This document shows positions 1 to 64,000 of a DNA stretch of 64,000 nucleotides, piece by piece. The stretch spans positions 186,001-250,000 of the forward strand of contig JAJEJU010000023.1 in assembly GCA_021390615.1 (NCBI GenBank), given 5' to 3'. The DNA is from Rhodanobacteraceae bacterium ZG21-1. GTDB taxonomy: Bacteria > Pseudomonadota > Gammaproteobacteria > Xanthomonadales > Rhodanobacteraceae. Within the stretch, counting starts at the first letter, position 1. Every line of letters starts with the position of its first letter. The notes beneath the pieces were generated by a model that saw only the letters and a list, made by a program, of their open reading frames with translations, was not told where the DNA came from and made no database searches. The translations under genes and the position numbers were made by a program.

Positions 1-1
1 C

Positions 2-622
2 TCGCAGGCGTCGCTGAGCGCGAGCGGCGCCGTGGTGGTGCATCCGGGCGGCATCACCTTCGGCCAGCCCACCGGCGACACCATCGGCATCGTCTACGTA
101 CCCGGCGCCGGCGGCGCACGGCTGGGCAATGCCGCCGGCGCGCGCATCGGCGAGGACGGTTATGCCCTGGTGCCCTACCTCACCCCGTACAACCTCAATA
201 CCATCCAGATCGACCCGAAGGGCCTGCCGCTGGACGTGCAGCTGGACGCTACCAGCACCGAGGTGGCGCCTTACGCCGGCGCGGTGGTGATGATGAAGTT
301 CAAGACCCAGAACGGCCGCACCGCGATCATGAGCGTGCATTTGCCCAACGGCGACGCGCTGCCGTTCGGCGCCGAGGTGTTCAACGCGCAAGGCACCTCG
401 CTGGGCGTGGTCGGCCAGGCTGGCCAGGTGCTGGCCCGCGGCGTCGAGCAGGCCGGCCAGCTCACCGCCCGCTGGCACGACGACGACGGCGCGGCCCAAT
501 CCTGCAGCTTCCCCTATCAGCTGGCGCCGCGCGCCAAGGGCAAGCAGGCCAAGCGCTACGAGGCGATCCAGGCAACCTGTACGCCGGCCATCGCCGCGCC
601 CACCGCGAGAACCGCACCATGA
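2..622 (+). CDS. Fimbrial outer-membrane usher, C-terminal part (5' truncated by window edge)
   Basis: The reading frame is open from base 2, so the gene starts outside the window. The visible 206 residues match the end of FimD/PapC-type ushers, which are outer-membrane pores that assemble chaperone-delivered pilins. Visible parts are the end of the barrel (GDTIGIVYVPGAGGARLGN, then GYALVPYLTPYNLN), followed by the small C-terminal domains (GRTAIMSVHLPNGDALPFGAEVF and a Cys-containing last strand). The stop codon overlaps the ATG of the next gene as ATGA at 619-622, so the two are translationally coupled. The chaperone and major pilin genes presumably lie upstream, outside the window. Family assignment is confident. 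Confidence 0.88.
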   Translation, partial: SQASLSASGAVVVHPGGITFGQPTGDTIGIVYVPGAGGARLGNAAGARIGEDGYALVPYLTPYNLNTIQIDPKGLPLDVQLDATSTEVAPYAGAVVMMKFKTQNGRTAIMSVHLPNGDALPFGAEVFNAQGTSLGVVGQAGQVLARGVEQAGQLTARWHDDDGAAQSCSFPYQLAPRAKGKQAKRYEAIQATCTPAIAAPTARTAP

Positions 623-1656
623 ACCAGGCACCTCTCATGCGTACCCTCTGCCGGCTGGGCTGCCTGCTCATGCTCGCCCTCGGCCTGGGCTGGATGCCCG
701 GCAAGGCGGCGGCTGCGGTGAACTGCAGTTCGTCTTCGCAATCGGTGACGCTGCCCAATGTCAGCGTGTCGCCTAGCACGCCGGTAGGCACCCTGCTGGG
801 CAGCCCGCAGACGGTGACCATGAGTTACTCGTGCAGCGGCCTGCCGTACGACAACAGCACCCAGGGCCAGACCGTCACCATCCAGGCCGGCGGTACGCTG
901 GCGCCGCTGGACAGCACCAACAACCCGAACGGTCCCGGCATCACCTTCAAGACCAACGTCGCCGGCATCGCCCTGCGCGTCACCGCCAGCCCGGTGCAGG
1001 CGAGCAGCAACAGCTGCCTGCGCTGCGGCCCCGGCAGCAGCGCAGGTTTTGAGGACGGCACCATCACCTATCCGTCCAGCGGCACCAGCGAAAGCTTCAC
1101 CCTGCAGCTGATCAAGACCGGCCCGGTCACGCCCGGCACGATCACCGGCATCAACCTGATCCCGTTCTGGTGGTACATCTACGGCAAGACCAACAGCGTC
1201 AGCCTCAACGCCAACCTGATCCTCAACGGCGGCACCCAGGTCAGCCTGCTGGCCTGCAGCGTGAACACCGATTCGCAGAACCTCACCGTGACCCTGCCCA
1301 CGGTCAGCACCGGCGCGCTGGCCACCAGCGGCGCCACCGCCGGGCGCACGCCGTTCAAGATCAACCTGACTTGCCAGAGCGGCCTCACCGTGTCGATCAC
1401 CATGAGCACGGCCAATCCCGCCAGCGCCACCGGGGTGATCGCCCCGACCACGGGCAGCAGTTACGCGAAGAACGTCGGCGTGCAGGTGCTGAATTCCGGC
1501 GGCACGCCGGTCACCTTCAATAGCGCGCAGACGGTGGGCGCCTCGCCCAACGGCACGCTGACGATTCCGTTCTTCGCGCAGTACTACGCCACCGCTGCGC
1601 CCACCGGCAGCGGCCAGGTGGCCGGCACCGCCACCTTCACCATGTCCTATCAGTGA
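619..1656 (+). CDS. Fimbrial tip adhesin / two-domain pilin-like protein
   Basis: 345 residues with a signal peptide (about residues 1-33, cut near AAAA-VNCSS). The layout is that of a FimH-like tip adhesin: an N-terminal lectin-like half of about 180 residues with cysteine pairs (including NSCLRCGP), then a C-terminal pilin domain from about residue 210 (LLACSVNTDSQNLTVTLP) ending in the aromatic beta strand ATFTMSYQ that pilus chaperones recognise. It is the last gene of the fimbrial operon and overlaps the usher stop by 4 bp, a common place for the tip adhesin gene. The receptor cannot be read from sequence. A minor pilin is the alternative. Confidence 0.75.
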   Translation: MNQAPLMRTLCRLGCLLMLALGLGWMPGKAAAAVNCSSSSQSVTLPNVSVSPSTPVGTLLGSPQTVTMSYSCSGLPYDNSTQGQTVTIQAGGTLAPLDSTNNPNGPGITFKTNVAGIALRVTASPVQASSNSCLRCGPGSSAGFEDGTITYPSSGTSESFTLQLIKTGPVTPGTITGINLIPFWWYIYGKTNSVSLNANLILNGGTQVSLLACSVNTDSQNLTVTLPTVSTGALATSGATAGRTPFKINLTCQSGLTVSITMSTANPASATGVIAPTTGSSYAKNVGVQVLNSGGTPVTFNSAQTVGASPNGTLTIPFFAQYYATAAPTGSGQVAGTATFTMSYQ

Positions 1657-1675
1657 CGGTCTTGCCGCTGGCGTC

Positions 1676-2422
1676 CTAGCGCGAGGACACGTATTTCTCG
1701 CGACGGATGTGCGGCACGCCGAGGCCGAAGTCCTTCAGCGCGGCGAAGGCGGCGTCGACCATGTTGGGATTGCCGCACAGATAGGCGACGTCGCGCCCGC
1801 CCTGCGGCGCCAGTTCGGCCAGCACGTCCTGCACGTGGCCGCGGCGATCGTAGGCCTGCGGCGCGGCGCGCTCGACGCGGCTGAACACAGGATGGAAGGT
1901 GAAGCCGGGATGGGCGGCGGCGAACGCCTCGAATTCCGCGCCGTAGAGCAGCTCGGCCTCGCTGCGCGCGCCGTACAGCAGCACCGCCTCGCGGTCGCCG
2001 GCGGCGAGCAGGCGCGCCAGTTGGGGCAGCATGGCTCGGTACGGCGTCACCCCGGTGCCGGTGGCCAGCAACAGGTAGCGCGGATTGCTGTCGCCTTCCT
2101 GCAGGCAGAAGCGCCCATAGGGACCGCTGGCCTCGATCGTCTCGCCGTGCGCCAGGCCGCCCAACAGCCGGGTGGCGGCGCCGCCGTCGACATAGCTCAC
2201 CGCGATCTCGATGCGGGTCACCGGCGACGAGCCGTCGCCCACGGTGGCCACCGAGTAGCTGCGCTTGGTCGGCGTGCCGTCGTCGTAGTGGAAATGCACC
2301 TGCAGGAACTGCCCGGGCACGAACGGCAGCGGCTGGCCGTCGGCGCGCTCGAAGGCGAGGTGGCGCACGCTGGGCGCGAGCATGCGGCTGTCGACGAGGC
2401 GGAGCTGGAAGTGGTCGGCCAT
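1676..2422 (-). CDS. fpr: Ferredoxin--NADP(+) reductase
   Basis: 248 residues in a two-domain FAD/NADPH fold. It moves electrons between NADPH and ferredoxin or flavodoxin in the cytoplasm. Visible motifs are the FAD-binding KRSYSVAT, the phosphate-binding SGPYGRFCL, the NADP-binding ATGTGVTPYRAML and CGNPNMVD near the C terminus. Length and motifs fit the bacterial Fpr family. I use the ATG at 2422 (MADHFQLRL) rather than the ATG 24 bases upstream, because an AGGA sits just before it and family members start near here. The gene is divergent from yadG, with about 95 bp between them. Confidence 0.85.
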   Translation of the reverse strand: MADHFQLRLVDSRMLAPSVRHLAFERADGQPLPFVPGQFLQVHFHYDDGTPTKRSYSVATVGDGSSPVTRIEIAVSYVDGGAATRLLGGLAHGETIEASGPYGRFCLQEGDSNPRYLLLATGTGVTPYRAMLPQLARLLAAGDREAVLLYGARSEAELLYGAEFEAFAAAHPGFTFHPVFSRVERAAPQAYDRRGHVQDVLAELAPQGGRDVAYLCGNPNMVDAAFAALKDFGLGVPHIRREKYVSSR

Positions 2423-2495
2423 GAAGGTCCTTGCGCGGGCGAGCATCGAAACGCTGTGTCTGCCCGGCAGTACCGGACGGCGCCGGCGGGCGACG

Positions 2496-2501
2496 TATAA
2501 T
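2496..2501 (+). promoter_or_regulatory. Candidate -10 box for yadGH
   Basis: A perfect TATAAT lies 16 bases before the yadG ATG in the short fpr/yadG divergent gap. No good -35 hexamer is seen 16-18 bases upstream. Transcription from here would leave only about a 10-base leader, consistent with the absence of a clear ribosome binding site. Confidence 0.4.
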
Positions 2502-2517
2502 AGATGGCTTGATCCTC

Positions 2518-3501
2518 ATGGCACAGCACATGCCCACGCAAGCCACCCCATCCGTGCCGGCCCTCGTCGTCGAGGACCTGCGCAAGACCTACGACAACGG
2601 CGTAGAGGCGCTCAAGGGCGTCTCGCTGACCGTGCAGCCGGGCGACTTCTTCGCCCTGCTCGGTCCGAACGGCGCCGGCAAGTCCACCCTGATCGGCATC
2701 CTGTCCTCGCTGGTGAACTCCACCGGCGGCGACGCCAAGGTGTTCGGCGTGTCGGTGAACAAGCAGCGCAGCGCGGCGATGAAGCTGATCGGCCTGGTGC
2801 CCCAGGAGATCAACTTCAACCAGTTCGAGAAGCCGTTCGACATCTGCGTCAACGAAGCGGGCTTCTACGGCATTCCCCGGAAGATCGCCGCCGAGCGCGC
2901 CGAGAAATACCTGAAGGAGCTGCGCCTGTGGGATAAGGCGCAGCATCAGGCGCGCATGCTCTCCGGCGGCATGAAGCGGCGCCTGATGATCGCCCGCGCG
3001 ATGATGAACGAGCCGAAGCTGCTGATCCTGGACGAGCCGACCGCCGGCGTGGACATCGAGATCCGCCGCTCGATGTGGCAGTTCGTCAGTGGCATCAACG
3101 CCGCCGGCACCACGGTGATCCTCACCACCCACTACCTGGAGGAAGCCGAGTCGCTGTGTCGCAACATCGCGATCATCGACCGCGGCACCATTGTCGAGAA
3201 CACCACCATGAAGGGCTTGCTGGCCACCCTCGACGTGGAGACCTTCGTGCTCGACGTGCAGACCGGCGCCGCCGGCCTGCCGAGCCTGCCCGGCGTGACC
3301 TTGCGCCACCTCGACGAACACACGCTGGAGGCGGAAATGTCGCGCTCGCACGATCTCAACTCGCTGTTCGCCGCGCTGTCCGCGCACGGCGTGGTGGTCA
3401 CCTCGATGCGCAACAAGACCAACCGCCTGGAGGAACTGTTCGTGCGGCTGGTCGAACAGGGCCGCAACGGCCAGGCCGCCGCCGCGGAGGTGGCCGCATG
3501 A
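2518..3501 (+). CDS. yadG: ABC transporter ATP-binding protein, YadG family
   Basis: 327 residues from the ATG at 2518. It is the nucleotide-binding subunit of an ABC-2 type exporter. Walker A is GPNGAGKST (about residues 49-57), the signature is LSGGMKRRL (about 147) and Walker B is LLILDEPTAG. YadG hallmarks match closely: GDFFALLGPNGAGKS, LVPQEINFN, ARMLSGGMKRRLMIARAMM, TTHYLEEAESLCRNI, and the C-terminal MRNKTNRLEELFVRLV. The stop overlaps the permease ATG (ATGA at 3498-3501), so the pair is one operon. The substrate of YadGH is not established. The open frame continues upstream of 2518 into fpr antisense, which I exclude. Confidence 0.9.
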   Translation: MAQHMPTQATPSVPALVVEDLRKTYDNGVEALKGVSLTVQPGDFFALLGPNGAGKSTLIGILSSLVNSTGGDAKVFGVSVNKQRSAAMKLIGLVPQEINFNQFEKPFDICVNEAGFYGIPRKIAAERAEKYLKELRLWDKAQHQARMLSGGMKRRLMIARAMMNEPKLLILDEPTAGVDIEIRRSMWQFVSGINAAGTTVILTTHYLEEAESLCRNIAIIDRGTIVENTTMKGLLATLDVETFVLDVQTGAAGLPSLPGVTLRHLDEHTLEAEMSRSHDLNSLFAALSAHGVVVTSMRNKTNRLEELFVRLVEQGRNGQAAAAEVAA

Positions 3502-4274
3502 GCGCCTCCGCCAACCTGGTCGCGCTGCACACCATCGTGCGCCGCGAGATCGTGCGCATCATGCGCATCTGGACGCAGACCCTGATCCCGCCCGCGATCA
3601 CCATGACGCTGTACTTCGTGATCTTCGGCAAACTGGTGGGCAGCCGCATCGGCACCATCGAGGGCGGCTTCACCTACATGCAGTACATCGTGCCCGGCCT
3701 GGTCATGATGAGCATCATCACCAACAGCTACGGCAACATCTCCAGCTCGTTCTTCGGCGCCAAGTTCAGCCGCGCGGTGGAGGAAATGCTGGTCTCGCCG
3801 ATGTCGAACTGGGTGATCCTGCTCGGCTACGTGCTGGGCGCAGTGGTGCGCGGCATGATCGTCGGCGCCCTGGTGCTGCTGATCGCCCTGCTGTTCACCC
3901 GGCTGCACATCGCACATCCGCTGGTCACCGTGCTCTCGGTGATGCTGGGCGCCACCATCTTTTCGCTGGCCGGCTTCGTCAACGCGGTCTACGCGAAGAA
4001 GTTCGACGACATTGCCCTGGTGCCGACCTTCGTGCTGACCCCGCTGACCTACCTCGGCGGCGTGTTCTACTCGGTGAACATGCTGGGCCAGCCGTGGCAG
4101 AGCATTTCGCGCATCAACCCGATCCTGTACATGGTCAGCGCCTTCCGCTACGGCGTGCTCGGCATCAGCGACGTCGACATCGGCATGGCCTTCGTGGTCA
4201 TGCTGATCTTCGTGGTGCTGTTGTCCTGGCTCGCCCTGTACCTGCTGAAGCGCGGCGTGGGCCTGCGCTCTTGA
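3498..4274 (+). CDS. yadH: ABC-2 type transporter permease, YadH family
   Basis: 258 residues of mostly hydrophobic sequence with about six membrane segments. It is the inner-membrane channel partner of YadG. Typical ABC-2 permease blocks are visible: YMQYIVPGLVMMSIITNSYGN, SFFGAKFSRAVEEMLVSPMS and LTPLTYLGGVFYSVNML. The start overlaps the yadG stop by 4 bp. The pair probably exports a hydrophobic or glycolipid-like substrate, which is inference from the family only. Confidence 0.88.
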   Translation: MSASANLVALHTIVRREIVRIMRIWTQTLIPPAITMTLYFVIFGKLVGSRIGTIEGGFTYMQYIVPGLVMMSIITNSYGNISSSFFGAKFSRAVEEMLVSPMSNWVILLGYVLGAVVRGMIVGALVLLIALLFTRLHIAHPLVTVLSVMLGATIFSLAGFVNAVYAKKFDDIALVPTFVLTPLTYLGGVFYSVNMLGQPWQSISRINPILYMVSAFRYGVLGISDVDIGMAFVVMLIFVVLLSWLALYLLKRGVGLRS

Positions 4275-4382
4275 GCGAGCGCGACATGAAGGGCGGCCGC
4301 CCATGAACCCGCGCCGCCTGCTGCCTCGCCTTTCGCCAGCCGCCACTCATTCCACTTCACTCATGCCCGGCCTGTCTGCCTC

Positions 4383-5102
4383 GTGCGCGTAAATAAATAC
4401 ATCAGCGAAGCCGGCATCTGCTCGCGCCGCGAGGCGGACGAGCTGCTGCTGGCCGGCCGCGTCAGCATCAACGGCGAAGTGGTCGGCACCGGCGCCAAGG
4501 CGCTGGAGGGCGACGAGGTGCGGGTGGACGGCGAGCTGGTCAAGCTGCGCATTCTCGCCAGCACGCCGTCGGCCAAGCGCGCGGTGTACATCGCGCTGAA
4601 CAAGCCGGTGGGCATCACCTGCACCACCGAGCAGGAGGTGAGCGGCAACATCGTCGACTTCGTCGACCACCCGCAGCGCATCTTTCCGGTCGGGCGGCTC
4701 GACAAAGATTCGGAAGGGCTGATCCTGCTGACCAGCAACGGCGACATCGTCAACGAGATCCTGCGCGCCGAGAACGGCCACGAGAAGGAATACCTGGTCG
4801 GCGTGAACAAGCCGGTGACCGAGGAATTCCTGCAAGGCATGGCGCGCGGCGTGCGCATCCACGGCCAGCTCACCAAGCCCTGCCGCACTCGCAAGATCGG
4901 CCGCTACGGCTTCGCCATCGTGCTGACCCAGGGCCTCAACCGGCAGATCCGCCTGATGGCCGCCGCCTTCGGCTATCGCGTCAAGCAATTGCGGCGGGTG
5001 CGCATCGTCAACATCAAGCTCGGCCACCTCAAGCCCGGCCAATGGCGCAACCTCACCGACGCCGAGCTGAAAGGCCTGCTGCCGGAACGCAGCTTGTGGT
5101 AA
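4383..5102 (+). CDS. rluF: 23S rRNA pseudouridine synthase RluF
   Basis: 239 residues with an N-terminal S4 RNA-binding domain (VNKYISEAGICSRREADELL) and an RsuA-type catalytic domain. The catalytic aspartate is D107 in GRLDKDSEGL, followed by the family block GLNRQIRLMAAAFGYRVKQLRR. The match to E. coli RluF (pseudouridine 2604 of 23S rRNA, also tRNA-Tyr U35) is good, including INKY/CSRREAD and NIVDFVDHPQRIFPVGRLDKDS. The start is a GTG, chosen because homologs begin exactly at this RVNKYIS sequence; an ATG 20 bases upstream is out of frame. Confidence 0.87.
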   Translation: MRVNKYISEAGICSRREADELLLAGRVSINGEVVGTGAKALEGDEVRVDGELVKLRILASTPSAKRAVYIALNKPVGITCTTEQEVSGNIVDFVDHPQRIFPVGRLDKDSEGLILLTSNGDIVNEILRAENGHEKEYLVGVNKPVTEEFLQGMARGVRIHGQLTKPCRTRKIGRYGFAIVLTQGLNRQIRLMAAAFGYRVKQLRRVRIVNIKLGHLKPGQWRNLTDAELKGLLPERSLW

Positions 5103-5660
5103 ATGCCACCGCACGCGCTCCGCGCTGGACCACCGATGATTCGGCCATGACCTTGCATTGCGAGCAGAGCTGACGAGTTCGACAGGCCGTCGCGACAAAT
5201 CGCGAAAACCCGACGAGCCCGACACGAATCACCCCAACGCGCACCGATCCGGACTTGCCTGCCCCGACGCTGGCCGGCTGACATCGCGCCCCCTGTTTGG
5301 CCGCATGTTCCATGCCGGTCATCGACTTTCCGCTGCAGACCATGCTTCGGCCGCGCTCGATCGAGATGAGCCTGGCTTTCATCGGAAGCCTCGACCGACC
5401 GCATGCCGCGGGAAATCGCGCCATCTTGCCCATCGCCCATCGCCCATCGCCCCCAGAGCAAAACGCCCCGCACATGCGCGGCGAACCGGGACGATGGCCG
5501 TCCGTCTGCCAAAGCAGCCTGCAAAACCGAGTATCCTGACACCGTTCGCAAACCAAGAGTCGCGGCGGAGCCGCGCCACGTTTTCCACACATCCTGGTGC
5601 CGTAGCGGTTGGCAGACTGCTCGCATGGCACGCTAAGCCCGATTCGATCTTGGGATCAAC
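5103..5660. other. Intergenic region with a short tandem repeat
   Basis: These 558 bases between rluF and the dioxygenase gene have several open frames but none with a recognisable protein or good ribosome binding site. A heptamer CATCGCC is repeated three times at 5431-5451. A GCTGACATCGCGCC sequence at 5277-5290 resembles a motif duplicated at 47060-47109. I see no tRNA-like cloverleaf. Confidence 0.5.
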
Positions 5661-6527
5661 ATGGCCGGACACGTCAAAGTGACGCCAGAATGGCGCCAAT
5701 GGCTGCAAGAGGCGCTGGACGGCGGCAACACCCCGGCGTCGCTGCTCAGCACCATGCTGGAACATCAGTTCGACCCGCAGGTGGCGCGCGACGCGCTGAT
5801 CGAGCTCACCCTGGGTCCGCCGTCACCCGAGGGCGTGCCGCCCCAGGTGACCGGCTATGTCAGCGACCTGGTGCGCCTGCCGGAAGGCAACCTGATCCAG
5901 ACGCCCGATCGCAAGGTGCGCGTGCTGGTGCGCATGTCCCGCCCGGTGGTGGCGGTGTTCGACCGCGTGCTGGACGAGCGCGAGTGCGACACCTTGCGGC
6001 ACATGGCTTCCAGCCGGCTGGCGCGCTCGAAGGTGGTGGAGGCCGGCAGCGGCCGGCACGCGGTGACGCACTACCGCACCAGCGAAGGAGCCTATTTCCC
6101 GCGCGGCGAGAACGAGTTCATCACGCGGCTGGAGCGGCGCGTGGCGGCGCTGATGAACTGGCCGATCGAAAACGGCGAAGGCTTCCAGGTGATGCGCTAC
6201 GGCCCCGGCGGCGAATACCAGCCGCACTACGACTATTTCGTGCCGAACGACAGCGGCAGCGACGTCCATCTGCGCCACGGCGGCCAACGCGTCTCCACCT
6301 TGATCATCTATCTCAACGACGTCGAGGAAGGCGGCGAGACGCTGTTTCCCGCGCTCAATTTCAGCTACGTGCCGCGCAAGGGACAGGGGCTGTACTTCGA
6401 GTACTGCAACCAGGCCGGCGCACTCGATCCGCTGACCTTGCACGGCGGCGCACCGGTCAAGCGCGGCGAGAAGTGGATCGCCACGCAATGGATGCGCCAG
6501 CACGAGTTCAAGCACGCCAGCACCTAG
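5661..6527 (+). CDS. 2-oxoglutarate/Fe(II) dioxygenase, prolyl 4-hydroxylase-like
   Basis: 288 residues. The C-terminal two thirds are a P4H-type double-stranded beta helix. The iron triad reads H189-x-D191 (in QPHYDYF) and H261 (in LTLHGGAP), with a downstream basic residue in KRGEKW for 2-oxoglutarate. Other family blocks are VFDRVLDERECDTLRHMA, RTSEGAYFPRGEN, VSTLIIYLNDVEEGGETLFP and GLYFEYCN. The first 90 residues are specific to this subgroup. It probably hydroxylates proline in a protein or peptide in the cytoplasm; the substrate is unknown. It stands alone, convergent with the sigma factor gene. Confidence 0.85.
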   Translation: MAGHVKVTPEWRQWLQEALDGGNTPASLLSTMLEHQFDPQVARDALIELTLGPPSPEGVPPQVTGYVSDLVRLPEGNLIQTPDRKVRVLVRMSRPVVAVFDRVLDERECDTLRHMASSRLARSKVVEAGSGRHAVTHYRTSEGAYFPRGENEFITRLERRVAALMNWPIENGEGFQVMRYGPGGEYQPHYDYFVPNDSGSDVHLRHGGQRVSTLIIYLNDVEEGGETLFPALNFSYVPRKGQGLYFEYCNQAGALDPLTLHGGAPVKRGEKWIATQWMRQHEFKHAST

Positions 6528-6647
6528 CGACACCGCTGCCGTGCAAGCGATGCCAGCGGCATGTCAGCGATGTCGGCGCGGCGAACGTCGTGGACTCGCC
6601 AACGCTTGGGCCGGCCTGAGCAGACACCCGGCCGTCGACCGCTTGCT

Positions 6648-7946
6648 TTACGCCGATTCGGCGCATTCCTGCGCGCGCTGCAGCAGCAGCTGTCGCTCGC
6701 GCTCGTTGCGGGTCTGCTCGGCCGCGCGCAGAAACGCCGCGCGCGCCTCGGCCCGCCGCCCCAGCTTGGCCAGCAGGTCGCCGTGCACGCTGGGCAACAG
6801 GTGATAGTGGGCCAGGGCGCGATCGTCCAGCAGCGCCTCCACCAGCGGCAGCGCGGCCGCCGGTCCGTCCGCCATCGACACCGCCACCGCGCGATTCAAC
6901 TCGACCACCGGCGAACCGGTGCGCTCGGCAAGGCGACGATAGAGCGAGGCGATGCGCGACCAGTCGGTCTGTTCGACATGCAACGCCCGTGCATGGCAGG
7001 CCGCGATGGCCGCCTGCAACGCGTAGACTCCGTCGCTACCGCGCAGCCGCTCGGCCTGCTCCAGCGCCGCCAGGCCACGCTGGATCAGCAGCCGGTTCCA
7101 GCGCCGCCGATCTTGCTCGCGCAGCAGGATCGGGCTGCCGTCCGGCGCGCAGCGCGCCGGCAGGCGCGAGGCCTGCAGTTCCATCAGCGCGACCAGGCCG
7201 TGCGCCTCCGCTTCGTGCGGCACCAGGCCCAGCAGCACGCGCCCCAGCCGCATCGCTTCCTCGCACAGCGCCGGCCGCGTCCAGTCGTCGCCGGCGGTGG
7301 CGGTATAGCCTTCGTTGAAGATCAGGTAGATCACCTGCAGCACCGAATCCAGGCGCGCGGCGAAGTCCTCGCCACGCGGCAGCTCGAAGGCGACCGCCGA
7401 TTCGCCGAGAGTGCGCTTGGCCCGCACGATGCGCTGCGCCATGGTCGGCTCGGGCACCAGGAAGGCGCGCGCGATCTCGTCGGTGCTCAGCCCGCCGAGC
7501 AGGCGCAGGGTCAGCGCCGCGCGCGCCTCCGCCGACAGCACGGGATGGCAGGCGATGAAGATCAGCCGCAGCAGATCATCGCCAATGTTGTCGTCGAGAG
7601 CATCGTCGCGCATCTGTTCCAGCTCGTCTTGCTGCTGATCCAGTTCATAGCCCAGTTCGACATGCTTGCGTTCGAGCAGCTTGCGGCGGCGCAGGCGATC
7701 GATCGCGCGATTCTTGGCGATCGTCATCAGCCACGCCCCCGGCTTGTCCGGCACGCCCTGCCGCGGCCACTGCTCCAGCGCCTCGAGCAAGGCGTCCTGG
7801 GCCAGGTCCTCGGCCAGGTCGATGTCGCGCAGCATGCGCACCAGGCCGGCGATCAGGCGCGGCGCCTCCATGCGCCACACCGTCTCGGCGACGTGCCGTG
7901 CATGCTGCGGGTCGGGTGACTGCTCCGGGGCGGCCGTTTCGCTCAT
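6648..7946 (-). CDS. ECF42-type RNA polymerase sigma factor with long C-terminal extension
   Basis: 432 residues. The N-terminal part has sigma region 2 (DIDLAEDLAQDALLEALEQWP, then KPGAWLMTIAKNRAIDRLRRRK) and region 4 (LRLLGGLSTDEIARAFLVPEPTMAQRIVRAKRTL). It is followed by a C-terminal extension of about 200 residues of helical repeats (DUF6596 type), which defines ECF42. ECF42 factors lack an anti-sigma partner and are encoded beside DGPF/YciI proteins, exactly as here. I use the ATG at 7946 (MSETAAPEQ) over one 36 bases upstream; neither has a strong ribosome binding site. It is the third gene of an operon after the YciI and VOC genes. Confidence 0.86.
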   Translation of the reverse strand: MSETAAPEQSPDPQHARHVAETVWRMEAPRLIAGLVRMLRDIDLAEDLAQDALLEALEQWPRQGVPDKPGAWLMTIAKNRAIDRLRRRKLLERKHVELGYELDQQQDELEQMRDDALDDNIGDDLLRLIFIACHPVLSAEARAALTLRLLGGLSTDEIARAFLVPEPTMAQRIVRAKRTLGESAVAFELPRGEDFAARLDSVLQVIYLIFNEGYTATAGDDWTRPALCEEAMRLGRVLLGLVPHEAEAHGLVALMELQASRLPARCAPDGSPILLREQDRRRWNRLLIQRGLAALEQAERLRGSDGVYALQAAIAACHARALHVEQTDWSRIASLYRRLAERTGSPVVELNRAVAVSMADGPAAALPLVEALLDDRALAHYHLLPSVHGDLLAKLGRRAEARAAFLRAAEQTRNERERQLLLQRAQECAESA

Positions 7947-7999
7947 GCCGCCGATCACAGCATCGCCGCCCCTCGCTTGCAAGCGCCCGCGGCAGGCGC

Positions 8000-8419
8000 T
8001 CAGAACTTGGGCGCGCCGCCATTGATCATCCAGGCCACGCCGAAGCGATCGACCAGCATGCCGAAGCGCTCCACCCAGAACGCCTCGCCGAACGGCATCT
8101 CCACCTTGCCACCGTCCGCCAACGCGTCGAATACCTGCTTCGCCCTGGCGACATCGTCATAGGCCAGCGCGAGGTGGCTGCCCTTGATGCCCTCGTAGGG
8201 GATCGCAGGATGGCGATCCGAGGCCATCAGCTGCTGCCCGTCCAGCTCCAGCCGGGCATGCATGATCTTGTCGCGCCAGTGCTCGGGAATGTCCTCGCAG
8301 CCGGGCGAGTCGCCGAAGGGCAGCAGCATGCCGATCTGGCCGCCAAGTGCCTGCTGGTAGTAGCGGAAGGCCTCTTCGCAATGGCCGTCGAAAATCAGAT
8401 AAGGGGTGAGCGTGGTCAT
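8000..8419 (-). CDS. VOC superfamily protein (PhnB / glyoxalase-like)
   Basis: 139 residues beginning MTTLTPYLIFDGHCEEAFRYYQQALGG. This is the PhnB-type vicinal oxygen chelate fold, a small dimeric cytoplasmic protein. Family blocks seen are MHARLELDGQQLMASD, VFDALADGGKVEMPFGEAFW and the C-terminal MLVDRFGVAWMING. The catalytic activity of this subgroup is not established. It lies between the YciI gene and the sigma factor gene on the same strand, 53 bp before the sigma start. VOC/PhnB proteins are often genomic neighbours of ECF42 and ECF41 sigma factors. Confidence 0.85.
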   Translation of the reverse strand: MTTLTPYLIFDGHCEEAFRYYQQALGGQIGMLLPFGDSPGCEDIPEHWRDKIMHARLELDGQQLMASDRHPAIPYEGIKGSHLALAYDDVARAKQVFDALADGGKVEMPFGEAFWVERFGMLVDRFGVAWMINGGAPKF

Positions 8420-8443
8420 GGTCTGGCGTCCTGTGGCGTCGGG

Positions 8444-8475
8444 TCGATGATTGCGTTGCTTCGATGATTGCGTTG
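8444..8475. repeat. Tandem 17-bp repeat upstream of the VOC gene
   Basis: TCGATGATTGCGTTG occurs at 8444-8458 and again at 8461-8475, with a partial third copy (GTCGAT) after it. It lies in the 138-bp gap between the YciI stop and the VOC start. Confidence 0.7.
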
Positions 8476-8557
8476 AGTCGATAAGGCGGCGGCGCAGACT
8501 TGGAGGGTCCGCTGCCGCGATGGTTCCGTCGGCGCGGCGGCCGGGGCCGCTGCCGTG

Positions 8558-8992
8558 CTAGACGTTTTGCTGCGACGAGCTCAACTCGCTGCGTAGCTGT
8601 TCTTCGCGTGCACGCAGCTCGGGAGTCAGGGCGGCGCCGAAGTCCTCCAGCTCGAGCAGCGGGCGGATTTCGACCTCGGATTCGCCGTCGAACGGATTCG
8701 GGCAGCGCTTCATCCACTCGATCGCCTCGTCCAGCGAGCGCACCTGCAGCAGCCAGAAGCCGGCGATCAGCTCCCGGGTCTGGGGAAATGGACCGTCCAT
8801 CACCGTGCGCTGCCGGCCCGAGAAATGCACGCGCGCGCCGTGGGCGCTGGGCTTCAGTCCCTCGCCGGCCAGCAGCACGCCGGCCTTGGCCAGCTCCTCG
8901 TTGAACGCGCCCATCTCGGCGATCAGTGCTTCGCTCGGCATCACGCCGGCCTCGGAGCTTGCAGTCGCCCTGACCATCACCATGCATCGCAT
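8558..8992 (-). CDS. YciI family (DGPF domain) protein
   Basis: 144 residues of the YCII-related fold, beginning MRCMVMVRATASSEAG. It contains GLKPSAHGARVHFSG, TVMDGPFPQTRELIAGFWLLQVRSLDEAIEWMKRCP and the tail EVEIRPLLELEDFG. MDGPF gives the family its DGPF name. I start at the ATG at 8992 because a GAGAGGAG ribosome binding site precedes it; the frame is open further upstream but crosses the candidate promoter. It is the first gene of the operon with the VOC protein and ECF42 sigma factor, and is the class of gene ECF42 factors are reported to activate. Its biochemical role is unknown. Confidence 0.85.
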   Translation of the reverse strand: MRCMVMVRATASSEAGVMPSEALIAEMGAFNEELAKAGVLLAGEGLKPSAHGARVHFSGRQRTVMDGPFPQTRELIAGFWLLQVRSLDEAIEWMKRCPNPFDGESEVEIRPLLELEDFGAALTPELRAREEQLRSELSSSQQNV

Positions 8993-9048
8993 ATCGCCGC
9001 TCCTCTCGCCTGGAAAAGTGAGCGCCCGGGTGGCGCTCTTGCGGGTAC

Positions 9049-9075
9049 GACGAACCGGACGGCCACGTTTCGACA
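9049..9075 (-). promoter_or_regulatory. Candidate ECF42-dependent promoter
   Basis: On the minus strand TGTCGA (9075-9070) is followed after exactly 17 bases by CGTC (9052-9049). As I recall it, the reported ECF42 promoter consensus is TGTCGA at -35 and CGTC or CGAC at -10. Transcription would start near 9042, about 50 bases before the YciI ATG, which suggests the operon is activated by its own sigma factor. Confidence 0.6.
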
Positions 9076-9214
9076 TGCCGAAAAGATCTTTACGCATCAT
9101 CGGCACAGCACGCACTCCGGCCGCTGCGACGGATGGCAGGTCATGCTCCCGTCAACCGCCGCACCGGCGGCCACTTCGTCCGTGTCGGCCCGGACCGAGC
9201 CCGGGCGGGCCCGC

Positions 9215-9243
9215 TTGACGGACTGCGGAGTTCATGATTAAGC
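9215..9243 (+). promoter_or_regulatory. Candidate promoter of the arsR-type gene
   Basis: A TTGACG (9215-9220) is followed 16-17 bases later by an AT-rich -10-like sequence (ATTAAG/TTAAGC). The start point would fall just before or within the palindrome at 9254-9269. The -10 match is weak. Confidence 0.35.
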
Positions 9244-9253
9244 TTTTAGCCAA

Positions 9254-9269
9254 TTAGTTAATTAACTAA
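9254..9269. promoter_or_regulatory. 16-bp perfect palindrome, candidate ArsR-family operator
   Basis: TTAGTTAATTAACTAA is a perfect inverted repeat ending 10 bases before the ATG of the ArsR-family gene. ArsR/SmtB repressors typically bind AT-rich palindromes overlapping their own promoter, so autorepression is the likely role. Confidence 0.6.
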
Positions 9270-9279
9270 CAAGACAATC

Positions 9280-9600
9280 ATGGCCGTCGACCTGATCTTC
9301 GAAGCCCTCGCCTCGCGCCCGCGCCGCGAAATCCTCGCCTACCTCTCGGCGCAGGAGCTCACTGCCGGCGACATCGCCAGCCGCTTCTCGATGAGCCCGC
9401 CCGCGATCTCGCGCCACCTGTCGATTCTGGAGAAGGCCGGGCTGGTGAGCAGCGAGCGGCGCGGGCAATACGTGCATTACCAGCTGAACCGGGAAAGCCT
9501 GGTCAACACGCTCACCGGCTTCGCCTTCGAGATCTGCCCGGTCGCCGGCCCGCTCAAGCGCGAGTCGCGCCGGCTCGCCACGCGCAAGTCCGGCGCCTGA
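9280..9600 (+). CDS. ArsR family winged-helix transcriptional regulator
   Basis: 106 residues. A winged helix-turn-helix runs through most of the protein: ALASRPRREILAYLSAQ, then ELTAGDIASRFSMSPPAISRHLSILEKAGLV (recognition helix) and the wing SERRGQYVHYQLN. No CxC metal-binding motif is seen in the usual alpha-3 position, so it resembles the SdpR-like, non-metal subgroup. A palindrome lies directly upstream. The next gene begins 38 bp after its stop on the same strand, so the two are probably cotranscribed and the downstream gene is the natural regulatory target. Confidence 0.88.
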   Translation: MAVDLIFEALASRPRREILAYLSAQELTAGDIASRFSMSPPAISRHLSILEKAGLVSSERRGQYVHYQLNRESLVNTLTGFAFEICPVAGPLKRESRRLATRKSGA

Positions 9601-9637
9601 GCACGGCATCGGGCCCCATACGCCAAGGAGGATGTCG

Positions 9638-11053
9638 ATGCCGCCCAGCACGCATGCCACCACCAGCTTTCCCGCCGCGAGACTGGCCTCCGCCTCGGGC
9701 GGACTGCCGGTGGAGGTGACCTTGATCGCTCGCCTCGGCCGCGGCGAAGGCGACCGTCTGTTCGCCGGCGCACAGGCGCGCCAGCAGGCCCACGCCGACT
9801 ACGTGGACGGCCACGATGAACCCTCCGCGCGGCTGGGCGCCAGCGACTTCGCCCGCGGCGATCACAGCGCGCTGTACAGCTTCGCGGTCGGCGCCAAGGG
9901 ACACCCGTTCCATCGCCACGCCGGGCCGCGCATGTTCGTGGCGGTGTCGGGCAGCGGCGGCACCTGCCTGCGCTTCTGCACCAGTTCTCCGGCCCAGCTG
10001 GAGCAGGACCCTGCGGAATTCCTGCGCGCGCTGCGGCAGGTCGAGATCCCGCCGGACTGCCTGTTCAGTGTGCGCTTCGGCGGCGGTACCTGGCACCAGT
10101 TCGCGCCCCTGTCGCGCGACGGCCGCCATCCCGCCTTCTTCGCGCTCTCCTGCCATCCCGACGAGTTGGGCGGCGAGCTGCCGGACTCCGTGCGTGCGCA
10201 GGTGCTGGCCAACCAGGCGACGATTCCCGCACTGACCGAACTGCTGCCCGGCCCGGTGCTGGCCCTGCTCGAAGCGGAACCGCCGCGGCGCATGCCGGCG
10301 ATCGCGCTGGCACTGGACACGCCGCCGGATTCGTCGACAGCTCGGTTCGATCGCCGCCTGCGCGGGCTTGCCGGCAAGCTGCGCGCCGGCCTGGCACGCC
10401 GCCGCCCGACCGGGTTCCTGCAACGACTGGGCGGCATGCATGCGGTGACGGCGCTGGCGACCCTGCCGCAGGATTCGCTGCTGCGCAGCCAGCTCGATGG
10501 CGTCGCGCATCACGAGGACATGTTCCGTCTGGAACTCGAACCCGAACGCACGGGCGGCCTGCGCGCGGCCGAACTGCTCGAACGCCTGCTCGACGGCTTC
10601 GTGGAGCACCCGCCCGCCAGCGTTTCGCGCATGATGCGGCTGCGCAACCTGCTGGTGCGCCCGCTGGGGCTGCGCACTTCGTCGCTGGGCTGCCCGGTAT
10701 CCTCGTTGCTCGCTCGCGGGCCGCAGCCGCTGTTCCGCGGCCGCCATCCGGTGCTCGCGCAATCCGTCGACGCGGACGACCGGCTTGCCCAGGTGATCCT
10801 GGGCGCCGACGACAAGCATCTGCAGTTCCGCTCCTGCGTCGCCGTGCGCATCATCGACACGCGCCGCATCGAACTGAGCATGGGCACCCGCGTGCGCTGC
10901 AAGAACCTGTTCGGCCATGGCTACATGGCCCTGATCGAGCGCGTGCACCGCCACTACGTCAGCCCGCTGATGCTGGCGACGGCAAGCGAATACGCGTTCG
11001 GCGCCGCCGAGGCCGATGCCCTGATACCCGCCGCCGTCTTCCACAGCAGCTAG
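9638..11053 (+). CDS. Cupin-like / DUF2867 fusion protein
   Basis: 471 residues. The N-terminal 190 residues look like a cupin: HPFHRHAGPRMFVAVSGSGG supplies histidines and GGTWHQFAPLS a later one. The C-terminal 180 residues match DUF2867 (SVSRMMRLRNLLVRPLGLRTS, LGADDKHLQFRSCVAV, KNLFGHGYMALIERVHRHYVSPLML). I choose the ATG at 9638 because AAGGAGG at 9624-9630 is properly spaced for it and too close for the ATG at 9632. No function is known. Pairing with an ArsR repressor suggests it is induced by a small-molecule or stress signal (inference). The domain split is my reading of motifs. Confidence 0.7.
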   Translation: MPPSTHATTSFPAARLASASGGLPVEVTLIARLGRGEGDRLFAGAQARQQAHADYVDGHDEPSARLGASDFARGDHSALYSFAVGAKGHPFHRHAGPRMFVAVSGSGGTCLRFCTSSPAQLEQDPAEFLRALRQVEIPPDCLFSVRFGGGTWHQFAPLSRDGRHPAFFALSCHPDELGGELPDSVRAQVLANQATIPALTELLPGPVLALLEAEPPRRMPAIALALDTPPDSSTARFDRRLRGLAGKLRAGLARRRPTGFLQRLGGMHAVTALATLPQDSLLRSQLDGVAHHEDMFRLELEPERTGGLRAAELLERLLDGFVEHPPASVSRMMRLRNLLVRPLGLRTSSLGCPVSSLLARGPQPLFRGRHPVLAQSVDADDRLAQVILGADDKHLQFRSCVAVRIIDTRRIELSMGTRVRCKNLFGHGYMALIERVHRHYVSPLMLATASEYAFGAAEADALIPAAVFHSS

Positions 11054-11166
11054 GCAGGCTCGGGCGCCTAGGCAGACTTGCGATACCGAAGGTTCCTGCC
11101 GTCTTGCTTTCACGGCACCGCGTCGACGTAAACTTCGGGCTTCTCCGGCTACCACGGAAACGACCG

Positions 11167-11952
11167 ATGTATCGACGGCTCGCCCGCTTTGCCGCTGTTG
11201 CCGCCCTGCTTTGCTCGACCTCCGCCTGGGCGGCCATTCCCGTGTACGGCTACAAGGTCGTGCGCAGCTATCCGCACGACACCTCGGCCTACACCGAGGG
11301 GCTGTTCTACAAGGACGGCTATCTGTACGAGAGCACCGGCCAGAACGGCCAGTCCTTCCTGCGCAAGGTGGAGCTGCAGAGCGGCAAGGTGGTGCAGCGC
11401 CAGCAACTGCCCGCGCAGTATTTCGGCGAAGGCATCGTCGACTGGAAGAATCGCCTGGTCCAGCTGACCTGGCAGAGCCACGTGGGCTTCGTCTACGACC
11501 TGGCCAGCTTCAAGCCGCTGCGCGACTTCAACTATCCGGGCGAGGGCTGGGCGCTGACCCGCGATGACAAGCGCCTGTACATGAGCGACGGCACTTCGGT
11601 GCTGCGCATCCTCGATCCGGAAACCCTGGCCACGATCGGCAAGATCGAAGTCACCGCCGACGGCGCGCCGGTCAACAATCTCAACGAACTGGAATGGGTG
11701 AACGGCGAGATCTACGCCAACGTGTGGCTGACCCAGCGTATCGCGCGCATCGACCCGGCCACGGGCCGCGTCACCGGCTGGATCGATCTCAGCGGCCTGC
11801 TCAATGCCGGTGAAGCGCACCGCCTGCCCGATCCGGTCAACGACGTGCTCAACGGCATCGCCTACGACGCCAGGCACCATCGGCTGTTCGTCACCGGCAA
11901 GTGCTGGCCCAAGGTGTTCGCGATCACCCTGGTGCCCGAGCCTGCGCCGTAG
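11167..11952 (+). CDS. Glutaminyl-peptide cyclotransferase, secreted
   Basis: 261 residues with a signal peptide (residues 1-22, ending SAWA-AIP). It belongs to the plant/bacterial-type glutamine cyclotransferase family, a five-bladed propeller that converts N-terminal glutamine of peptides to pyroglutamate. Typical blocks are YPHDTSAYTEGLFYKDGYLYESTGQNGQS, FGEGIVDWKNRLVQLTW, EGWALTRDDKRLYMSDGT, NNLNELEWVNGEIYANVW and VLNGIAYDARHHRLFVTGK. The ATG at 11167 gives a proper signal sequence. Its 3' end overlaps the convergent flavoprotein gene by 29 bp. Confidence 0.88.
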   Translation: MYRRLARFAAVAALLCSTSAWAAIPVYGYKVVRSYPHDTSAYTEGLFYKDGYLYESTGQNGQSFLRKVELQSGKVVQRQQLPAQYFGEGIVDWKNRLVQLTWQSHVGFVYDLASFKPLRDFNYPGEGWALTRDDKRLYMSDGTSVLRILDPETLATIGKIEVTADGAPVNNLNELEWVNGEIYANVWLTQRIARIDPATGRVTGWIDLSGLLNAGEAHRLPDPVNDVLNGIAYDARHHRLFVTGKCWPKVFAITLVPEPAP

Positions 11953-13201
11953 CGGCGACGTCGCCGGCATCGCGCCGGCCTTGCAGCCAGGCGGCCGCGC
12001 CCCGGCCGGCGAGCAAGCCGCTGGCGAAGCAGGCGGTGAGCAGGTAGCCGCCGGTCGGCGCTTCCCAGTCCAGCATTTCGCCGGCGCAGAACAGGCCGGG
12101 GCGCGCATGCGACATCAAGCTTTCGTTCAGCGCTTCCAGCCGCACGCCGCCGGCGCTGCTGATCGCCTCGGCCAGCGGACGCGGCCGCTGCAGCCGCAGC
12201 GGCAGGCGCTTGATCGCCGCAGCCAGGGCCCGCGGGTCGTTGCGCGCGGTCGAGTCGAGCAGCTCGAACAGCAGGGCGCACTTGAGCTTGTCCAGCCCGG
12301 CGCGCTGGCGCAGCCAGTCGCCGATGCTGCGCTTGCCGCGCGGCCCGCCCAACGCCTCGGCCAGCGCGGACTCGCTGCGGTGCGGCGCCAGGTCGAGCTG
12401 CAACAAGGCCTCGCCCTGCACGGCGATCTGCTCGCGCAGGTCCGCGCCGATGGCGTAGATCAGGCTGCCTTCGAGGCCGTACTCGCTCAGCACGCATTCG
12501 CCCTGTCGCGCCTGGGCGCGACCGTGCCGATCGGTCCAGTGCGCCACCACCGCCTTCAACGGCGCGCCGGCATAGCGTGAGCTGAGATGCTCGCTCCAGC
12601 GCCGCTCGAAGCCGACGTTGCTCGGCTGCAGCGGCGCCACCGCCACGCCGGCCTTGGCCAGCGTCTCCACCCAGCCTGCATCGGAACCCAGCTTCGGCCA
12701 GCTGGCGCCGCCGAGCGCCAGCACCACCGCTTCGGCATGCACCGTGCGCTCGCCGGCCGGCGTGGCCAGGCGCAGGGCGCCGTCCTCGTCCCAGCCCAGC
12801 CAGCGGTGATGCATGTGGAAGGCCACACCGTCGCGATGCAGACGCCGCACCCAGCCGCGCAGCAGCGGCGCCGCCTTCATGTCGTTCGGGAACACCCGCC
12901 CGGAACTGCCGACGAAGGTGTCCACGCCCAGGCCGCGCGCCCAGGCGCGCACCGCGTCGGCGTCGAAGTGCCGCAGCCAGGCGGATACTTCGTCGCGCCG
13001 CTCGCCGTAGCGCGCGGCAAAGGCCTCGAACGGCTCGCCGTGGGTCAGGTTGAGGCCGCCCTTGCCGGCCAGCAGGAATTTCCGCCCCACCGAGCCCATG
13101 CCGTCGTACAGCGCGACGCGCACGCCACGCAGGCACGCGGCCTCCGCCGCCATCAGGCCGGCCGGCCCGCCGCCGATGACTGCCAACTCCACTCGATCCA
13201 T
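11924..13201 (-). CDS. NAD(P)/FAD-dependent oxidoreductase, HI0933 (YhiN-like) family
   Basis: 425 residues. A Rossmann dinucleotide-binding motif is at the N terminus (ELAVIGGGPAGLMAAEAAC), followed by GSVGRKFLLAGKGGLNLTH, the family signature. Later FAD contacts are AVVLALGGASWPKLGSDAGW and LFCAGEMLDWEAPTGGYLLTACFASG. It fits the TIGR03862-type flavoproteins, whose substrate is not known. The start at 13201 gives MDRVELAVIGGG; homologs start at this position. Its last 29 bases overlap the end of the convergent cyclotransferase gene. Confidence 0.85.
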   Translation of the reverse strand: MDRVELAVIGGGPAGLMAAEAACLRGVRVALYDGMGSVGRKFLLAGKGGLNLTHGEPFEAFAARYGERRDEVSAWLRHFDADAVRAWARGLGVDTFVGSSGRVFPNDMKAAPLLRGWVRRLHRDGVAFHMHHRWLGWDEDGALRLATPAGERTVHAEAVVLALGGASWPKLGSDAGWVETLAKAGVAVAPLQPSNVGFERRWSEHLSSRYAGAPLKAVVAHWTDRHGRAQARQGECVLSEYGLEGSLIYAIGADLREQIAVQGEALLQLDLAPHRSESALAEALGGPRGKRSIGDWLRQRAGLDKLKCALLFELLDSTARNDPRALAAAIKRLPLRLQRPRPLAEAISSAGGVRLEALNESLMSHARPGLFCAGEMLDWEAPTGGYLLTACFASGLLAGRGAAAWLQGRRDAGDVAATAQARAPG

Positions 13202-13384
13202 CCGGACATGGTCGCATGCGGCCGCCCCGACGCCCAGCAGGCGGGTGCGCCGACGGGCGACCACGGGCCTCGCGGATTAATCGATCGATAATCCCTCGAT
13301 TAATGGCCTGCATTAGCCACCGCACGACGCCAAATTAATGGCTTCTGCAAGTTATTGCGTCAACCCGAATTGGATCGTTGCAAA

Positions 13385-13422
13385 CGTAATTAATTACGAA
13401 TTACGAGTCGCTCGGATAATAT
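13385..13422 (+). promoter_or_regulatory. Candidate promoter with overlapping 14-bp palindrome
   Basis: TTACGA (13394-13399) and TAATAT (13417-13422) are separated by 17 bases. CGTAATTAATTACG, a perfect palindrome at 13385-13398, overlaps the -35 element and could be an operator. Transcription from here would give the S53 gene a leader of about 490 bases. Confidence 0.4.
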
Positions 13423-13710
13423 CCCATAAAAACGTAACGAAGATCACAAATTAAATGCCAAATGCATCTGCAAATAGCCATCAAAGCCCTGTAATTCATG
13501 GCAATCAAGCGCAGGACTTCGAGCGGGAACGGTTTACCGGAAGCAGTGGCGAATAATTCAACGAAACCGCTTACCTTGAATCATCGATGACCGCATTAAT
13601 GGTTCTGTGATTGCAATCACCCGTTCCTTGAAAATGTCCCATTGACGCATCAATTGATTTCGCAATACGTTCTCCAAGTTCGTCAATTTGGGAGATTGGC
13701 GAACGATCCT

Positions 13711-13750
13711 GCAAGGGCGTCGGCAAGATTTCTGCGACGACGCCGCTTGC
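13711..13750 (+). other. Stable hairpin in the S53 leader
   Basis: GCAAGGGCGTCG (13711-13722) pairs with CGACGCCGCTTGC (13738-13750), with one bulged base and a 15-base loop. There is no T-run after it, so it is not an ordinary intrinsic terminator. It could be a cis-regulatory or mRNA-stabilising element. Confidence 0.5.
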
Positions 13751-13920
13751 CTGAATACCGACGTGCTGCCCCAGATGGAGCCCAGGGGGGCTGCAGCACG
13801 GTTGGGATCGCTGGGCAATCCAAGAAGACCTTCGATGCCGTGCCGCGGCATCTCCATCCATGAGGTCCACGCGACCGCATCGGTTCCGTTCGGCCTCGAA
13901 AAAACCTTCGGGAGATCTAC

Positions 13921-16386
13921 ATGCCAAGCCATTTCCGTCTCAAGCTGCTGACTGCGGCCATCAGCGTGGCCGCCGCCGCGTCGGCCAACGCGGCGACCGC
14001 CAGCAACGCGTTCGTCGCGCTGGCGACCCAGCAGCACGCCACCCAGCTGCATACCGGCGACGTCGCCACCGGCACGCTGGGCACTACCCAGCCGGTGCAG
14101 GTGGTCATCTCGCTGAACCTGCGCAACCAGGCCGAACTGGACAAGTTCGTGGCGGATGCGCAGAAGCCCGAGACCCCGGTCGCGCAGCGCACGATGAGCC
14201 AGCAGGATTTCGTTTCGCGCTTCTCGCCGACCCAGGAGCAGGCGCAGGCCGTGGCGGACTATCTGACCAGCCGTGGCTTCACCAATGTCAGCATCACGCC
14301 GAACCGTCAGCTGGTCACCGCCGACGCCACCGCCGGCAGCGTGCACAGCGCGTTCAACACCAGCCTGGAAAGCGTGCGTACGCATGACGGCCGCAACGCC
14401 TTCCACAACACCGGCGACGTGCAGATCCCCGCCTCGCTGCAGGGCATCGTGCGCTCGGTGGTCGGCCTGGACACCACCCACGTGTCGCACATCTTCGCGG
14501 TGCGCGCGCAGGGCAACAACAGCTTTCCCATGATCAGCTCGCATCCGCTGGCGACGGGCACCGAACAGGCGCACAACCCCACCGACTTCCCGAAGATCTA
14601 CGGCGCCAGCAGTCTGGCTGCCGCGACCACCGTGCCGGTCGGCATCATCGTGTCGGGCCAGCTGAAGGACGTGCTGAGCGACATCAAGACCTTCGAGAGC
14701 AACAACGGGCTGCCCTCGCTGACCCCGACCGTCGAAGGCCCGGGCAACACCGGTGCGGTCTCGGCCAGCGGCGACGGCGAGTGGGACCTGGACAGTCAGG
14801 ACATCCTCGCCATGTCCGGCGGCGTGCAGAGCCTGACCTTCTATGACGCGGCCTCGCTCACCGACTCCGCGCTCACCACCGACTACAACCTGGCGGTGAC
14901 CGACAACAAGGCCAAGGTGATCAACGTGTCGCTGGGCGAGTGCGAGACCCAGGCCAAGTCGGCCGGCACCACCTCGGCCGAAGACGCGATCTTCGAGCAG
15001 GCCGTGGCGCAGGGCCAGACCTTCTCGGTCTCCTCCGGCGACTCCGGCGCGGACGAGTGCGACAACGGCGGCGTGACCCCGAGCTGGCCGGCCAGCTCGC
15101 AGTACGTGGTCGCCGTGGGCGGCACCACCCTGTACACCTCGGGTACCACCACCTGGGGCAGCGAAGTGGTGTGGAACGACCTCAGCCAGCAGGTTTCCGG
15201 CGCAACGGGCGGCAGCCCGAGCACCTTCGAGCCGATGCCGAGCTGGCAGTCGGGGATCGGCCAGAACGCCGGCCACACCACCCGCGGCGTGCCGGACATC
15301 GCCTTCGACGCCAGCTACTACAGCGGCTCGCTGGTGATCGTGGACGGTGCGGCCAACACCCAGATCGGCGGCACCAGCCTGGCCTCGCCGCTGTTCGTCG
15401 GCGCCTGGGCGCGCATCCTGGCGGCCAACGGCGGCAACCTCGGCTTCGCCGCGCCGCTGATCTACAAGGCCGCGGCGGCCAACTACGCCACCGACTTCCA
15501 CGACATCACCTCGGGCAACAACAGCGGCGAGACCGCTGCCACCGGCTGGGACTACACCACCGGCTTCGGCACCCCGATCGTCAGCGCGCTGTCCGGCAAC
15601 ATCAACGGCGGCGGTGGCGGCACCACCGGCGGCACGCCGGCGGCCAACTTCGGCTTCACCACCAGCGGCCTGACCGCCAACTTCACCGACTCGTCCACCG
15701 ACACCGGCGGCACCATCTCCGGCTACTCCTGGACCTTCGGCGACGGCGGCACTTCGACCGCGCAGAACCCCAGCCACACCTATGCCTCGGCCGGCACCTA
15801 CAGCGTGACCGAGACGGTGACCGACAGCGTCAGCGGCGCCACCAACGCCAAGACCGAATCGGTGACGGTCAGCAGCGGCGGCGGCGGCGGCACGCCGACC
15901 CAGCTGCTCAGCAACACCGGCTTCGAGAGCGGCAGCGCGTCGCCGTGGAGCATGAGCTCGGGCACGCTGTGCAACAGCAACAGCTCGTCCTCGTCGTACT
16001 GCGGCAGCGGCGAAACCTCGCATGCCGGTTCGTGGTTCGCCTGGCTGGACGGCTACGGCAGCTCGCATACCGACACCGTCTCGCAGTCGGTGGCGATCCC
16101 GAGCGGCAAGACTCAGGCCACTCTGCAGTTCTACCTGCACGTCGATTCGACCAAGAGCACCGCGGCCGATACGCTGACCGTGCAGGTGCTGAACTCCTCC
16201 GGCACCGTGCTGAAGACGCTGGCCACCTACACCAGCCTCAACACCAACACCGGCTACACCGTGCACACGGCCGATGTGTCCGCGTACATCGGGCAGACCG
16301 TGACCATCAAGTTCACCGGCAAGGAAACCTCGTCCTCGGGCAACACCAACTTCACCCTGGACGACATCACCCTGACCGCGCAGTAA
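13921..16386 (+). CDS. Secreted S53 (sedolisin/pseudomonalisin-type) serine-carboxyl protease with PKD domain
   Basis: 821 residues. Order: signal peptide (1-24), pro-kumamolisin activation domain to about 200, S53 catalytic domain to about 565, glycine-rich linker, PKD domain (about 573-655, YSWTFGDGGTSTAQNPSHTY), second linker, and a C-terminal beta-sandwich domain (about 665-821). The catalytic set is intact: E287 and D291 in GEWDLDSQD, D374 in SSGDSGADEC, and S486 in GGTSLASP. A calcium site lies in FHDITSGNN. These enzymes are acid-active endopeptidases secreted across the outer membrane, so the type II system downstream is the likely exporter (inference). GGGAG precedes the ATG. A terminator follows the gene. 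Confidence 0.92.
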   Translation: MPSHFRLKLLTAAISVAAAASANAATASNAFVALATQQHATQLHTGDVATGTLGTTQPVQVVISLNLRNQAELDKFVADAQKPETPVAQRTMSQQDFVSRFSPTQEQAQAVADYLTSRGFTNVSITPNRQLVTADATAGSVHSAFNTSLESVRTHDGRNAFHNTGDVQIPASLQGIVRSVVGLDTTHVSHIFAVRAQGNNSFPMISSHPLATGTEQAHNPTDFPKIYGASSLAAATTVPVGIIVSGQLKDVLSDIKTFESNNGLPSLTPTVEGPGNTGAVSASGDGEWDLDSQDILAMSGGVQSLTFYDAASLTDSALTTDYNLAVTDNKAKVINVSLGECETQAKSAGTTSAEDAIFEQAVAQGQTFSVSSGDSGADECDNGGVTPSWPASSQYVVAVGGTTLYTSGTTTWGSEVVWNDLSQQVSGATGGSPSTFEPMPSWQSGIGQNAGHTTRGVPDIAFDASYYSGSLVIVDGAANTQIGGTSLASPLFVGAWARILAANGGNLGFAAPLIYKAAAANYATDFHDITSGNNSGETAATGWDYTTGFGTPIVSALSGNINGGGGGTTGGTPAANFGFTTSGLTANFTDSSTDTGGTISGYSWTFGDGGTSTAQNPSHTYASAGTYSVTETVTDSVSGATNAKTESVTVSSGGGGGTPTQLLSNTGFESGSASPWSMSSGTLCNSNSSSSSYCGSGETSHAGSWFAWLDGYGSSHTDTVSQSVAIPSGKTQATLQFYLHVDSTKSTAADTLTVQVLNSSGTVLKTLATYTSLNTNTGYTVHTADVSAYIGQTVTIKFTGKETSSSGNTNFTLDDITLTAQ

Positions 16387-16434
16387 GCCGCCGGCGGCTC
16401 GGCGGCGCAATGCCGCCGAGCATCCTCAGGTTCC

Positions 16435-16464
16435 GAGCCCGGCCACGAGCCGGGCTCTTTTTTT
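16435..16464 (+). terminator. Intrinsic terminator of the S53 gene
   Basis: GAGCCCGGC (16435-16443) pairs perfectly with GCCGGGCTC (16449-16457) around a 5-base loop, followed by seven T residues. It ends the S53 transcript before the M28 gene. Confidence 0.9.
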
Positions 16465-16527
16465 CCCCGCGGGCGGCGGCGAGGCAGGCGTTGTATCTTT
16501 GGGCGATTACACCGACCGGCGACGCCC

Positions 16528-17925
16528 ATGCAGCCAACCTTCCGCTCCCTGATCCTCGGCGTGCTGGCGGTTGCCGCCAGCACGGCCGCCGCGCAAACCC
16601 GGGACATTTCGCCGCCGTCGAAACAGGCCGCCATGCTGGCCCTGGCGCAGGCGCCGAGCGAGGCGGAGCTGCGCGCCACCATCACCAAGCTGGTCGGCTT
16701 CGGCACCCGGCACACCCTGTCGGACACGCGCTCCGACACGCGCGGCATCGGCGCCGCGCGGCGCTGGACGAAGTCGCGCTTCGAGGCGATCTCGCGCGAC
16801 TGCGGCGACTGCCTGGAGATCGTCACCCCGGCGCAGACCGTCAGCGGCAAGCGCATCCCGCAACCGGCCGAAGTGATGGACGTGGTGGCGATCAAGCGCG
16901 GCAGCGCCGATCCGGACCGCGTGATCGTGATGACCGGGCACCTGGATTCGCGCGTCACCGACGTGATGAACAGCACCAGCGATGCGCCCGGCGCCAACGA
17001 CGATGCCTCCGGCGTGGCCGCCTTGATCGAGGCGGCGCGGCTGCTGTCCAAGCAGGACAGCCGTGCGACCCTGGTGTTCGCCGCGCTCTCCGGCGAGGAG
17101 CAGGGCCTGTACGGCGGCAAGGTGCTGGCCGACTACGCCAGCGCGCACGGCTGGAAGGTCGAGGCCGACCTCAACAACGACATCATCGGCAACAGCCGCG
17201 GCCAGAACGGCGTGCTGGACAACACCAGCGTACGCGTCTTCAGCGAAGGCACGCGCAGCACCGAGACTCCCGCGCAGGCGAAGGAGCGCGGCTATCACGG
17301 CGGCGAAGTGGACTCGCCCTCGCGCAACCTGGCGCGGCGCATGGCCGCCCTGGCCGAGGCCTACCTGCCCGATCTGCGCGTGCGCATGGTCTACCGCACC
17401 GACCGCTACGGCCGCGGCGGCGACCAGGTGCCCTTCCTCGAAGCCGGCTATCCGGCCGTGCGCGTCACCGAAGGCCACGAGGACTACACCCGCCAACACC
17501 AGGACCTGCGCAGCGAAAAAGGCGTGCGCTACGGCGACACCCTCGACGGCATCGACTTCCGCTACCTGGCCCGGGTCACCGCGCTGAACACCCTCACCAT
17601 GGCCGAGCTGGGCCGCGCGCCGGCGCCACCGGTCGGCGTCGCCAGCGAGGGCGCGGTGGCTACCGACACCACGGTGAGCTGGCGCAAGTCGGCCGGCGCC
17701 GCCGGCTATCGCGTGTACTGGCGCGACACCACGGCGCCGCAGTGGCAGTACGTGCGCGACGCCGGCGACAGCGATCGGCTGGTGCTGAAGGACGTGGTGA
17801 TCGACGACTGGTTCTTCGGCGTGTCGGCCGTATCCGCCGATGGCTACGAGAGCCCGGTGGTGTTTCCCGGCCCCGCCGGCAGCTTCGAACGCGCCGCGCC
17901 GGCCTCGAGTTCCGGCGGCGGCTGA
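16528..17925 (+). CDS. Secreted M28 family zinc aminopeptidase
   Basis: 465 residues with a signal peptide (1-22, STAAA-QTR). The two-zinc site of M28 peptidases is complete: H138 in TGHLDSR, D158 in GANDDASG, the E190-E191 pair in SGEEQG, D218 in NNDIIG and H317 in EGHEDYTRQH. After the peptidase domain (to about residue 360) comes a fibronectin type III-like domain (residues about 370-455). It releases N-terminal residues from peptides outside the cytoplasm and could finish degradation begun by the neighbouring S53 protease. Confidence 0.9.
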   Translation: MQPTFRSLILGVLAVAASTAAAQTRDISPPSKQAAMLALAQAPSEAELRATITKLVGFGTRHTLSDTRSDTRGIGAARRWTKSRFEAISRDCGDCLEIVTPAQTVSGKRIPQPAEVMDVVAIKRGSADPDRVIVMTGHLDSRVTDVMNSTSDAPGANDDASGVAALIEAARLLSKQDSRATLVFAALSGEEQGLYGGKVLADYASAHGWKVEADLNNDIIGNSRGQNGVLDNTSVRVFSEGTRSTETPAQAKERGYHGGEVDSPSRNLARRMAALAEAYLPDLRVRMVYRTDRYGRGGDQVPFLEAGYPAVRVTEGHEDYTRQHQDLRSEKGVRYGDTLDGIDFRYLARVTALNTLTMAELGRAPAPPVGVASEGAVATDTTVSWRKSAGAAGYRVYWRDTTAPQWQYVRDAGDSDRLVLKDVVIDDWFFGVSAVSADGYESPVVFPGPAGSFERAAPASSSGGG

Positions 17926-18033
17926 GCCGCACGACTGGCGCCGGAAGCGCCAGCCTGCTAGAAAGCGCGCTGGCCGCCTCATAGGGGGTGCGGCCACTCA
18001 TCATCATCCATGGAAGAACCCAAAGGACTGCGC

Positions 18034-18975
18034 ATGACCCGTAGAACCCTGATGCCGGCATTCGCCCTGCTGGCCGCCCTTGCCTTGACACCGTTCGCCG
18101 CGGTCCATGCCGACGACGACGGCGCACCGGCCGCCGCAGCCAGCAGCGGGCAGTCGGCCAAAGTGGACGATTTCCTGCGCTCGCTGCATTTCGATACCGG
18201 CATGGTGACCATCCCGACCGCCAAGGCCACCCTGCACCTGGCGCCCGGCTATGGCTACCTCGCCGCCGCCGACGCGCAGCGCGTGCTCACCAAGCTGTGG
18301 CACAACCCGCCGGACGAGGGCGTGCTGGGCATGATCCTGCCCAGCGACAAGCCGCGCGACCTGCTCGACGAGAACAGCTGGGCGGTGGTGGTGACCTATT
18401 CCGACGACGGCTACGTCTCCGACGCCGATGCCGCCAAGATCGATTACAACGATCTGCTCAAGCAGATGCAGAAAGGCTCCGAGGAAGACAACGCCGAACG
18501 CGTCAAGCAGGGCTATCCGGCGATCGACCTGGTTGGCTGGGCCGAGCCGCCGCACTACGACGCCGCCACGCACAAGCTGTACTGGGCGCGCGACCTGAAG
18601 TTCAAGGACGCCAACGGCAGCGAGGAGCAGCATTCGCTCAACTACGACATCCGCGTGCTCGGTCGCCGCGGCTATCTGTCGCTCAACGCCATCGCGCCGA
18701 TCGACCAGCTGGCCAAGGTGCGCGCGGACATGCCGCAAGTGCTGACCATGACCGACTTCGACACCGGCGAGCGCTACGCCGATTACAACAGCAAGACCGA
18801 CAAGCTCGCCGCCTACGGCATCGCCGCGCTGGTGGCCGGCGGCATCGCCGCCAAGGCCGGCCTGTTCGCCAAGCTGGGCGTGCTGCTGCTGGCGCTGAAG
18901 AAGTTCATCATCATCGGCATCGCCGCGATCGCCGCGATGTTCCGCAAGCTGTTCAACCGCAAAAAGAGCAGCTGA
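18034..18975 (+). CDS. DUF2167 membrane protein
   Basis: 313 residues. It has a signal peptide (to about residue 26), a long periplasmic part with DUF2167 features (DFLRSLHFDTGMVTIP, KLWHNPPDEGVLGMILP, SWAVVVTYSDDGYVSDADA, IDLVGWAEPPHYDAATHKLYWARDL), and two C-terminal hydrophobic segments ending FRKLFNRKKSS. The family is an inner-membrane protein of unknown function, common in Xanthomonadales. The ATG at 18034 is chosen because AAGGA sits just upstream; an in-frame ATG at 18010 is less well placed. Confidence 0.82.
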   Translation: MTRRTLMPAFALLAALALTPFAAVHADDDGAPAAAASSGQSAKVDDFLRSLHFDTGMVTIPTAKATLHLAPGYGYLAAADAQRVLTKLWHNPPDEGVLGMILPSDKPRDLLDENSWAVVVTYSDDGYVSDADAAKIDYNDLLKQMQKGSEEDNAERVKQGYPAIDLVGWAEPPHYDAATHKLYWARDLKFKDANGSEEQHSLNYDIRVLGRRGYLSLNAIAPIDQLAKVRADMPQVLTMTDFDTGERYADYNSKTDKLAAYGIAALVAGGIAAKAGLFAKLGVLLLALKKFIIIGIAAIAAMFRKLFNRKKSS

Positions 18976-19002
18976 GCGACGCGATCCCGCGCAGCGCAGC
19001 AC

Positions 19003-19033
19003 AAAAAAACGGGGCGCCAGGCGCCCCGTTTTT
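19003..19033. terminator. Bidirectional intrinsic terminator
   Basis: CGGGGCGC pairs with GCGCCCCG around a 3-base loop. The stem is flanked by seven A on the left and five T on the right, so it can end both the DUF2167 transcript and the convergent DUF1161 transcript. Confidence 0.9.
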
Positions 19034-19052
19034 CTTGATGAACCCGCTAGGC

Positions 19053-19430
19053 TCAGCCGCCGCTGGTGGACGCCGAGGCCGGCTTGGAGGCATCTTCGGC
19101 CTTGCCCGCGTCATCCGCCTTCTTGGGGTGGTGGTGATGCTTCGGCTTGGCCGCGGCATCGTCGCCCGAGGCATTCGAGCTGTCGCCCGACGCAGCATCG
19201 CCGTTGCCGCCGCCGCGGGTGTACACGATCTTCTTGTCGCCCTCGCACTGGCCGACCACCTTGCCGCCGTTGCCGGCCTGGTCGCCGGACACCACGTCCA
19301 GCGAGTAGTTGGTCACGCCCTTGGCCTTGATCTTGGCGTCGATGCTGGACTTCACGTCGTCGCAGGAGGCATGGGCCATCAACGGCAGGGCGAGCAGCAG
19401 CAGCGCAGCGAATCCAAAACGCTTGTTCAT
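19053..19430 (-). CDS. DUF1161 small periplasmic protein with charged His-cluster tail
   Basis: 125 residues. It has a signal peptide (1-21, LMAHA-SCDD), then a DUF1161 core (SIDAKIKAKGVTNYSLDVV, GGKVVGQCEGDKKIVYTR) with two cysteines. It ends in a low-complexity tail rich in Asp, Ala, Lys and Ser with four consecutive histidines (KPKHHHHPKK). GAGGAG precedes the ATG at 19430, which I prefer over a start 15 bases upstream. The function of the family is unknown; the tail is longer than the core family needs. Confidence 0.82.
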   Translation of the reverse strand: MNKRFGFAALLLLALPLMAHASCDDVKSSIDAKIKAKGVTNYSLDVVSGDQAGNGGKVVGQCEGDKKIVYTRGGGNGDAASGDSSNASGDDAAAKPKHHHHPKKADDAGKAEDASKPASASTSGG

Positions 19431-19615
19431 GATTGTTCTCCTCAATGATGTTTGCTTATCCAGGTTGAACTCGACGGTGATCAGGCTCCCCTACGCCGAC
19501 GACCGCAACCGCTGATTCTCCGAATGCAGCGTTACCGGCACGTGCCTATGGTGTCATCAAGCGCAAGACGCCGAAAGGTCGATCGCGCGCGGGCGTGGAC
19601 TATGCCGCAGAATGT

Positions 19616-22135
19616 TCAGCTGCCGCGCGGCTTGGCGCGGTGGGTCGGCGTCGCGCTCCACGGGTCGTCGGGCCAGGGATGGCGCGGATAACGTCCCTTC
19701 AGTTCTTTCCGCACTTCCGGATAGGTTCGCTCCCAGAAACCCTTGAGGTCCTGGGTCACCTGGATCGGCCGTCCCGCCGGCGACAGCAGATGCAGGGTCA
19801 CCGGCACGCGTCCGCCGGCGATGCGCGGCGTATCGGCCAGCCCGAACAGTTCCTGCAGCTTCACCGCCAGCACCGGCGGAACGTCCGCCGCGTAGTCGAG
19901 CCGGCGCAGCTGGCCGCTGGGCACGCGCAGGCTTTCCGGCGCCTGCGCATCGAGCTGTCGCCGCTGTTCGTGATCGAAGCGCGCGGCCAGCGCCTGCGAC
20001 AGCTCGTCCGTGGCCAGCGCGTCCAGCCCGCGCTTGCCGTGCAGATACGGCGCCAGCCATTCCTCCAGCGAGGCGAGCAGGGCCGCCTCCGACACGTCGG
20101 GCAGGCCCAGCTCCGGCATCCAGCCGCGCAGCGCCTGGATGCGCACGCGCAGCTGGTGCGCATGCTCGCTCCACGGCAAGGCATCGAGGCCCTTGGCGCG
20201 CACCGCCGCCAGCAGGGCTGGCAGCGCGTCCTCCGGCTGCACCGGTACGCTGCGCCGCTCCAGCACGATGTTGGCGAAACGCCGCTCCTCGAAGGCTTCC
20301 AGCGCGGCGCGCGCATCGTTCCAGCGCAACACGCGCTCGCGGCGGAAGCGCGCCGGGTAGTCGCGCTCGAGCACGCGCGGATCCAGCGGCGCGGCGGCCA
20401 GGATCAGGCTGTCGCGTGCCTCGGCGCGCAGGTCCAGCGCCACCAGCCAGGGCTCGCCGAGCAAGGCGGTCTGTTCGTGCAGGCGTGCGCCGCGGCCATT
20501 GGCCAGGGTGTAACGCAGCGGCTGCTGCTCGTCGCGGCGCGCCACCCGGTCCGGGAAGGCGTGCAGCAGCAAGTCGCCCACGGCGTGACTGTCCGGCGTG
20601 CCGCTGGCCGCGGTGCGCACGTCCAGGCGTCGGCGCCAGCCACGCGAAGCCTGCTCGATCGCCGCCAGCGCGCCGGCATCGGCCTCGCGGCCGCCGCCGC
20701 GACGATCGCGCCAGGCATGCAGCGCGGCCAGACGCACGCGGAAGTCGTCGCTGCGCGCCGACTCGCCGCGCATCGGCGAACGCGCCTCCATCAGGGCCAG
20801 CAAGTCGGCGGCCAGGGCACGCTGCTCCGGCGGCGCGCGCAGGGCGGCGGCAGCCAAACGCGGCGTGGCGCCCAGCTCGAGCATGCGCCGCCCCAGCGCG
20901 GCAATGCGTCCATCGGCGTCCAGCGCACCCAACGCGACCAGCAGCTCGCGCGCCTGCGCCAGCGCGCCCGGCGGCGGCGGATCCAGCCAGGACAGCGCAG
21001 CGGATGCATCCGCCGTCACGCCCCAGGCCGCCAGCTCCAGTGCGAGTCCGGAGAGTTCGGCCTGCGCGATTTCGGGCATGCGCGACGGATCCAGCCGGCG
21101 GCTCTGCGGCCACAGCCGATAGGCGGTGCCGGCGGCGACGCGGCCGGCGCGACCGGCGCGCTGGTCGGCGGAGGCCTGCGAGATCGCCACCGTCTCCAGC
21201 CGGGTGAAGCCGGAGTTGGGATCGAAGCGCGGCTCGCGCGCCAAGCCGGCGTCGATCACCGCGCGCACCCCCGGCAGGGTGACGCTGGACTCGGCCACGT
21301 TGGTGGCCAGCACGATGCGGCGCGAACCCGCTTCCGCGGGCGCCAGCGCGTGGCGCTGCTCGCTCAGCGAGAGCTCGCCGTGCAAGGTCAGCACTTCCAC
21401 GTCGTCGCGCTCCAGCGAAGCTTCCAGCACCTGGGCGGCGCGGGCGATCTCGCGGCGCCCAGGCAGGAAGGCCAGCACGTCGCCTTCATTCTCCATCAGC
21501 GCCTGCCGCGCCACCCGCGCGAGATGGTGCTCGACGCTCTCCTGCGCGCGCGCCGGCGGATATTCGACGCGCACCGGAAAGCTGCGCCCCGGGCTGCTCA
21601 GCCGCGGCGCATCCAGCCACTGCGCGATGCGCTCGCCGTCCAGGGTGGCCGACATCACCACGATGCGCAGCTCCGGGCGCAGCGTGGCCTGCACGTCCAG
21701 TGCCAGCGCGGCGCCGAGATCGCCAGCCAGGTGGCGCTCGTGGAATTCGTCGAACAGGATCGCGCCGATGCCGCTGAGTTCGGGATCGTCCTGGATCAGG
21801 CGAGTGAGGATGCCCTCGGTGACCACCTCGATGCGCGTCGCCGGCCCTACCCTGGATTCGAAGCGGATGCGATAACCGACCGTGGCGCCGACGTCCTCGC
21901 CCAGTTGCCTGGCCATGAACTCGGCAGCGGCGCGCGCCGCGATGCGGCGAGGCTCCAGCATCAGGATGCGCGCACCGGCCAGCCACGGCTGCTCGAGCAG
22001 GGCTAGCGGCACCTGGGTGGTCTTGCCGGCGCCGGGCGGCGCCTCGAGCACCAGCCGCGGCCGCGCCGCCAGCGTGGCGCAGAGCTCCGGCAGCAGGGCT
22101 GCGATAGGAAAACGACTGGTGCGGTCAACGCTCAT
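19616..22135 (-). CDS. hrpB: ATP-dependent helicase HrpB
   Basis: 839 residues, the usual HrpB length. It is a DEAH-family RNA helicase. Motif I is APPGAGKTTQVPLALL, motif II is LFDEFHERHLAGDL, motif III is VVMSATLDG, and motifs V-VI are LATNVAESSVTLPGV and QASADQRAGRAGR. The C-terminal HrpB-specific region ends with LHLLSPAGRPIQVTQDLKGFWERTYPEVRKELKGRYPRHPWP, which identifies HrpB over HrpA. Its physiological role is not firmly known. It is transcribed alone, after the gspD end. Confidence 0.95.
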   Translation of the reverse strand: MSVDRTSRFPIAALLPELCATLAARPRLVLEAPPGAGKTTQVPLALLEQPWLAGARILMLEPRRIAARAAAEFMARQLGEDVGATVGYRIRFESRVGPATRIEVVTEGILTRLIQDDPELSGIGAILFDEFHERHLAGDLGAALALDVQATLRPELRIVVMSATLDGERIAQWLDAPRLSSPGRSFPVRVEYPPARAQESVEHHLARVARQALMENEGDVLAFLPGRREIARAAQVLEASLERDDVEVLTLHGELSLSEQRHALAPAEAGSRRIVLATNVAESSVTLPGVRAVIDAGLAREPRFDPNSGFTRLETVAISQASADQRAGRAGRVAAGTAYRLWPQSRRLDPSRMPEIAQAELSGLALELAAWGVTADASAALSWLDPPPPGALAQARELLVALGALDADGRIAALGRRMLELGATPRLAAAALRAPPEQRALAADLLALMEARSPMRGESARSDDFRVRLAALHAWRDRRGGGREADAGALAAIEQASRGWRRRLDVRTAASGTPDSHAVGDLLLHAFPDRVARRDEQQPLRYTLANGRGARLHEQTALLGEPWLVALDLRAEARDSLILAAAPLDPRVLERDYPARFRRERVLRWNDARAALEAFEERRFANIVLERRSVPVQPEDALPALLAAVRAKGLDALPWSEHAHQLRVRIQALRGWMPELGLPDVSEAALLASLEEWLAPYLHGKRGLDALATDELSQALAARFDHEQRRQLDAQAPESLRVPSGQLRRLDYAADVPPVLAVKLQELFGLADTPRIAGGRVPVTLHLLSPAGRPIQVTQDLKGFWERTYPEVRKELKGRYPRHPWPDDPWSATPTHRAKPRGS

Positions 22136-22283
22136 GCGCGCGCATGGTAGCGAGTGACGGCGCCTGGCGCAGGCCAGGCCGGAACGGCGCGTTGCGCACA
22201 GGGGTGCAAGAGGCTCTCGTCATGCCGCGCCGGCGACTCGTGCAGCGCGCGCCTGCGTGGGCCATGCGTCGCCTGGAGCGGCC

Positions 22284-22307
22284 ATCCGCGGCGCGGCGGC
22301 CGCGGAT
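22284..22307. other. Hairpin after the type II secretion operon
   Basis: ATCCGCGGC (22284-22292) pairs with GCCGCGGAT (22299-22307) around a 6-base loop, 14 bases past the gspD stop. There is no T-run on the minus strand, so it may stabilise the 3' end of the mRNA rather than terminate by itself. Confidence 0.45.
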
Positions 22308-22321
22308 GACGTGGTCCGCCG

Positions 22322-24784
22322 TTACTGCTTCAGCGGCATGGTGGTCGCCGGCACGGCGCCGGCGGCAGGCGGCGGCACCGTGCCGACGCCAGTGGACGCC
22401 GCGGCCGCCTTGCGCAACGGCGCCAGCGACTCGAACTTCTCCTGGTACTCGTCGGTGACCCGCTTGGCTTCTTCGCTGCTGCCGATCACGTGCGGGGTGA
22501 TCAGCACAATCAGTTCGGTGCGTGAGCGCGTGTTCTGGTTTTCGCCGAACAATTTGCCCAGCACCGGGATGCGGCTCAGGTACGGCACGCCGTTGTTCTG
22601 CACCTGGTCGTTCTGCTGGATCAGGCCACCGAGCAGCACGGTCTGGCCGCTCTGCACGCCGACCTGGGTGGCGATGTCGCGCTGCGAGATCTGCGGGTTG
22701 CCGTTGGTCGCCGCGGTCGCCGAGCCGGCCACCGGATTGCTCACCTGCTGGTGGATGTTGAGGTAGACCAGGCCACCCGGATTCACGCGCGGTTGCACGT
22801 CGAGGATCACGCCGGTCTGCACGTACTGCGCCTCGCTGTAGGAGCTGGTCGTGCCGATGGTGGGATTCACCGTGGTGGAATTGATCGGGATGTTGTCGCC
22901 CGACTGGATATGCGCCACCTGATTGTTGAGCACCACCAGCGAAGGCGCCGACAGATTCTTGGTGTTGGAGTTGCTCTCGATCGCGCGCACTGCCGCCTGG
23001 AATTTGCCGTTGCTGCTCAGGAAGGAATAGAAGAATGGTTCACCGCCGTAGGCGTTGCCGCCGGCGCCCAGGCCGATCTGCCGATGCGCACCGGGATAGT
23101 TGCTGGTGGCGCCGGTGCTGCCAATGCCGGTCAAACCGCTGGCCGTAGGCGTGCTGGCGGCCAGGCCTTGCAGATACCACTGCACACCGAATTCGAATTC
23201 GCCGGTGAGTTCGACCTCGAAAATCCGCGTCTCGATCTGCACCTGCAGCGGCGGGATGTCCAGCCGCTTGATCGCGGTCTGGATTTCTTCCCAGCGCACC
23301 GGCTGCGCGCGCACCAGCAGCTGATTGTTGTTGTCGACCGAGCTGATGCGGATGGTGCCGTCCTTCGAGCTGTAGGACTGGTCCTTGCTGCTGGCGTCGC
23401 CCGGGCCGCCGTTCGAAGCATTCAGCGGACCACCGGTGGCCGAGCCGCCGCCGGTTCCGCCGAGGCCACCACTGGTGCTGCCGCCCAGACCGCCAGCACC
23501 GCTGCCGTTCAGGCCGCCCAAGCCGCCGCCGGTGGTCGAACTGTTGCCGCCCAGCCCGCCGGGCGTGCTGCCGAAGCTGCCGGCGTTGCTGCCCATGCCA
23601 TTGGCCGAACCGCTGCCGTTGCCGCTGACGCCCAAGGTGCCGCCGCTCAGGCCGGGACCGACCTGGCCGCCGCGATCGCCGCCCTCGCCACCGCCGCCGT
23701 CGGTGTAGATCTGCGCCAGGTACTTGGCCAGGTCCGAGGCCTTCACGTTGCGCACGTCGTATACGTACAGCTGCGGTTCGTTGCCGCCACCCAGGTCGAA
23801 CTTGGCGATCCAGGCGCCGACCTCGTCGAGATAGTCCGGCTGGGTGCTGATGACCACCAGCGCATTGGTGCGCTGGATCGGGATGAAGCGCAGCATGCCG
23901 GCCAGCGGCGTGTCGCTCTTCTCGCCGAACAGCTTGTCCAGCTCGGGCATCAGTTCGACGACATTGGCGTGCTGCAGGCTGTAGACGCCGACCGACATGC
24001 CGCGCAGCCAGTCGACGTCGAAGGTGCTGACCATGTGCTGGTAGTTGTCCAGCTCGTCCGGCGCGCCGGACAGGATCAGCACGTTGCGACCGGGATCGGC
24101 GCCGAGCACCGCGTCTGCGCGCACGAACGGCTTGATCAGCTTCAGCATCTCGGTGGCGGAGATGTAGCGCAGCGGGAACAGCCGCGCCTGCAACCCGCCG
24201 GCGGGCGCGGTCGCGCCCAGGCTGGGCACCACGTTGCCGGCCACCGCGTCCTTGGCCGGCAGCACCACGTAATGTCCGTCGCGCTGGATCAGCGCATTGC
24301 CGGTCCAGGACAGCAGGGTCTCCAGGATCGGCAGCGCCTGCTCCGCATCGACCGGCTCGGAGGTGGAGAACGAGATGTTGCCCTGCACGCCCGGCGTGAT
24401 CGCGTAGTTCTGCTTGAGCATGTCGCCGAGGATCGCCTTCACCACCGCCTGGATCGGCTGATTCTCAAAATTGAAGGTCACCGCGTTGGCGCCGGTCGCG
24501 CGCGGCCGCGGCTTGGTCAGGCCGGTGGGGCGAATGAAGCGGCCGCTGCCTTCGCTGATCTGCGCCGGCGCTACCTTGCCCGGCTCCAGCCCAGTGATCG
24601 ACGAAGCGTTGCTCGAAGTCGACGATGGCGCCGGCTTCTCGGTGCCGGCCATGGCCTCGCGCTGCAGCGAGGTGTCTTCGTCATGCGGCTGATAGGGCTT
24701 GGTCATGCTGGCGCAGCCGCTCAGCCAGACGGTCAGCGCGATCGCGCCGATGCGGAAGCACGGATGCGTGAGCTTGCGGGACAT
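22322..24784 (-). CDS. gspD: Type II secretion secretin GspD (XpsD)
   Basis: 820 residues forming the outer-membrane pore of the type II system. It has a lipoprotein signal (LSGC, C24), N0 domain (NFENQPIQAVVKAILGDMLKQNYAITPGVQGNISF region), N1-N3 repeats (FPLRYISATEMLKLIKPF, VYSLQHANVVELMPEL), then the secretin barrel (VPYLSRIPVLGKLFGENQNTRSRTELIVLITPHVI). A glycine/serine-rich insert of about 100 residues (about 361-463) interrupts the N3 region. The lipid anchor may help it reach the outer membrane. It is the last gene of the operon, three bases after gspN. Confidence 0.95.
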   Translation of the reverse strand: MSRKLTHPCFRIGAIALTVWLSGCASMTKPYQPHDEDTSLQREAMAGTEKPAPSSTSSNASSITGLEPGKVAPAQISEGSGRFIRPTGLTKPRPRATGANAVTFNFENQPIQAVVKAILGDMLKQNYAITPGVQGNISFSTSEPVDAEQALPILETLLSWTGNALIQRDGHYVVLPAKDAVAGNVVPSLGATAPAGGLQARLFPLRYISATEMLKLIKPFVRADAVLGADPGRNVLILSGAPDELDNYQHMVSTFDVDWLRGMSVGVYSLQHANVVELMPELDKLFGEKSDTPLAGMLRFIPIQRTNALVVISTQPDYLDEVGAWIAKFDLGGGNEPQLYVYDVRNVKASDLAKYLAQIYTDGGGGEGGDRGGQVGPGLSGGTLGVSGNGSGSANGMGSNAGSFGSTPGGLGGNSSTTGGGLGGLNGSGAGGLGGSTSGGLGGTGGGSATGGPLNASNGGPGDASSKDQSYSSKDGTIRISSVDNNNQLLVRAQPVRWEEIQTAIKRLDIPPLQVQIETRIFEVELTGEFEFGVQWYLQGLAASTPTASGLTGIGSTGATSNYPGAHRQIGLGAGGNAYGGEPFFYSFLSSNGKFQAAVRAIESNSNTKNLSAPSLVVLNNQVAHIQSGDNIPINSTTVNPTIGTTSSYSEAQYVQTGVILDVQPRVNPGGLVYLNIHQQVSNPVAGSATAATNGNPQISQRDIATQVGVQSGQTVLLGGLIQQNDQVQNNGVPYLSRIPVLGKLFGENQNTRSRTELIVLITPHVIGSSEEAKRVTDEYQEKFESLAPLRKAAAASTGVGTVPPPAAGAVPATTMPLKQ

Positions 24785-24787
24785 GGA

Positions 24788-25483
24788 TCAACGTACTCCC
24801 TGCGGGGGCTGATTGGCGGACTGTTCTCTGCGCCGTTTCTCCACGGCGGCCTTGAGCTGGCGGATGCGCTCGGCACGGATCGCCTCCTCGGAGGTGGCGG
24901 CGGCCGGGCCGGCGACGGGCGGGCCGCCCTGCTGCCATTGCACGCCCGGACCGGCCGGACCGGGGGCAGCGCTGGCCGCATCGCTCTGTCCGGGCAGTTG
25001 CTCGATCGGCGCGCCGGCCGGCAGATTGAGTTCGGTGCGGCTGCCGGCGTTGTCGAACACGGCCGAGCGCGGCTTCAGCTCGACCAGGGTCCAGCCGCCG
25101 TCGGACATCGCGCTGCCTTCGCGCACGCGCACGTCGTGCTTGGCCTGCTTGTCGTACAGCAGCGCCATGTGCAGTGCCGGGGTGAGGATGATGCCGGTGA
25201 GCTGCATGTCGCCCAGGCTGCCGCCGCCGTCGACGGCGCGCACCACCGGCTTGCGGTCCGGACTGAACAAGGGCTGCTGCCACACTTCCACATACTCGTT
25301 GAGCGGCCGCGGCGACGGCGCCTGCACGCCGCTGCGCTGCGGCGGCAGCGGATCGGCCGGCTGCGGCGGCAGCCAGCTCACGCCGCGGCCGACGCCGACG
25401 AACAGCACCAGCAGCAGGCCTGCTAGCGCCAGCGCGATGCCGGCCAGCACCGGCGTGAGACGACGCTGGGCGGCGGCGTTCAC
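24788..25483 (-). CDS. gspN: Type II secretion protein N (XpsN; GspC-like)
   Basis: 231 residues from a GTG start that overlaps the gspM stop (GTGA at 25480-25483). It has one membrane anchor near the N terminus (LAGIALALAGLLLVLFVGVG), then a proline-rich stretch and a small periplasmic homology domain (VWQQPLFSPDRKPVV, MQLTGIILTPALHMALLY, LVELKPRSAVF). It ends in a charged helix. Known XpsN takes the place of GspC, connecting the inner-membrane platform with the secretin. There is no C-terminal PDZ domain. Position between gspM and gspD matches the Xanthomonas order. Confidence 0.85.
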   Translation of the reverse strand: MNAAAQRRLTPVLAGIALALAGLLLVLFVGVGRGVSWLPPQPADPLPPQRSGVQAPSPRPLNEYVEVWQQPLFSPDRKPVVRAVDGGGSLGDMQLTGIILTPALHMALLYDKQAKHDVRVREGSAMSDGGWTLVELKPRSAVFDNAGSRTELNLPAGAPIEQLPGQSDAASAAPGPAGPGVQWQQGGPPVAGPAAATSEEAIRAERIRQLKAAVEKRRREQSANQPPQGVR

Positions 25484-26115
25484 GCTCCGCCTCCCGCGTG
25501 CGCAGCGGACGCCGCCGCGCGCGCCTGCCGCACGTAGCCGGTGACGGTGAACTGCACCTCCAGCGGCGCGACCGCGCCGTTGGGAGCGGCTACCGGGTTG
25601 CGGTAGATGCTGAGGTCGTCGATGAACAGATAAGGCGTCCCTTGTTCGAGGTCGTGCAGCACGGCCGCCAGCGGCTGTACGTCGCAACGCATGCCGATGT
25701 TGACCGCGGCCCTGCGGTAGGGTTCGCTGTCGCTGGCCGGCGGATCGGGCACCGCCATCTTCTGGGTCACCTCGCAGTTGCCGCCCTGCGGGTGCGCCTG
25801 CACCACATTGACCACCTTGTCCATCAGGCTGGCCGCGGCGGTATTCACGTCGTCCTCCGGCAGGAAGGCCGCATCGGAAGCCTGCCCCTCGCCCAGCGTG
25901 GCCAGGCGCTTCTGCAGCGCCGGCTTGTCGGCGATGGCGGCGGCGTAGCGGCTCTGCACGTCGCGCAGCTCGTCCATCTGATCGGCGATGCCGCGCAGCG
26001 GGGCGACGAACCACCAGTGCAGCAGCACGAAATAGCCCAGCACCAGCGCCAGCAGCACCAGCAGGATCGCTGCGATGCGGCTCTCCGCCGGCTTCATCGG
26101 CTTGAAGCCCTTCAT
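25480..26115 (-). CDS. gspM: Type II secretion platform protein GspM (XpsM)
   Basis: 211 residues. There is a single transmembrane helix near the N terminus (AAILLVLLALVLGYFVLLHWW), then a coiled segment (GIADQMDELRDVQSRYAAAI) and a ferredoxin-like periplasmic domain (AAVLHDLEQGTPYLFIDDLSI). GspM pairs with GspL in the inner-membrane platform. The start overlaps the gspL stop (ATGA at 26112-26115). Sequence similarity to classical GspM is low, so the call rests partly on position and topology. Confidence 0.85.
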   Translation of the reverse strand: MKGFKPMKPAESRIAAILLVLLALVLGYFVLLHWWFVAPLRGIADQMDELRDVQSRYAAAIADKPALQKRLATLGEGQASDAAFLPEDDVNTAAASLMDKVVNVVQAHPQGGNCEVTQKMAVPDPPASDSEPYRRAAVNIGMRCDVQPLAAVLHDLEQGTPYLFIDDLSIYRNPVAAPNGAVAPLEVQFTVTGYVRQARAAASAAHAGGGA

Positions 26116-27278
26116 GGCGCGCCGCCTCCTGCGGAAGCCGCTGCGGCGGGCTTGCCGGCGGCGGCCGGCTTGCGCAACTGGGCGACCATGTAGAAACGCT
26201 CCTTGTTGGTCACCGGATCGCGCTGGATGGTGCCCTGGAAATTGGCCCCGCTGAACAAAGTGGAGCCCTTCAAGGCATCGATCAGGGCGGAGGCCTGCGG
26301 GCTCTGCCCCTGGAAGCCGAGCTGGCCGCTGTTGTCGATGCTGAGGCGCTCCAGCGAGGCGGTCAGCGGCAGCCGCCGGGTGAGATCCTGCAGCACGTCG
26401 AGCACGGACACCGTGTCGCGCTTGCGCTGGGTGAGGAAGCCGGCCGCGCCGGCATGATCGAGCAGACGCTGGCGCAAGGCGGCAACCTGCTGCGCCTCGC
26501 TGCGCATCGCTTCCACCTGGGACTGCATGGAGGCCAGCGCGGCGGCGCGATTGTTCACCCACTGCTGCAGCGCCAGCACCAGCAGCACCACCGCGGCCGC
26601 GGCCAGCCCCAGGTTCAGGCGACGCCGCGGCGACACGCGCTTGGGCAATTGCTCCGGCGGCAGCAGGTTCACGCCGAGGCGTTGATTGCCTTCGGCCAGA
26701 TCGGCGGCATCCACCGCAATGCCCAGCTCGACCAGGCGCGCCAGCAGCGCATCCAGGCGCGCGCGCGGCACCACCACCAGCTCGGCCCAGAAGCGTCCGG
26801 CCGGCGCCGGCTGCGCCAGTTCGCGCACCGCGTAATGCACCTGCGCGGCACGGAACGGCGTCTGCCGATCCATCTCGTAGGAAACCACCTGACGCAGATT
26901 GTCGTGCGCCGCCGCCGGCAGCTGCAGGCTACGGCGCAGGGCTTCGGCGGCGGGCAGGCACAACGCCAGCCGCACGTCCTCGCGATCGGTGCCGTTCAGC
27001 GCGCCCTGCAGGGCCACCTGCTGCAGGCGCGCGTCGATGCCGTCTTCCCAGTGCGCCAGCTCGGCGTCTTGTCCCGCGCGCCGCACCGACCAGGTGTCGC
27101 CGTTGCGCTCGAGCACGTACCAGATCGCGCCGCCGCCGAACAGCTGCTGCCAGCGCGTCGGCAACAGCGCGCGCAGCTCGCCGCCCCACCAGGCGAAGAA
27201 CTTCGGCAACGGCGAGCCGCGCCAGACGCGCCGCGCGCGTTCCAGCTGCGGACGCAGCGACTGCAGAGCACTGCTCAT
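26112..27278 (-). CDS. gspL: Type II secretion platform protein GspL (XpsL)
   Basis: 388 residues. The cytoplasmic N-terminal part has an actin-like fold remnant (LALCLPAAEALRRSLQLP, VVSYEMDRQTPF). A transmembrane helix lies near residue 225 (LGLAAAAVVLLVLALQQWV), followed by a coiled-coil and a PilN-like periplasmic domain (LDVLQDLTRRLPLTASLERLSIDNSG). GspL docks the ATPase GspE to the membrane. Start and stop overlap the neighbouring genes by 4 bp. Confidence 0.88.
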   Translation of the reverse strand: MSSALQSLRPQLERARRVWRGSPLPKFFAWWGGELRALLPTRWQQLFGGGAIWYVLERNGDTWSVRRAGQDAELAHWEDGIDARLQQVALQGALNGTDREDVRLALCLPAAEALRRSLQLPAAAHDNLRQVVSYEMDRQTPFRAAQVHYAVRELAQPAPAGRFWAELVVVPRARLDALLARLVELGIAVDAADLAEGNQRLGVNLLPPEQLPKRVSPRRRLNLGLAAAAVVLLVLALQQWVNNRAAALASMQSQVEAMRSEAQQVAALRQRLLDHAGAAGFLTQRKRDTVSVLDVLQDLTRRLPLTASLERLSIDNSGQLGFQGQSPQASALIDALKGSTLFSGANFQGTIQRDPVTNKERFYMVAQLRKPAAAGKPAAAASAGGGAP

Positions 27279-28159
27279 TCCCCGTCACCCTCCTGCCAAC
27301 GCAGCACCGCATAGGGCTGCGCACCCGATCTGGCTCCGCGCAAGCGAATCGTGGCACGCAGCACTGCGCGCGTTCCGTCCGCGAGGGTCGCCTCCGACCG
27401 GATACTATGCGTTACTCCCCCGCCAGCGGCTAGACCCAAGCCCGGCTGACCGTTCTGTCCGTTCATGCGCGCCGCCATCATTTGCTGCGCATGCGCCTGG
27501 TCGATGCCCGGAATCGCCAGCAAGGCCTGCAGCGGCGCCGTGCTCGGGTTCGGGCTGTCGCGACCGGACCAGATCGTGAGTACCGGCGCGAGCGTGCGGT
27601 ACATCACAGGATCCATGCCGACCACCAGCTGCAATTCCTCGATGCTGGCGAACGGGCCGTGGCGCGGACCGTAGTCGAGGCCCGCCGCGGTATAGGCATG
27701 CGCCTGCTGTTGCTGCTGCTCGGCACCCAGGCCGAAGCTGCGCCAGTCCATCACCGCCTGAGCCAGCGTATGCGCGCGATTCTGGTTCGCGCCTGCGTTG
27801 CGGAACATCTGCTCGAGCACCGGCTGCGAGGCGCTGTTGAGATCGACCTTGCCGCTTTCGTCGATCAGGCTGACGGTCACGCTGGCGTCATCGAACTTGA
27901 ACGGATAGCTGCGGCCGTCGCTGATCCAGCGCTGCTCGGCGCGCGGATCCTGCAGGCCGTAGATCGCGCGCATCAAGCCCGCCTGCGCGGCGTAATAGGC
28001 GCGCGTCTCGCCGTACTCGTAGCGCGCCTGCAAGGCTTCGGTGCGCGCCATCATGGCGTAGCCGCCGAGCAGGATCGCCAGCAGCGTGCAGGCCCACATC
28101 ACCAGCAGCAGGGCCATGCCGCGCTGCGCGCCGCGCAGCGATGTCGGTGCGCGCCTCAT
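27275..28159 (-). CDS. gspK: Type II secretion minor pseudopilin GspK (XpsK)
   Basis: 294 residues. The N-terminal prepilin-like helix is RGMALLLVMWACTLLAILLGGY; like other GspK proteins it lacks the glutamate at +5. The large globular part includes SGKVDLNSASQPVLEQMF, SIEELQLVVGMDP and LLAIPGIDQAHAQQMM, the SAM-like helical repeats of this family. GspK caps the pseudopilus tip with GspI and GspJ. It overlaps gspJ by 4 bp. Confidence 0.92.
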   Translation of the reverse strand: MRRAPTSLRGAQRGMALLLVMWACTLLAILLGGYAMMARTEALQARYEYGETRAYYAAQAGLMRAIYGLQDPRAEQRWISDGRSYPFKFDDASVTVSLIDESGKVDLNSASQPVLEQMFRNAGANQNRAHTLAQAVMDWRSFGLGAEQQQQQAHAYTAAGLDYGPRHGPFASIEELQLVVGMDPVMYRTLAPVLTIWSGRDSPNPSTAPLQALLAIPGIDQAHAQQMMAARMNGQNGQPGLGLAAGGGVTHSIRSEATLADGTRAVLRATIRLRGARSGAQPYAVLRWQEGDGE

Positions 28160-28836
28160 CGCTGAATATTCCGGCGCAGGCCGCGCAGCAGATCAGTCGC
28201 GCCCTGGTTGGCGCTGGGATCGACGCGCAGCGGAATCTTCATCGACGGCCACTCGGCCTGGCCTTTCAAGTCCAGTTCGATGCTGACCAGGGCCGGCAGA
28301 CGACGGCCGTCCGGCCAGTCGGTGAGCCAGTCGCCGGCCATGCCGCGCTCGTCCAGCCCGCGATAACTGAAGTGGCCGCTGCGGATACCGTCCAGCAGCA
28401 CTTCCGGATGGCCCAGCGGCTGCGGCTGACTGCCGTCCGGCGGCAGCATGGCGAAGCTTGCCTCGAGGCGCAGATCGCCGCCGTCGCCCTTCACCAGCTG
28501 CAGTCGCTGCAGTTGCACGCCGAGCTTGCCCAGATAGCCGGGCATGGTGGCGGCGTAGCGCATCTCGTGCTCGGTGCCGCTGAAATACAGGTTGTCGCCG
28601 CCGTCGTTCTGCGCGATCGGCACCGCCATGCTCTGCGCCAGTTCGCGACGCAGGAACTGCTGCACCGCGCGGATCTGGTCCAGCCGGCCGATCAACGCCT
28701 GGCCGGAGCTCACGGTATGCGTGGTGGTCTGCAGGCCGGCATAGATCGCGAGCATCAGCAGCGACAGCAGCACCAGCACGGCCAGCACCTCGAGCAAGGT
28801 GAAGCCGGCCTCGAGCCTGTTCGCCCGCGTCTTCAT
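28156..28836 (-). CDS. gspJ: Type II secretion minor pseudopilin GspJ (XpsJ)
   Basis: 226 residues from the ATG at 28836, which overlaps the gspI stop (ATGA). The prepilin motif AGFTLLEVLAVLVLLSLLMLAIY is at residues 10-32, with cleavage after G11. The body contains DQIRAVQQFLRRELAQSM, typical of GspJ. It belongs to the tip complex of the pseudopilus. The frame remains open upstream but within gspI, so I do not use the longer form. Confidence 0.9.
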   Translation of the reverse strand: MKTRANRLEAGFTLLEVLAVLVLLSLLMLAIYAGLQTTTHTVSSGQALIGRLDQIRAVQQFLRRELAQSMAVPIAQNDGGDNLYFSGTEHEMRYAATMPGYLGKLGVQLQRLQLVKGDGGDLRLEASFAMLPPDGSQPQPLGHPEVLLDGIRSGHFSYRGLDERGMAGDWLTDWPDGRRLPALVSIELDLKGQAEWPSMKIPLRVDPSANQGATDLLRGLRRNIQR

Positions 28837-29258
28837 GAGGGCGAGCCCGGCAGGTTCGGCGTCGCCGCGCGCAGGGTGCTGAAGCGGGCGTGGCGCTCGT
28901 TCGGGGCCTGCCCCCACAGCACGTCGACATCGAGCCGGTACAGCTGCACCGGCGTCTGCTCGCCGCTGCCTGACGGCGTCGCCTGCGTCACCGACATATG
29001 CCAGCGATACTGCTGATCGAAGCGCCCCTCGCTGTCGCCGGTGTGGATCGGCTCCAGCACGAAGCTGCTGTCCAGCAGCCCGCGTGCGAGCAGGGCGGCG
29101 CGATCGCGCTGGGCCGCCTGACTGGTCAGCCGCGAGGCACCACCGAGCACCTGCAGCAGTGCGGTGAAAGCCAGGGCCAGCAGCAGGATCGCCGCGATCA
29201 TCTCGATCAGGCTGAAACCGCGCGATCCACGCACGCCTCGGCAGACCGGCCGTTTCAT
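28833..29258 (-). CDS. gspI: Type II secretion minor pseudopilin GspI (XpsI)
   Basis: 141 residues starting MKRPVCRGVRGSRGFSLIEM. The prepilin cleavage site is after G14, followed by the hydrophobic helix IAAILLLALAFTALLQVLGG. GspI nucleates the pseudopilus tip. The start at 29258 overlaps the gspH stop by 4 bp; the frame extends further upstream only into gspH. Confidence 0.88.
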   Translation of the reverse strand: MKRPVCRGVRGSRGFSLIEMIAAILLLALAFTALLQVLGGASRLTSQAAQRDRAALLARGLLDSSFVLEPIHTGDSEGRFDQQYRWHMSVTQATPSGSGEQTPVQLYRLDVDVLWGQAPNERHARFSTLRAATPNLPGSPS

Positions 29259-29716
29259 TGCGTCACCACGCTGACCGCGCCGGTGAGCCAGGACACATTG
29301 ACGTGCCACTCGCGCTGGCCGCGGCGCAAGGTGATGCGGCCGCCGGTGGAGCTGCCGTCCGGGTAGAAGCGGATGCGCCCGGTGTGCTCGTTCGGCTGGT
29401 CTTCCTTGGCGCTGGAAATGCCCAGGCCCATGCCTTGCGGCAGCACCACATCGCGCCCGTCGGCGCCACGGTAGGTGGCGGCGCGGATGTCCAGGTCGAA
29501 CACTTGCTCGTGGCTTTTCACGATGGCCTGCGCGCGCGTCGCGCGCAGCGCCGCGGCCAGCTCGCTGCTGGCCGCGTTGTAGCGTGCGCTGGTCAGGCCC
29601 TGGGTCACCGACACCGCCACTGCGGCGGTGATGACGGCAATCAACAGGATCACCACCAGCATTTCCAGCAGGGTGAATCCCGCCGCGCGCCGCCCGCGTG
29701 GCCCGAGGCCGTTCAT
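29255..29716 (-). CDS. gspH: Type II secretion minor pseudopilin GspH (XpsH)
   Basis: 153 residues. The prepilin motif is AAGFTLLEMLVVILLIAVIT, cleaved after G13. The rest has the GspH beta-sheet features: SSELAAALRATRAQAIVKSHEQVFDLDI, RIRFYPDGSSTGGRITLRRG. It links the tip complex with the GspG shaft. It lies 25 bp after gspG and overlaps gspI. Confidence 0.9.
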   Translation of the reverse strand: MNGLGPRGRRAAGFTLLEMLVVILLIAVITAAVAVSVTQGLTSARYNAASSELAAALRATRAQAIVKSHEQVFDLDIRAATYRGADGRDVVLPQGMGLGISSAKEDQPNEHTGRIRFYPDGSSTGGRITLRRGQREWHVNVSWLTGAVSVVTQ

Positions 29717-29741
29717 AGCGGCGCGCCCTTCACGTCCGGGC

Positions 29742-30179
29742 CTACTGCCAGTTGCCGACGTCGGCGTTGTAGTCGGTGCCGCCGGGCTGGCCGTCCTGAC
29801 CGTAGAAGATCAGGTCGTAGTTGCCGTGGTCGCCGGGGTACTTGTAGCCGAAGTCGTGGCCCCAGGGATCCTTCAGCTGCGACGCCTTGGCGTACGGGCC
29901 ATGCCAGTTCGGCGCATTGGCCGGCTTGCTCACCAGGTCCTGCAGCTGCTGCGGCGGCGTGTTGTTGTCCAGCGCGTAGCTGTCGACGGCCTGGCTCAGC
30001 GTGGTCAGCTGGGTCTTGCCGGCGCCGTACTTGCCCTTGTCGACGTTGCCGGCGACCTGGCGCACCACGATGGTGGCCACGATGCCGATCAGCACGATCA
30101 CCGCGAGCATTTCCAGCAGGGTGAAGCCGGCCGTCTGGCGGTGGCGGATGGGCCGGTACGAGGTGGATGGGTCACGCAT
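29742..30179 (-). CDS. gspG: Type II secretion major pseudopilin GspG (XpsG)
   Basis: 145 residues from the ATG at 30179 (MRDPSTSYRP). The prepilin motif is AGFTLLEMLAVIVLIGIVAT with cleavage after G18. The conserved calcium-site and C-terminal region is clear: LKDPWGHDFGYKYPGDHGNYDLIFYGQDGQPGGTDYNADVGNW. GspG is the main subunit of the periplasmic piston. In-frame ATGs upstream exist but would extend into the 62-bp gap after gspF with no gain in similarity. Confidence 0.94.
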   Translation of the reverse strand: MRDPSTSYRPIRHRQTAGFTLLEMLAVIVLIGIVATIVVRQVAGNVDKGKYGAGKTQLTTLSQAVDSYALDNNTPPQQLQDLVSKPANAPNWHGPYAKASQLKDPWGHDFGYKYPGDHGNYDLIFYGQDGQPGGTDYNADVGNWQ

Positions 30180-30241
30180 GGCAGCAGCCTCTGGAGATCG
30201 GTGAGGAAAATGTGGAGGACGCATGGATGGGACAACGCCGC

Positions 30242-31459
30242 TCATTGAATGTTGCTTGTGAGACTGAGCAATGGCAGCAGGATTGCCGCCATGATGACCG
30301 CTACCAACACGGTCATCACGATGGTCAGCGCCGGCACCAGGGCGGCCAGCAGGCGGTCGATCGCCCGCTTGCTCTCCACCTCGAAGGTATCGGCCACCTT
30401 CAGCAGCATGGTGTCGAGCTGACCGGCCTCCTCGCCCACCTGCACCATCTGGATCGCCAGTCGCGGAAAGCGCTGGGTCTGCGCCAGCGACAGGCTCAGC
30501 CCGTTGCCCTCCTTGACCTGCTCGGCCGCCTGGCCCAGCGATTCGTCCAGCGCACGGTTGCCGGTGACCTGGCGCGCGATCAGCAGCGAGGACAGCAGCG
30601 GCACGCCGTTCTTCAGCAAGGTGCCCAGGGTGCGCGCGATGCGCGCCGTCTCGATCTTCAGCACCAGCGGGCCGAGCACGCGCATGCTCAGCAGGCGCGA
30701 GTGCCAGGCCAGCCGCTGCACCGGGTCGCGCAGGCGCGCGCGCCACGCGGCGGTGCCGCCGACCAGCACCAGCACCACCAGCCACCACCAGTCCTTGAAG
30801 AAATTGCCCACCGCCAGCACCGCCGAGGTGATCCACGGGATCGGCACCTGCATGTCCTGGAAGATCGGCACGAACTGCGGCACCACATAGGCCAGCAGCA
30901 GCACCAGTGAACCGACCACGCCGACCAGCAGGAAGGCCGGGTAGATCAGTGCGTTGATTACGCTGCCGCGCAGCTGCTGGGCGCGCTCGAGGTATTCGGC
31001 CAGGCGACGCAGGGTGTCTTCCAGCGAGCCGCCGGCCTCGCCGGCGCGCACCAGGCTGATGTACAGCTTGGGGAAGACGCCGTGCTCTTCTTCCAGCGCC
31101 TGCGACAGCGGGGTGCCGCCGCGCACGCGGTCGCGCACGCGCTCGACCAGCTTCTTGGCGCGTTCGCCCTCGGGCAGGTCGAGCAGAATGCCCAGCGCGC
31201 GGTCCAGCGGCTGGCCGGCGCCGAGCAAGGTGGCCAGCTGATGGGTGAAGAGGGCCAGCTGTTCGCCGGCGAACGGTCCACGCCGAAACAGGCCGGACAG
31301 CCCGCCGCCGCCGCCGGCCTGGTCGGCCGGCAGCGCCTCCAGCGGCGTGTGGCCCTGGTCCTGCAGGCGGCCGATCACGTCGTCGACGCTGGCGGCCTCC
31401 ATCTCGCCTTGCAGGATTTCGCCGGCACTGCTGATGGCGCGGTAGTGGAATTGGCTCAT
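30242..31459 (-). CDS. gspF: Type II secretion inner-membrane protein GspF (XpsF)
   Basis: 405 residues, the family's usual length. It has two GspF cytoplasmic helical domains (ALFTHQLATLLGAGQPLDRAL, then RIARTLGTLLKNGVPLLSSLLIA) and three transmembrane helices (about residues 170, 220 and 375). Conserved blocks are YISLVRAGEAGGSLEDTLRRLAEYLE and MVQVGEEAGQLDTMLLKVADTFE. It is the core membrane protein of the assembly platform, working with GspE and GspL. Confidence 0.95.
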   Translation of the reverse strand: MSQFHYRAISSAGEILQGEMEAASVDDVIGRLQDQGHTPLEALPADQAGGGGGLSGLFRRGPFAGEQLALFTHQLATLLGAGQPLDRALGILLDLPEGERAKKLVERVRDRVRGGTPLSQALEEEHGVFPKLYISLVRAGEAGGSLEDTLRRLAEYLERAQQLRGSVINALIYPAFLLVGVVGSLVLLLAYVVPQFVPIFQDMQVPIPWITSAVLAVGNFFKDWWWLVVLVLVGGTAAWRARLRDPVQRLAWHSRLLSMRVLGPLVLKIETARIARTLGTLLKNGVPLLSSLLIARQVTGNRALDESLGQAAEQVKEGNGLSLSLAQTQRFPRLAIQMVQVGEEAGQLDTMLLKVADTFEVESKRAIDRLLAALVPALTIVMTVLVAVIMAAILLPLLSLTSNIQ

Positions 31460-31579
31460 GCGGGAAGATGGAGATAGTTGGCGGATAGCGAGATGACGGC
31501 GGCCTGCGCCGTCGCCTGCCTACCCGTCATCTGAAAACGTTGGCCGCCGCCAGTTCCCCCCGAGTGAGCATCACGCCGT

Positions 31580-33313
31580 TCAGTTTTCCTGCGTGACACG
31601 CAACACCTCCTCGAGGGTGGTGATGCCCGCCACCGACTTGGCGATGCCGTCCTCGTACATCGTGCGCATGCCCTCGGCGCGCGCCAGCCGCTCGATCTCG
31701 CCGGCGTCGGCGCGCTGCATCACCAGGCGGCGCAGCGGATCGCTCATCACCAGGAACTCCATGATGGCGCGGCGGCCGCGGTAGCCGGTGGGATTGGCCG
31801 CGCTGCTGCCAGGCTTCCATAAACGGATCGGCCGCTCGTCGGTGTACTTGTGCAGCTCGAACTGCTCGATCACCTCGGGCAGCGCCTCGTAGGGAGTCGC
31901 GGTTTCCGGATCCAGCCGGCGCACCAGACGCTGCGCCAGGATGCCGTTCACGGTCGAGCCGAGCAGGTAGTCCTCCACACCCATGTCGAGCAGGCGGGTG
32001 ATGCCGCCTGCGGCGCTGTTGGTGTGCAGGGTGGACAGCACCAAGTGGCCGGTGAGCGCGGACTGGATGGCGATGCGGCAGGTTTCCAGATCGCGCATTT
32101 CGCCGATCATGATCACGTCCGGGTCCTGGCGCACGATGGAGCGCAGGGCGCCGGCGAAATCCAGGCCGATCTGCGGCTTCACCTGGATCTGGTTGATGCC
32201 TTCGATCTGGTATTCGACCGGGTCTTCCACCGTGATGATCTTCACGTCGGGCGTGTTGATCTTGGACAGCGCGGTGTACAGCGTGGTGGTCTTGCCCGAG
32301 CCGGTGGGGCCGGTGACCAGCAGGATGCCGTGCGGGCGCTCCAGCACGTCGACGAAGCGCGACTGGAAGTTGTCGGTGAAGCCCAGCGTGGCGAAATCGA
32401 ACACCACCGATTCGCGATCCAGGATACGCATCACCACCGACTCGCCGAAGCTGGTCGGCACGGTGGACACGCGCAGGTCCAGCTCCTTGCCCTGCACGCG
32501 CAACTGGATGCGGCCGTCCTGCGGCAGGCGGCGCTCGGCGATGTTGAGCTTGGCCATGATCTTCACGCGCGAGATCACCGCCGCGGTGGAACTGGACGGC
32601 GGCGCCTCCACTTCGTGCAGCACGCCGTCGATGCGGTAGCGCACCTTCAGGTGATTCTCGAACGGCTCGATGTGCACGTCCGAGGCGCGCTGCTCGACCG
32701 CGCGCTGCAGGATCAGGTTGACCAGGCGGATCACCGGCGCCTCGGAGGCGAGGTCGCGCAGGTGCTCGACGTCGTCCTCGATCGCCGCACTGCCGTCCAG
32801 GCTCTCCACGATGCTGCCCATCGCCGAGCGACCCTGGCCGTAATAACGTTCGATCAGGTCGTCGACCTCGGAGCGCAGGCCCACCCGCAGGGTCACCGCC
32901 CGGCCCGCGGCCAGCTCCACCGCCTGCGGCGGATACGGATCGGCCGGATCGGCCACCAGCAGGCCCAGCGCGTCGTTCTCGATGCGCACCGGCACCACGT
33001 GATACTGCTTCAGGAAGCGCGGCGACAGCTCCAGCTCGGCCGGCGGCAGCTCCGGCGCGTCGCGCGCGGCCAGCAGCGGCACCTGCAGCAGCTCCGACCA
33101 GGCATCGGCCAGATCGCGCTCGGAGACCAGGCCCAGCCGCGCCATCAGCGCGGTCAGGGTGCCTTCCGGCGATTCCTCGTGCAGGCGGCGCGCACGCCCC
33201 AGGTCGCTGTCCTTCAAACGGCCACGCGCCACCAGCAGCGCGCATACCGCCGCTTCACGCTCGCCTACCGTCGTCGGCACCACGCCGGCTTCCGGCTTCA
33301 ACGCTGCCGACAT
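31580..33313 (-). CDS. gspE: Type II secretion ATPase GspE (XpsE)
   Basis: 577 residues from the ATG at 33313 (MSAALKPEAG), preceded by AGGGAG. N1E/N2E domains (SERDLADAWSELLQVPLL, LELSPRFLKQYHVVPVR) are followed by the ATPase core. Walker A is GPTGSGKTTTLY (about 335), with an Asp box, Walker B GEMRDLETCRIA and the His box LVLSTLHTNSAAG. It powers pseudopilus assembly. Oddly, between QRLVRRL and GYRGR the usual four-cysteine zinc site of GspE is missing: there are no cysteines in that stretch. It is the first gene of the operon. Confidence 0.95.
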   Translation of the reverse strand: MSAALKPEAGVVPTTVGEREAAVCALLVARGRLKDSDLGRARRLHEESPEGTLTALMARLGLVSERDLADAWSELLQVPLLAARDAPELPPAELELSPRFLKQYHVVPVRIENDALGLLVADPADPYPPQAVELAAGRAVTLRVGLRSEVDDLIERYYGQGRSAMGSIVESLDGSAAIEDDVEHLRDLASEAPVIRLVNLILQRAVEQRASDVHIEPFENHLKVRYRIDGVLHEVEAPPSSSTAAVISRVKIMAKLNIAERRLPQDGRIQLRVQGKELDLRVSTVPTSFGESVVMRILDRESVVFDFATLGFTDNFQSRFVDVLERPHGILLVTGPTGSGKTTTLYTALSKINTPDVKIITVEDPVEYQIEGINQIQVKPQIGLDFAGALRSIVRQDPDVIMIGEMRDLETCRIAIQSALTGHLVLSTLHTNSAAGGITRLLDMGVEDYLLGSTVNGILAQRLVRRLDPETATPYEALPEVIEQFELHKYTDERPIRLWKPGSSAANPTGYRGRRAIMEFLVMSDPLRRLVMQRADAGEIERLARAEGMRTMYEDGIAKSVAGITTLEEVLRVTQEN

Positions 33314-33442
33314 GCCACCACTCCCTCTCATCATCCCGCCCGCCCATGCCGGAAGGCATCGCGGCCCATGAATCCCATTGGTAGCACATCCCGCGCACGG
33401 CTGGCGAGCCGGCCCGCTGGCGCCGTTATCTGGCGCACAATT

Positions 33443-33473
33443 AAAAAAGCCGGCGCCCAGGATGGACGCCGGC
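33443..33473 (-). terminator. Intrinsic terminator of the autotransporter gene
   Basis: Read on the minus strand, GCCGGCG and CGCCGGC form a 7-bp stem and are followed by six T. It lies 28 bases past the autotransporter stop. Confidence 0.88.
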
Positions 33474-33500
33474 CGTGCCGAAGCGCGCCGCAGCCGGTGC

Positions 33501-36500
33501 TTACCAGCCCACGCCCACGCCCACCCCACCCGAAGCCTCGCCACCGTTGCTCACCGCGCCGCCGAAGGTCAGGTTGGCGTTCGACGACAGCGAGCGCGAA
33601 TAGCCCACCGACACCGCCGCCTGTCCGCGGTAGCCGCCCACACCCACGCCCAGCCGGTTCGGCGTGTTGATGCCCTGCGTGCTGAAGGCCATCTGCGACA
33701 TCGCCGCGCCCATCGCGCCGACCCGGTCCATGCGCGTATTCACCGCATGGAACTGGTCGTTCACCTGGTTGCGCAGCGTGTTCAGGTCGGCGCTGCTGGC
33801 CATCCCGCTCACGCGCTGGTCGGTATAGGCCTGCGCGCTGTTCAGCGTGGTCTGGTCGCCTGCGTCGGCATAAGTCTTCGCCGTCGCCAGCGCCTGCGCC
33901 ACCTGACCGGTGTTGGCCGCATCGGTCGCCTGCGTGCCGGCGGCCACGTTGGTGATCTGGCGCTGGTTGTTCGCGCTGCCCACCGACACCGTGTTGGCGC
34001 GATCGGCGACTGAGCCCTGGCCCAGCGCCACCGCACCGGCAGCCGTGGCCGAGGCGCCCTGGCCCAGCGCCGTGGCCGAAGCCGCCGTCACTGAACTGCC
34101 TTCGCCCACTGCCACCGCATTGGTGGCGGCCGCCGCGATACTGCTGTTGGCGCCCACCGCGGTGCTGCCGTCGGCGCCGACGCGGGCGTGGCCGCCTAGC
34201 GCGGTGTCGTTCGGGCCGGCGGCGTAGCTGTCGCCGCCCACCGCGGTGCCGTGGTCGCCGCCTGCGCTGGCGTTGGAACCCACCGCCACCGCCTTGCTGC
34301 CCGCCGGCACGCTGGCCGCGTCGCTGCCGTCGCTGGCACCGTCCGCGGCAACGCGCGGCCCCAATGCGCCGGCCGAACCCTGGCCTTGCTGCAAGGCGCC
34401 GACCTGGCCCTGCAGCGTGCTGATGTCGCTGCGCATGCCGGCCATGCCGCCGAGCACGCCGTCGATGGCGCCGTTCAGCGCGCCCAGCGCATCGCCCACG
34501 CTGTAGTAGGAGCTGCCCTGGATGGCGAAGCTGGGATAGGCCACGCTGCCGTCGGCGTTCAGGCCGGCGCCGCCGCCGATGGTGTTCAGCACGCCCACCA
34601 CCTGGCCGACCGTGGCTGCATCGCTGCTCACGCTGCTGGCGTGCACATTGCTGAGATAGGTGCCCTCCGCGCCACCAAGGGTGACCCGCTCCTTGCTGGC
34701 GTCGTCGTAGCTGACCGCGTTGCCGACCTTGGCGTCCACGCCGGCGATCGCCGTGCTCAGCTGGTCGACGTTGACCGCGTCGGTGCCCTCGGTGCCGGCC
34801 GCCACGTTGGTGATCTGCCGTTCGTTGCCCACGCTGCCCACCGACACGGTGTTGGCGCGATCGGCTACGGCGTTGGTGCCCAGCGCCACCGCATTGGTCG
34901 CCGAGGCGGTGCTGCCGTAGCCCAGCGCCATGCTGTCGTCGCTCAGCGCGGTGCTGTTGCCGCCCAGTGCCACCGCATGGGCTGCCTCGATGCCCAAGGC
35001 GCCCAATCCGGTCCAGGCACCGTTGCCGATCGCGATGCTGTCCTGGCCCGAAGCGGTGGCGCCCGCACCGACCGCCACGCTGCCCTGACTGATGGCGTTC
35101 GACTCCGGACCCACCGCCGTGGCGAAATCCGCACCGGTCTGGCTGAGATAGCCCAGCGCGGTCGATTCATTGCCGTGCGCATAGGCGCCGGCGCCCACCG
35201 CAGTCGCGCCCGTGGTATCCGCTTCGCTGAGGTAACCCAGCGCCGTCGCGTTGGCCGCATCCGCGCCGGCACCGCTGCCGAAAGCCGAGGCGCCGCTCGC
35301 GCTGGCGCTGGTGGCATAGCCGGACGCCATGCTGCCCACCGCCACCGCACCGGCGCCGCTGGCCGCGCTGCCCACGCCCAGCGCGATCGCATTGCTGCCG
35401 CTGGACACGCTGTTGTAACCCAGCGCGATCGCGCCTACCGCCGTCGCCGAGGCATTCGCACCCAACGCCGCGCTGTTGTCACCGCTCGCCACGCTGGCGT
35501 AGCCCAGCGCAGCGCTGTAGCCGCCGATCGCGCTGGCGCCCTGGCCCAGTGCCGAGGCGCCGTCGCCCTGCGCGAAGCTGTGCGCGCCCAGCGCCACCGC
35601 GCCGACGCCGTCCGCCTCGGCGCCGTTGCCGTAACTCGCGCTCTGCGCACCCAGCGCGAAACTGCTCGCGCCCGCCGCCACCGCATGATCGCCCAGCGCC
35701 AGCGCATCCTCGCTGCCGTCGGTCGCGCCCGAGGCCGCGAACAGATGCGTCGCTGCCGCGGTAGTGCCGTCCAGCTGCTTCATCGCGGCGCTCAGCTGAT
35801 CCACGTTCACCGCATCGGTGCCGACCGTGCCGGCCGCCACGTTGGCGATCTGCCGCTCGTTGCCCACGCTGCCCACCGACACCGTGTTCGCACGGTCGGC
35901 CACCGAGTTGGTGCCCAGCGCCACCGCATTCACGGCCGATGCCGTGCTGCCGTAGCCCAGCGCCATGCTGTCGTCGCTCAGCGCGGTGCTGTTGCCGCCC
36001 AGCGCCACCGCGTGGGCCGCCTCGATGCCTTGCGCGCCCAAGCCGGTCCAGGCGCCGTTGCCGATCGCGACGCTGTCCTGGCCCGAGGCGCTCGCGCCTG
36101 CACCGACCGCCACGCTGCCCTGGCTCAACGCGCTCGATTCCGGACCGACGGCCGTGGCGAAGTCCGCGCCGGTCTGGCTCAGATAGCCCAGCGCGGTCGA
36201 TTCGTTGCCGTGCGCAAAGGCGCCGGCGCCGACCGCGGTGGCACCCGTGGTATCCGCTTCGCTGAGATAACCCAGCGCCGTCGCGTTGGCCGCCTCGGCG
36301 CCGGCACCGCTGCCGAAGGCCGACGCGCCGCTGGCGCTGGCGCTGGTGGCATAGCCGGACGCCGTGCTGCCCACCGCCACCGCGCCGGCGCCGCTGGCCG
36401 AGCTGCCTACGCCCAGCGCGATCGCATTGCTGCCGCTGGACATGCTGTTGTAGCCCAGCGCGATCGCGCCCGCCGCCGTCGCCGAGGCGTTGGCACCCAG

Positions 36501-39500
36501 CGCCGCACTGTTGTCGCCGCTGGCTACGCTGGCGTAGCCCAGCGCCGCGCTGTCATTGCCGACTGCGCTCGCGCCCTGGCCCAGCGCCGACGCGCCATCG
36601 CCCTGCGCGAAGCTGTGCGCGCCCAGCGCCACCGCGCCGACGCCATCGGCCTCCGCGCCGTTGCCGTAGGTCGCGCTCTGCGCACCGAGGGCAAAACTGC
36701 TCGCGCCGGCGGCCACCGCGTGATCGCCCAGTGCCAGCGCGTCCTCGCTGCCGTCCGTGGCACCCGAGGCCGCGAACAGATGCGTCGCCGTCGCGGTGGT
36801 TCCGCTCAGCTGCGCCACCGCCGCATTGGTGGCGTAGAGCTGGCTGCCGTTGATCGCATCGGTACTGGTGCTGCTGACCTCGCCCGCGGCGACGTGGACG
36901 ATCTGCCGCTCCGCGCCGGTGCTGCCCACCGATACCGTGTTCGCCTTGTCCGCCACGGCATTCGCGCCCAGCGCCACGCTGTTGTCGGCGCTGGCTACGC
37001 TGCCGTAGCCCAGTGCTGCGCTGTAGGCACCGACCGCGCTCGCACCCTGGCCCAACGCCGACGCGCCGTTGCCCTGGGCGAAGCTGTGCGCGCCCAGCGC
37101 CACCGCGCCGACGCCGTCGGCTTCGGCGCCATTGCCGTAGCTCGCGCTCTGTGCACCGAGGGCGAAGCTGGTCGCGCCAGCCGCCACCGCGTGGTCACCC
37201 AGCGCCAGCGCATCCTCGCTGCCGTCGGTCGCACCCGAGGCCGCGAACAAATGCGTCGCCGTCGCGGTGGTTCCGCTCAGCTGCGCCACCGCCGCATTGG
37301 TGGCGTAGAGCTGGCTGCCGTTGATCGCATCGGTGCTGGTGCTGCTGACCTCGCCTGCGGCGACGTGGACGATCTGCCGCTCCGCACCCGTACTGCCCAC
37401 CGATACTGTGTTCGCCTTGTCCGCCACCGCGTTGGCGCCCAGCGCCACGCTGTTGTCGGCGCTGGCTACGCTGCCGTAGCCCAGTGCTGCGCTGTAGGCA
37501 CCGACCGCGCTCGCACCCTGGCCCAGGGCCGACGCGCCGTTGCCCTGCGCGAAGCTGCGCGCGCCCAGCGCCACCGCACCGACACCGTCGGCTTCGGCGC
37601 CATTGCCGTAACTCGCGCTCTGTGCACCGAGGGCGAAGCTGGTCGCGCCAGCCGCCACCGCGTGGTCGCCCAGCGCCAGCGCATCTTCGCTGCCGTCGGT
37701 CGCGCCCGCGGCGGCGAACAGATGCGTCGCTGTCGCCGTGGCGTCGCTGAGCTGCTTGGCCGTGGCACTCAACTGAGCGACGTTCACCGCATCGGTGCCG
37801 GCGCTGCCCGCCGCCACGTTGGCGATCTGGCGTTCGCTGCCTGCGCTGCCCACCGACACCGTGTTCGCGCGATCGGCTACCGAGCCGGCACCCAGCGCCA
37901 CCGTGTTGTCGGCCGAAGCCTGGCTGTTGGCGCCCAGTGCGCTGCTGTTGTTGCCGCCGGCCTGCGCGACATAACCCAGCGCAGTCGACTGCGTGCCGTT
38001 GGCGACAGCCTCGGAACCCACCGCCGTGGCGTAGTCCGCGCCGGTCTGACTGAGATAACCAAACGCGGCCGACTCGCTGCCGATGCCGTAGGCGCCCGCA
38101 CCGACGGCGGTCGCATGATCGCTGGCCGCCTCGCTGAGATAGCCCAGCGCGGTCGAACCTACCGCGTCGGCACTGGCGCCGCCGCCGAAGGCCGCCGCAC
38201 CGTTCGCGGCGGCATTGGTCGCATAGCCGGAAGCGAGTCCGCCCACCGCCACCGCACCATCGCCGCTGGCGCTGCTGCCCGCGCCCGCCGCCAGGCTGGC
38301 CTTACCGCCGGCCGTCGAAGCCGGGCCGATGGCCACGCTGTCGCTGCCGCTGGCCGCAGCCGCCGCGCCGGTGCTGTTGGCCTGGAAGTACTTGCTGCCC
38401 TTGTTGTTCAAGGCGCCCACGTAGCCGTCGAGCGCGTTCAGCGCCGAGCCGACGCTGGCATAGCTGCCGCCGGTGCTGTTCAAGGCATAGCTCGGCGCCT
38501 GCCACTGACCGCTGGTGGCGTCGAAGGCCGCGCCGCCGCCCAGCGCCTTCGCGGCACCCTGCGCCACGCTGGTGAGCTGGCCATAGGTGGCCGCATCGGT
38601 CGCGGCGGTACCGGCCGCCAGATTGACGATGCGCCGCTGCGTGGTGCTGTTGCCGACCGAGACCACGTTGGCCGCATCGGCGTAGGAATTCGAGCCGATC
38701 GCCACGCTGTCGGTGCCGTTGGCGGTGACCGTGCTCTGGAAGCCGTCGGCCAGGCTGCGCTGCCCGTAGGCGTGCGCGCTCGAACCCACCGCGGTGCCGG
38801 CCGTACCGCTGGCGACCGCGTTGGCGCCGAACGCCAATGCATTGGCGGTGCTGGCCTGCGCGCCGGCGCCGAAGGCTGCCGCGCTGACCGCGCTGGCCTG
38901 GCTGCCGGCGCCCGCCGCCACCGCGTTCGGCGCACTGGCCGTGGCCGTGGCGGTGCCGCTGGCGTCGGCGGCCTTGAACAACTTGGTGGCCTGGTCCGTA
39001 TAGCTCTTGGCGCCCGTCAGGGTCTGCGCATCGCCGGCCTGCAGCTGGCCATAGGTGGCCGCGTCGGTGGCGCTGGTGCCGGCCGCCACGTTGGTGATCT
39101 GCCGCTCGCTGCCCGCGCTGCCCACCGACACCGTGTTCGCGCGATCCGCCACCGCATTGGCGCCCAGCGCCACGCTGTTGGCGGCGTTGGCCACGCTGCC
39201 GTAACCCAGTGCCGCGCTGTAGTTGCCGATCGCGCTGGAGCCCTGCCCCAGTGCCGACGTCCCGTCACCCTGCGCGAAGCTGTGCGCGCCCAGCGCCAGC
39301 GCGCCGGCGCCGTCGGCTTCCGCACCGTTGCCGTAGCTCGCGCTCTGCGCGCCCAGGGCGAAGCTGCTCGCACCTGCCGCTACGGCGTGGTCGCCCAGCG
39401 CCAGCGCGTCTTCGCTGCCGTCGGTCGCGCCTGCGGCGGCGAACAGATGCGTCGCGGCGGCATCGCCGGTCTGCGCCTGCGCCGCTGCCAGCATCGGCAC

Positions 39501-39641
39501 CGTGGCCAGCGCGAGGGCGACCGCCGCGGTCGCCACCGAGCGCTTCGCCGACGCGCCCTTGCCGCTGGCTCGCGCGTGCTCGGAGGCGACCACCAGTGCG
39601 CCCAGCGCCTTGTTCCATACTTTGCTGTAGATCTTGTTCAA
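33501..39641 (-). CDS. Giant YadA-like trimeric autotransporter adhesin
   Basis: 2,046 residues from a TTG start. The N terminus MNKIYSKVWNKALGALVVASE is the extended signal peptide region (ESPR), with signal cleavage near residue 59. The passenger is built of YadA head repeats (SxALGxxSxAxGxxSxALG patterns), repeated necks (VADRANTVSVGSxGxERQIxNVAAG) and short stalk segments. The C-terminal anchor begins near DQRVSGMASSADLNTLRNQV and ends VSVGYSRSLSSNANLTFGGAV...GVGVGW, four strands per subunit of a trimeric barrel. It is a surface adhesin or biofilm factor, exported by Sec and Bam. Only the TTG at 39641 gives the canonical ESPR; upstream in-frame sequence is not protein-like. Confidence 0.93.
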   Translation of the reverse strand: MNKIYSKVWNKALGALVVASEHARASGKGASAKRSVATAAVALALATVPMLAAAQAQTGDAAATHLFAAAGATDGSEDALALGDHAVAAGASSFALGAQSASYGNGAEADGAGALALGAHSFAQGDGTSALGQGSSAIGNYSAALGYGSVANAANSVALGANAVADRANTVSVGSAGSERQITNVAAGTSATDAATYGQLQAGDAQTLTGAKSYTDQATKLFKAADASGTATATASAPNAVAAGAGSQASAVSAAAFGAGAQASTANALAFGANAVASGTAGTAVGSSAHAYGQRSLADGFQSTVTANGTDSVAIGSNSYADAANVVSVGNSTTQRRIVNLAAGTAATDAATYGQLTSVAQGAAKALGGGAAFDATSGQWQAPSYALNSTGGSYASVGSALNALDGYVGALNNKGSKYFQANSTGAAAAASGSDSVAIGPASTAGGKASLAAGAGSSASGDGAVAVGGLASGYATNAAANGAAAFGGGASADAVGSTALGYLSEAASDHATAVGAGAYGIGSESAAFGYLSQTGADYATAVGSEAVANGTQSTALGYVAQAGGNNSSALGANSQASADNTVALGAGSVADRANTVSVGSAGSERQIANVAAGSAGTDAVNVAQLSATAKQLSDATATATHLFAAAGATDGSEDALALGDHAVAAGATSFALGAQSASYGNGAEADGVGAVALGARSFAQGNGASALGQGASAVGAYSAALGYGSVASADNSVALGANAVADKANTVSVGSTGAERQIVHVAAGEVSSTSTDAINGSQLYATNAAVAQLSGTTATATHLFAASGATDGSEDALALGDHAVAAGATSFALGAQSASYGNGAEADGVGAVALGAHSFAQGNGASALGQGASAVGAYSAALGYGSVASADNSVALGANAVADKANTVSVGSTGAERQIVHVAAGEVSSTSTDAINGSQLYATNAAVAQLSGTTATATHLFAASGATDGSEDALALGDHAVAAGASSFALGAQSATYGNGAEADGVGAVALGAHSFAQGDGASALGQGASAVGNDSAALGYASVASGDNSAALGANASATAAGAIALGYNSMSSGSNAIALGVGSSASGAGAVAVGSTASGYATSASASGASAFGSGAGAEAANATALGYLSEADTTGATAVGAGAFAHGNESTALGYLSQTGADFATAVGPESSALSQGSVAVGAGASASGQDSVAIGNGAWTGLGAQGIEAAHAVALGGNSTALSDDSMALGYGSTASAVNAVALGTNSVADRANTVSVGSVGNERQIANVAAGTVGTDAVNVDQLSAAMKQLDGTTAAATHLFAASGATDGSEDALALGDHAVAAGASSFALGAQSASYGNGAEADGVGAVALGAHSFAQGDGASALGQGASAIGGYSAALGYASVASGDNSAALGANASATAVGAIALGYNSVSSGSNAIALGVGSAASGAGAVAVGSMASGYATSASASGASAFGSGAGADAANATALGYLSEADTTGATAVGAGAYAHGNESTALGYLSQTGADFATAVGPESNAISQGSVAVGAGATASGQDSIAIGNGAWTGLGALGIEAAHAVALGGNSTALSDDSMALGYGSTASATNAVALGTNAVADRANTVSVGSVGNERQITNVAAGTEGTDAVNVDQLSTAIAGVDAKVGNAVSYDDASKERVTLGGAEGTYLSNVHASSVSSDAATVGQVVGVLNTIGGGAGLNADGSVAYPSFAIQGSSYYSVGDALGALNGAIDGVLGGMAGMRSDISTLQGQVGALQQGQGSAGALGPRVAADGASDGSDAASVPAGSKAVAVGSNASAGGDHGTAVGGDSYAAGPNDTALGGHARVGADGSTAVGANSSIAAAATNAVAVGEGSSVTAASATALGQGASATAAGAVALGQGSVADRANTVSVGSANNQRQITNVAAGTQATDAANTGQVAQALATAKTYADAGDQTTLNSAQAYTDQRVSGMASSADLNTLRNQVNDQFHAVNTRMDRVGAMGAAMSQMAFSTQGINTPNRLGVGVGGYRGQAAVSVGYSRSLSSNANLTFGGAVSNGGEASGGVGVGVGW
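34930..36790 (-). repeat. 1,035-bp in-frame duplication inside the autotransporter gene
   Basis: Landmark sequence ATGCTGTCGTCGCTCAGCGC (plus strand) occurs at 34930 and 35965, exactly 1,035 bases (345 codons) apart. The flanking protein modules, starting QDSxAIGNGAWTGLGA and including the ATHLFAASGATDGSEDALALG block, correspond in order. The two units are tandem and highly similar in DNA. The boundaries given are approximate. Confidence 0.8.
36790..37731 (-). repeat. 471-bp in-frame tandem duplication inside the autotransporter gene
   Basis: GTCGCGGTGGTTCCGCTCAG occurs at 36790 and at 37261, 471 bases (157 codons) apart. The two following copies are near-identical in DNA over the parts I compared. 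Each encodes one head-neck module ending in ATHLFAA(S/A)GATDGSEDALALGDHAVAAG. Confidence 0.85.
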
Positions 39642-39796
39642 GACACGGTTCCCCCGCCTGAATGTTTCGGATGCGTCGCGCCGGATGTGCCGACGCGCGC
39701 TGAATGCTTCCTGCTGCCGCAGCAGCGGACGGACACCGGTGCAGCCGCCCCTAGGGCCGCACCGTGATCGCCGCACCTGATCGATCGGGGGCGTGC

Positions 39797-39824
39797 AGGA
39801 CTCCGCCGCTGCGGGCGGAGTCCT
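39797..39824. other. Stem-loop downstream of the S8 protease gene
   Basis: An 11-bp perfect inverted repeat (AGGACTCCGCC / GGCGGAGTCCT) around a 6-base loop lies 23 bases past the S8 stop. There is no T-run after it on the minus strand, so termination would need help or the stem protects the mRNA end. Confidence 0.5.
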
Positions 39825-39846
39825 CGGGATGGCCTGCGTGAAGGCC

Positions 39847-41805
39847 TTACTTCGGCGCGACGTAGCTGCCCAGCACGCTCAGGCCGCTGTAGTCGGTCTC
39901 GCCCACCACGGTGACGTAGTAGGTGGTCGCCGCCGGCCGAGAGATGGCCACCGACTCGGAGTTGCCCGGGTTGACCGACTTGAAGTCGTAGCTGGTGGCG
40001 CTGGCCGCGGTGCCCGCCTTGACGTAGAGCGAAACGTTGCCGCTGCCGCCGTAGGTACGCAGGCTCAGCGCCAGCGCGCCGGCCGGCACGGCGAGCTTGT
40101 AGACCTTGCTGCTGCCGGCGGTGCCGGACTGCCCGCTCAGCGTGCTGCCGTTGGTCAGCGTCACCTCCGGGTTGCCGGTGCCGTAGGCGACGGCTGCCGC
40201 CACCGCAGCGCCGGCGTCCAGCAGGCCGGCTCCGAAGGTCTTGGCCGGATCGGGCGCCACCTGCGGCGTGCGCGCCGTGCTTTGCAGGATGCTGCGCACC
40301 TGCACCGGCGTGAGCAGGGCCAGGCCGGCGCCCAGGCGGGCGCTCTGCATCAGCGCCACCGTGCCGGTGACGTGCGGGGTGGCCTGCGAGGTGCCGGCCA
40401 TGCCGCCGTAGGTGTCGCCGCCGGGACTCGCCACCGGCGTGGTGGTGCCGGTGTTCAGCGCCTGCCAGGCGAAGCCCTCGGGACTTTGCTGCTTGCCGCT
40501 GGCGGCATCGTTCGGATACACGCCGCCACCCGGGGCGGCCAGGGCCACGATGCTTTCGCCGGGGCTGTTGTAGTTCGAGTAGAAGGTCAGCCGGCTGGTG
40601 GCGCCGTTGGCGGCGACGGTGACTGCACCCGGGCAGCTGGCCGGCGAGCTGTTGACCACGTCTTCGCCGTCGTTGCCGGCGGCGACCACCACCGTCGCAC
40701 CCAGGGCGTTGGCCTTGGCGATCGCCACGGCGGCATCGTCGGTAGCGGCGCAGGTGCCGGGGCCACCCAGGCTGAGGTTGATCACCTTGGCCGGATTCGC
40801 GTTGTCCGGCACGCCGTCCACGTGGCCGCCCGCGGCCCATACGATGGCGTCGTTGATGTCGCTGTCGTAGCCGCCGCAGTGGCCGAGCACGCGCACCGGC
40901 AATACCTTGGCGTGATAGGCGATGCCGGCCATGCCCACGCCGTTGTTGGTCAGCTCGGCGCCGCTGGCGCTGGCCACGTGGGTGCCGTGCCAGGAACTGC
41001 CTTCGGCCGGATGGTCGGCGTCGACGCAGGACGCGTAGGTGGTGCCGGTGGTCCAGCTGCCCTGATCCCAGCCGCCCGGCACGCGATCGTTGGTGGCGCG
41101 GCCGGAGACGAAGGAATCGCTGATGAAGTCGTAGCCCGCATCGCCCAGCGAGGTGTCGACGTCGGCATGCTTGACGATGCCGGTGTCGAGCACGGCGATG
41201 GTGACGCCGGTGCCGTCGGCGAGGCTCCAGCCGCCCACGATATTGGCCGCGCCGTAGTTGGCGACATGGTTGGTGCTGGTCGGCGTGCCGTCGCCGGCGA
41301 GGTAGTCCCACTGGTACTTCGCGTAGTAGTTGTCGTTCGGGGTGAACGCGGCAGCCTCGAAGGCCACCGGCGCGGGAATGTCGCGCACGGCATAACGCAT
41401 CACGTCGGGCGCCACGTAGGCCACCGCCGGATCCGCCGCGATCGACTGCACCAGCGCCTCGGCCTCGGCCTGATTCAGCTTGCGTGAGGTGGTGACCAGA
41501 TCGGCACCGGTGGCTAGGCGGCGCTGATAATCCACGCCCGGTGCGTTGGCCTGCAGGCTGGCGCGGCGCTGTCCGGCCCGGGCGACCGCGGCGCTGGCGT
41601 TCTGCGCGGCAGCCGTGCGGCTGGCATGCTCGGCCGAGCCATCGCGATAGCGCACGATGAAGCGGTCGTAGCCATCGGTGTTGCGCAGCGCGCTGACGTT
41701 GAAGTTCGCGCTCAGCGTCGGCGCGTCTCCAGCCAGTGCCGGCAGCGAGAAAGCCAATCCAATCGAGGCTGCCAGCAGCCCCTTGATCCCCAGACTGTTC
41801 ACCAT
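39847..41805 (-). CDS. Secreted S8 (subtilisin-like) serine protease
   Basis: 652 residues. Signal peptide (1-25, LPALA-GDA), I9-like propeptide (about 40-135: RFIVRYRDG, ALVQSIAADPAVAYVAPDV), catalytic domain with the full triad D207 (AVLDTGIV), H273 (HGTHVAS) and S473 (GMAGTSQATPHV), and the oxyanion asparagine in AAGNDGEDV. It ends in a PPC-type beta domain (SKVYKLAVPAGALALSLRTYGGSGNVSLYVK) that is usually clipped after secretion. It resembles the extracellular proteases of Xanthomonas. The ATG at 41805 is preceded by GGGGAA. Likely type II secretion cargo (inference). Confidence 0.93.
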   Translation of the reverse strand: MVNSLGIKGLLAASIGLAFSLPALAGDAPTLSANFNVSALRNTDGYDRFIVRYRDGSAEHASRTAAAQNASAAVARAGQRRASLQANAPGVDYQRRLATGADLVTTSRKLNQAEAEALVQSIAADPAVAYVAPDVMRYAVRDIPAPVAFEAAAFTPNDNYYAKYQWDYLAGDGTPTSTNHVANYGAANIVGGWSLADGTGVTIAVLDTGIVKHADVDTSLGDAGYDFISDSFVSGRATNDRVPGGWDQGSWTTGTTYASCVDADHPAEGSSWHGTHVASASGAELTNNGVGMAGIAYHAKVLPVRVLGHCGGYDSDINDAIVWAAGGHVDGVPDNANPAKVINLSLGGPGTCAATDDAAVAIAKANALGATVVVAAGNDGEDVVNSSPASCPGAVTVAANGATSRLTFYSNYNSPGESIVALAAPGGGVYPNDAASGKQQSPEGFAWQALNTGTTTPVASPGGDTYGGMAGTSQATPHVTGTVALMQSARLGAGLALLTPVQVRSILQSTARTPQVAPDPAKTFGAGLLDAGAAVAAAVAYGTGNPEVTLTNGSTLSGQSGTAGSSKVYKLAVPAGALALSLRTYGGSGNVSLYVKAGTAASATSYDFKSVNPGNSESVAISRPAATTYYVTVVGETDYSGLSVLGSYVAPK

Positions 41806-41956
41806 TGCGATGTTCCCCAAATATTTTTCGGTGATGGGCGCGGTGGACTTCCACCACACCGGCCAGGCGGAACCCCCGTTCCGCGCTTTGCGTGCCGGCC
41901 ATGGCGGCCGGCGCACAAATAACTGCGAAACGCATCACGGTTCGCATTGTCTTGCG

Positions 41957-41985
41957 ACACTATTGCTAAATTCTTACGCCGTCAA
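41957..41985 (-). promoter_or_regulatory. Candidate sigma70 promoter of the S8 protease gene
   Basis: On the minus strand TTGACG (41985-41980) and TAGTGT (41962-41957) are spaced by 17 bases in a locally AT-rich stretch between the divergent S8 and tatD genes. It would give a leader of about 145 bases. Confidence 0.5.
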
Positions 41986-42094
41986 TTCACTTGTCCGACG
42001 CTCGACGAGCTGGCTTGATGCGCCGCAACCAGGCATGCCTGGCCCTGAGCTGCGCGCATCGGAGACAATGCGTTTTTGGATACGCAGCATCGCC

Positions 42095-42898
42095 ATGCAG
42101 CTACTGGATATCGGCGCCAATCTGACGCACGAGTCGTTCCGCCACGATTTCGATGCTGTGCTGCAGCGTGCGCAGGCGCATGGCGTGGCGCGGATGATCG
42201 TGACGGGGGCCTCGCTGGCTGGCAGCGAGCAGGCCCTGACCCTGGCCGAGGCTCATCCCGGCCGGCTCTACGCCACGGCGGGGGTGCATCCGCATCACGC
42301 GATCGACTACGACGAGGCCACTGACGCGCGGCTGCGCGAGCTGGCGCGCCTAGCACCGGTGCGCGCGGTGGGCGAGACCGGGCTGGACTACCATCGCAAT
42401 TATTCGCCGCGCGACACCCAGCTCGAGGTGTTCGAGCGCCAGCTGCGCATCGCGGCGGAGCTGGGCAAGCCGCTGTTCCTGCATCAGCGCGACGCGCACG
42501 CGGATTTCATCGCCCTGCTGCGGCGCTACCGCGACCGCGTGCCGGCCGCGGTGGTGCACTGCTTCACCGACACCCGCGAAGCCTTGCGCGACTACCTGGC
42601 GCTGGACTGCCACATCGGCATCACCGGCTGGATCTGCGACGAGCGGCGCGGCGTGCACCTGCGCGAGCTGGTGCGCGAGATTCCGCCGCAGCGGCTGATG
42701 ATCGAGACCGACGCGCCCTATCTGCTGCCGCGCACGGTGCGGCCGCAGCCCTCGCACCGGCGCAACGAGCCGATGTACCTGCGGCATATCTGCGAGGAAA
42801 TCGCGCGCGACCGCGGCGAGCCGGCAGAGTTGACCGCGGCCCATACCACCGCGACGGCCGAGGCGTTCTTCGGCCTGGCCGGTGCCGGCGCGTCCTGA
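42095..42898 (+). CDS. tatD: TatD family metal-dependent deoxyribonuclease
   Basis: 267 residues in an amidohydrolase-like TIM barrel. The start MQLLDIGANLTHESF matches the TatD subtype (DIGANLT instead of the DxHxH of YcfH). Metal-site blocks are TAGVHPHHA, AVGETGLDYHRNYSPRDTQ, PLFLHQRDAHADF, VVHCFTDT and MIETDAPYLLPR, with the tail blocks RRNEPMYLRHICEEIA. TatD is a 3'-5' DNase acting in the cytoplasm. An in-frame ATG 27 bases earlier is possible, but homologs begin at the one used. Confidence 0.9.
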   Translation: MQLLDIGANLTHESFRHDFDAVLQRAQAHGVARMIVTGASLAGSEQALTLAEAHPGRLYATAGVHPHHAIDYDEATDARLRELARLAPVRAVGETGLDYHRNYSPRDTQLEVFERQLRIAAELGKPLFLHQRDAHADFIALLRRYRDRVPAAVVHCFTDTREALRDYLALDCHIGITGWICDERRGVHLRELVREIPPQRLMIETDAPYLLPRTVRPQPSHRRNEPMYLRHICEEIARDRGEPAELTAAHTTATAEAFFGLAGAGAS

Positions 42899-43189
42899 AA
42901 GCCTGCCGCGATCGCCAGGCAGTCGTGGCGGGAACGGCTTGCGCGCAGGTCAGGCAAGCACGCAGGAATGGACGTCCATCCGCGAGCGCATGACCACGCC
43001 GGCATGCGCGGGCCAACGGACCTGGCTCGGCGAGTTGTCATCGCGTGCCGTCATGCGGCCGCACTCGATTTGACCTGACCACCGTCCGGCCTGCGCCACG
43101 CACCGCCACTTGCACGGTCGCCGGATGACCACGCGAGCCATCGGAAGATCGTGGCAGGCCCCAAGGCGATCGCCCTGACTAGCCGCCGG

Positions 43190-43975
43190 TCACTGCGGCA
43201 AGGGCTGAAATCCCATGCCGTCGCCGATCTCGTCCAGGCTCCAGCGCTTCGGCGAGGCCAGCTTTTCCCAGTGCGTACCCGCCTTGGCCGCATCCGGGTC
43301 GGCTTCGCCCGGTTTGTTCCAGCGCTTCACCTTGCCGGTCGAGTAGTTGATGCTCAGGCCTTCCTCGTCGCCGCTGTTGCGCATGTACGACTGCAAGTCG
43401 TAGCCGATCAGCTCGAAGCGGCCGTGCTGCCAGCGGAAGGTATAGCTCGTCATGCTGGTGCCCCAGCTGCCTGCACTGGCCCACATGTGCAGGGCGACCT
43501 GCAAGGTGCCATGCCCGATAGAGACGCCGCCCGAGCCCTCGAACACATCGTCGAGCACGGGATCGTCGCGCCGCGTGATCAGATCGTGGTTCGACAGCAC
43601 CAGGGCATAGCCGCCCGCCGGCTGGGCAAAGGCCACCGCAAGCATGCGCGGATTGGTGTCGAGCGGGCTCTCGCCCAAGCCGTCGTGCTCCACCACGTTG
43701 TGCGGATCCTGCTGATGCAGCACCAGCACCAGATCGTCGCGGCCGTCGCCGTCGAGATCGCCCTTGAGCAGGGTTTCCAGCTTCCAGCCCTTGGGCACGA
43801 AACCCTGCGCGGTCGCAGCGTGCGCGGTCAGGGTGGGATAGATCACCTCGGGAATCTGCAGCTGCTGCGCCGTCGCGTCATGGGCGAGGATTGCCGCCAG
43901 CCAGGCCGCGGCCAGGCGCCATGCCTTGCGCGGCTTCGCGGACATCGCGCGGGACGCATCCTGGTGGTCTTGCAT
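43190..43975 (-). CDS. Secreted protein of unknown function with an integrin-like calcium motif
   Basis: 261 residues. There is a signal peptide (hydrophobic LAAAWLAAILA, cut near DATAQ). A DLDGDGRDDLVLVL block (about residues 73-86) resembles the calcium-binding motif of VCBS/FG-GAP repeats, but only one copy is present. The rest (HGTLQVALHMWASAGSWGTS, TFRWQHGRFELIGYDLQSY) resembles uncharacterised periplasmic proteins of gammaproteobacteria. GGGAGAG precedes the ATG at 43975. It is the third gene of an apparent operon, 57 bp after the DUF3142 gene. Confidence 0.7.
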   Translation of the reverse strand: MQDHQDASRAMSAKPRKAWRLAAAWLAAILAHDATAQQLQIPEVIYPTLTAHAATAQGFVPKGWKLETLLKGDLDGDGRDDLVLVLHQQDPHNVVEHDGLGESPLDTNPRMLAVAFAQPAGGYALVLSNHDLITRRDDPVLDDVFEGSGGVSIGHGTLQVALHMWASAGSWGTSMTSYTFRWQHGRFELIGYDLQSYMRNSGDEEGLSINYSTGKVKRWNKPGEADPDAAKAGTHWEKLASPKRWSLDEIGDGMGFQPLPQ

Positions 43976-44032
43976 GAAACTCTCCCGTCCTTCGTTGACA
44001 TGGCACCGTGAACCCGAGCCGCGGCGAACGGC

Positions 44033-44746
44033 TCACGGATTGCGCAGAAACACCACATAGCCGCGGAACCATGGACTGTCGGCCAGATAGGACGGCTGGT
44101 CCCAGCGACCGCCCTGCAGCAGGCCGATCTTGTATGGCAGCTGCAACCGGCTGACCCGCGGCAGATAGGCCTGATAGTTCTCGATGGTGTGCCGTCCCTG
44201 GTAGGTCTGCACCACCACCTCGTCGACGATGCCGCGCAGCTGGTTCACCTGCTGCGGATCGGCGCGGCTGCTCCAGTCGAGCAGGCCGGTGATGCCCAGG
44301 CGATTTTCGCGCGGCAGCCATTCACGCAGTTCGCGCAGGAAATCCACGTAGCCCTGCAGGTGCGCGGTGCCTGCGTCGAAATCGATCTGCACGCCCACCA
44401 CGCGATTGCCGGCCTCGCGCCAGCGCGTCAGCTGGGCCAGCACGATGGAGCGAATCCGCGGCGTCCACTCCAGCGTATGCGCACGATAGACCAGCCACAC
44501 CTCGGCGCGCCGCCACTGCGGCACCGCGCCGCCCTGCGCCAGCATGCGCACCGGCGAGCTGCCGTCGCGCGGCGCCTCGACCTGGCCCTGCAGCACGTAC
44601 ACCGTGCGGGCCCGCGCCAGCACCGCCTGCGGCGTCACCCCGCTCCACAACCAGTAGGCGTCGTAGTTCGACGCGTCCACCGTGGCGGCATCAGCGCCGC
44701 GCAGGCCGAGCAGCAGGACCAGGAAAGCGGCAGCGAAGCGACGCAT
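44033..44746 (-). CDS. DUF3142 family secreted protein
   Basis: 237 residues with a signal peptide (1-20, RGADA-ATV). The body looks like a glycoside-hydrolase-type TIM barrel of the DUF3142 family: YDAYWLWSGVTPQAVLARARTVYVLQG, VVGVQIDFDAGTAHLQGYVDFL, LGITGLLDWSS, VDEVVVQTYQGRHTIENYQAYL, PYKIGLLQGG. No activity has been established. Four bases separate its ATG from the stop of the upstream TPR gene, so the two are cotranscribed and probably act together. Confidence 0.8.
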   Translation of the reverse strand: MRRFAAAFLVLLLGLRGADAATVDASNYDAYWLWSGVTPQAVLARARTVYVLQGQVEAPRDGSSPVRMLAQGGAVPQWRRAEVWLVYRAHTLEWTPRIRSIVLAQLTRWREAGNRVVGVQIDFDAGTAHLQGYVDFLRELREWLPRENRLGITGLLDWSSRADPQQVNQLRGIVDEVVVQTYQGRHTIENYQAYLPRVSRLQLPYKIGLLQGGRWDQPSYLADSPWFRGYVVFLRNP

Positions 44747-44750
44747 CGCG

Positions 44751-46892
44751 CTACCAGTAGTACTTCAGCTTCTGCGCCCAGGGGCTGTCGGCGTATTCCG
44801 TCTTCAGGGCCTGGAACATGACTTTGCGCGCGTCCTTCGGCACGTCCTTGCCGCCACAGTCGTTGTAGCCCGAGGGGGCGTAGCAATGGATCACGCGGTA
44901 TAGCGCATAGGCCTTGGCCGGGCGCTCGGCGGCTTTGTTGGTGAGCACGCTGAGATAGCTGTTCATGCGCGCATAGGTCGCACCGGGAAACGCACTGGGA
45001 CCGTGGCCCAGCTCGCCGTCGGCAGGCGTGCCACTCTGGCCATCGTTCACGCCGTGCAGGCGCACCAGCTCGGCCAGGCAGTTCAGCGCGCGGCCGTCGC
45101 CGGGCTGCTGCTGCAGGGTAGCCGCCACGTCGCGCAGCGAGGGGCAGGCATAGCCCTCGTCGCCCTTGTCGCCCGGCGCGGCGAACGGCTTCAACGCTTC
45201 GGACGGCTGCGCCGGCAGCAAGGCCAGATCGGCCTGGAAATCCTGGTAACGCGCGCGCGTCAGTTCCTTGTAAAGCAAGGTGTACAGCGCCGCATCGCGC
45301 AGCTTCGGCGAAGACTCGGGCGCCTTGATCTGCCGACGCAGCAGCTCGGGGCTGGCGTCCTGCTCGAGCAGGATGATGCGGATCGCTTCGTTCTGCACCG
45401 GCGAGCCGGCGGCGAACACCTGGTCGACCTGCCCCGCGCGCTCCTGGTTCATCGCCAGCGCGAGTTCCAGCTGCTCATGCTGCAGCGGCTGCCTGGCCAG
45501 CGGCAGCAGCTGCCGCCACAGCTGCTGCGCCTGCTCGGCATGCCCGCTGTCTTCCAGCGCGAAGCCGCGCAGGGTCTGCCGGCTGAAGGCCAGATAGTCC
45601 AGCGACGACGACGTGGCCGGCAGCAGCTCCAGCACTTGCTGCGGATGTTTGTCCACGTAGAAGTGGAAGGCCGCCAGCAGGTAGCCGTACAAGTCGGGCT
45701 CGCTGGCGAAGCGATCCTTCTGCGCCTGCAGCTGGGCCAGGCTGAGATGCGTGTTCTTGTCGTCGTCCGAAGCGCTGCTTCCCGGGATCGGCCGCATGCG
45801 CATCAGGTCGATCGCCGCCAGCAGCGACGGCGACTTGATGCGATCCAGGTCGGCGGCGATCAACAGCTTGTTGTCGACCTCCAGCACCAGCTGGGCCAGC
45901 TCCACGTTGGACGCCGGCGTCTCCGCGCCCGCGAACGCGCGATCGTAAGCCTCGGCAAGTTGCGCCTGGTCTTGTTCGAGCCAGTAGACGCGGCGCAGCA
46001 GCCCGCGCGCGGAGGCGGCGTAGCGACCATGCGGATAGTCCTTGAGGTAGTCGTCGAACGACTCCCCCGCGCCCTTCACTTCGTCCGCGTCGAGCTTGCT
46101 GCGATCCAGGCTGCCCCACTGGTCGAAGGCGCCGGCCATGCCGTGGTTGAGCTCGGTGCGGCCGATCATGTACAGCGCGGTTTCGCGCAGCCAGGGATCG
46201 GGGCTGTCGCTGAGCACGTCGAAGACCTGCTCGGCCTGGTCGAAGGCGCCCGCATAGAACGCGTTGGCGCCGGCGATGTAGGCGGCGTACTGCCGGCCGA
46301 CCGGCGTATGCACCTGGTCGGGAAAAGTCCACAGCGCAGTGGTCGAGGTGCCCTGGCAATCCGCCACCATCGCGTTGCGCGAGGCGGTCAGCAGGCTCGC
46401 TTCGTCGGCGGGCAAGTCCTTGGCCGTTCCCAGGGCGTCCTGGAAGGCCTTGGCGCCGTCGGCGGCGTGGCGGCAACGGCTGCCCTCGCCCACGGCATAG
46501 CTGTCGGCATCGCTCCCGTCGCTGTCGGCATCGGCAGCGGTGCCGGACGCCGCCGGCGCCGGCGGCGTGCCGGGCGGAAACACCTGCCAGTCCGACCAGG
46601 CGAACGGCACCGGCGGCGCCACCGAGGCGGCGTCGAGCGACGGCTTGCCCAGGCGCCCCTGCAGCCGGCCGCGATCGATCAGCAGCCACTGCAGGTTGAG
46701 CCGGCTGTCGTTGGCCGGGCTGAGGAAGGGCACGCTGGCGCAGACGTCGTAGTGATCGTGGCGCAGGTTGGTCGAATCGCCGCCGTAGCAGTCCATGTCG
46801 GAACTGGCGAAGGCCGGCGAAACATGCAGCGCGCCCAGCACCAGGGCGGCGGAAAGGTATTTGCGCAGCACGCTGTCGGTTCCTTGTGACAT
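44751..46892 (-). CDS. Large periplasmic TPR-like protein of unknown function
   Basis: 713 residues, with a signal peptide (hydrophobic LSAALVLGALHVSPAFA-SSDMDCYGGD). From about residue 200 on it is helical, with tetratricopeptide-like repeats (QYAAYIAGANAFYAGAFDQAEQVFDVLSDS, AGESFDDYLKDYPHGRYAASARGLLRR), similar in style to BamD/YfiO modules. The N-terminal 60 residues are cysteine-containing and family-specific. I use the ATG at 46892 (MSQGTD); one 33 bases upstream is also possible and neither has a clear ribosome binding site. It heads the operon with the DUF3142 gene. Function unknown. Confidence 0.7.
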   Translation of the reverse strand: MSQGTDSVLRKYLSAALVLGALHVSPAFASSDMDCYGGDSTNLRHDHYDVCASVPFLSPANDSRLNLQWLLIDRGRLQGRLGKPSLDAASVAPPVPFAWSDWQVFPPGTPPAPAASGTAADADSDGSDADSYAVGEGSRCRHAADGAKAFQDALGTAKDLPADEASLLTASRNAMVADCQGTSTTALWTFPDQVHTPVGRQYAAYIAGANAFYAGAFDQAEQVFDVLSDSPDPWLRETALYMIGRTELNHGMAGAFDQWGSLDRSKLDADEVKGAGESFDDYLKDYPHGRYAASARGLLRRVYWLEQDQAQLAEAYDRAFAGAETPASNVELAQLVLEVDNKLLIAADLDRIKSPSLLAAIDLMRMRPIPGSSASDDDKNTHLSLAQLQAQKDRFASEPDLYGYLLAAFHFYVDKHPQQVLELLPATSSSLDYLAFSRQTLRGFALEDSGHAEQAQQLWRQLLPLARQPLQHEQLELALAMNQERAGQVDQVFAAGSPVQNEAIRIILLEQDASPELLRRQIKAPESSPKLRDAALYTLLYKELTRARYQDFQADLALLPAQPSEALKPFAAPGDKGDEGYACPSLRDVAATLQQQPGDGRALNCLAELVRLHGVNDGQSGTPADGELGHGPSAFPGATYARMNSYLSVLTNKAAERPAKAYALYRVIHCYAPSGYNDCGGKDVPKDARKVMFQALKTEYADSPWAQKLKYYW

Positions 46893-47059
46893 GTCGGCGG
46901 CTCGCACGGCCGCGGCGCTGCGCATCTTAAGTGAACGCCAGGCATGCAGCTACGCAGGCGCCGCGCCGTCACTGCCGCGCCCGTGCCATGCCAGCAAACC
47001 GCCATGAGGCAGCGCGCGGCAGCGGCATCGCTTGGCGATGCATCGACGGGTCGCACGGA

Positions 47060-47109
47060 GCCGACATCGCGCCCGCGCCGGGTGGCCCACGAATGGCCGA
47101 CATCGCGCC
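47060..47109. repeat. Direct repeat of GCCGACATCGCGCC
   Basis: The 14-mer occurs at 47060-47073 and 47096-47109, 36 bases apart, in the leader of the AIM24 gene. A one-base variant lies at 5277-5290. Confidence 0.6.
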
Positions 47110-47172
47110 GTCTCGGCTTTGCGCTACGCTCTGCGGCCTGGGGCGGAGGCGCCCTGTGGAAAGGGGTTTTCC

Positions 47173-47922
47173 ATGCAAGCGCAGATCAAGGGCAGCACCA
47201 TGCCGGTGCTGGAAATCAGCCTGGACTTGAATGACCGCATCGTCGCCGCACCCGGCGAGTTTTCCTGGATGAGCGCGGGCGTGCAGATGCGCACCACCAC
47301 CCAGACCGCCGGCGCCGGCGGCCTGTTCGGCGCGCTCGGGCGCGCGCTCAGCGGCGGCGGCCTGTTCATGACCGAATACTCGGCACCGGCCGGCATGGGC
47401 ATGGTAGCCTTCGCCGCCAAGCTGCCCGGCGCCATCGTGCAGGTGGACGTGCCGCCCGGCCACGCCTACCTGATCCATCGCCACGGCTTCCTGTGCGGCA
47501 CCGAGGGCGTGCAGCTCAGCACCGGCTTCCAGCGCTCGCTGGGCGCGGGCGTATTCGGCGGCGACGGCTTCCTGCTGCAGCGCCTGGCCGGGCCGTGCAC
47601 GGCGTGGGTGGAGCTCGGCGGCGAAATCGTCTGCTACGACCTGGCGCCCGGCGAAAGCATCCAGGTGCACCCCGGCCATATCGGCATGTTCCAGGACAGC
47701 GTGAACTTCGACATCACCCTGATGCGCGGCATCAAGAACGCGCTGTTCGGCGGCGACGGCCTGTTCGTGGCGCGGCTGACCGGGCCCGGCCGGGTGTGGC
47801 TGCAGACCCTGACCGTGCCGAACCTGGCCCATGCGCTGGCGCCCTTCCTGGGCGGCGAGAACAATACCTCGCAGGCCGGCGTGGCGGGCGCGGTGCTGGG
47901 CAGCATCTTCGGCAACAAATAG
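47173..47922 (+). CDS. AIM24 / TIGR00266 family protein
   Basis: 249 residues of a double-stranded beta-helix protein. Family features are VLEISLDLNDRIVAAPGEFSWMSAGVQMRT, an inserted glycine-rich loop (GAGGLFGALGRALSGGGLFMTEY), VDVPPGHAYLIHRHGFLCG, and the tail LTVPNLAHALAPFLGG. It is related to the mitochondrial inner-membrane organiser AIM24; the bacterial role is unknown. The ATG at 47173 is preceded by GGAAAGGGG. It is monocistronic. Confidence 0.85.
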   Translation: MQAQIKGSTMPVLEISLDLNDRIVAAPGEFSWMSAGVQMRTTTQTAGAGGLFGALGRALSGGGLFMTEYSAPAGMGMVAFAAKLPGAIVQVDVPPGHAYLIHRHGFLCGTEGVQLSTGFQRSLGAGVFGGDGFLLQRLAGPCTAWVELGGEIVCYDLAPGESIQVHPGHIGMFQDSVNFDITLMRGIKNALFGGDGLFVARLTGPGRVWLQTLTVPNLAHALAPFLGGENNTSQAGVAGAVLGSIFGNK

Positions 47923-48220
47923 GCGGCGCAAGCGCTCGGCGACGATGCGCCTCGCGGCATGACCACGGCGGTGTCGTCGCCCAGGGTGCGGCGCTCCGCG
48001 GCACGCCGCGCACGTCGAACCGCAATCGTGGGCGGAACGGATGCCGCCATGCACGCAGCGCATGCCGGCACGCAGTGCCCATGCCGGCCGTCAACATCGA
48101 AGGCGAGCGGCGTGTCGCTGAATCAGCTGGATCATGCGCCGCTCAGACCAGGCGAGGGCAAAACGCGGGTCGGGATACGGCGATAGGTGTCGAAGCGATG
48201 CGTACCGAAGCCCGGCCGAC
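47923..48220. other. Intergenic region, nothing recognised
   Basis: About 300 bases between the convergent AIM24 and rluE genes. Short open frames are present but none looks like a protein, and I see no RNA gene or T-tailed terminator. Confidence 0.4.
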
Positions 48221-48772
48221 TCAAGGCCGCGCCTTCTCCTCGCGCAGCACGCGCAGTTCGCCGGGAGCGAGCCTGTCCAGCGCATAGGTGCCGATCCGCT
48301 CGCGAATCAGCCGCAAGGTGGGAAAGCCCACCGCCGCAGTCATCCGCCGCACCTGGCGGTTGCGCCCTTCGCGCAGGCCGATGCGCAGCCAGCTGGTGGG
48401 CACGCTCTTGCGATAGCGCACCGGCGGGTCGCGCGGCCACAGCCAGTCCGGCTCGGCCGTGCGCTCGGCCGTGGCCGGCAGGGTCGGGCCGTCGTTGAGC
48501 GTCACGCCGCGGCGCAGCTGCGCGAGGGCCTCGTCGCTGATCTCGCGCTCGACCTGCACCAGATAGGTCTTGGCCTGCTTGTGGCGCGGATCGGTGAGGC
48601 GATGCGCCAGCCCGCCGTCGTCGGTCAGCAACAGCAGGCCTTCGCTGTCGTGATCCAGCCGTCCAGCCGCATAGACGTCTTTCTGCGGAACATAGTCGGC
48701 CAGCGTGGGCCGACCGTCGGGATCGGTGAACTGGCACAGCACGCCGTACGGCTTGTTGAGGGCGATCAGCAC
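48221..48772 (-). CDS. rluE: 23S rRNA pseudouridine synthase RluE
   Basis: 183 residues, catalytic domain only, without the S4 domain, as in RluE. The catalytic aspartate is D40 in [15 protein letters not shown]. Other blocks are [24 protein letters not shown] and [29 protein letters not shown]. RluE makes pseudouridine 2457 in 23S rRNA. The gene follows the methyltransferase-like gene by 28 bp on the same strand. Confidence 0.87.
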
Positions 48773-48800
48773 CGGGCTCCCGCCTGCGCGTGCGGCGCGC

Positions 48801-49691
48801 TCAGTGCGACGGTGCGGCCGGCGCCTTCGCGGCCGGCTTGACGAAGCGCAAGGTCATGCGGTCGGACTCGCCGATGGCCAGGTACTTGGCCTTGTCCTGA
48901 TCGCCCAGCGCCAGCGTGGGCGGCAAGGTCCACACGCCCTTCGGATGATTGCGGTCGTCCTTCGGGTTGGCGTTGACCTCGCTGCTGCCGTCCAGCACGA
49001 AGCCGGCCGCGGTGGCCAGCTTCTCGACATAGGCCACCGGCAGGTAGCCGCTCTGCTTCACCGACTCCAGGCTGGCGCCGGGCGCCGCGCGGTGGTCGAC
49101 CACGCCGAGCACGCCGCCGGGCCGCAGCACGGCGTAGAAGGCCTTGAACATGGCCGGCGCGTTGTCGGCCATCACCCAGTTGTGCACGTTGCGGAAGGTC
49201 AGCACCAGGTCGGCCGAACCCGGCGCGCCGAGCGACGGCGCCTTGGGGTCGAAGCTGACGATGCTGGCCTTGTCGTAGTGCGCCGCATCGGCGGCGAACT
49301 TCTGCCGCAGCGACTGCCCGTCCTGCGTCGCCTCGCTGTCGCTGCCGCCCTGCAGCGCGGCCACGTAATGGCCGTCCTCGCGCAGCAGCGGCGCCAGGAT
49401 CTCGCTGTACCAGCCGCCGCCGGGAGTGATTTCGATCACCGTCTGATCCGGCCGCACGCCGAAGAACTGCAGCGTGGCCTTGGGGTGGCGATAGACGTCG
49501 CGTGCGCGGTTCTTGGCCGAACGCCAGTCACCGGCGAGCACGCCGTCGAGCTGTCCGGCGGTGAAGTCGCTGGCGCTGGTCGGCGGCACCAGCTCGCCGG
49601 GCGGCTGGTCCTGTGCGGCGCTCTGCGCGCGCGCGGCGGCGGTCGTCGCCAGCAGGGCGAGACAGCAAAGGTAGGCAAGCCGATTCATCAT
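48801..49691 (-). CDS. Periplasmic SAM-methyltransferase-like protein (COG4798 type)
   Basis: 296 residues. A signal peptide ([22 protein letters not shown]) precedes a class I methyltransferase-like domain: [20 protein letters not shown] (motif I), [13 protein letters not shown] and [18 protein letters not shown]. Such exported methyltransferase-like proteins are common in proteobacteria. Because SAM is cytoplasmic, whether they are active enzymes is open. The ATG at 49691 is preceded by GGAG. Confidence 0.82.
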
Positions 49692-49767
49692 GAGACTCCG
49701 GGGCGGACGAGGAGCGGACCGCTCGTGCGGCCCGCCGCAGCTACAGCTTACACAGCCTTGCGGCGCT

Positions 49768-50430
49768 TCAGAACGGCCGCGGGCACACCGACTGCAGGCC
49801 GTCGATGTGTTCGTGCAGGTCCGGCGAGATGCCCTGCCACATCGGATCGAGGATGAAGTCGACGCCTTCGTTGCGGGCCAGCATGGCGGCCGGGATGAAA
49901 TCGGCGTCGCCGGCGACCAGGATGATCTGATCCACCTGCTTCTTGTAGGCGAACGAGGCGATGTCCAGGCCAATCATCATGTCGACCTGGGTCTGGCGCA
50001 TTTCCGGCTCGAAGTGCTCGTCGCCCAGATCGCCCCATTCCAGGTTGCCGTCGCGCAGCTGCTGGTAGCTGCCGCGCTTGAGCTGCCACTCGCCGCGCTC
50101 GGCCAGCCGGCCCAGCCGCAGCGCCATCTTGCGCTGCCGGCGCAGCTGGTCGTGCAGGTCGCGGCGGAAGGCCGCCGCGCCGGTGCGGCCGAAGTCGATG
50201 GTGTCGCCGCTGACGGGCTTGATGAAGCTTTTCGACAGCGGCGGGCAATCGTAGAAGTAGATGCGGTACAGCGACTCGCGCGGGCGATCCAGCGCCTTGA
50301 GGTGCTCCAGCGTCATGCCGAACAGGGTCTTGGCCACGGTGCGCGCGTCACCGGCGTCGCGCTCGTCCCACACTTTGCGGTAACGGGCAAGAAAAAAGGC
50401 GCCGTCGATCAGGAAGGCGGTACGCTGCAT
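49768..50430 (-). CDS. NYN domain protein (PIN-like nuclease fold)
   Basis: 220 residues. The acidic pattern of NYN/LabA proteins is present: D9 in AFLIDGAFF, the middle aspartates in QTQVDMMIGLDIASFA, and ILVAGDADFIPAAMLARNEGVDFIL. The fold suggests RNA cleavage in the cytoplasm, but no target is known. An inserted segment (RDLHDQLRRQRKMALRLGRLAERGEW) is positively charged and could bind nucleic acid. It stands alone, 76 bp from the methyltransferase-like gene. Confidence 0.82.
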   Translation of the reverse strand: MQRTAFLIDGAFFLARYRKVWDERDAGDARTVAKTLFGMTLEHLKALDRPRESLYRIYFYDCPPLSKSFIKPVSGDTIDFGRTGAAAFRRDLHDQLRRQRKMALRLGRLAERGEWQLKRGSYQQLRDGNLEWGDLGDEHFEPEMRQTQVDMMIGLDIASFAYKKQVDQIILVAGDADFIPAAMLARNEGVDFILDPMWQGISPDLHEHIDGLQSVCPRPF

Positions 50431-50660
50431 AGGATTTCCTTATGGCGAACTGGATCGGGAGGAAGGCGCCCCGATAGTGAGACGCCCGCCCGGCCCACAG
50501 CGGGCCAGGGAGCCGCATACGATATCGCGAAGCGGCGCGGCCGTCAGCCCCGATCCCGGCGCCTGGAATGTGTCGGCCGACGCATGACGTGCAAGCAATC
50601 GCGTGGCAGTGGGATCATCGGCGCCATGAAGCCGGACCGAATCCCGGCGGGAGGACGGCC

Positions 50661-51152
50661 ATGAAGGGATATGCGCTCGGGTGGATCGCCGCATCGTCTT
50701 TGCTGCTGCTGGGCGCCAGCCCGCCGCCACTCGCCGGCATGGCGAACGGCGACCCCGAGGCGGCCGTGCGACAGGCCGATGCGGCGTTCTGGCAGGCCTA
50801 CAACGCCTGCGGGCTGACGACCATCGGCGACTTCTTCAGCGAAGACATCGAGTTCTATCACGACAAGGGCGGGCTGACGAAGTCGCGGCCGGCGATGGTG
50901 GCATCGCTGCGCAAGGGCATCTGCAATGATCCTTCGCGACGCATCCGCCGCGAAGCCTACGGCACGGCGGCCTACCACCCGATGGCCGGCCACCGCGCCC
51001 TGCTGTCCGGCGAACATCGCTTCTACACCAGGGAGCCGGGCCAGCCGGAACACCTGGACGGGCAGGCCAAGTTCGACGAACTGTGGGAGCTGTCCGACGG
51101 CCGCTGGCGCATGAGCCGCGTATTCAGCTACGACCACGGCCCGGCATCGTAA
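50661..51152 (+). CDS. Secreted NTF2-like (DUF4440) protein
   Basis: 163 residues. There is a signal peptide (hydrophobic WIAASSLLLLGASPPPLAG), then a SnoaL/DUF4440-type cone fold: VRQADAAFWQAYNACGLTTIGDFFSEDIEFYHDKGG, and the closing ELSDGRWRMSRVFSYDHGP. GGGAGGA precedes the ATG at 50661. Function is unknown; proteins of this fold bind small molecules or act as isomerase-like scaffolds. Confidence 0.8.
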   Translation: MKGYALGWIAASSLLLLGASPPPLAGMANGDPEAAVRQADAAFWQAYNACGLTTIGDFFSEDIEFYHDKGGLTKSRPAMVASLRKGICNDPSRRIRREAYGTAAYHPMAGHRALLSGEHRFYTREPGQPEHLDGQAKFDELWELSDGRWRMSRVFSYDHGPAS

Positions 51153-51435
51153 GGATCATTCGCTGCGGTCACGCAGCCAGCCGGATGCGCGCGATCGCAG
51201 GCGCGCTCGGCAACCAGGCAGCGCGCGTGGAGCAACGCAGACGACCGCGGCAGGATTCGCCGACGCCGCAGCAGCAATCCTGTCGTCATCGCCGTCGCCG
51301 CTCTTTTGCCGGGGCGTGCGAGCGGCGCTCCGGGGTCGCACTGATCGTCGATCGGCTGGCTCGTTGCAGCGGAAAGCGGCAGAGCGATCCGGCCGGGCCG
51401 CTGGCGCCGCCCGGCACGGCTGCGCGCCAGCGCCC

Positions 51436-52593
<1,158 letters not shown>

Positions 52594-52654
52594 TCATGAT
52601 GGCGGCTTCGCGGCGATCCGCAAACCTCGGCGTGCGTCGACGCCGGCGGCAGCT

Positions 52655-53590
52655 TCAGTCGCAGGCTTCCGGCACGGCGGCAGGCGCCGCCGAATGCGTC
52701 GGCATATGCGCCATCGAGGCGCGATAGTCGGCTGCCTCGGCGTGCACCCAGGCGCGAAACACACGCATGCCGGCGTGTTCGCGCGAACGCTGCGGATAGA
52801 CCAGGAAGTACGCCTCGGGAATCGGCAGATAGCGTTCGCCGAGCACGCGCAGCAGACCGGCCTCGATCAAGGGCCGCGCCATCACCATGCGCGCCAGCGC
52901 CACGCCCATGCCTTCCAGCGCGGCACGCTGCAGCGCATCGGTGGTGTCGAACTGCGCGACATAGCGCGCCGGCGGCGTGCCGCCGGCATAGGCGAACCAG
53001 TCCAGCCAGCGCTTGCTGGGGTCGCCCAGCAGGGGCCAGGCGCCCAGCTGATTGGGATCGGCGCCGCGCATGCGCTCCAGCAGGGCCGGCGCGGCCACCG
53101 GCGCGATCCACTCCTCGAACAGGCGCTCGCTTTCGACGCCCGGCCAGGGGCCGCGGCCGTAGCGCAAGGCCACGTCCACCGGCTCGCGCTCGAAATCCAC
53201 CAGGGCGCTGCTGGACTGCAGATTCAGTTCCAGCTCCGGGTGCGCGGCGACCAGGCCGGGCAGACGCGGCATCAGCCAGCCGGACATCACGCCGGAGATG
53301 GTGCTGATGGTGAGCGCCTCCTCGCGGCGGCAGCTGTAATGGGAGAGCGCGCGCTCGAGCCCCTCCAGATGCGGCGCCACCGCCTCCAGCAGGCGCTGCC
53401 CCTCGGCGGTGAGGCGCACCCCGCGCGGGCCGCGGTCGAACAGCTTGCGCGACAGCTGCTGCTCGATCTGGCGCATCTGGTGGCTGAGCGCGCTCACGGT
53501 GAGGTGGGCGCGCTCGGCGGCGCGCGACAGATTGCCGGTCTGGGCGGCCAGCACGAACTGCCGAACGAGGTCCAGCGAGATGCGCGTCAT
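52655..53590 (-). CDS. LysR family transcriptional regulator (GcvA-like)
   Basis: 311 residues. The N-terminal winged helix (LDLVRQFVLAAQTGNLSRAAERAHLTVSALSHQMRQIEQQLSRKLF) is followed by a substrate-binding domain (ISTISGVMSGWLMPRLPGLVAAHPELELNLQ, DVALRYGRGPWPG). It resembles the GcvA/AmpR group. It is divergent from a small protein gene, and an inverted repeat fitting a LysR box abuts its ATG, so it probably autoregulates and controls the divergent genes. The effector is unknown. Confidence 0.9.
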   Translation of the reverse strand: MTRISLDLVRQFVLAAQTGNLSRAAERAHLTVSALSHQMRQIEQQLSRKLFDRGPRGVRLTAEGQRLLEAVAPHLEGLERALSHYSCRREEALTISTISGVMSGWLMPRLPGLVAAHPELELNLQSSSALVDFEREPVDVALRYGRGPWPGVESERLFEEWIAPVAAPALLERMRGADPNQLGAWPLLGDPSKRWLDWFAYAGGTPPARYVAQFDTTDALQRAALEGMGVALARMVMARPLIEAGLLRVLGERYLPIPEAYFLVYPQRSREHAGMRVFRAWVHAEAADYRASMAHMPTHSAAPAAVPEACD

Positions 53591-53607
53591 CTTGAATGTT
53601 CTTCAAG
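53591..53607. promoter_or_regulatory. Inverted repeat, candidate LysR box
   Basis: CTTGAA-N5-TTCAAG is a perfect interrupted palindrome directly before the LysR ATG, in the divergent gap to the 65-residue gene. It contains the T-N11-A spacing typical of LysR-type operators. Confidence 0.6.
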
Positions 53608-53692
53608 TCTGGCTTGTGAATATATCGCTTTTTCGGGGCAAAGCAGGCGCCTATCTTGAGCTCACCGCCAAACGATACGTGAGGAGAAGGTC

Positions 53693-53890
53693 ATGCACTC
53701 GCCCTGGATCGGAGGTTTGCTGCAGCACGGCCACGTCAGCGACGTCACGCAGGCGCGGCGCCTGGCCGAAGCGCCCACCCGGCGCATCGTGGGACCGTTC
53801 GAAGCGCTGCGCCAGCTCAGGGAGGCGCCGGCCAAAAGCGAGAACAGCGCGACGGGCTGTGCCTGCGAGCCACAGATCCTGGTGTTGTAG
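53693..53890 (+). CDS. Small protein of unknown function
   Basis: 65 residues beginning MHSPWIGGLLQHGHVSD and ending ACEPQILVL. A strong ribosome binding site (GAGGAGAAGG) sits just before the ATG, which argues that it is translated. There is no signal peptide or membrane segment. Two cysteines lie near the C terminus (GCACEP). It is divergent from the LysR gene and 129 bp before the aldo/keto reductase gene, so it may be a LysR target. I do not recognise the family. Confidence 0.6.
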   Translation: MHSPWIGGLLQHGHVSDVTQARRLAEAPTRRIVGPFEALRQLREAPAKSENSATGCACEPQILVL

Positions 53891-54019
53891 GCCAGGCTGG
53901 CGCAGGGCTCGACTTGAATACGCCGCAGCGGCAACCACTACATGGGATATCCCCAAAGCTACGCGCGGACATCGGCTGCGCGTAGCGTTTCTGTTTCGTC
54001 CCCATCCCCGAGGTGCCCC

Positions 54020-54964
54020 ATGCAGCGACGTCAACTTGGCCGGTCCACGCTCTCCATCGCCCCGCTCGCCTTCGGCGGCAACGTGTTCGGCTGGAGCGCC
54101 GACGAGGCGCGCTCGTTCGAGCTGCTCGACGCCTTCGTGGACAGCGGCTTCAACCTGATCGACACCGCCGACGTGTATTCGGCGTGGGCGCCGGGCAATC
54201 GCGGCGGCGATTCGGAAAGCATCATCGGCAAGTGGCTCAAGCGCAGTGGCAAGCGCGAGCAGGTGGTGATCGCCACCAAGGTGGCCAAGTGGGCCGAGCA
54301 TCCGGGCCTGTCGCCGCTGAACATCAACCAGGCGGTGGAAGGCTCGCTGAAGCGCCTGCAGACCGACTACATCGACCTGTACCAGGCGCACGAGGACGAC
54401 GCCAGCGTGCCGCTGCACGAAACCCTGGAAGCCTTCGGCCGACTGATCGAACAGGGCAAGGTGCGCGTGATCGGCGCCTCCAACTACAGCGCCGACCGCC
54501 TGGGCGAGGCGCTGAAGCTGTCGCGCGAACGCGGCCTGCCGCGCTACGAGAGCCTGCAGCCGGAATACAACCTGGCCGACCGCGCCGGCTATGAACAGGC
54601 CCTGGAGCCGCTGGTGCGGCAGGAGCAGGTGGGCGTGATCGGCTACTACTCGCTGGCCAGCGGCTTCCTCAGCGGCAAGTACCGCAGCGAGGCGGACCTG
54701 GGCAAGAGCGCGGTGCGCAGCGGCAAGGTGAAGAGCTACCTCAACCCGCGCGGGCTGGGCATCCTCGCCGCGCTGGACGAAGTCGCCGGCGCCCTGCACG
54801 CCACGCCGGCCCAAGTGGCGCTGGCCTGGCTGATCGCCCGCCCGGGGGTCACCGCACCGATCGTCAGCGCGACCAGCGTGCCGCAATGGCAGGAACTGGC
54901 CGGTGCGGCGTCCCTGACCCTGAGCGCCGGGCAGATCGCCCGCCTCGACCAGGCCAGCGCCTGA
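54020..54964 (+). CDS. Aldo/keto reductase
   Basis: 314 residues in a TIM barrel. The tetrad is visible: D in NLIDTADVYSAW, Y in the same block (DVYSAW), K in VIATKVAKW, and H in LYQAHEDD. The NADPH-binding end is GVTAPIVSATSVPQWQEL. Blocks RRQLGRSTLSIAPLAFGGNVFGW and LQPEYNLADRAGYEQALEPLVRQEQVGVIGYYSLASGFLSGKYR match the YajO/PdxI-like group. The natural substrate is unknown. The ATG at 54020 follows GAGG. It is plausibly under the LysR regulator upstream. Confidence 0.9.
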   Translation: MQRRQLGRSTLSIAPLAFGGNVFGWSADEARSFELLDAFVDSGFNLIDTADVYSAWAPGNRGGDSESIIGKWLKRSGKREQVVIATKVAKWAEHPGLSPLNINQAVEGSLKRLQTDYIDLYQAHEDDASVPLHETLEAFGRLIEQGKVRVIGASNYSADRLGEALKLSRERGLPRYESLQPEYNLADRAGYEQALEPLVRQEQVGVIGYYSLASGFLSGKYRSEADLGKSAVRSGKVKSYLNPRGLGILAALDEVAGALHATPAQVALAWLIARPGVTAPIVSATSVPQWQELAGAASLTLSAGQIARLDQASA

Positions 54965-55031
54965 GCGCAGGCGCGCGGCGGCTGGCATGATGGTGGCGGC
55001 GCCGAACGCGCTGCCATCCCGAGGACACCGC

Positions 55032-55784
55032 TTGCCACCGCTCGTCTCAATCATCACGCCCACCTGGCAGCGCGAGCGCTTCCTGCCGGCGCTGGCGCGC
55101 TGCGTGCAGCGCCAGCGGGTGGACTGGGAATGGCTGGTGCTCGACGACAGCCCCGAACCCAGCGCGTGGATGCAGGAACTGGCTGCGCAGGACGCACGCG
55201 TGCGCTACTTCCATATGACCGAGCGCATGAGCATCGGCAGCAAGCGCAACCGGCTAATCGCCGAGGCGCGCGGCGAGCTGATCGCGCACTTCGACGACGA
55301 CGATCACTACGCCTCGCATTACCTGGAGGAGATGACCCGACTGCTGCGGGAACGCGGCGCGGACCTGATCAAGCTGTCCACCTTCTTCATGTATGCGCCG
55401 ACGACGGCCTTCTTCGGCTACATGGACCTGAATGCTCGGGTCGGCCAGCATTACGTGCTGACCGGCGGCGAGGTGAGCCAGGTGGCATTCCACGACAAGA
55501 TGCAGATCGGCGCCGACTTCATCCTGTTCTACGGCTTCTCCTACGTGTACCGCCGCAGCCTGTGCACGACTTCGCAGTTCGACGACATCGACCTCAACGA
55601 CGACGAAAGCTTCATCCGCCGCGTGGTGAGCGGCGGCCATCAGGTGATCGCCGCCGACGACAGCCGGCGCAGCTGCCTGCACCTGGTGCATCCCAACTCC
55701 ACCTCGCGTTGCTTCTCGCGCTATTCGATGCCGTTCTTCCTGCTGGCGCAGCTGTTCCCGGAGTACGAGGGCTATCCGGGCTGA
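55032..55784 (+). CDS. Family 2 glycosyltransferase
   Basis: About 250 residues of a GT-A fold. PPLVSIITPTWQRERFLPALARCV is the nucleotide-binding start, WLVLDDSPEP follows, and HFDDDDHYASHYLEEM carries the DxD-type metal site. I favour a TTG start at 55032 because GAGGA precedes it with good spacing and the protein then begins at the conserved LPPLVSIITPT. An ATG at 54987 is the alternative and would add 15 residues. The acceptor is unknown. A methyltransferase gene follows on the same strand 178 bp later. Confidence 0.82.
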   Translation: MPPLVSIITPTWQRERFLPALARCVQRQRVDWEWLVLDDSPEPSAWMQELAAQDARVRYFHMTERMSIGSKRNRLIAEARGELIAHFDDDDHYASHYLEEMTRLLRERGADLIKLSTFFMYAPTTAFFGYMDLNARVGQHYVLTGGEVSQVAFHDKMQIGADFILFYGFSYVYRRSLCTTSQFDDIDLNDDESFIRRVVSGGHQVIAADDSRRSCLHLVHPNSTSRCFSRYSMPFFLLAQLFPEYEGYPG

Positions 55785-55962
55785 GCACGCAGGCAGCACG
55801 AGCGAAGCGCGGGGCATCGATTTCTTCGGCAACCCCATGGGCGCTGCGCCTCGACTTGGCCGACATGCTCAAGCCAGTGCTCCGCAGCGCGCATGCGAGC
55901 GGTTGCCTCGGCATGGAAAAACTTCAATAGACTGGCAACCTCGCACACCACCGAGCCTGCCC

Positions 55963-56583
55963 ATGGACTTCCACTTCACCGTCGACTGGTTCCAGTCCAC
56001 CGCGCAGGCCACCTGGGACCAGTTGATCCCGCAGATCGACCCGACCCGGCTGCTGGAAGTGGGCTCCTACGAAGGCGCCAGCGCCTGCTACCTGGTCCAG
56101 CGCCTGGCCGCCACCAAACCGATCGAGCTGTATTGCGTGGACACCTGGGAAGGCGGCATCGAACACCAGGAGGCGACCATCGGCATGGCCGGCGTCGAAG
56201 CGCGCTTCGACCACAACCTCGGCGTCGCGCGCGCCGCGGTGGCGCATCCGGTCGAACTGGTCAAGCTGAAAGGGCGCAGCGACCTCGTGCTGGCAAGCCT
56301 GCTCGCCGAGGGCAAGGCGGGGCATTTCGACTTCGTCTACATCGACGGTTCGCATCAGGCGCCCGACGTGCTGTGCGACGCCGTGCTCGGCTTCCGTCTG
56401 CTGCGCGTGGGCGGCGTGCTGGTCTTCGACGACTATCTGTGGCACGAGCATGCGATTCCCGACAGCGATCCGCTGCGCTGCCCGAAACCGGCAATCGACG
56501 CCTTCGCCAATCTGTACTTCCGCAAGCTGAGCATCCTCCGCGCGCCGCTCTACCAGCTCTACGCGCAGAAGCTGAGCGACTGA
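55963..56583 (+). CDS. Class I SAM-dependent methyltransferase (Methyltransf_24 type)
   Basis: 206 residues. The SAM site is RLLEVGSYEGASACYLVQRL, followed by LYCVDTWEGGIEHQ, FDFVYIDGSHQAPDVLCDAVLGFRLLRVGGVLVFDDYLWH. This is the cephalosporin-hydroxylase/macrocin-O-methyltransferase-like group, often found with glycosyltransferases, as here. It probably methylates a sugar or small molecule in the cytoplasm (inference). The ATG at 55963 gives MDFHFTVDWFQ. Confidence 0.84.
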   Translation: MDFHFTVDWFQSTAQATWDQLIPQIDPTRLLEVGSYEGASACYLVQRLAATKPIELYCVDTWEGGIEHQEATIGMAGVEARFDHNLGVARAAVAHPVELVKLKGRSDLVLASLLAEGKAGHFDFVYIDGSHQAPDVLCDAVLGFRLLRVGGVLVFDDYLWHEHAIPDSDPLRCPKPAIDAFANLYFRKLSILRAPLYQLYAQKLSD

Positions 56584-56601
56584 GCGCGGGCGCGCCGCGG
56601 T

Positions 56602-57684
56602 TCAGCGCGCGGCGGAAGCCGATGCCGCCGGCACCGGCTCCGGCGTCAGGCCATCCGGCAAGTCCACGCGGTCGCCCTGGGCCTGCAGCCGCGCCAGATA
56701 ATTGTCCTTGCCCAGCAGCGACGACATCGGCAACAGGGCAAAGCTGACCCGGTTGGCCTCCAGCGCCTTGCCGGCCGCCGCCACCCAGGCGTCCTCGAGC
56801 CGCGCCGGCAGTGTCGCCGCCCCCAGCTCCTGCGCCACCCCGGAGGCGACCACCGCATCGCGGCAGGCCGCCATCTGGTCGCTCATCGGCAGCGCACGCA
56901 AGCCATCCAGGTCGCCCACCGCCCAGGCGTTCGCGCGGGCGCGCATCACCGCGATGTCGCCTTCCAGATGATCGAGCGTCTTGGCGAAGCAGTCGCGGTC
57001 GGCCAGCTCGCCGCGCTTGAAGTCCTTGACCAGGCCACGCGGGTTGTCGACCTCGATCAGGTACTCCACCGGCGTGGTCTTCAATCCCTGCTGCTTCAGC
57101 GCATGCTTGATGGTCGGCTCGATCACCTGATCGGACAGACCCGCCTGCTTGATCGCGGCGAGGTACAGGGCCAGCGCAGCGAAGATCGGGCGCTGCTTCT
57201 CCACGCCGCCGTCGCGGCCGAGATACTTGGCCTTCAGCACCAGCCACTTCGCGTAGTCCGTCGGCGGCACCACCTCGCGCAGCTTCTTGCCGTCCGGGTT
57301 GTTGCGCACGCCGATCAGCGAAGGCAGCAGCGCCAGCCCGCCGAAGAAGCCCAGGTGCGGATGCACGCCGACGGTAGGCGCAGCCAGCACCTGCTGCGCC
57401 TCGCCGAGGCGCGCCTGCACCTCCTGCGCGCGCCATTGCATCTTCTCCGGCAGCAGGGCGAGGGTGCCGAGCACCCACAGCACGTGGTCGCCCTTGCTCA
57501 CCTTCCACAGGCCGGGCCCGGGCTGCACGCCGCTCACCGTCACCGCCTGCAGCTCGATCGCGCCGGCCGGCGACGGTGGCGCACTGGCGCTGGCAGCTGG
57601 AGTCGGAGTCGGCGGCGGCTGCGCCATTGCAGGCAGCGCCAGCCACAGAGCGCACAACAGGCCTAATCGTCGATGTCTGCGCAT
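56602..57684 (-). CDS. TraB/GumN family secreted protein, paralog 1
   Basis: 360 residues. A signal peptide (1-22, LPAMA-QPP) and a Pro/Ala/Ser-rich linker precede the TraB/GumN domain. The family's first motif reads HVLWVLGTLALLPEKMQW: the metal-binding histidine of GTxH is replaced by alanine. Other shared blocks are KWLVLKAKYLGRDGGVEKQRPIFAALALY, CFAKTLDHLEGDIAVMRARANAWAVGDLDGL and VSFALLPMSSLLGKDNYLARLQAQGDRV. I use the ATG at 57684 (CGGAG precedes it); one 18 bases upstream is possible. It lies 20 bp after the next paralog's stop. Confidence 0.82.
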   Translation of the reverse strand: MRRHRRLGLLCALWLALPAMAQPPPTPTPAASASAPPSPAGAIELQAVTVSGVQPGPGLWKVSKGDHVLWVLGTLALLPEKMQWRAQEVQARLGEAQQVLAAPTVGVHPHLGFFGGLALLPSLIGVRNNPDGKKLREVVPPTDYAKWLVLKAKYLGRDGGVEKQRPIFAALALYLAAIKQAGLSDQVIEPTIKHALKQQGLKTTPVEYLIEVDNPRGLVKDFKRGELADRDCFAKTLDHLEGDIAVMRARANAWAVGDLDGLRALPMSDQMAACRDAVVASGVAQELGAATLPARLEDAWVAAAGKALEANRVSFALLPMSSLLGKDNYLARLQAQGDRVDLPDGLTPEPVPAASASAAR

Positions 57685-57704
57685 GCTGCTGCTCCGGCGC
57701 ATGC

Positions 57705-58706
57705 CTACGGCGCGTCGTTCGCGTCGACTGCGCCGAAGTCTTTCGGCGGCTCGATCCGATCGCCTTCGGCCTGCAGGGATTTCAGATAGCTGTCCGGGCC
57801 GAGCACATAGCCCATCGGCAACAGGGCGAAGCTCACCTTGTCGTCGTTCAAGGCCTTGCTCGCCGCGGCCACCCACAGCTCCCGGAACTTGCCGCGCAGC
57901 TCGTCGGCATCGAGCTTGTGCGCGATGCCCGATTCGGCGATCGCCGCGCGGCACACCTCCAGCTGATCGCTGGTCGGCAGCTTCTGCAGCTGGGTCAGGT
58001 CGCCGATGGACCAGGCATTGGCGCGCTCGCGCATCACCGTGACGTCTTCCTGCAGATGATCGAGGGTCTGCTCGAAGCAGCGCAGATTGTCGGCCTGGGT
58101 CAGGCCGGCATTCCTGAGCGGATCGGTGGGATCGCGCACTTCCGCGTGATAGTAGATGGGCGTCCATTTCGCATGGCTGTGTTCCCGCGCGTCCTGGATT
58201 ACCGGGCGGGTCACCTGCTCGGCCAAGTCGGCCTGCGCCAGCGCGGCAAGGTAGAGCTTGACCGCGGCGAAGATCGGGCGATAGCGCTCGACGTCATCGT
58301 CCTGGCCGAGATACTGCGCTTTCAGCGGCAGCCACTTCGCGTAGTCCTGTGCGGGCATCTGCTCGCGCAGCGACTTGCCGGAGGGATCGAGCGCCAGCCT
58401 GCCGTAGTAAGGCGCCTCGGCATGGAGGTGCACCGTGGGCGGACCCAGCACCTCCTGCGCCTGAGCGATGCGCTCGCGCACCTGGTGCGCCGACCACTGC
58501 ACGTGCGCCGGCAGTATCTCGAGCGTGCCGAGCACCCACAGCACGTGGTCGCCCCGGCTCACCTTCCACAAGCCCGGCCCCGGCACCACGCCGGTGACCG
58601 TCATCGTGCGCAGGGTGGCCACGTGTTCGGCCGCCGCCGGCCCGGCGCTCGACAAGACGCACGCCAGCAGCGCGCGAATCATCCACGACCTGCCCGATCC
58701 CTGCAT
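57705..58706 (-). CDS. TraB/GumN family secreted protein, paralog 2
   Basis: 333 residues. Signal peptide near 1-26 (SSAGPAAA-EHV), then VTGVVPGPGLWKVSRGDHVLWVLGTLEILPAHVQW. The GTxH histidine position is glutamate. Blocks shared with its neighbours are YAKWLPLKAQYLGQDDDVERYRPIFAAVKLYL, CFEQTLDHLQEDVTVMRERANAWSIGDL and VSFALLPMGYVLGPDSYLKSLQAEGDRIE. It probably shares a transcript with paralog 1. Function unknown; a periplasmic structural or inhibitory role is as likely as peptidase activity. Confidence 0.82.
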   Translation of the reverse strand: MQGSGRSWMIRALLACVLSSAGPAAAEHVATLRTMTVTGVVPGPGLWKVSRGDHVLWVLGTLEILPAHVQWSAHQVRERIAQAQEVLGPPTVHLHAEAPYYGRLALDPSGKSLREQMPAQDYAKWLPLKAQYLGQDDDVERYRPIFAAVKLYLAALAQADLAEQVTRPVIQDAREHSHAKWTPIYYHAEVRDPTDPLRNAGLTQADNLRCFEQTLDHLQEDVTVMRERANAWSIGDLTQLQKLPTSDQLEVCRAAIAESGIAHKLDADELRGKFRELWVAAASKALNDDKVSFALLPMGYVLGPDSYLKSLQAEGDRIEPPKDFGAVDANDAP

Positions 58707-59090
58707 AGCGGCTCCTGTCGATGCGGCGTAGCGATCCTACCCCGGCTCTTATATCGCAACGGCGCGGCGCTTGTCCTTACGCCTCACCGCCGGCTTGTCT
58801 GGCGTGCGATCCGCAGCGCCATGGGCATGCGCCAGGCAGGCACGGGCGCACCCGGATCGAACATGACATGGGCACTTCGATGCGCAACAGCCCTGCCGCC
58901 ACGAGACGACGCCATGACCCATCTGCGCGTGGATTGCCTCACTCGATAGATTGCCACGCATGGCCCACGCAACCGCCCTTGCCCACAACATGCCCTCGAT
59001 ATTCGAGCTCCGGCCTGCCCGCATCGCAGGGCGATCCAGCCGACGGCATGGAGCGGCGCCCTCGACCGCCCAGCTCAGCAGGACGAGGGC
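58707..59090. other. Intergenic region between TraB/GumN paralogs
   Basis: 384 bases with several short open frames on both strands but no recognisable protein, RNA gene or terminator. It presumably holds the promoter for paralogs 2 and 1. Confidence 0.4.
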
Positions 59091-60182
59091 TTATTGGGTG
59101 TTGGTGTTGGTGTTGGTGTTGGTATCGGTGGTGCCGGCGTCGCTATCGGCGTCCGGCGCTTCCACCTGATAGCCCTCGGCCTTCAACTTGCTGACGTAGC
59201 CGGTGGGCGACAACAGCTGCTGCATCGGCAGCACGGCGAAGCTCTGCGCATGATTCTGCAGGGCGGCGCGCGCCGCGCCCAGCCAGGTCGCCTCCAATTT
59301 GGCCGGCGCATCGGCCAGGCCCAGCTTCTGCGCGAAGCCCGCACCGGTCACCGCGCTGACGCAGGTACCGTGGCGATCGCTGTCCGGCAGCTTGCGCAAG
59401 GCTTCCAGGTCGCCGGTGGCCCAGGCGTTCGCGCGCGCGGTCATCGCCGGCATGTCCTGCTCGATGCTGTCCAGGGTGCGGCCGAAGCATTCCACGTCGT
59501 CCAGCCCGGAGCTCTTGAAGCTCTTGATCGCGTCGTGCGGGTGCTCGATCTTCAGCTGGTAGTCGGTGGACACCTCGTCCACGTGGTACTTCTTCGCCAG
59601 CGCGTCGACCGTATCCTCCACGCCGCCGGAATTGCTGAGGTCGTTGGCCTTGATCGCTTTCTTGTACAGCTGCTGCGCGGCGAAGATCGGCCGCCAGCGC
59701 TCGATGCCGCCATCCTTGCCCAGGTACTTCTGCTTCAGCACCAGCCAGCGCGCGTACATCGGCGCCGGCAGCACCTGCTGCAGGGTCTTGCCGTCGTCGT
59801 TCTTGCGCGCGCTGTAGGCGGAGGGCAGCAGGAACAGCTTGCCGAAAAAGCCGGTGTCGACCTGCAGCTTGATGGTCGGCTGCTGCAGCACCTGCTGGGA
59901 CTGGCCGATCACCTGCTCCAGATCGTGCGACTGCCACTGCATGCGCTGCGGCAACGGCGACAGCGTGCCGAGAATCCACATCACGTGGTCGCCCTTGCTG
60001 ACCTTCCACAGCCCCGGGCCCGGCTGCACGCCGCTGACCGTGATCGGCGCCAGGGTGGTCACGCTGGACGCGGCGGCCGGCATTGGCGCCGGGGTGCTGC
60101 CCGCGGCAGGCTGGGCGGTCTGGCAGAACGCAGGCGCGGCCGCGCACATCATCAGCACGAAAAGCGAGGTAGCCGGACGCAT
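59091..60182 (-). CDS. TraB/GumN family secreted protein, paralog 3
   Basis: 363 residues. Signal peptide (1-20, AAPAFC-QTA) and an Ala/Pro-rich linker, then ITVSGVQPGPGLWKVSKGDHVMWILGTLSPLPQRMQW, where the GTxH histidine is serine. Blocks YARWLVLKQKYLGKDGGIERWRPIFAAQQLY, CFGRTLDSIEQDMPAMTARANAWATGDLEAL and FAVLPMQQLLSPTGYVSKLKAEGYQVE follow the same order as in paralogs 1 and 2. The C terminus is an Asn-Thr repeat encoded by a 6-bp microsatellite. CAGGAA precedes the ATG at 60182. Confidence 0.84.
   Translation of the reverse strand: MRPATSLFVLMMCAAAPAFCQTAQPAAGSTPAPMPAAASSVTTLAPITVSGVQPGPGLWKVSKGDHVMWILGTLSPLPQRMQWQSHDLEQVIGQSQQVLQQPTIKLQVDTGFFGKLFLLPSAYSARKNDDGKTLQQVLPAPMYARWLVLKQKYLGKDGGIERWRPIFAAQQLYKKAIKANDLSNSGGVEDTVDALAKKYHVDEVSTDYQLKIEHPHDAIKSFKSSGLDDVECFGRTLDSIEQDMPAMTARANAWATGDLEALRKLPDSDRHGTCVSAVTGAGFAQKLGLADAPAKLEATWLGAARAALQNHAQSFAVLPMQQLLSPTGYVSKLKAEGYQVEAPDADSDAGTTDTNTNTNTNTQ
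59097..59120. repeat. (GGTGTT)4 microsatellite at the 3' end of TraB paralog 3
   Basis: Four perfect GGTGTT units encode Asn-Thr repeats immediately before the stop codon on the minus strand. A near-copy unit (GGTATC) follows. Because the unit is 6 bp, slippage changes length without breaking the frame. Confidence 0.8.
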
Positions 60183-60307
60183 GCGCAATTCCTGAGGGGA
60201 CGGGGTGGGTGGCGCAAGCATCGCATGCCCTTCGGCAACGGCACCCGAATCGACCTCGCCCGCCGAGGGAACTCGCCTCGCCTTCCGCCGCACCTCGACG
60301 CGGCGGA

Positions 60308-62587
60308 TCAATACAGCAGGCGAATCGCGCGGGCACGCTCCGCGCCTCGCAGCCCGGCATTGGCCGGCGTCGGGCCGTCGCCCAGCAGATAGTCGAGCGC
60401 CCGATGCCCCTTGGTATCGGCCTGCCAGGGATCGGCGCCGGCATGCAGCAGCAATGCGATCAGTTTCAGCGAGCCATGTGCCGCGGCATACATCAACGGC
60501 GTGCGGCCATCGTCGCCGAGCACGATATTCGAAACCAGATCTTCGCCCGCCCAAGTCGTGGCATTGACCTTCGCCCCGTGCGCCAGCAGGAAGGACACGC
60601 TTTGCAGCTGATCGAACTGGGCCGCCTGCATCAGCGCGGTCTTGCCGATCTTGTTGCGCACATCGACCTCCGGCTGTTGCTGCAAGATCAGCGGCAACAA
60701 CCTGGGCCGACGGACCGCCACCAGCAGCAGCGGATCCATGCCTGCATTGCGAGCACAATCCTTGAGCTCGCTGGATTCGTCGCCACCCTTCGACAATTTT
60801 TCCGCGATCTCGGCGGCGGGCGCCTGTTCCAGGATCATCCGGCGCAATGAATCCGTCGGCAGCTTGCCGCCGCACTGGGGGCCGAACACCACGGCAAACA
60901 AGGCGTTCTTAGCCGCGCGCATGCCGTCGTCATGCGACAAGCCCCAGCGGGCGTAGTAGGCCGCGAGCTGGCGTTGCGCCTGCCGATATTTTCCGCGCAG
61001 CTGCTGGGCGACCTCGTAGTTGCCGAGGCTGGTATAGCCCCAGATCTGATAGGGATAGGCAAAAGTCGGCTCCTGCTTCGTCAGGAACGAGCGCGGGTCG
61101 ACCTGCATGGCGGCGTAGATGGCGTTCTGGCTTGCCCCCAGGCCGTATTTCAGGCTGCCCTGGAAGTTGTTGATGAAGTCGCCGTCTGCGGCAGTGGAGG
61201 CTGCTTTGAATGCGTTGACCGCGGCCTGGGGGAATCCGCGCGCACTGCCGCGTTCCCCATTGCAACCCGGACGTGGCAGGAAATTATCCCGATTGCTGCC
61301 GTATTGAGCCTGGGTCGCAGCCACCAGTGCGGGCCGCGCCAACAACACCGCGCACGGAATCGAGTAGTAGGCAGAGCTGCTGTTCGCAGCGCCGGTCTGC
61401 GAGGCTTGAATGATGGTGTTCAGCAGCGACCGGTCGGTGCCGTCGTAGCGCTGCGGCGGAAACTCGCTTTGAGCCAGCGGTCCGCCACCGTTCCATTTTT
61501 GCTGCGCCTGCTCCAGGACTTCCGCCAACAGACTCTGGATAAGCGCATTGCGGCGGGCGCCAACGGGGCGGAACGCATGCAGGAACAACGCATAGTCCAG
61601 CTTGCCCAGGGTGTCCTGATGGGAGGCCCGTTCGAGTACGGGCGCGGCCTTGCCTGGGTTGCGGCCCATGTTGGCGATGGCGGTAGCGCGATTCCACGGA
61701 CCGGTCGGCGGCGGCTCTATGCCCGAACTATCCTTGGGCAATACTCGGGCGATCGTGCGTGGCTTGAAACGATCCGGATGCTTCGCCGATTGTTCCAGGG
61801 TCACGTAATCCAGCGTTTCATTGCCTGCGGACGGACACGACAGTTGCGGCCCCAACAGGCGCGCAAGCACCGCCCTCGCCTGCTCGAACTGCTCGGTCCG
61901 GCCGATCACCGTGCGGCAAGGCAGGCGCAGCCAGGTATCGCTGAGCTGCGATGGCGCATACGACCAGCCCAAACTCAGCTTCCGATCCGGCATGCCGCCG
62001 CCGGCCAAGGTACCTCTCGACATCTGCCTGTTCAAAGCGGCGTCGGCCATGCGCAGGCCCGCGAACAAGCGCAGCAACGGTTGCGGGCTATTCGCCGTAG
62101 CCGCGAGCACGGCGTCGTAGTCGTGCTTGTCCTGATTCAGGGTCTTCCGGGGAATCGCCCCAGCAGACGAAGCTGGCTTTGCCATCACCACCGCGGTAAT
62201 TACCGACAGCGATGCATCCATGGCCCGGTCATCGTTTGCGAGAAAGGCGGCATAGGCATCCACCAAAGCCTCCATGGGATGCCGCGTCGCGCCCTCTGGC
62301 ACCGGCCAGCGCGGCTGGCCCGCGGCTAGCCGTTCCATATCGGACTGTATCCGCGCCAGCGTCTGGCGCGGGTCGCCGTATTCCTTCGGATGATCCACTT
62401 CGATGACGACATGGCGAGGGACAGATCCCGCCGAAGCCGGCACGGCGCCGTAAACCGACGCGCTTGCCACGTGCAGACTGAGGCTTGCCAGCATGAGCAG
62501 ACATGCTTCGCGACGACAGCCACGCGTCTGCTCGCTTCCGTGACCTGACCGCGCCTTGCGGGCCAAGCCCGACCGATTCGATGCCAT
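60308..62587 (-). CDS. Secreted ankyrin-repeat protein of unknown function
   Basis: 759 residues. A long N-terminal region with a hydrophobic signal-like segment (LLMLASLSLHVASASVYGAV) leads into about 500 residues without a recognised domain but helical in character (EQFEQARAVLARLLGPQLSC, YEVAQQLRGKYRQAQRQLAAYYARWG). The last 120 residues hold ankyrin repeats: GKTALMQAAQFDQLQSVSFLLAHGAKVN, GRTPLMYAAAHGSLKLIALLLHAGADP, KGHRALDYLLGDG. Three or four repeats suit a protein-binding role. The ATG at 62587 is preceded by GTAGGA. It lies 125 bp upstream of TraB paralog 3 on the same strand. Confidence 0.75.
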   Translation of the reverse strand: MASNRSGLARKARSGHGSEQTRGCRREACLLMLASLSLHVASASVYGAVPASAGSVPRHVVIEVDHPKEYGDPRQTLARIQSDMERLAAGQPRWPVPEGATRHPMEALVDAYAAFLANDDRAMDASLSVITAVVMAKPASSAGAIPRKTLNQDKHDYDAVLAATANSPQPLLRLFAGLRMADAALNRQMSRGTLAGGGMPDRKLSLGWSYAPSQLSDTWLRLPCRTVIGRTEQFEQARAVLARLLGPQLSCPSAGNETLDYVTLEQSAKHPDRFKPRTIARVLPKDSSGIEPPPTGPWNRATAIANMGRNPGKAAPVLERASHQDTLGKLDYALFLHAFRPVGARRNALIQSLLAEVLEQAQQKWNGGGPLAQSEFPPQRYDGTDRSLLNTIIQASQTGAANSSSAYYSIPCAVLLARPALVAATQAQYGSNRDNFLPRPGCNGERGSARGFPQAAVNAFKAASTAADGDFINNFQGSLKYGLGASQNAIYAAMQVDPRSFLTKQEPTFAYPYQIWGYTSLGNYEVAQQLRGKYRQAQRQLAAYYARWGLSHDDGMRAAKNALFAVVFGPQCGGKLPTDSLRRMILEQAPAAEIAEKLSKGGDESSELKDCARNAGMDPLLLVAVRRPRLLPLILQQQPEVDVRNKIGKTALMQAAQFDQLQSVSFLLAHGAKVNATTWAGEDLVSNIVLGDDGRTPLMYAAAHGSLKLIALLLHAGADPWQADTKGHRALDYLLGDGPTPANAGLRGAERARAIRLLY

Positions 62588-62810
62588 TCCTACGCCCCCC
62601 AACTGCTCTGGCGAGCAGTCACTGAGCGCATTATCGACAGCTCCAGCGGATCAATGATGGCGATTCGGCGCAGGCTGGCGTCAATTGCCGGGCAGCTTGT
62701 TGCCGATTCGTGGCGAGGCGACGAACCGTGCCTGCGCGCTCGGTGCCGACGTCATCGACCCGCACGGCAGCCGGCCAAGCACCATCGCGACAAGGCTTGG
62801 ATGCGGCCCA

Positions 62811-62841
62811 AAAGCGAAGGGGCGCTGCAGCGCCCCTTCGT
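62811..62841 (-). terminator. Intrinsic terminator of the isocitrate dehydrogenase gene
   Basis: A 26-bp perfect palindrome at 62815-62840 forms a long GC stem and is followed on the minus strand by CTTTT. It lies 30 bases past the stop. Confidence 0.8.
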
Positions 62842-62870
62842 CCTGCCCTTTGCAACGAGCCGGCAAAGCC

Positions 62871-64000
<1,130 letters not shown>

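Follow-up and report, generated by a model that had tools for sequence, protein, structure and literature searches.

The GumN-clade proteins encoded by three consecutive genes in the window (the whole stretch of 64,000 nucleotides that was analysed) are very probably pseudoenzymes at the TraB site, and each carries near its N-terminus a TonB-box-like motif, which is new relative to the preliminary description of this locus. We favour, at about even chances, the overall reading that they are non-catalytic periplasmic TraB-fold binding proteins docked to TonB; that TonB would be bound through this octamer is, judged from sequence, a proposition slightly short of even.

Three consecutive gumN paralogues and their relatives

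The preliminary description of three tandem TraB/GumN paralogues with the motifs GTLA, GTLE and GTLS holds, as the three consecutive minus-strand open reading frames (Table 1) all match PF01963 (TraB/PrgY/GumN) with E-values from 2.7e-22 to 2.5e-28 and scores of 80–100 bits versus a curated cut-off of 26.8. Copies A and B are separated by 384 nt and copies B and C by 2 nt, the ATG at 57702 lying 2 nt past the copy B stop, with a second candidate start for copy C at ATG 57684. Copy B is 50% identical to copy C and 41% identical to copy A. No NCBIfam match was obtained for the three copies at E ≤0.1, and Pfam (E up to 0.1) identified no Plug or beta-barrel domain in them, PF01963 being the only domain; copy C has one sub-threshold Pfam match to an unrelated family. 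Signal peptides on the GumN-clade copies were read by eye. Promoter and terminator scans at the locus gave no signal above that of shuffles. The triplet is flanked by isocitrate dehydrogenase/ankyrin genes on one side and methyltransferase/glycosyltransferase genes on the other, with no gum-type neighbour genes around it.

Table 1. Positions in the window of the three gumN copies and of their motifs.
Feature	Coordinates	Strand	Details and basis
Copy A, main-line GumN orthologue	59091..60182	-	363 aa, GTLS
Copy B, fast-evolving second-type GumN paralogue	57705..58706	-	333 aa, GTLE
Copy C, second-type GumN paralogue	56602..57702	-	GTLA; alternative in-frame ATG at 57684
TonB-box-like octamer LAPITVSG, copy A residues 44-51	60030..60053	-	sequence; coordinates from residue numbers
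TonB-box-like octamer LRTMTVTG, copy B residues 32-39	58590..58613	-	sequence
TonB-box-like octamer LQAVTVSG, copy C residues 45-52 from ATG 57684	57529..57552	-	sequence
GTLS of copy A at GTxH position	59958..59969	-	sequence alignment
PMQQ of copy A at GAGH position	59217..59228	-	hhalign

Phylogenetic analysis split gum-cluster GumN and the window copies from the P0004-type TraB paralogues on a branch supported at 100/100 (88 rows versus 6). Copy A was placed among Rhodanobacter main-line copies (5 rows, support 100/98), while copies B and C are sisters (100/91), copy B having an end branch of 0.99. In relatives, the order of genes is GumK_N, pyruvyl transferase, WecG-type, Cupin_5, the GumN-clade gene and FabH-like, as assigned by Pfam for locus L016 and, for the other loci, by clustering of neighbour proteins from a crude ORF caller that left the clade gene uncalled in L035 and L045; the order published for Xanthomonas is gumM-ORF-gumN-gumO (PMC2585010, PMC4468381). 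Synteny and the tree together show the window copies to be orthologues of GumN, the protein that gave the family its name and whose gene closes the xanthan cluster of Xanthomonas. Of 233 genomes from the bacterial family, 184 carry the gene, PF01963 is matched by all 77 sequences of a clade set at E 0.001 or better, and the clade ranges over the Xanthomonadales and some other Proteobacteria.

Loss of the TraB/TIKI active site

Tiki proteolysis is metal-dependent. The active site of the TraB/TIKI type is composed of two histidines and two glutamates plus a basic residue (PMC6254334). Where catalytic family members carry GTxH, the copies read GTLS (A), GTLE (B) and GTLA (C); additionally, the GAGH histidine is absent from all three, and the catalytic Glu/Arg columns are gone or variable in the GumN clade with no fixed alternative (profile alignment by hhalign, E 6.7e-13). 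Of 107 non-redundant clade members (108 alignment rows minus a duplicate of copy A), not one has a histidine in the GTxH column, and neither GTxH nor G[ASTVG]GH occurs anywhere in 130 non-redundant members (146 rows), whereas the P0004-type paralogues of the same bacterial family retain both histidines, both glutamates and the arginine in 29 of 29 distinct sequences (from 30 loci, one of which, a frame with a stop, gave none). The absence of these motifs from the copies is therefore not due to chance, and loss of the catalytic and metal-binding positions across the GumN clade is well supported by these alignments. The preliminary description was thus right that GTxH is gone and understated the extent of the loss, which takes in the GAGH histidine and the Glu/Arg positions and is clade-wide. 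Its suggestion that the loss accompanied expansion by duplication is not supported: the site is also lost in single-copy Xanthomonas GumN and in distant homologues outside the class, and the loss is older than the duplications, which are later and local. Since the family's namesake lacks the family's active site, the peptidase label is misleading for GumN-clade proteins.

Of the remaining domain, described at the outset as well conserved, RANAW (like PGPGLW) proved to be a signature of the GumN clade rather than of TraB proteins in general, with only W..GD common to the P0004 type. Two observations count against the preferred reading. A basic residue lies five positions before the conserved Trp, where the P0004 type has Arg four before it, and copy A possesses E213 and H214 close to the lost GLE site; these last two residues are not conserved (31/77 and 14/77, respectively) and are replaced by R-D in copy B and D-N in copy C. 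A clade-specific pair of cysteines is found in 77/77 GumN sequences, and the P0004 type has no cysteine past residue 25 (29/29). Across 15 GumN orthologue pairs dN/dS ranges from 0.077 to 0.233, and this purifying selection on orthologues points to a maintained clade of pseudoenzymes; the value for copy B versus copy C is 0.63.

Retention of the fold, as previously proposed, is predicted by AlphaFold2 models of copies A and B (mean pLDDT 83-84; pLDDT ≥90 for 227/363 and 195/333 residues, respectively). In these models no conserved histidine appears to take the place of the lost one: the only highly conserved histidine, H66, sits where strand 1 begins, whereas the GTxH position (75) falls just beyond the end of that strand. 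Both models align best with a chain of Tetrahymena complex IV, with Z 8.3 (213 aligned, 5.2 A) and Z 8.6 (215 aligned, 5.9 A), a Z near 8 being one that may reflect only a common arrangement. The accessory subunits of that complex include a TraB-family protein according to a published figure legend (PMC10060162), and the matched chain is probably this subunit. Foldseek returned no match at E 0.001 or better, and sequence searches of solved structures with the clade profiles, the TraB/PrgY-type protein and the P0004 protein returned no relative, the few matches at E 0.4 or worse being unrelated.

A TonB-box-like octamer ahead of the domain

In the three copies a putative TonB-box sequence is present before the first domain, situated after the signal peptide and directly ahead of the TraB-fold domain, with an Ala/Pro-rich linker in copies A and C. 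The octamer matches the TonB box of the TonB-dependent receptors of the same genome: the expression L..[VI].V[TS][GA] was found in 25 of 30 of these receptors and in 44 of 77 GumN N-termini (the other 33 fail it), as against 0/29 P0004-type sequences and 2/783 neighbour proteins, both receptor-like by eye. When M was permitted, six of 684 ORFs matched, comprising copy B, a pair of receptor-like proteins and three further ORFs; this set was drawn from 40 sampled stretches and the window, excluding ORFs cut by stretch ends, and it lacks copies A and C because the caller picked plus-strand shadow frames there. Both background rates are rough on account of the crude ORF caller behind them.

A position-specific matrix was built from 25 distinct boxes, taken from 30 receptors out of the 51 Plug-bearing matches in the genome. 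Scores below 6 were obtained for 5/77 GumN N-termini, and scores of at least 8 were also reached by 34/783 neighbour proteins. In a discrimination of receptor style, 33 of 37 distinct GumN boxes fell on the side of the window genome's receptors; five boxes from distant homologues went instead with the receptors encoded alongside them in their respective genomes, two of the five weakly. V49 and G51 of the octamer are invariant in 77 clade sequences, although the clade sequences are related and octamer counts are thus not independent. Mean column entropy is 1.06 for the octamer, 1.38 for the domain and 2.26 for the signal peptide and linker. In the anchored alignment (74 sequences, 3/77 having been dropped for want of the PGP anchor) the commonest Xanthomonas octamer is LEAMVVRG (19/74), a weaker match than the receptor motif tLDXVXV, which has been published for Xanthomonas campestris (PMC1790865). 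As a counterpoint to the TonB reading, the octamer may simply form an edge strand of the usual kind: residues 40-54 of copy A, spanning the octamer, have pLDDT <50, but in the copy B model block 31-40 has a mean of 68 and a strand is placed at 39-41. Among the open-access papers searched, none was found to link a TonB box with GumN.

Proposed role, alternatives and known systems

Tentatively, and with rather less than even confidence, we propose that GumN heads a clade of soluble periplasmic pseudoenzymes whose TonB box is a true one and which, unlike the receptors of the outer membrane and the bacteriocins, form a separate kind of TonB client. They would link a dead TraB-fold binding domain to TonB/ExbBD force or vie with receptors for TonB. 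The proteins would be exported, and the TraB-fold domain, its site lost, would have been kept by selection as a binding module, perhaps stabilised by the clade-specific cysteine pair. Through strand addition, the octamer would pair with TonB's C-terminal domain, so that GumN would act as a soluble client or adaptor bringing a ligand-binding domain to TonB/ExbBD. The output might be a rationing of TonB among the genome's many receptors or a relay of its pull to a partner. Here the module has multiplied into main-line copy A and diverging copies B and C, whose ligands probably differ. Should the TonB box prove functional, the clients of TonB would gain a soluble class, in bacteria where many receptors compete for it, and gumN, whose role in xanthan synthesis has been called not demonstrated (PMC2585010, PMC3826837), would gain a testable role outside that pathway.

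The same clade-wide motif loss and purifying selection would also suit a protein that makes no contact with TonB and serves in the periplasm as a TraB-fold scaffold or binds peptides, the octamer being a conserved linker or edge strand, and the Tetrahymena TraB-family subunit, if it is the same chain as the best match, offers a precedent for a structural role. This is a realistic possibility, if a doubtful one; it leaves unexplained the likeness of the octamer to receptor boxes, its lineage-dependent spelling and its absence from the P0004 type. An enzyme with a relocated active site is unlikely: 26 columns are invariant in the 77 sequences and many polar residues are conserved, but the predicted secondary structure distributes the candidate set (K60, H66, Y143, K150, Y153, E161, R164, D243, R250, N252 and D258) among a number of helices and the beginning of strand 1.

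We give very little credence to a pseudoprotease-protease pair, in which GumN would regulate a motif-bearing P0004-type paralogue. Both types are present in the window's genome, yet GumN is kept in all of 16 genomes chosen for having GumN but no P0004-type match, 15 of them carrying at least one further PF01963 match that is TraB/PrgY-like by profile place and open-frame length. That the family is functionless and decaying is highly improbable; gumN is independently disrupted in three Xanthomonas strains (PMC3826837) and reported missing from X. fragariae (PMC4408752), which also weighs against the favoured reading, and copy B has a long branch and the raised B-C ratio given above, but dN/dS of 0.08-0.23 in the 15 orthologue pairs and retention of the gene across most of the family's genomes argue against decay.

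The copies can be set beside several known systems. With Xanthomonas GumN the copies share an orthologous clade, and the gene order of their relatives agrees with the published one, whereas the window has three copies away from any gum-type genes. The TraB/TIKI peptidases (PF01963; Tiki, PrgY) are similar in Pfam match and predicted fold, but the copies lack GTxH, GAGH and fixed Glu/Arg at the aligned places. While no Plug or barrel is recognised by Pfam and a TraB-fold domain stands in the copies, they resemble TonB-dependent receptors in having a signal peptide, an Ala/Pro-rich linker (A and C) and a TonB-box-like octamer ahead of the first domain. Finally, the TraB-family subunit of Tetrahymena complex IV is probably the best structural match, its chain identity being taken from a figure legend, although it belongs to a mitochondrial, eukaryotic complex.

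Gene layout and loss of the TraB active site

Three consecutive minus-strand genes occupy 56602-60182 and are designated copies A, B and C; their positions and those of adjoining genes are compiled in the table. All three match PF01963, and their third-position GC contents (0.93, 0.88 and 0.89) fit real genes of a GC-rich genome. Each begins, as judged by eye, with a Sec-like signal peptide, behind which copies A and C carry an Ala/Pro-rich linker. Two further PF01963 proteins are encoded in the genome, namely P0004 (291 aa), which has a signal-like N-terminus and every motif present, and a 411-aa protein of the TraB/PrgY type. In many related loci the GumN gene adjoins an isocitrate dehydrogenase gene or is separated from it by one or two other genes.

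Positions of copies A, B and C and of adjoining genes
Feature	Position	Strand	Remark
Ankyrin protein, 764 aa	60308-62602	minus	between isocitrate dehydrogenase and copy A; repeats only near C-terminus (from about residue 629)
Copy A	59091-60182	minus	384 nt before copy B
Copy B	57705-58706	minus	2 nt before copy C
Copy C	ATG at 57702 or 57684	minus	last of three
Glycosyltransferase-like gene (named by eye) and methyltransferase gene	54987-56583	plus	convergent with copy C; methyltransferase gene ends 18 nt from copy C

The P0004-type controls comprised 29 distinct proteins of the same bacterial family, chosen by similarity to P0004. GTxH, the YLE and GLE glutamates, the Arg of DRN and GAGH are kept in all 29, while the Asn of DRN is replaced by Asp in one. 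Neither GTxH nor G[ASTVG]GH was present anywhere in 130 non-redundant sequences of the GumN clade (copies A to C and their relatives), the window's three included. The column of the GTxH histidine holds S in 88, T in nine, A in five, E and D in two each and P in one of 107 non-redundant rows, and PMQQ of copy A falls on GAGH in a profile-profile alignment (E 6.7e-13). Residue counts over 77 clade sequences revealed that the former catalytic columns vary without a new fixed residue. H66 of copy A is conserved in 99%; in the model it opens strand 1, while the GTxH position comes after the end of that strand. The preliminary description had taken the missing motif histidine as a sign of lost or changed protease activity, a reading that another histidine completing the metal site in the same place would contradict; judging from the sequences, no other conserved histidine stands there.

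AlphaFold2 models of copies A and B reached mean pLDDT values of 83.2 and 83.7, respectively. The best VIA-align match of both (Z 8.3 and 8.6) was a Tetrahymena complex IV chain, which may be the TraB-family accessory subunit reported for that complex (PMC10060162). Structures known for the TIKI/Ere superfamily appear repeatedly at Z 4.1-5.4; since unrelated folds (methyltransferases, phosphatases) reach Z 5-6.7 in the same lists, these rows add little to the Pfam match.

Phylogeny, constraint and the gumN neighbourhood

A 94-row tree separates the GumN clade from the P0004-type proteins at 100/100 and places copy A in the main line of the clade. Copies B and C form part of a second type, which four Rhodanobacter loci likewise carry in tandem (six rows, 100/100), and the end branch of copy B measures 0.99. 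As the motif loss is common to all clade members, it precedes the duplications. GumN-like genes also stand side by side in pairs in one genome of the same class outside the order (L210/L214) and in another outside the class (L212). L057, from a contig bearing the title Candidatus Eremiobacteraeota, clusters with Dyella in the tree, and its gene order is also seen at Dyella loci; the contig is probably mis-binned.

By search, a match was obtained in 184 of the 233 family genomes, in 62 of 151 sampled from the order, in four of 369 from the class and in 10 of 398 from the phylum; these samples overlap in the window's own kin. Five homologues from outside the class (one each in L211, L213 and L215, two in L212) reach 69-121 bits against the GumN profile and 8-34 against that of P0004. 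Both histidine motifs are absent from their domains, L215 having one G.[GA]H match far upstream of the domain, and all keep a cysteine pair about 40 residues apart. Values of dN/dS ranged from 0.077 to 0.233 in 15 orthologue pairs, and were 0.27 for copy A against its counterpart in L006 and 0.63 for copy B against copy C.

In the Xanthomonas locus L016, Pfam identifies GumK_N, polysaccharide pyruvyl transferase, WecG-type and Cupin_5 genes, followed by the single relative and a FabH-like gene; this is the reported gumM-ORF-gumN-gumO order (PMC2585010, PMC4468381), and neighbour clustering gives a matching neighbourhood for other Xanthomonas loci. Of 81 stretches compared (the window and 80 named loci), 25 contain the GumM-like cluster. 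Two Stenotrophomonas loci, L036 and L044, have gum-type genes beside gumN. In gum-less Lysobacter and Pseudoxanthomonas loci, with names assigned from the gene sequences, gumN is preceded by pheT, ihfA, merR and tRNA-Pro and followed by dxs, with a cupin gene upstream in some; in L064, merR alone of these named genes was recognised. All six gum-less loci scanned contain tRNA-Pro; tRNA-Pro(GGG) lies upstream of gumN in L043, L058, L062, L064, L079 and L080. Because tRNA-Pro precedes gumN in these loci and is reported to lie just upstream of gumB (PMC4468381), the gum genes probably entered beside an already resident gumN, which would thus be a gum gene by position only. In Rhodanobacter and Dyella, gumN usually neighbours a gene for monomeric isocitrate dehydrogenase (present in 33 of the 81 stretches, window included; Pfam for one), together with genes for an aldo-keto reductase and a regulator of the LysR type, and the window retains all three with extra genes inserted.

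A TonB-box-like octamer

An anchored octamer lies between the signal peptide or linker and the domain in 74 of 77 members, ending two residues before PGP. It takes 37 distinct forms: the window has LAPITVSG, LRTMTVTG and LQAVTVSG, and those elsewhere include LEAVTVSG, LQAVTVTG and LDTVVVTG. In the models, the octamer of copy A is predicted within a stretch (40-54) of pLDDT below 50 and that of copy B within a block averaging 68. The window's genome yields 51 Plug matches, and 30 fetched receptors carry LQAVTVTG, LEAVTVTG, LDTVVVTG and similar ahead of Plug.

A tight octamer pattern matched 25 of 30 receptors, 44 of 77 GumN proteins, none of the 29 P0004-type controls and, among 783 neighbour proteins, two that look like receptors on inspection. 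With M allowed, six matches arose among 684 ORFs of the window's genome (40 stretches plus the window): two receptor-like proteins, copy B, a short ORF, a MurE-like-looking ORF (matched mid-protein) and a short membrane-type ORF. Because copies A and C escaped the ORF caller, this background rate is rough. A receptor-derived score of at least 8 was attained by 70/77 GumN proteins and 34/783 neighbours, and by 1.6% of GumN N-termini after shuffling. The octamer (entropy 1.06) is conserved above the domain average (1.38), the linker standing at 2.26.

A likelihood ratio was computed between the receptor style of the window's genome and that of three genomes outside the class, and leave-one-out classed 23/24 and 18/20 receptors correctly. 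The style of the window's genome claims 33 of the 37 distinct GumN boxes, while the boxes of the five distant homologues side with their own receptors (-7.0, -7.0, -7.0, -1.5 and -1.2, the last probably out of register); that of L149 (same class, outside the order) scores +1.3. The printed receptor consensus of Xanthomonas campestris is tLDXVXV (PMC1790865). As counter-evidence, the common Xanthomonas GumN octamer LEAMVVRG fits less well.

At the level of sequence, comparison establishes the loss of the TraB site, the constraint, the cysteine pair and the TonB-box-like octamer. Copies A to C would be periplasmic, with the cysteine pair forming a putative disulphide; the GumN-clade proteins may bind TonB, and the dead TraB-fold domain may bind a ligand. 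A soluble TonB client is not far-fetched, since direct contact of FusB, a TonB-like protein, with soluble ferredoxin has been reported (PMC7593965).
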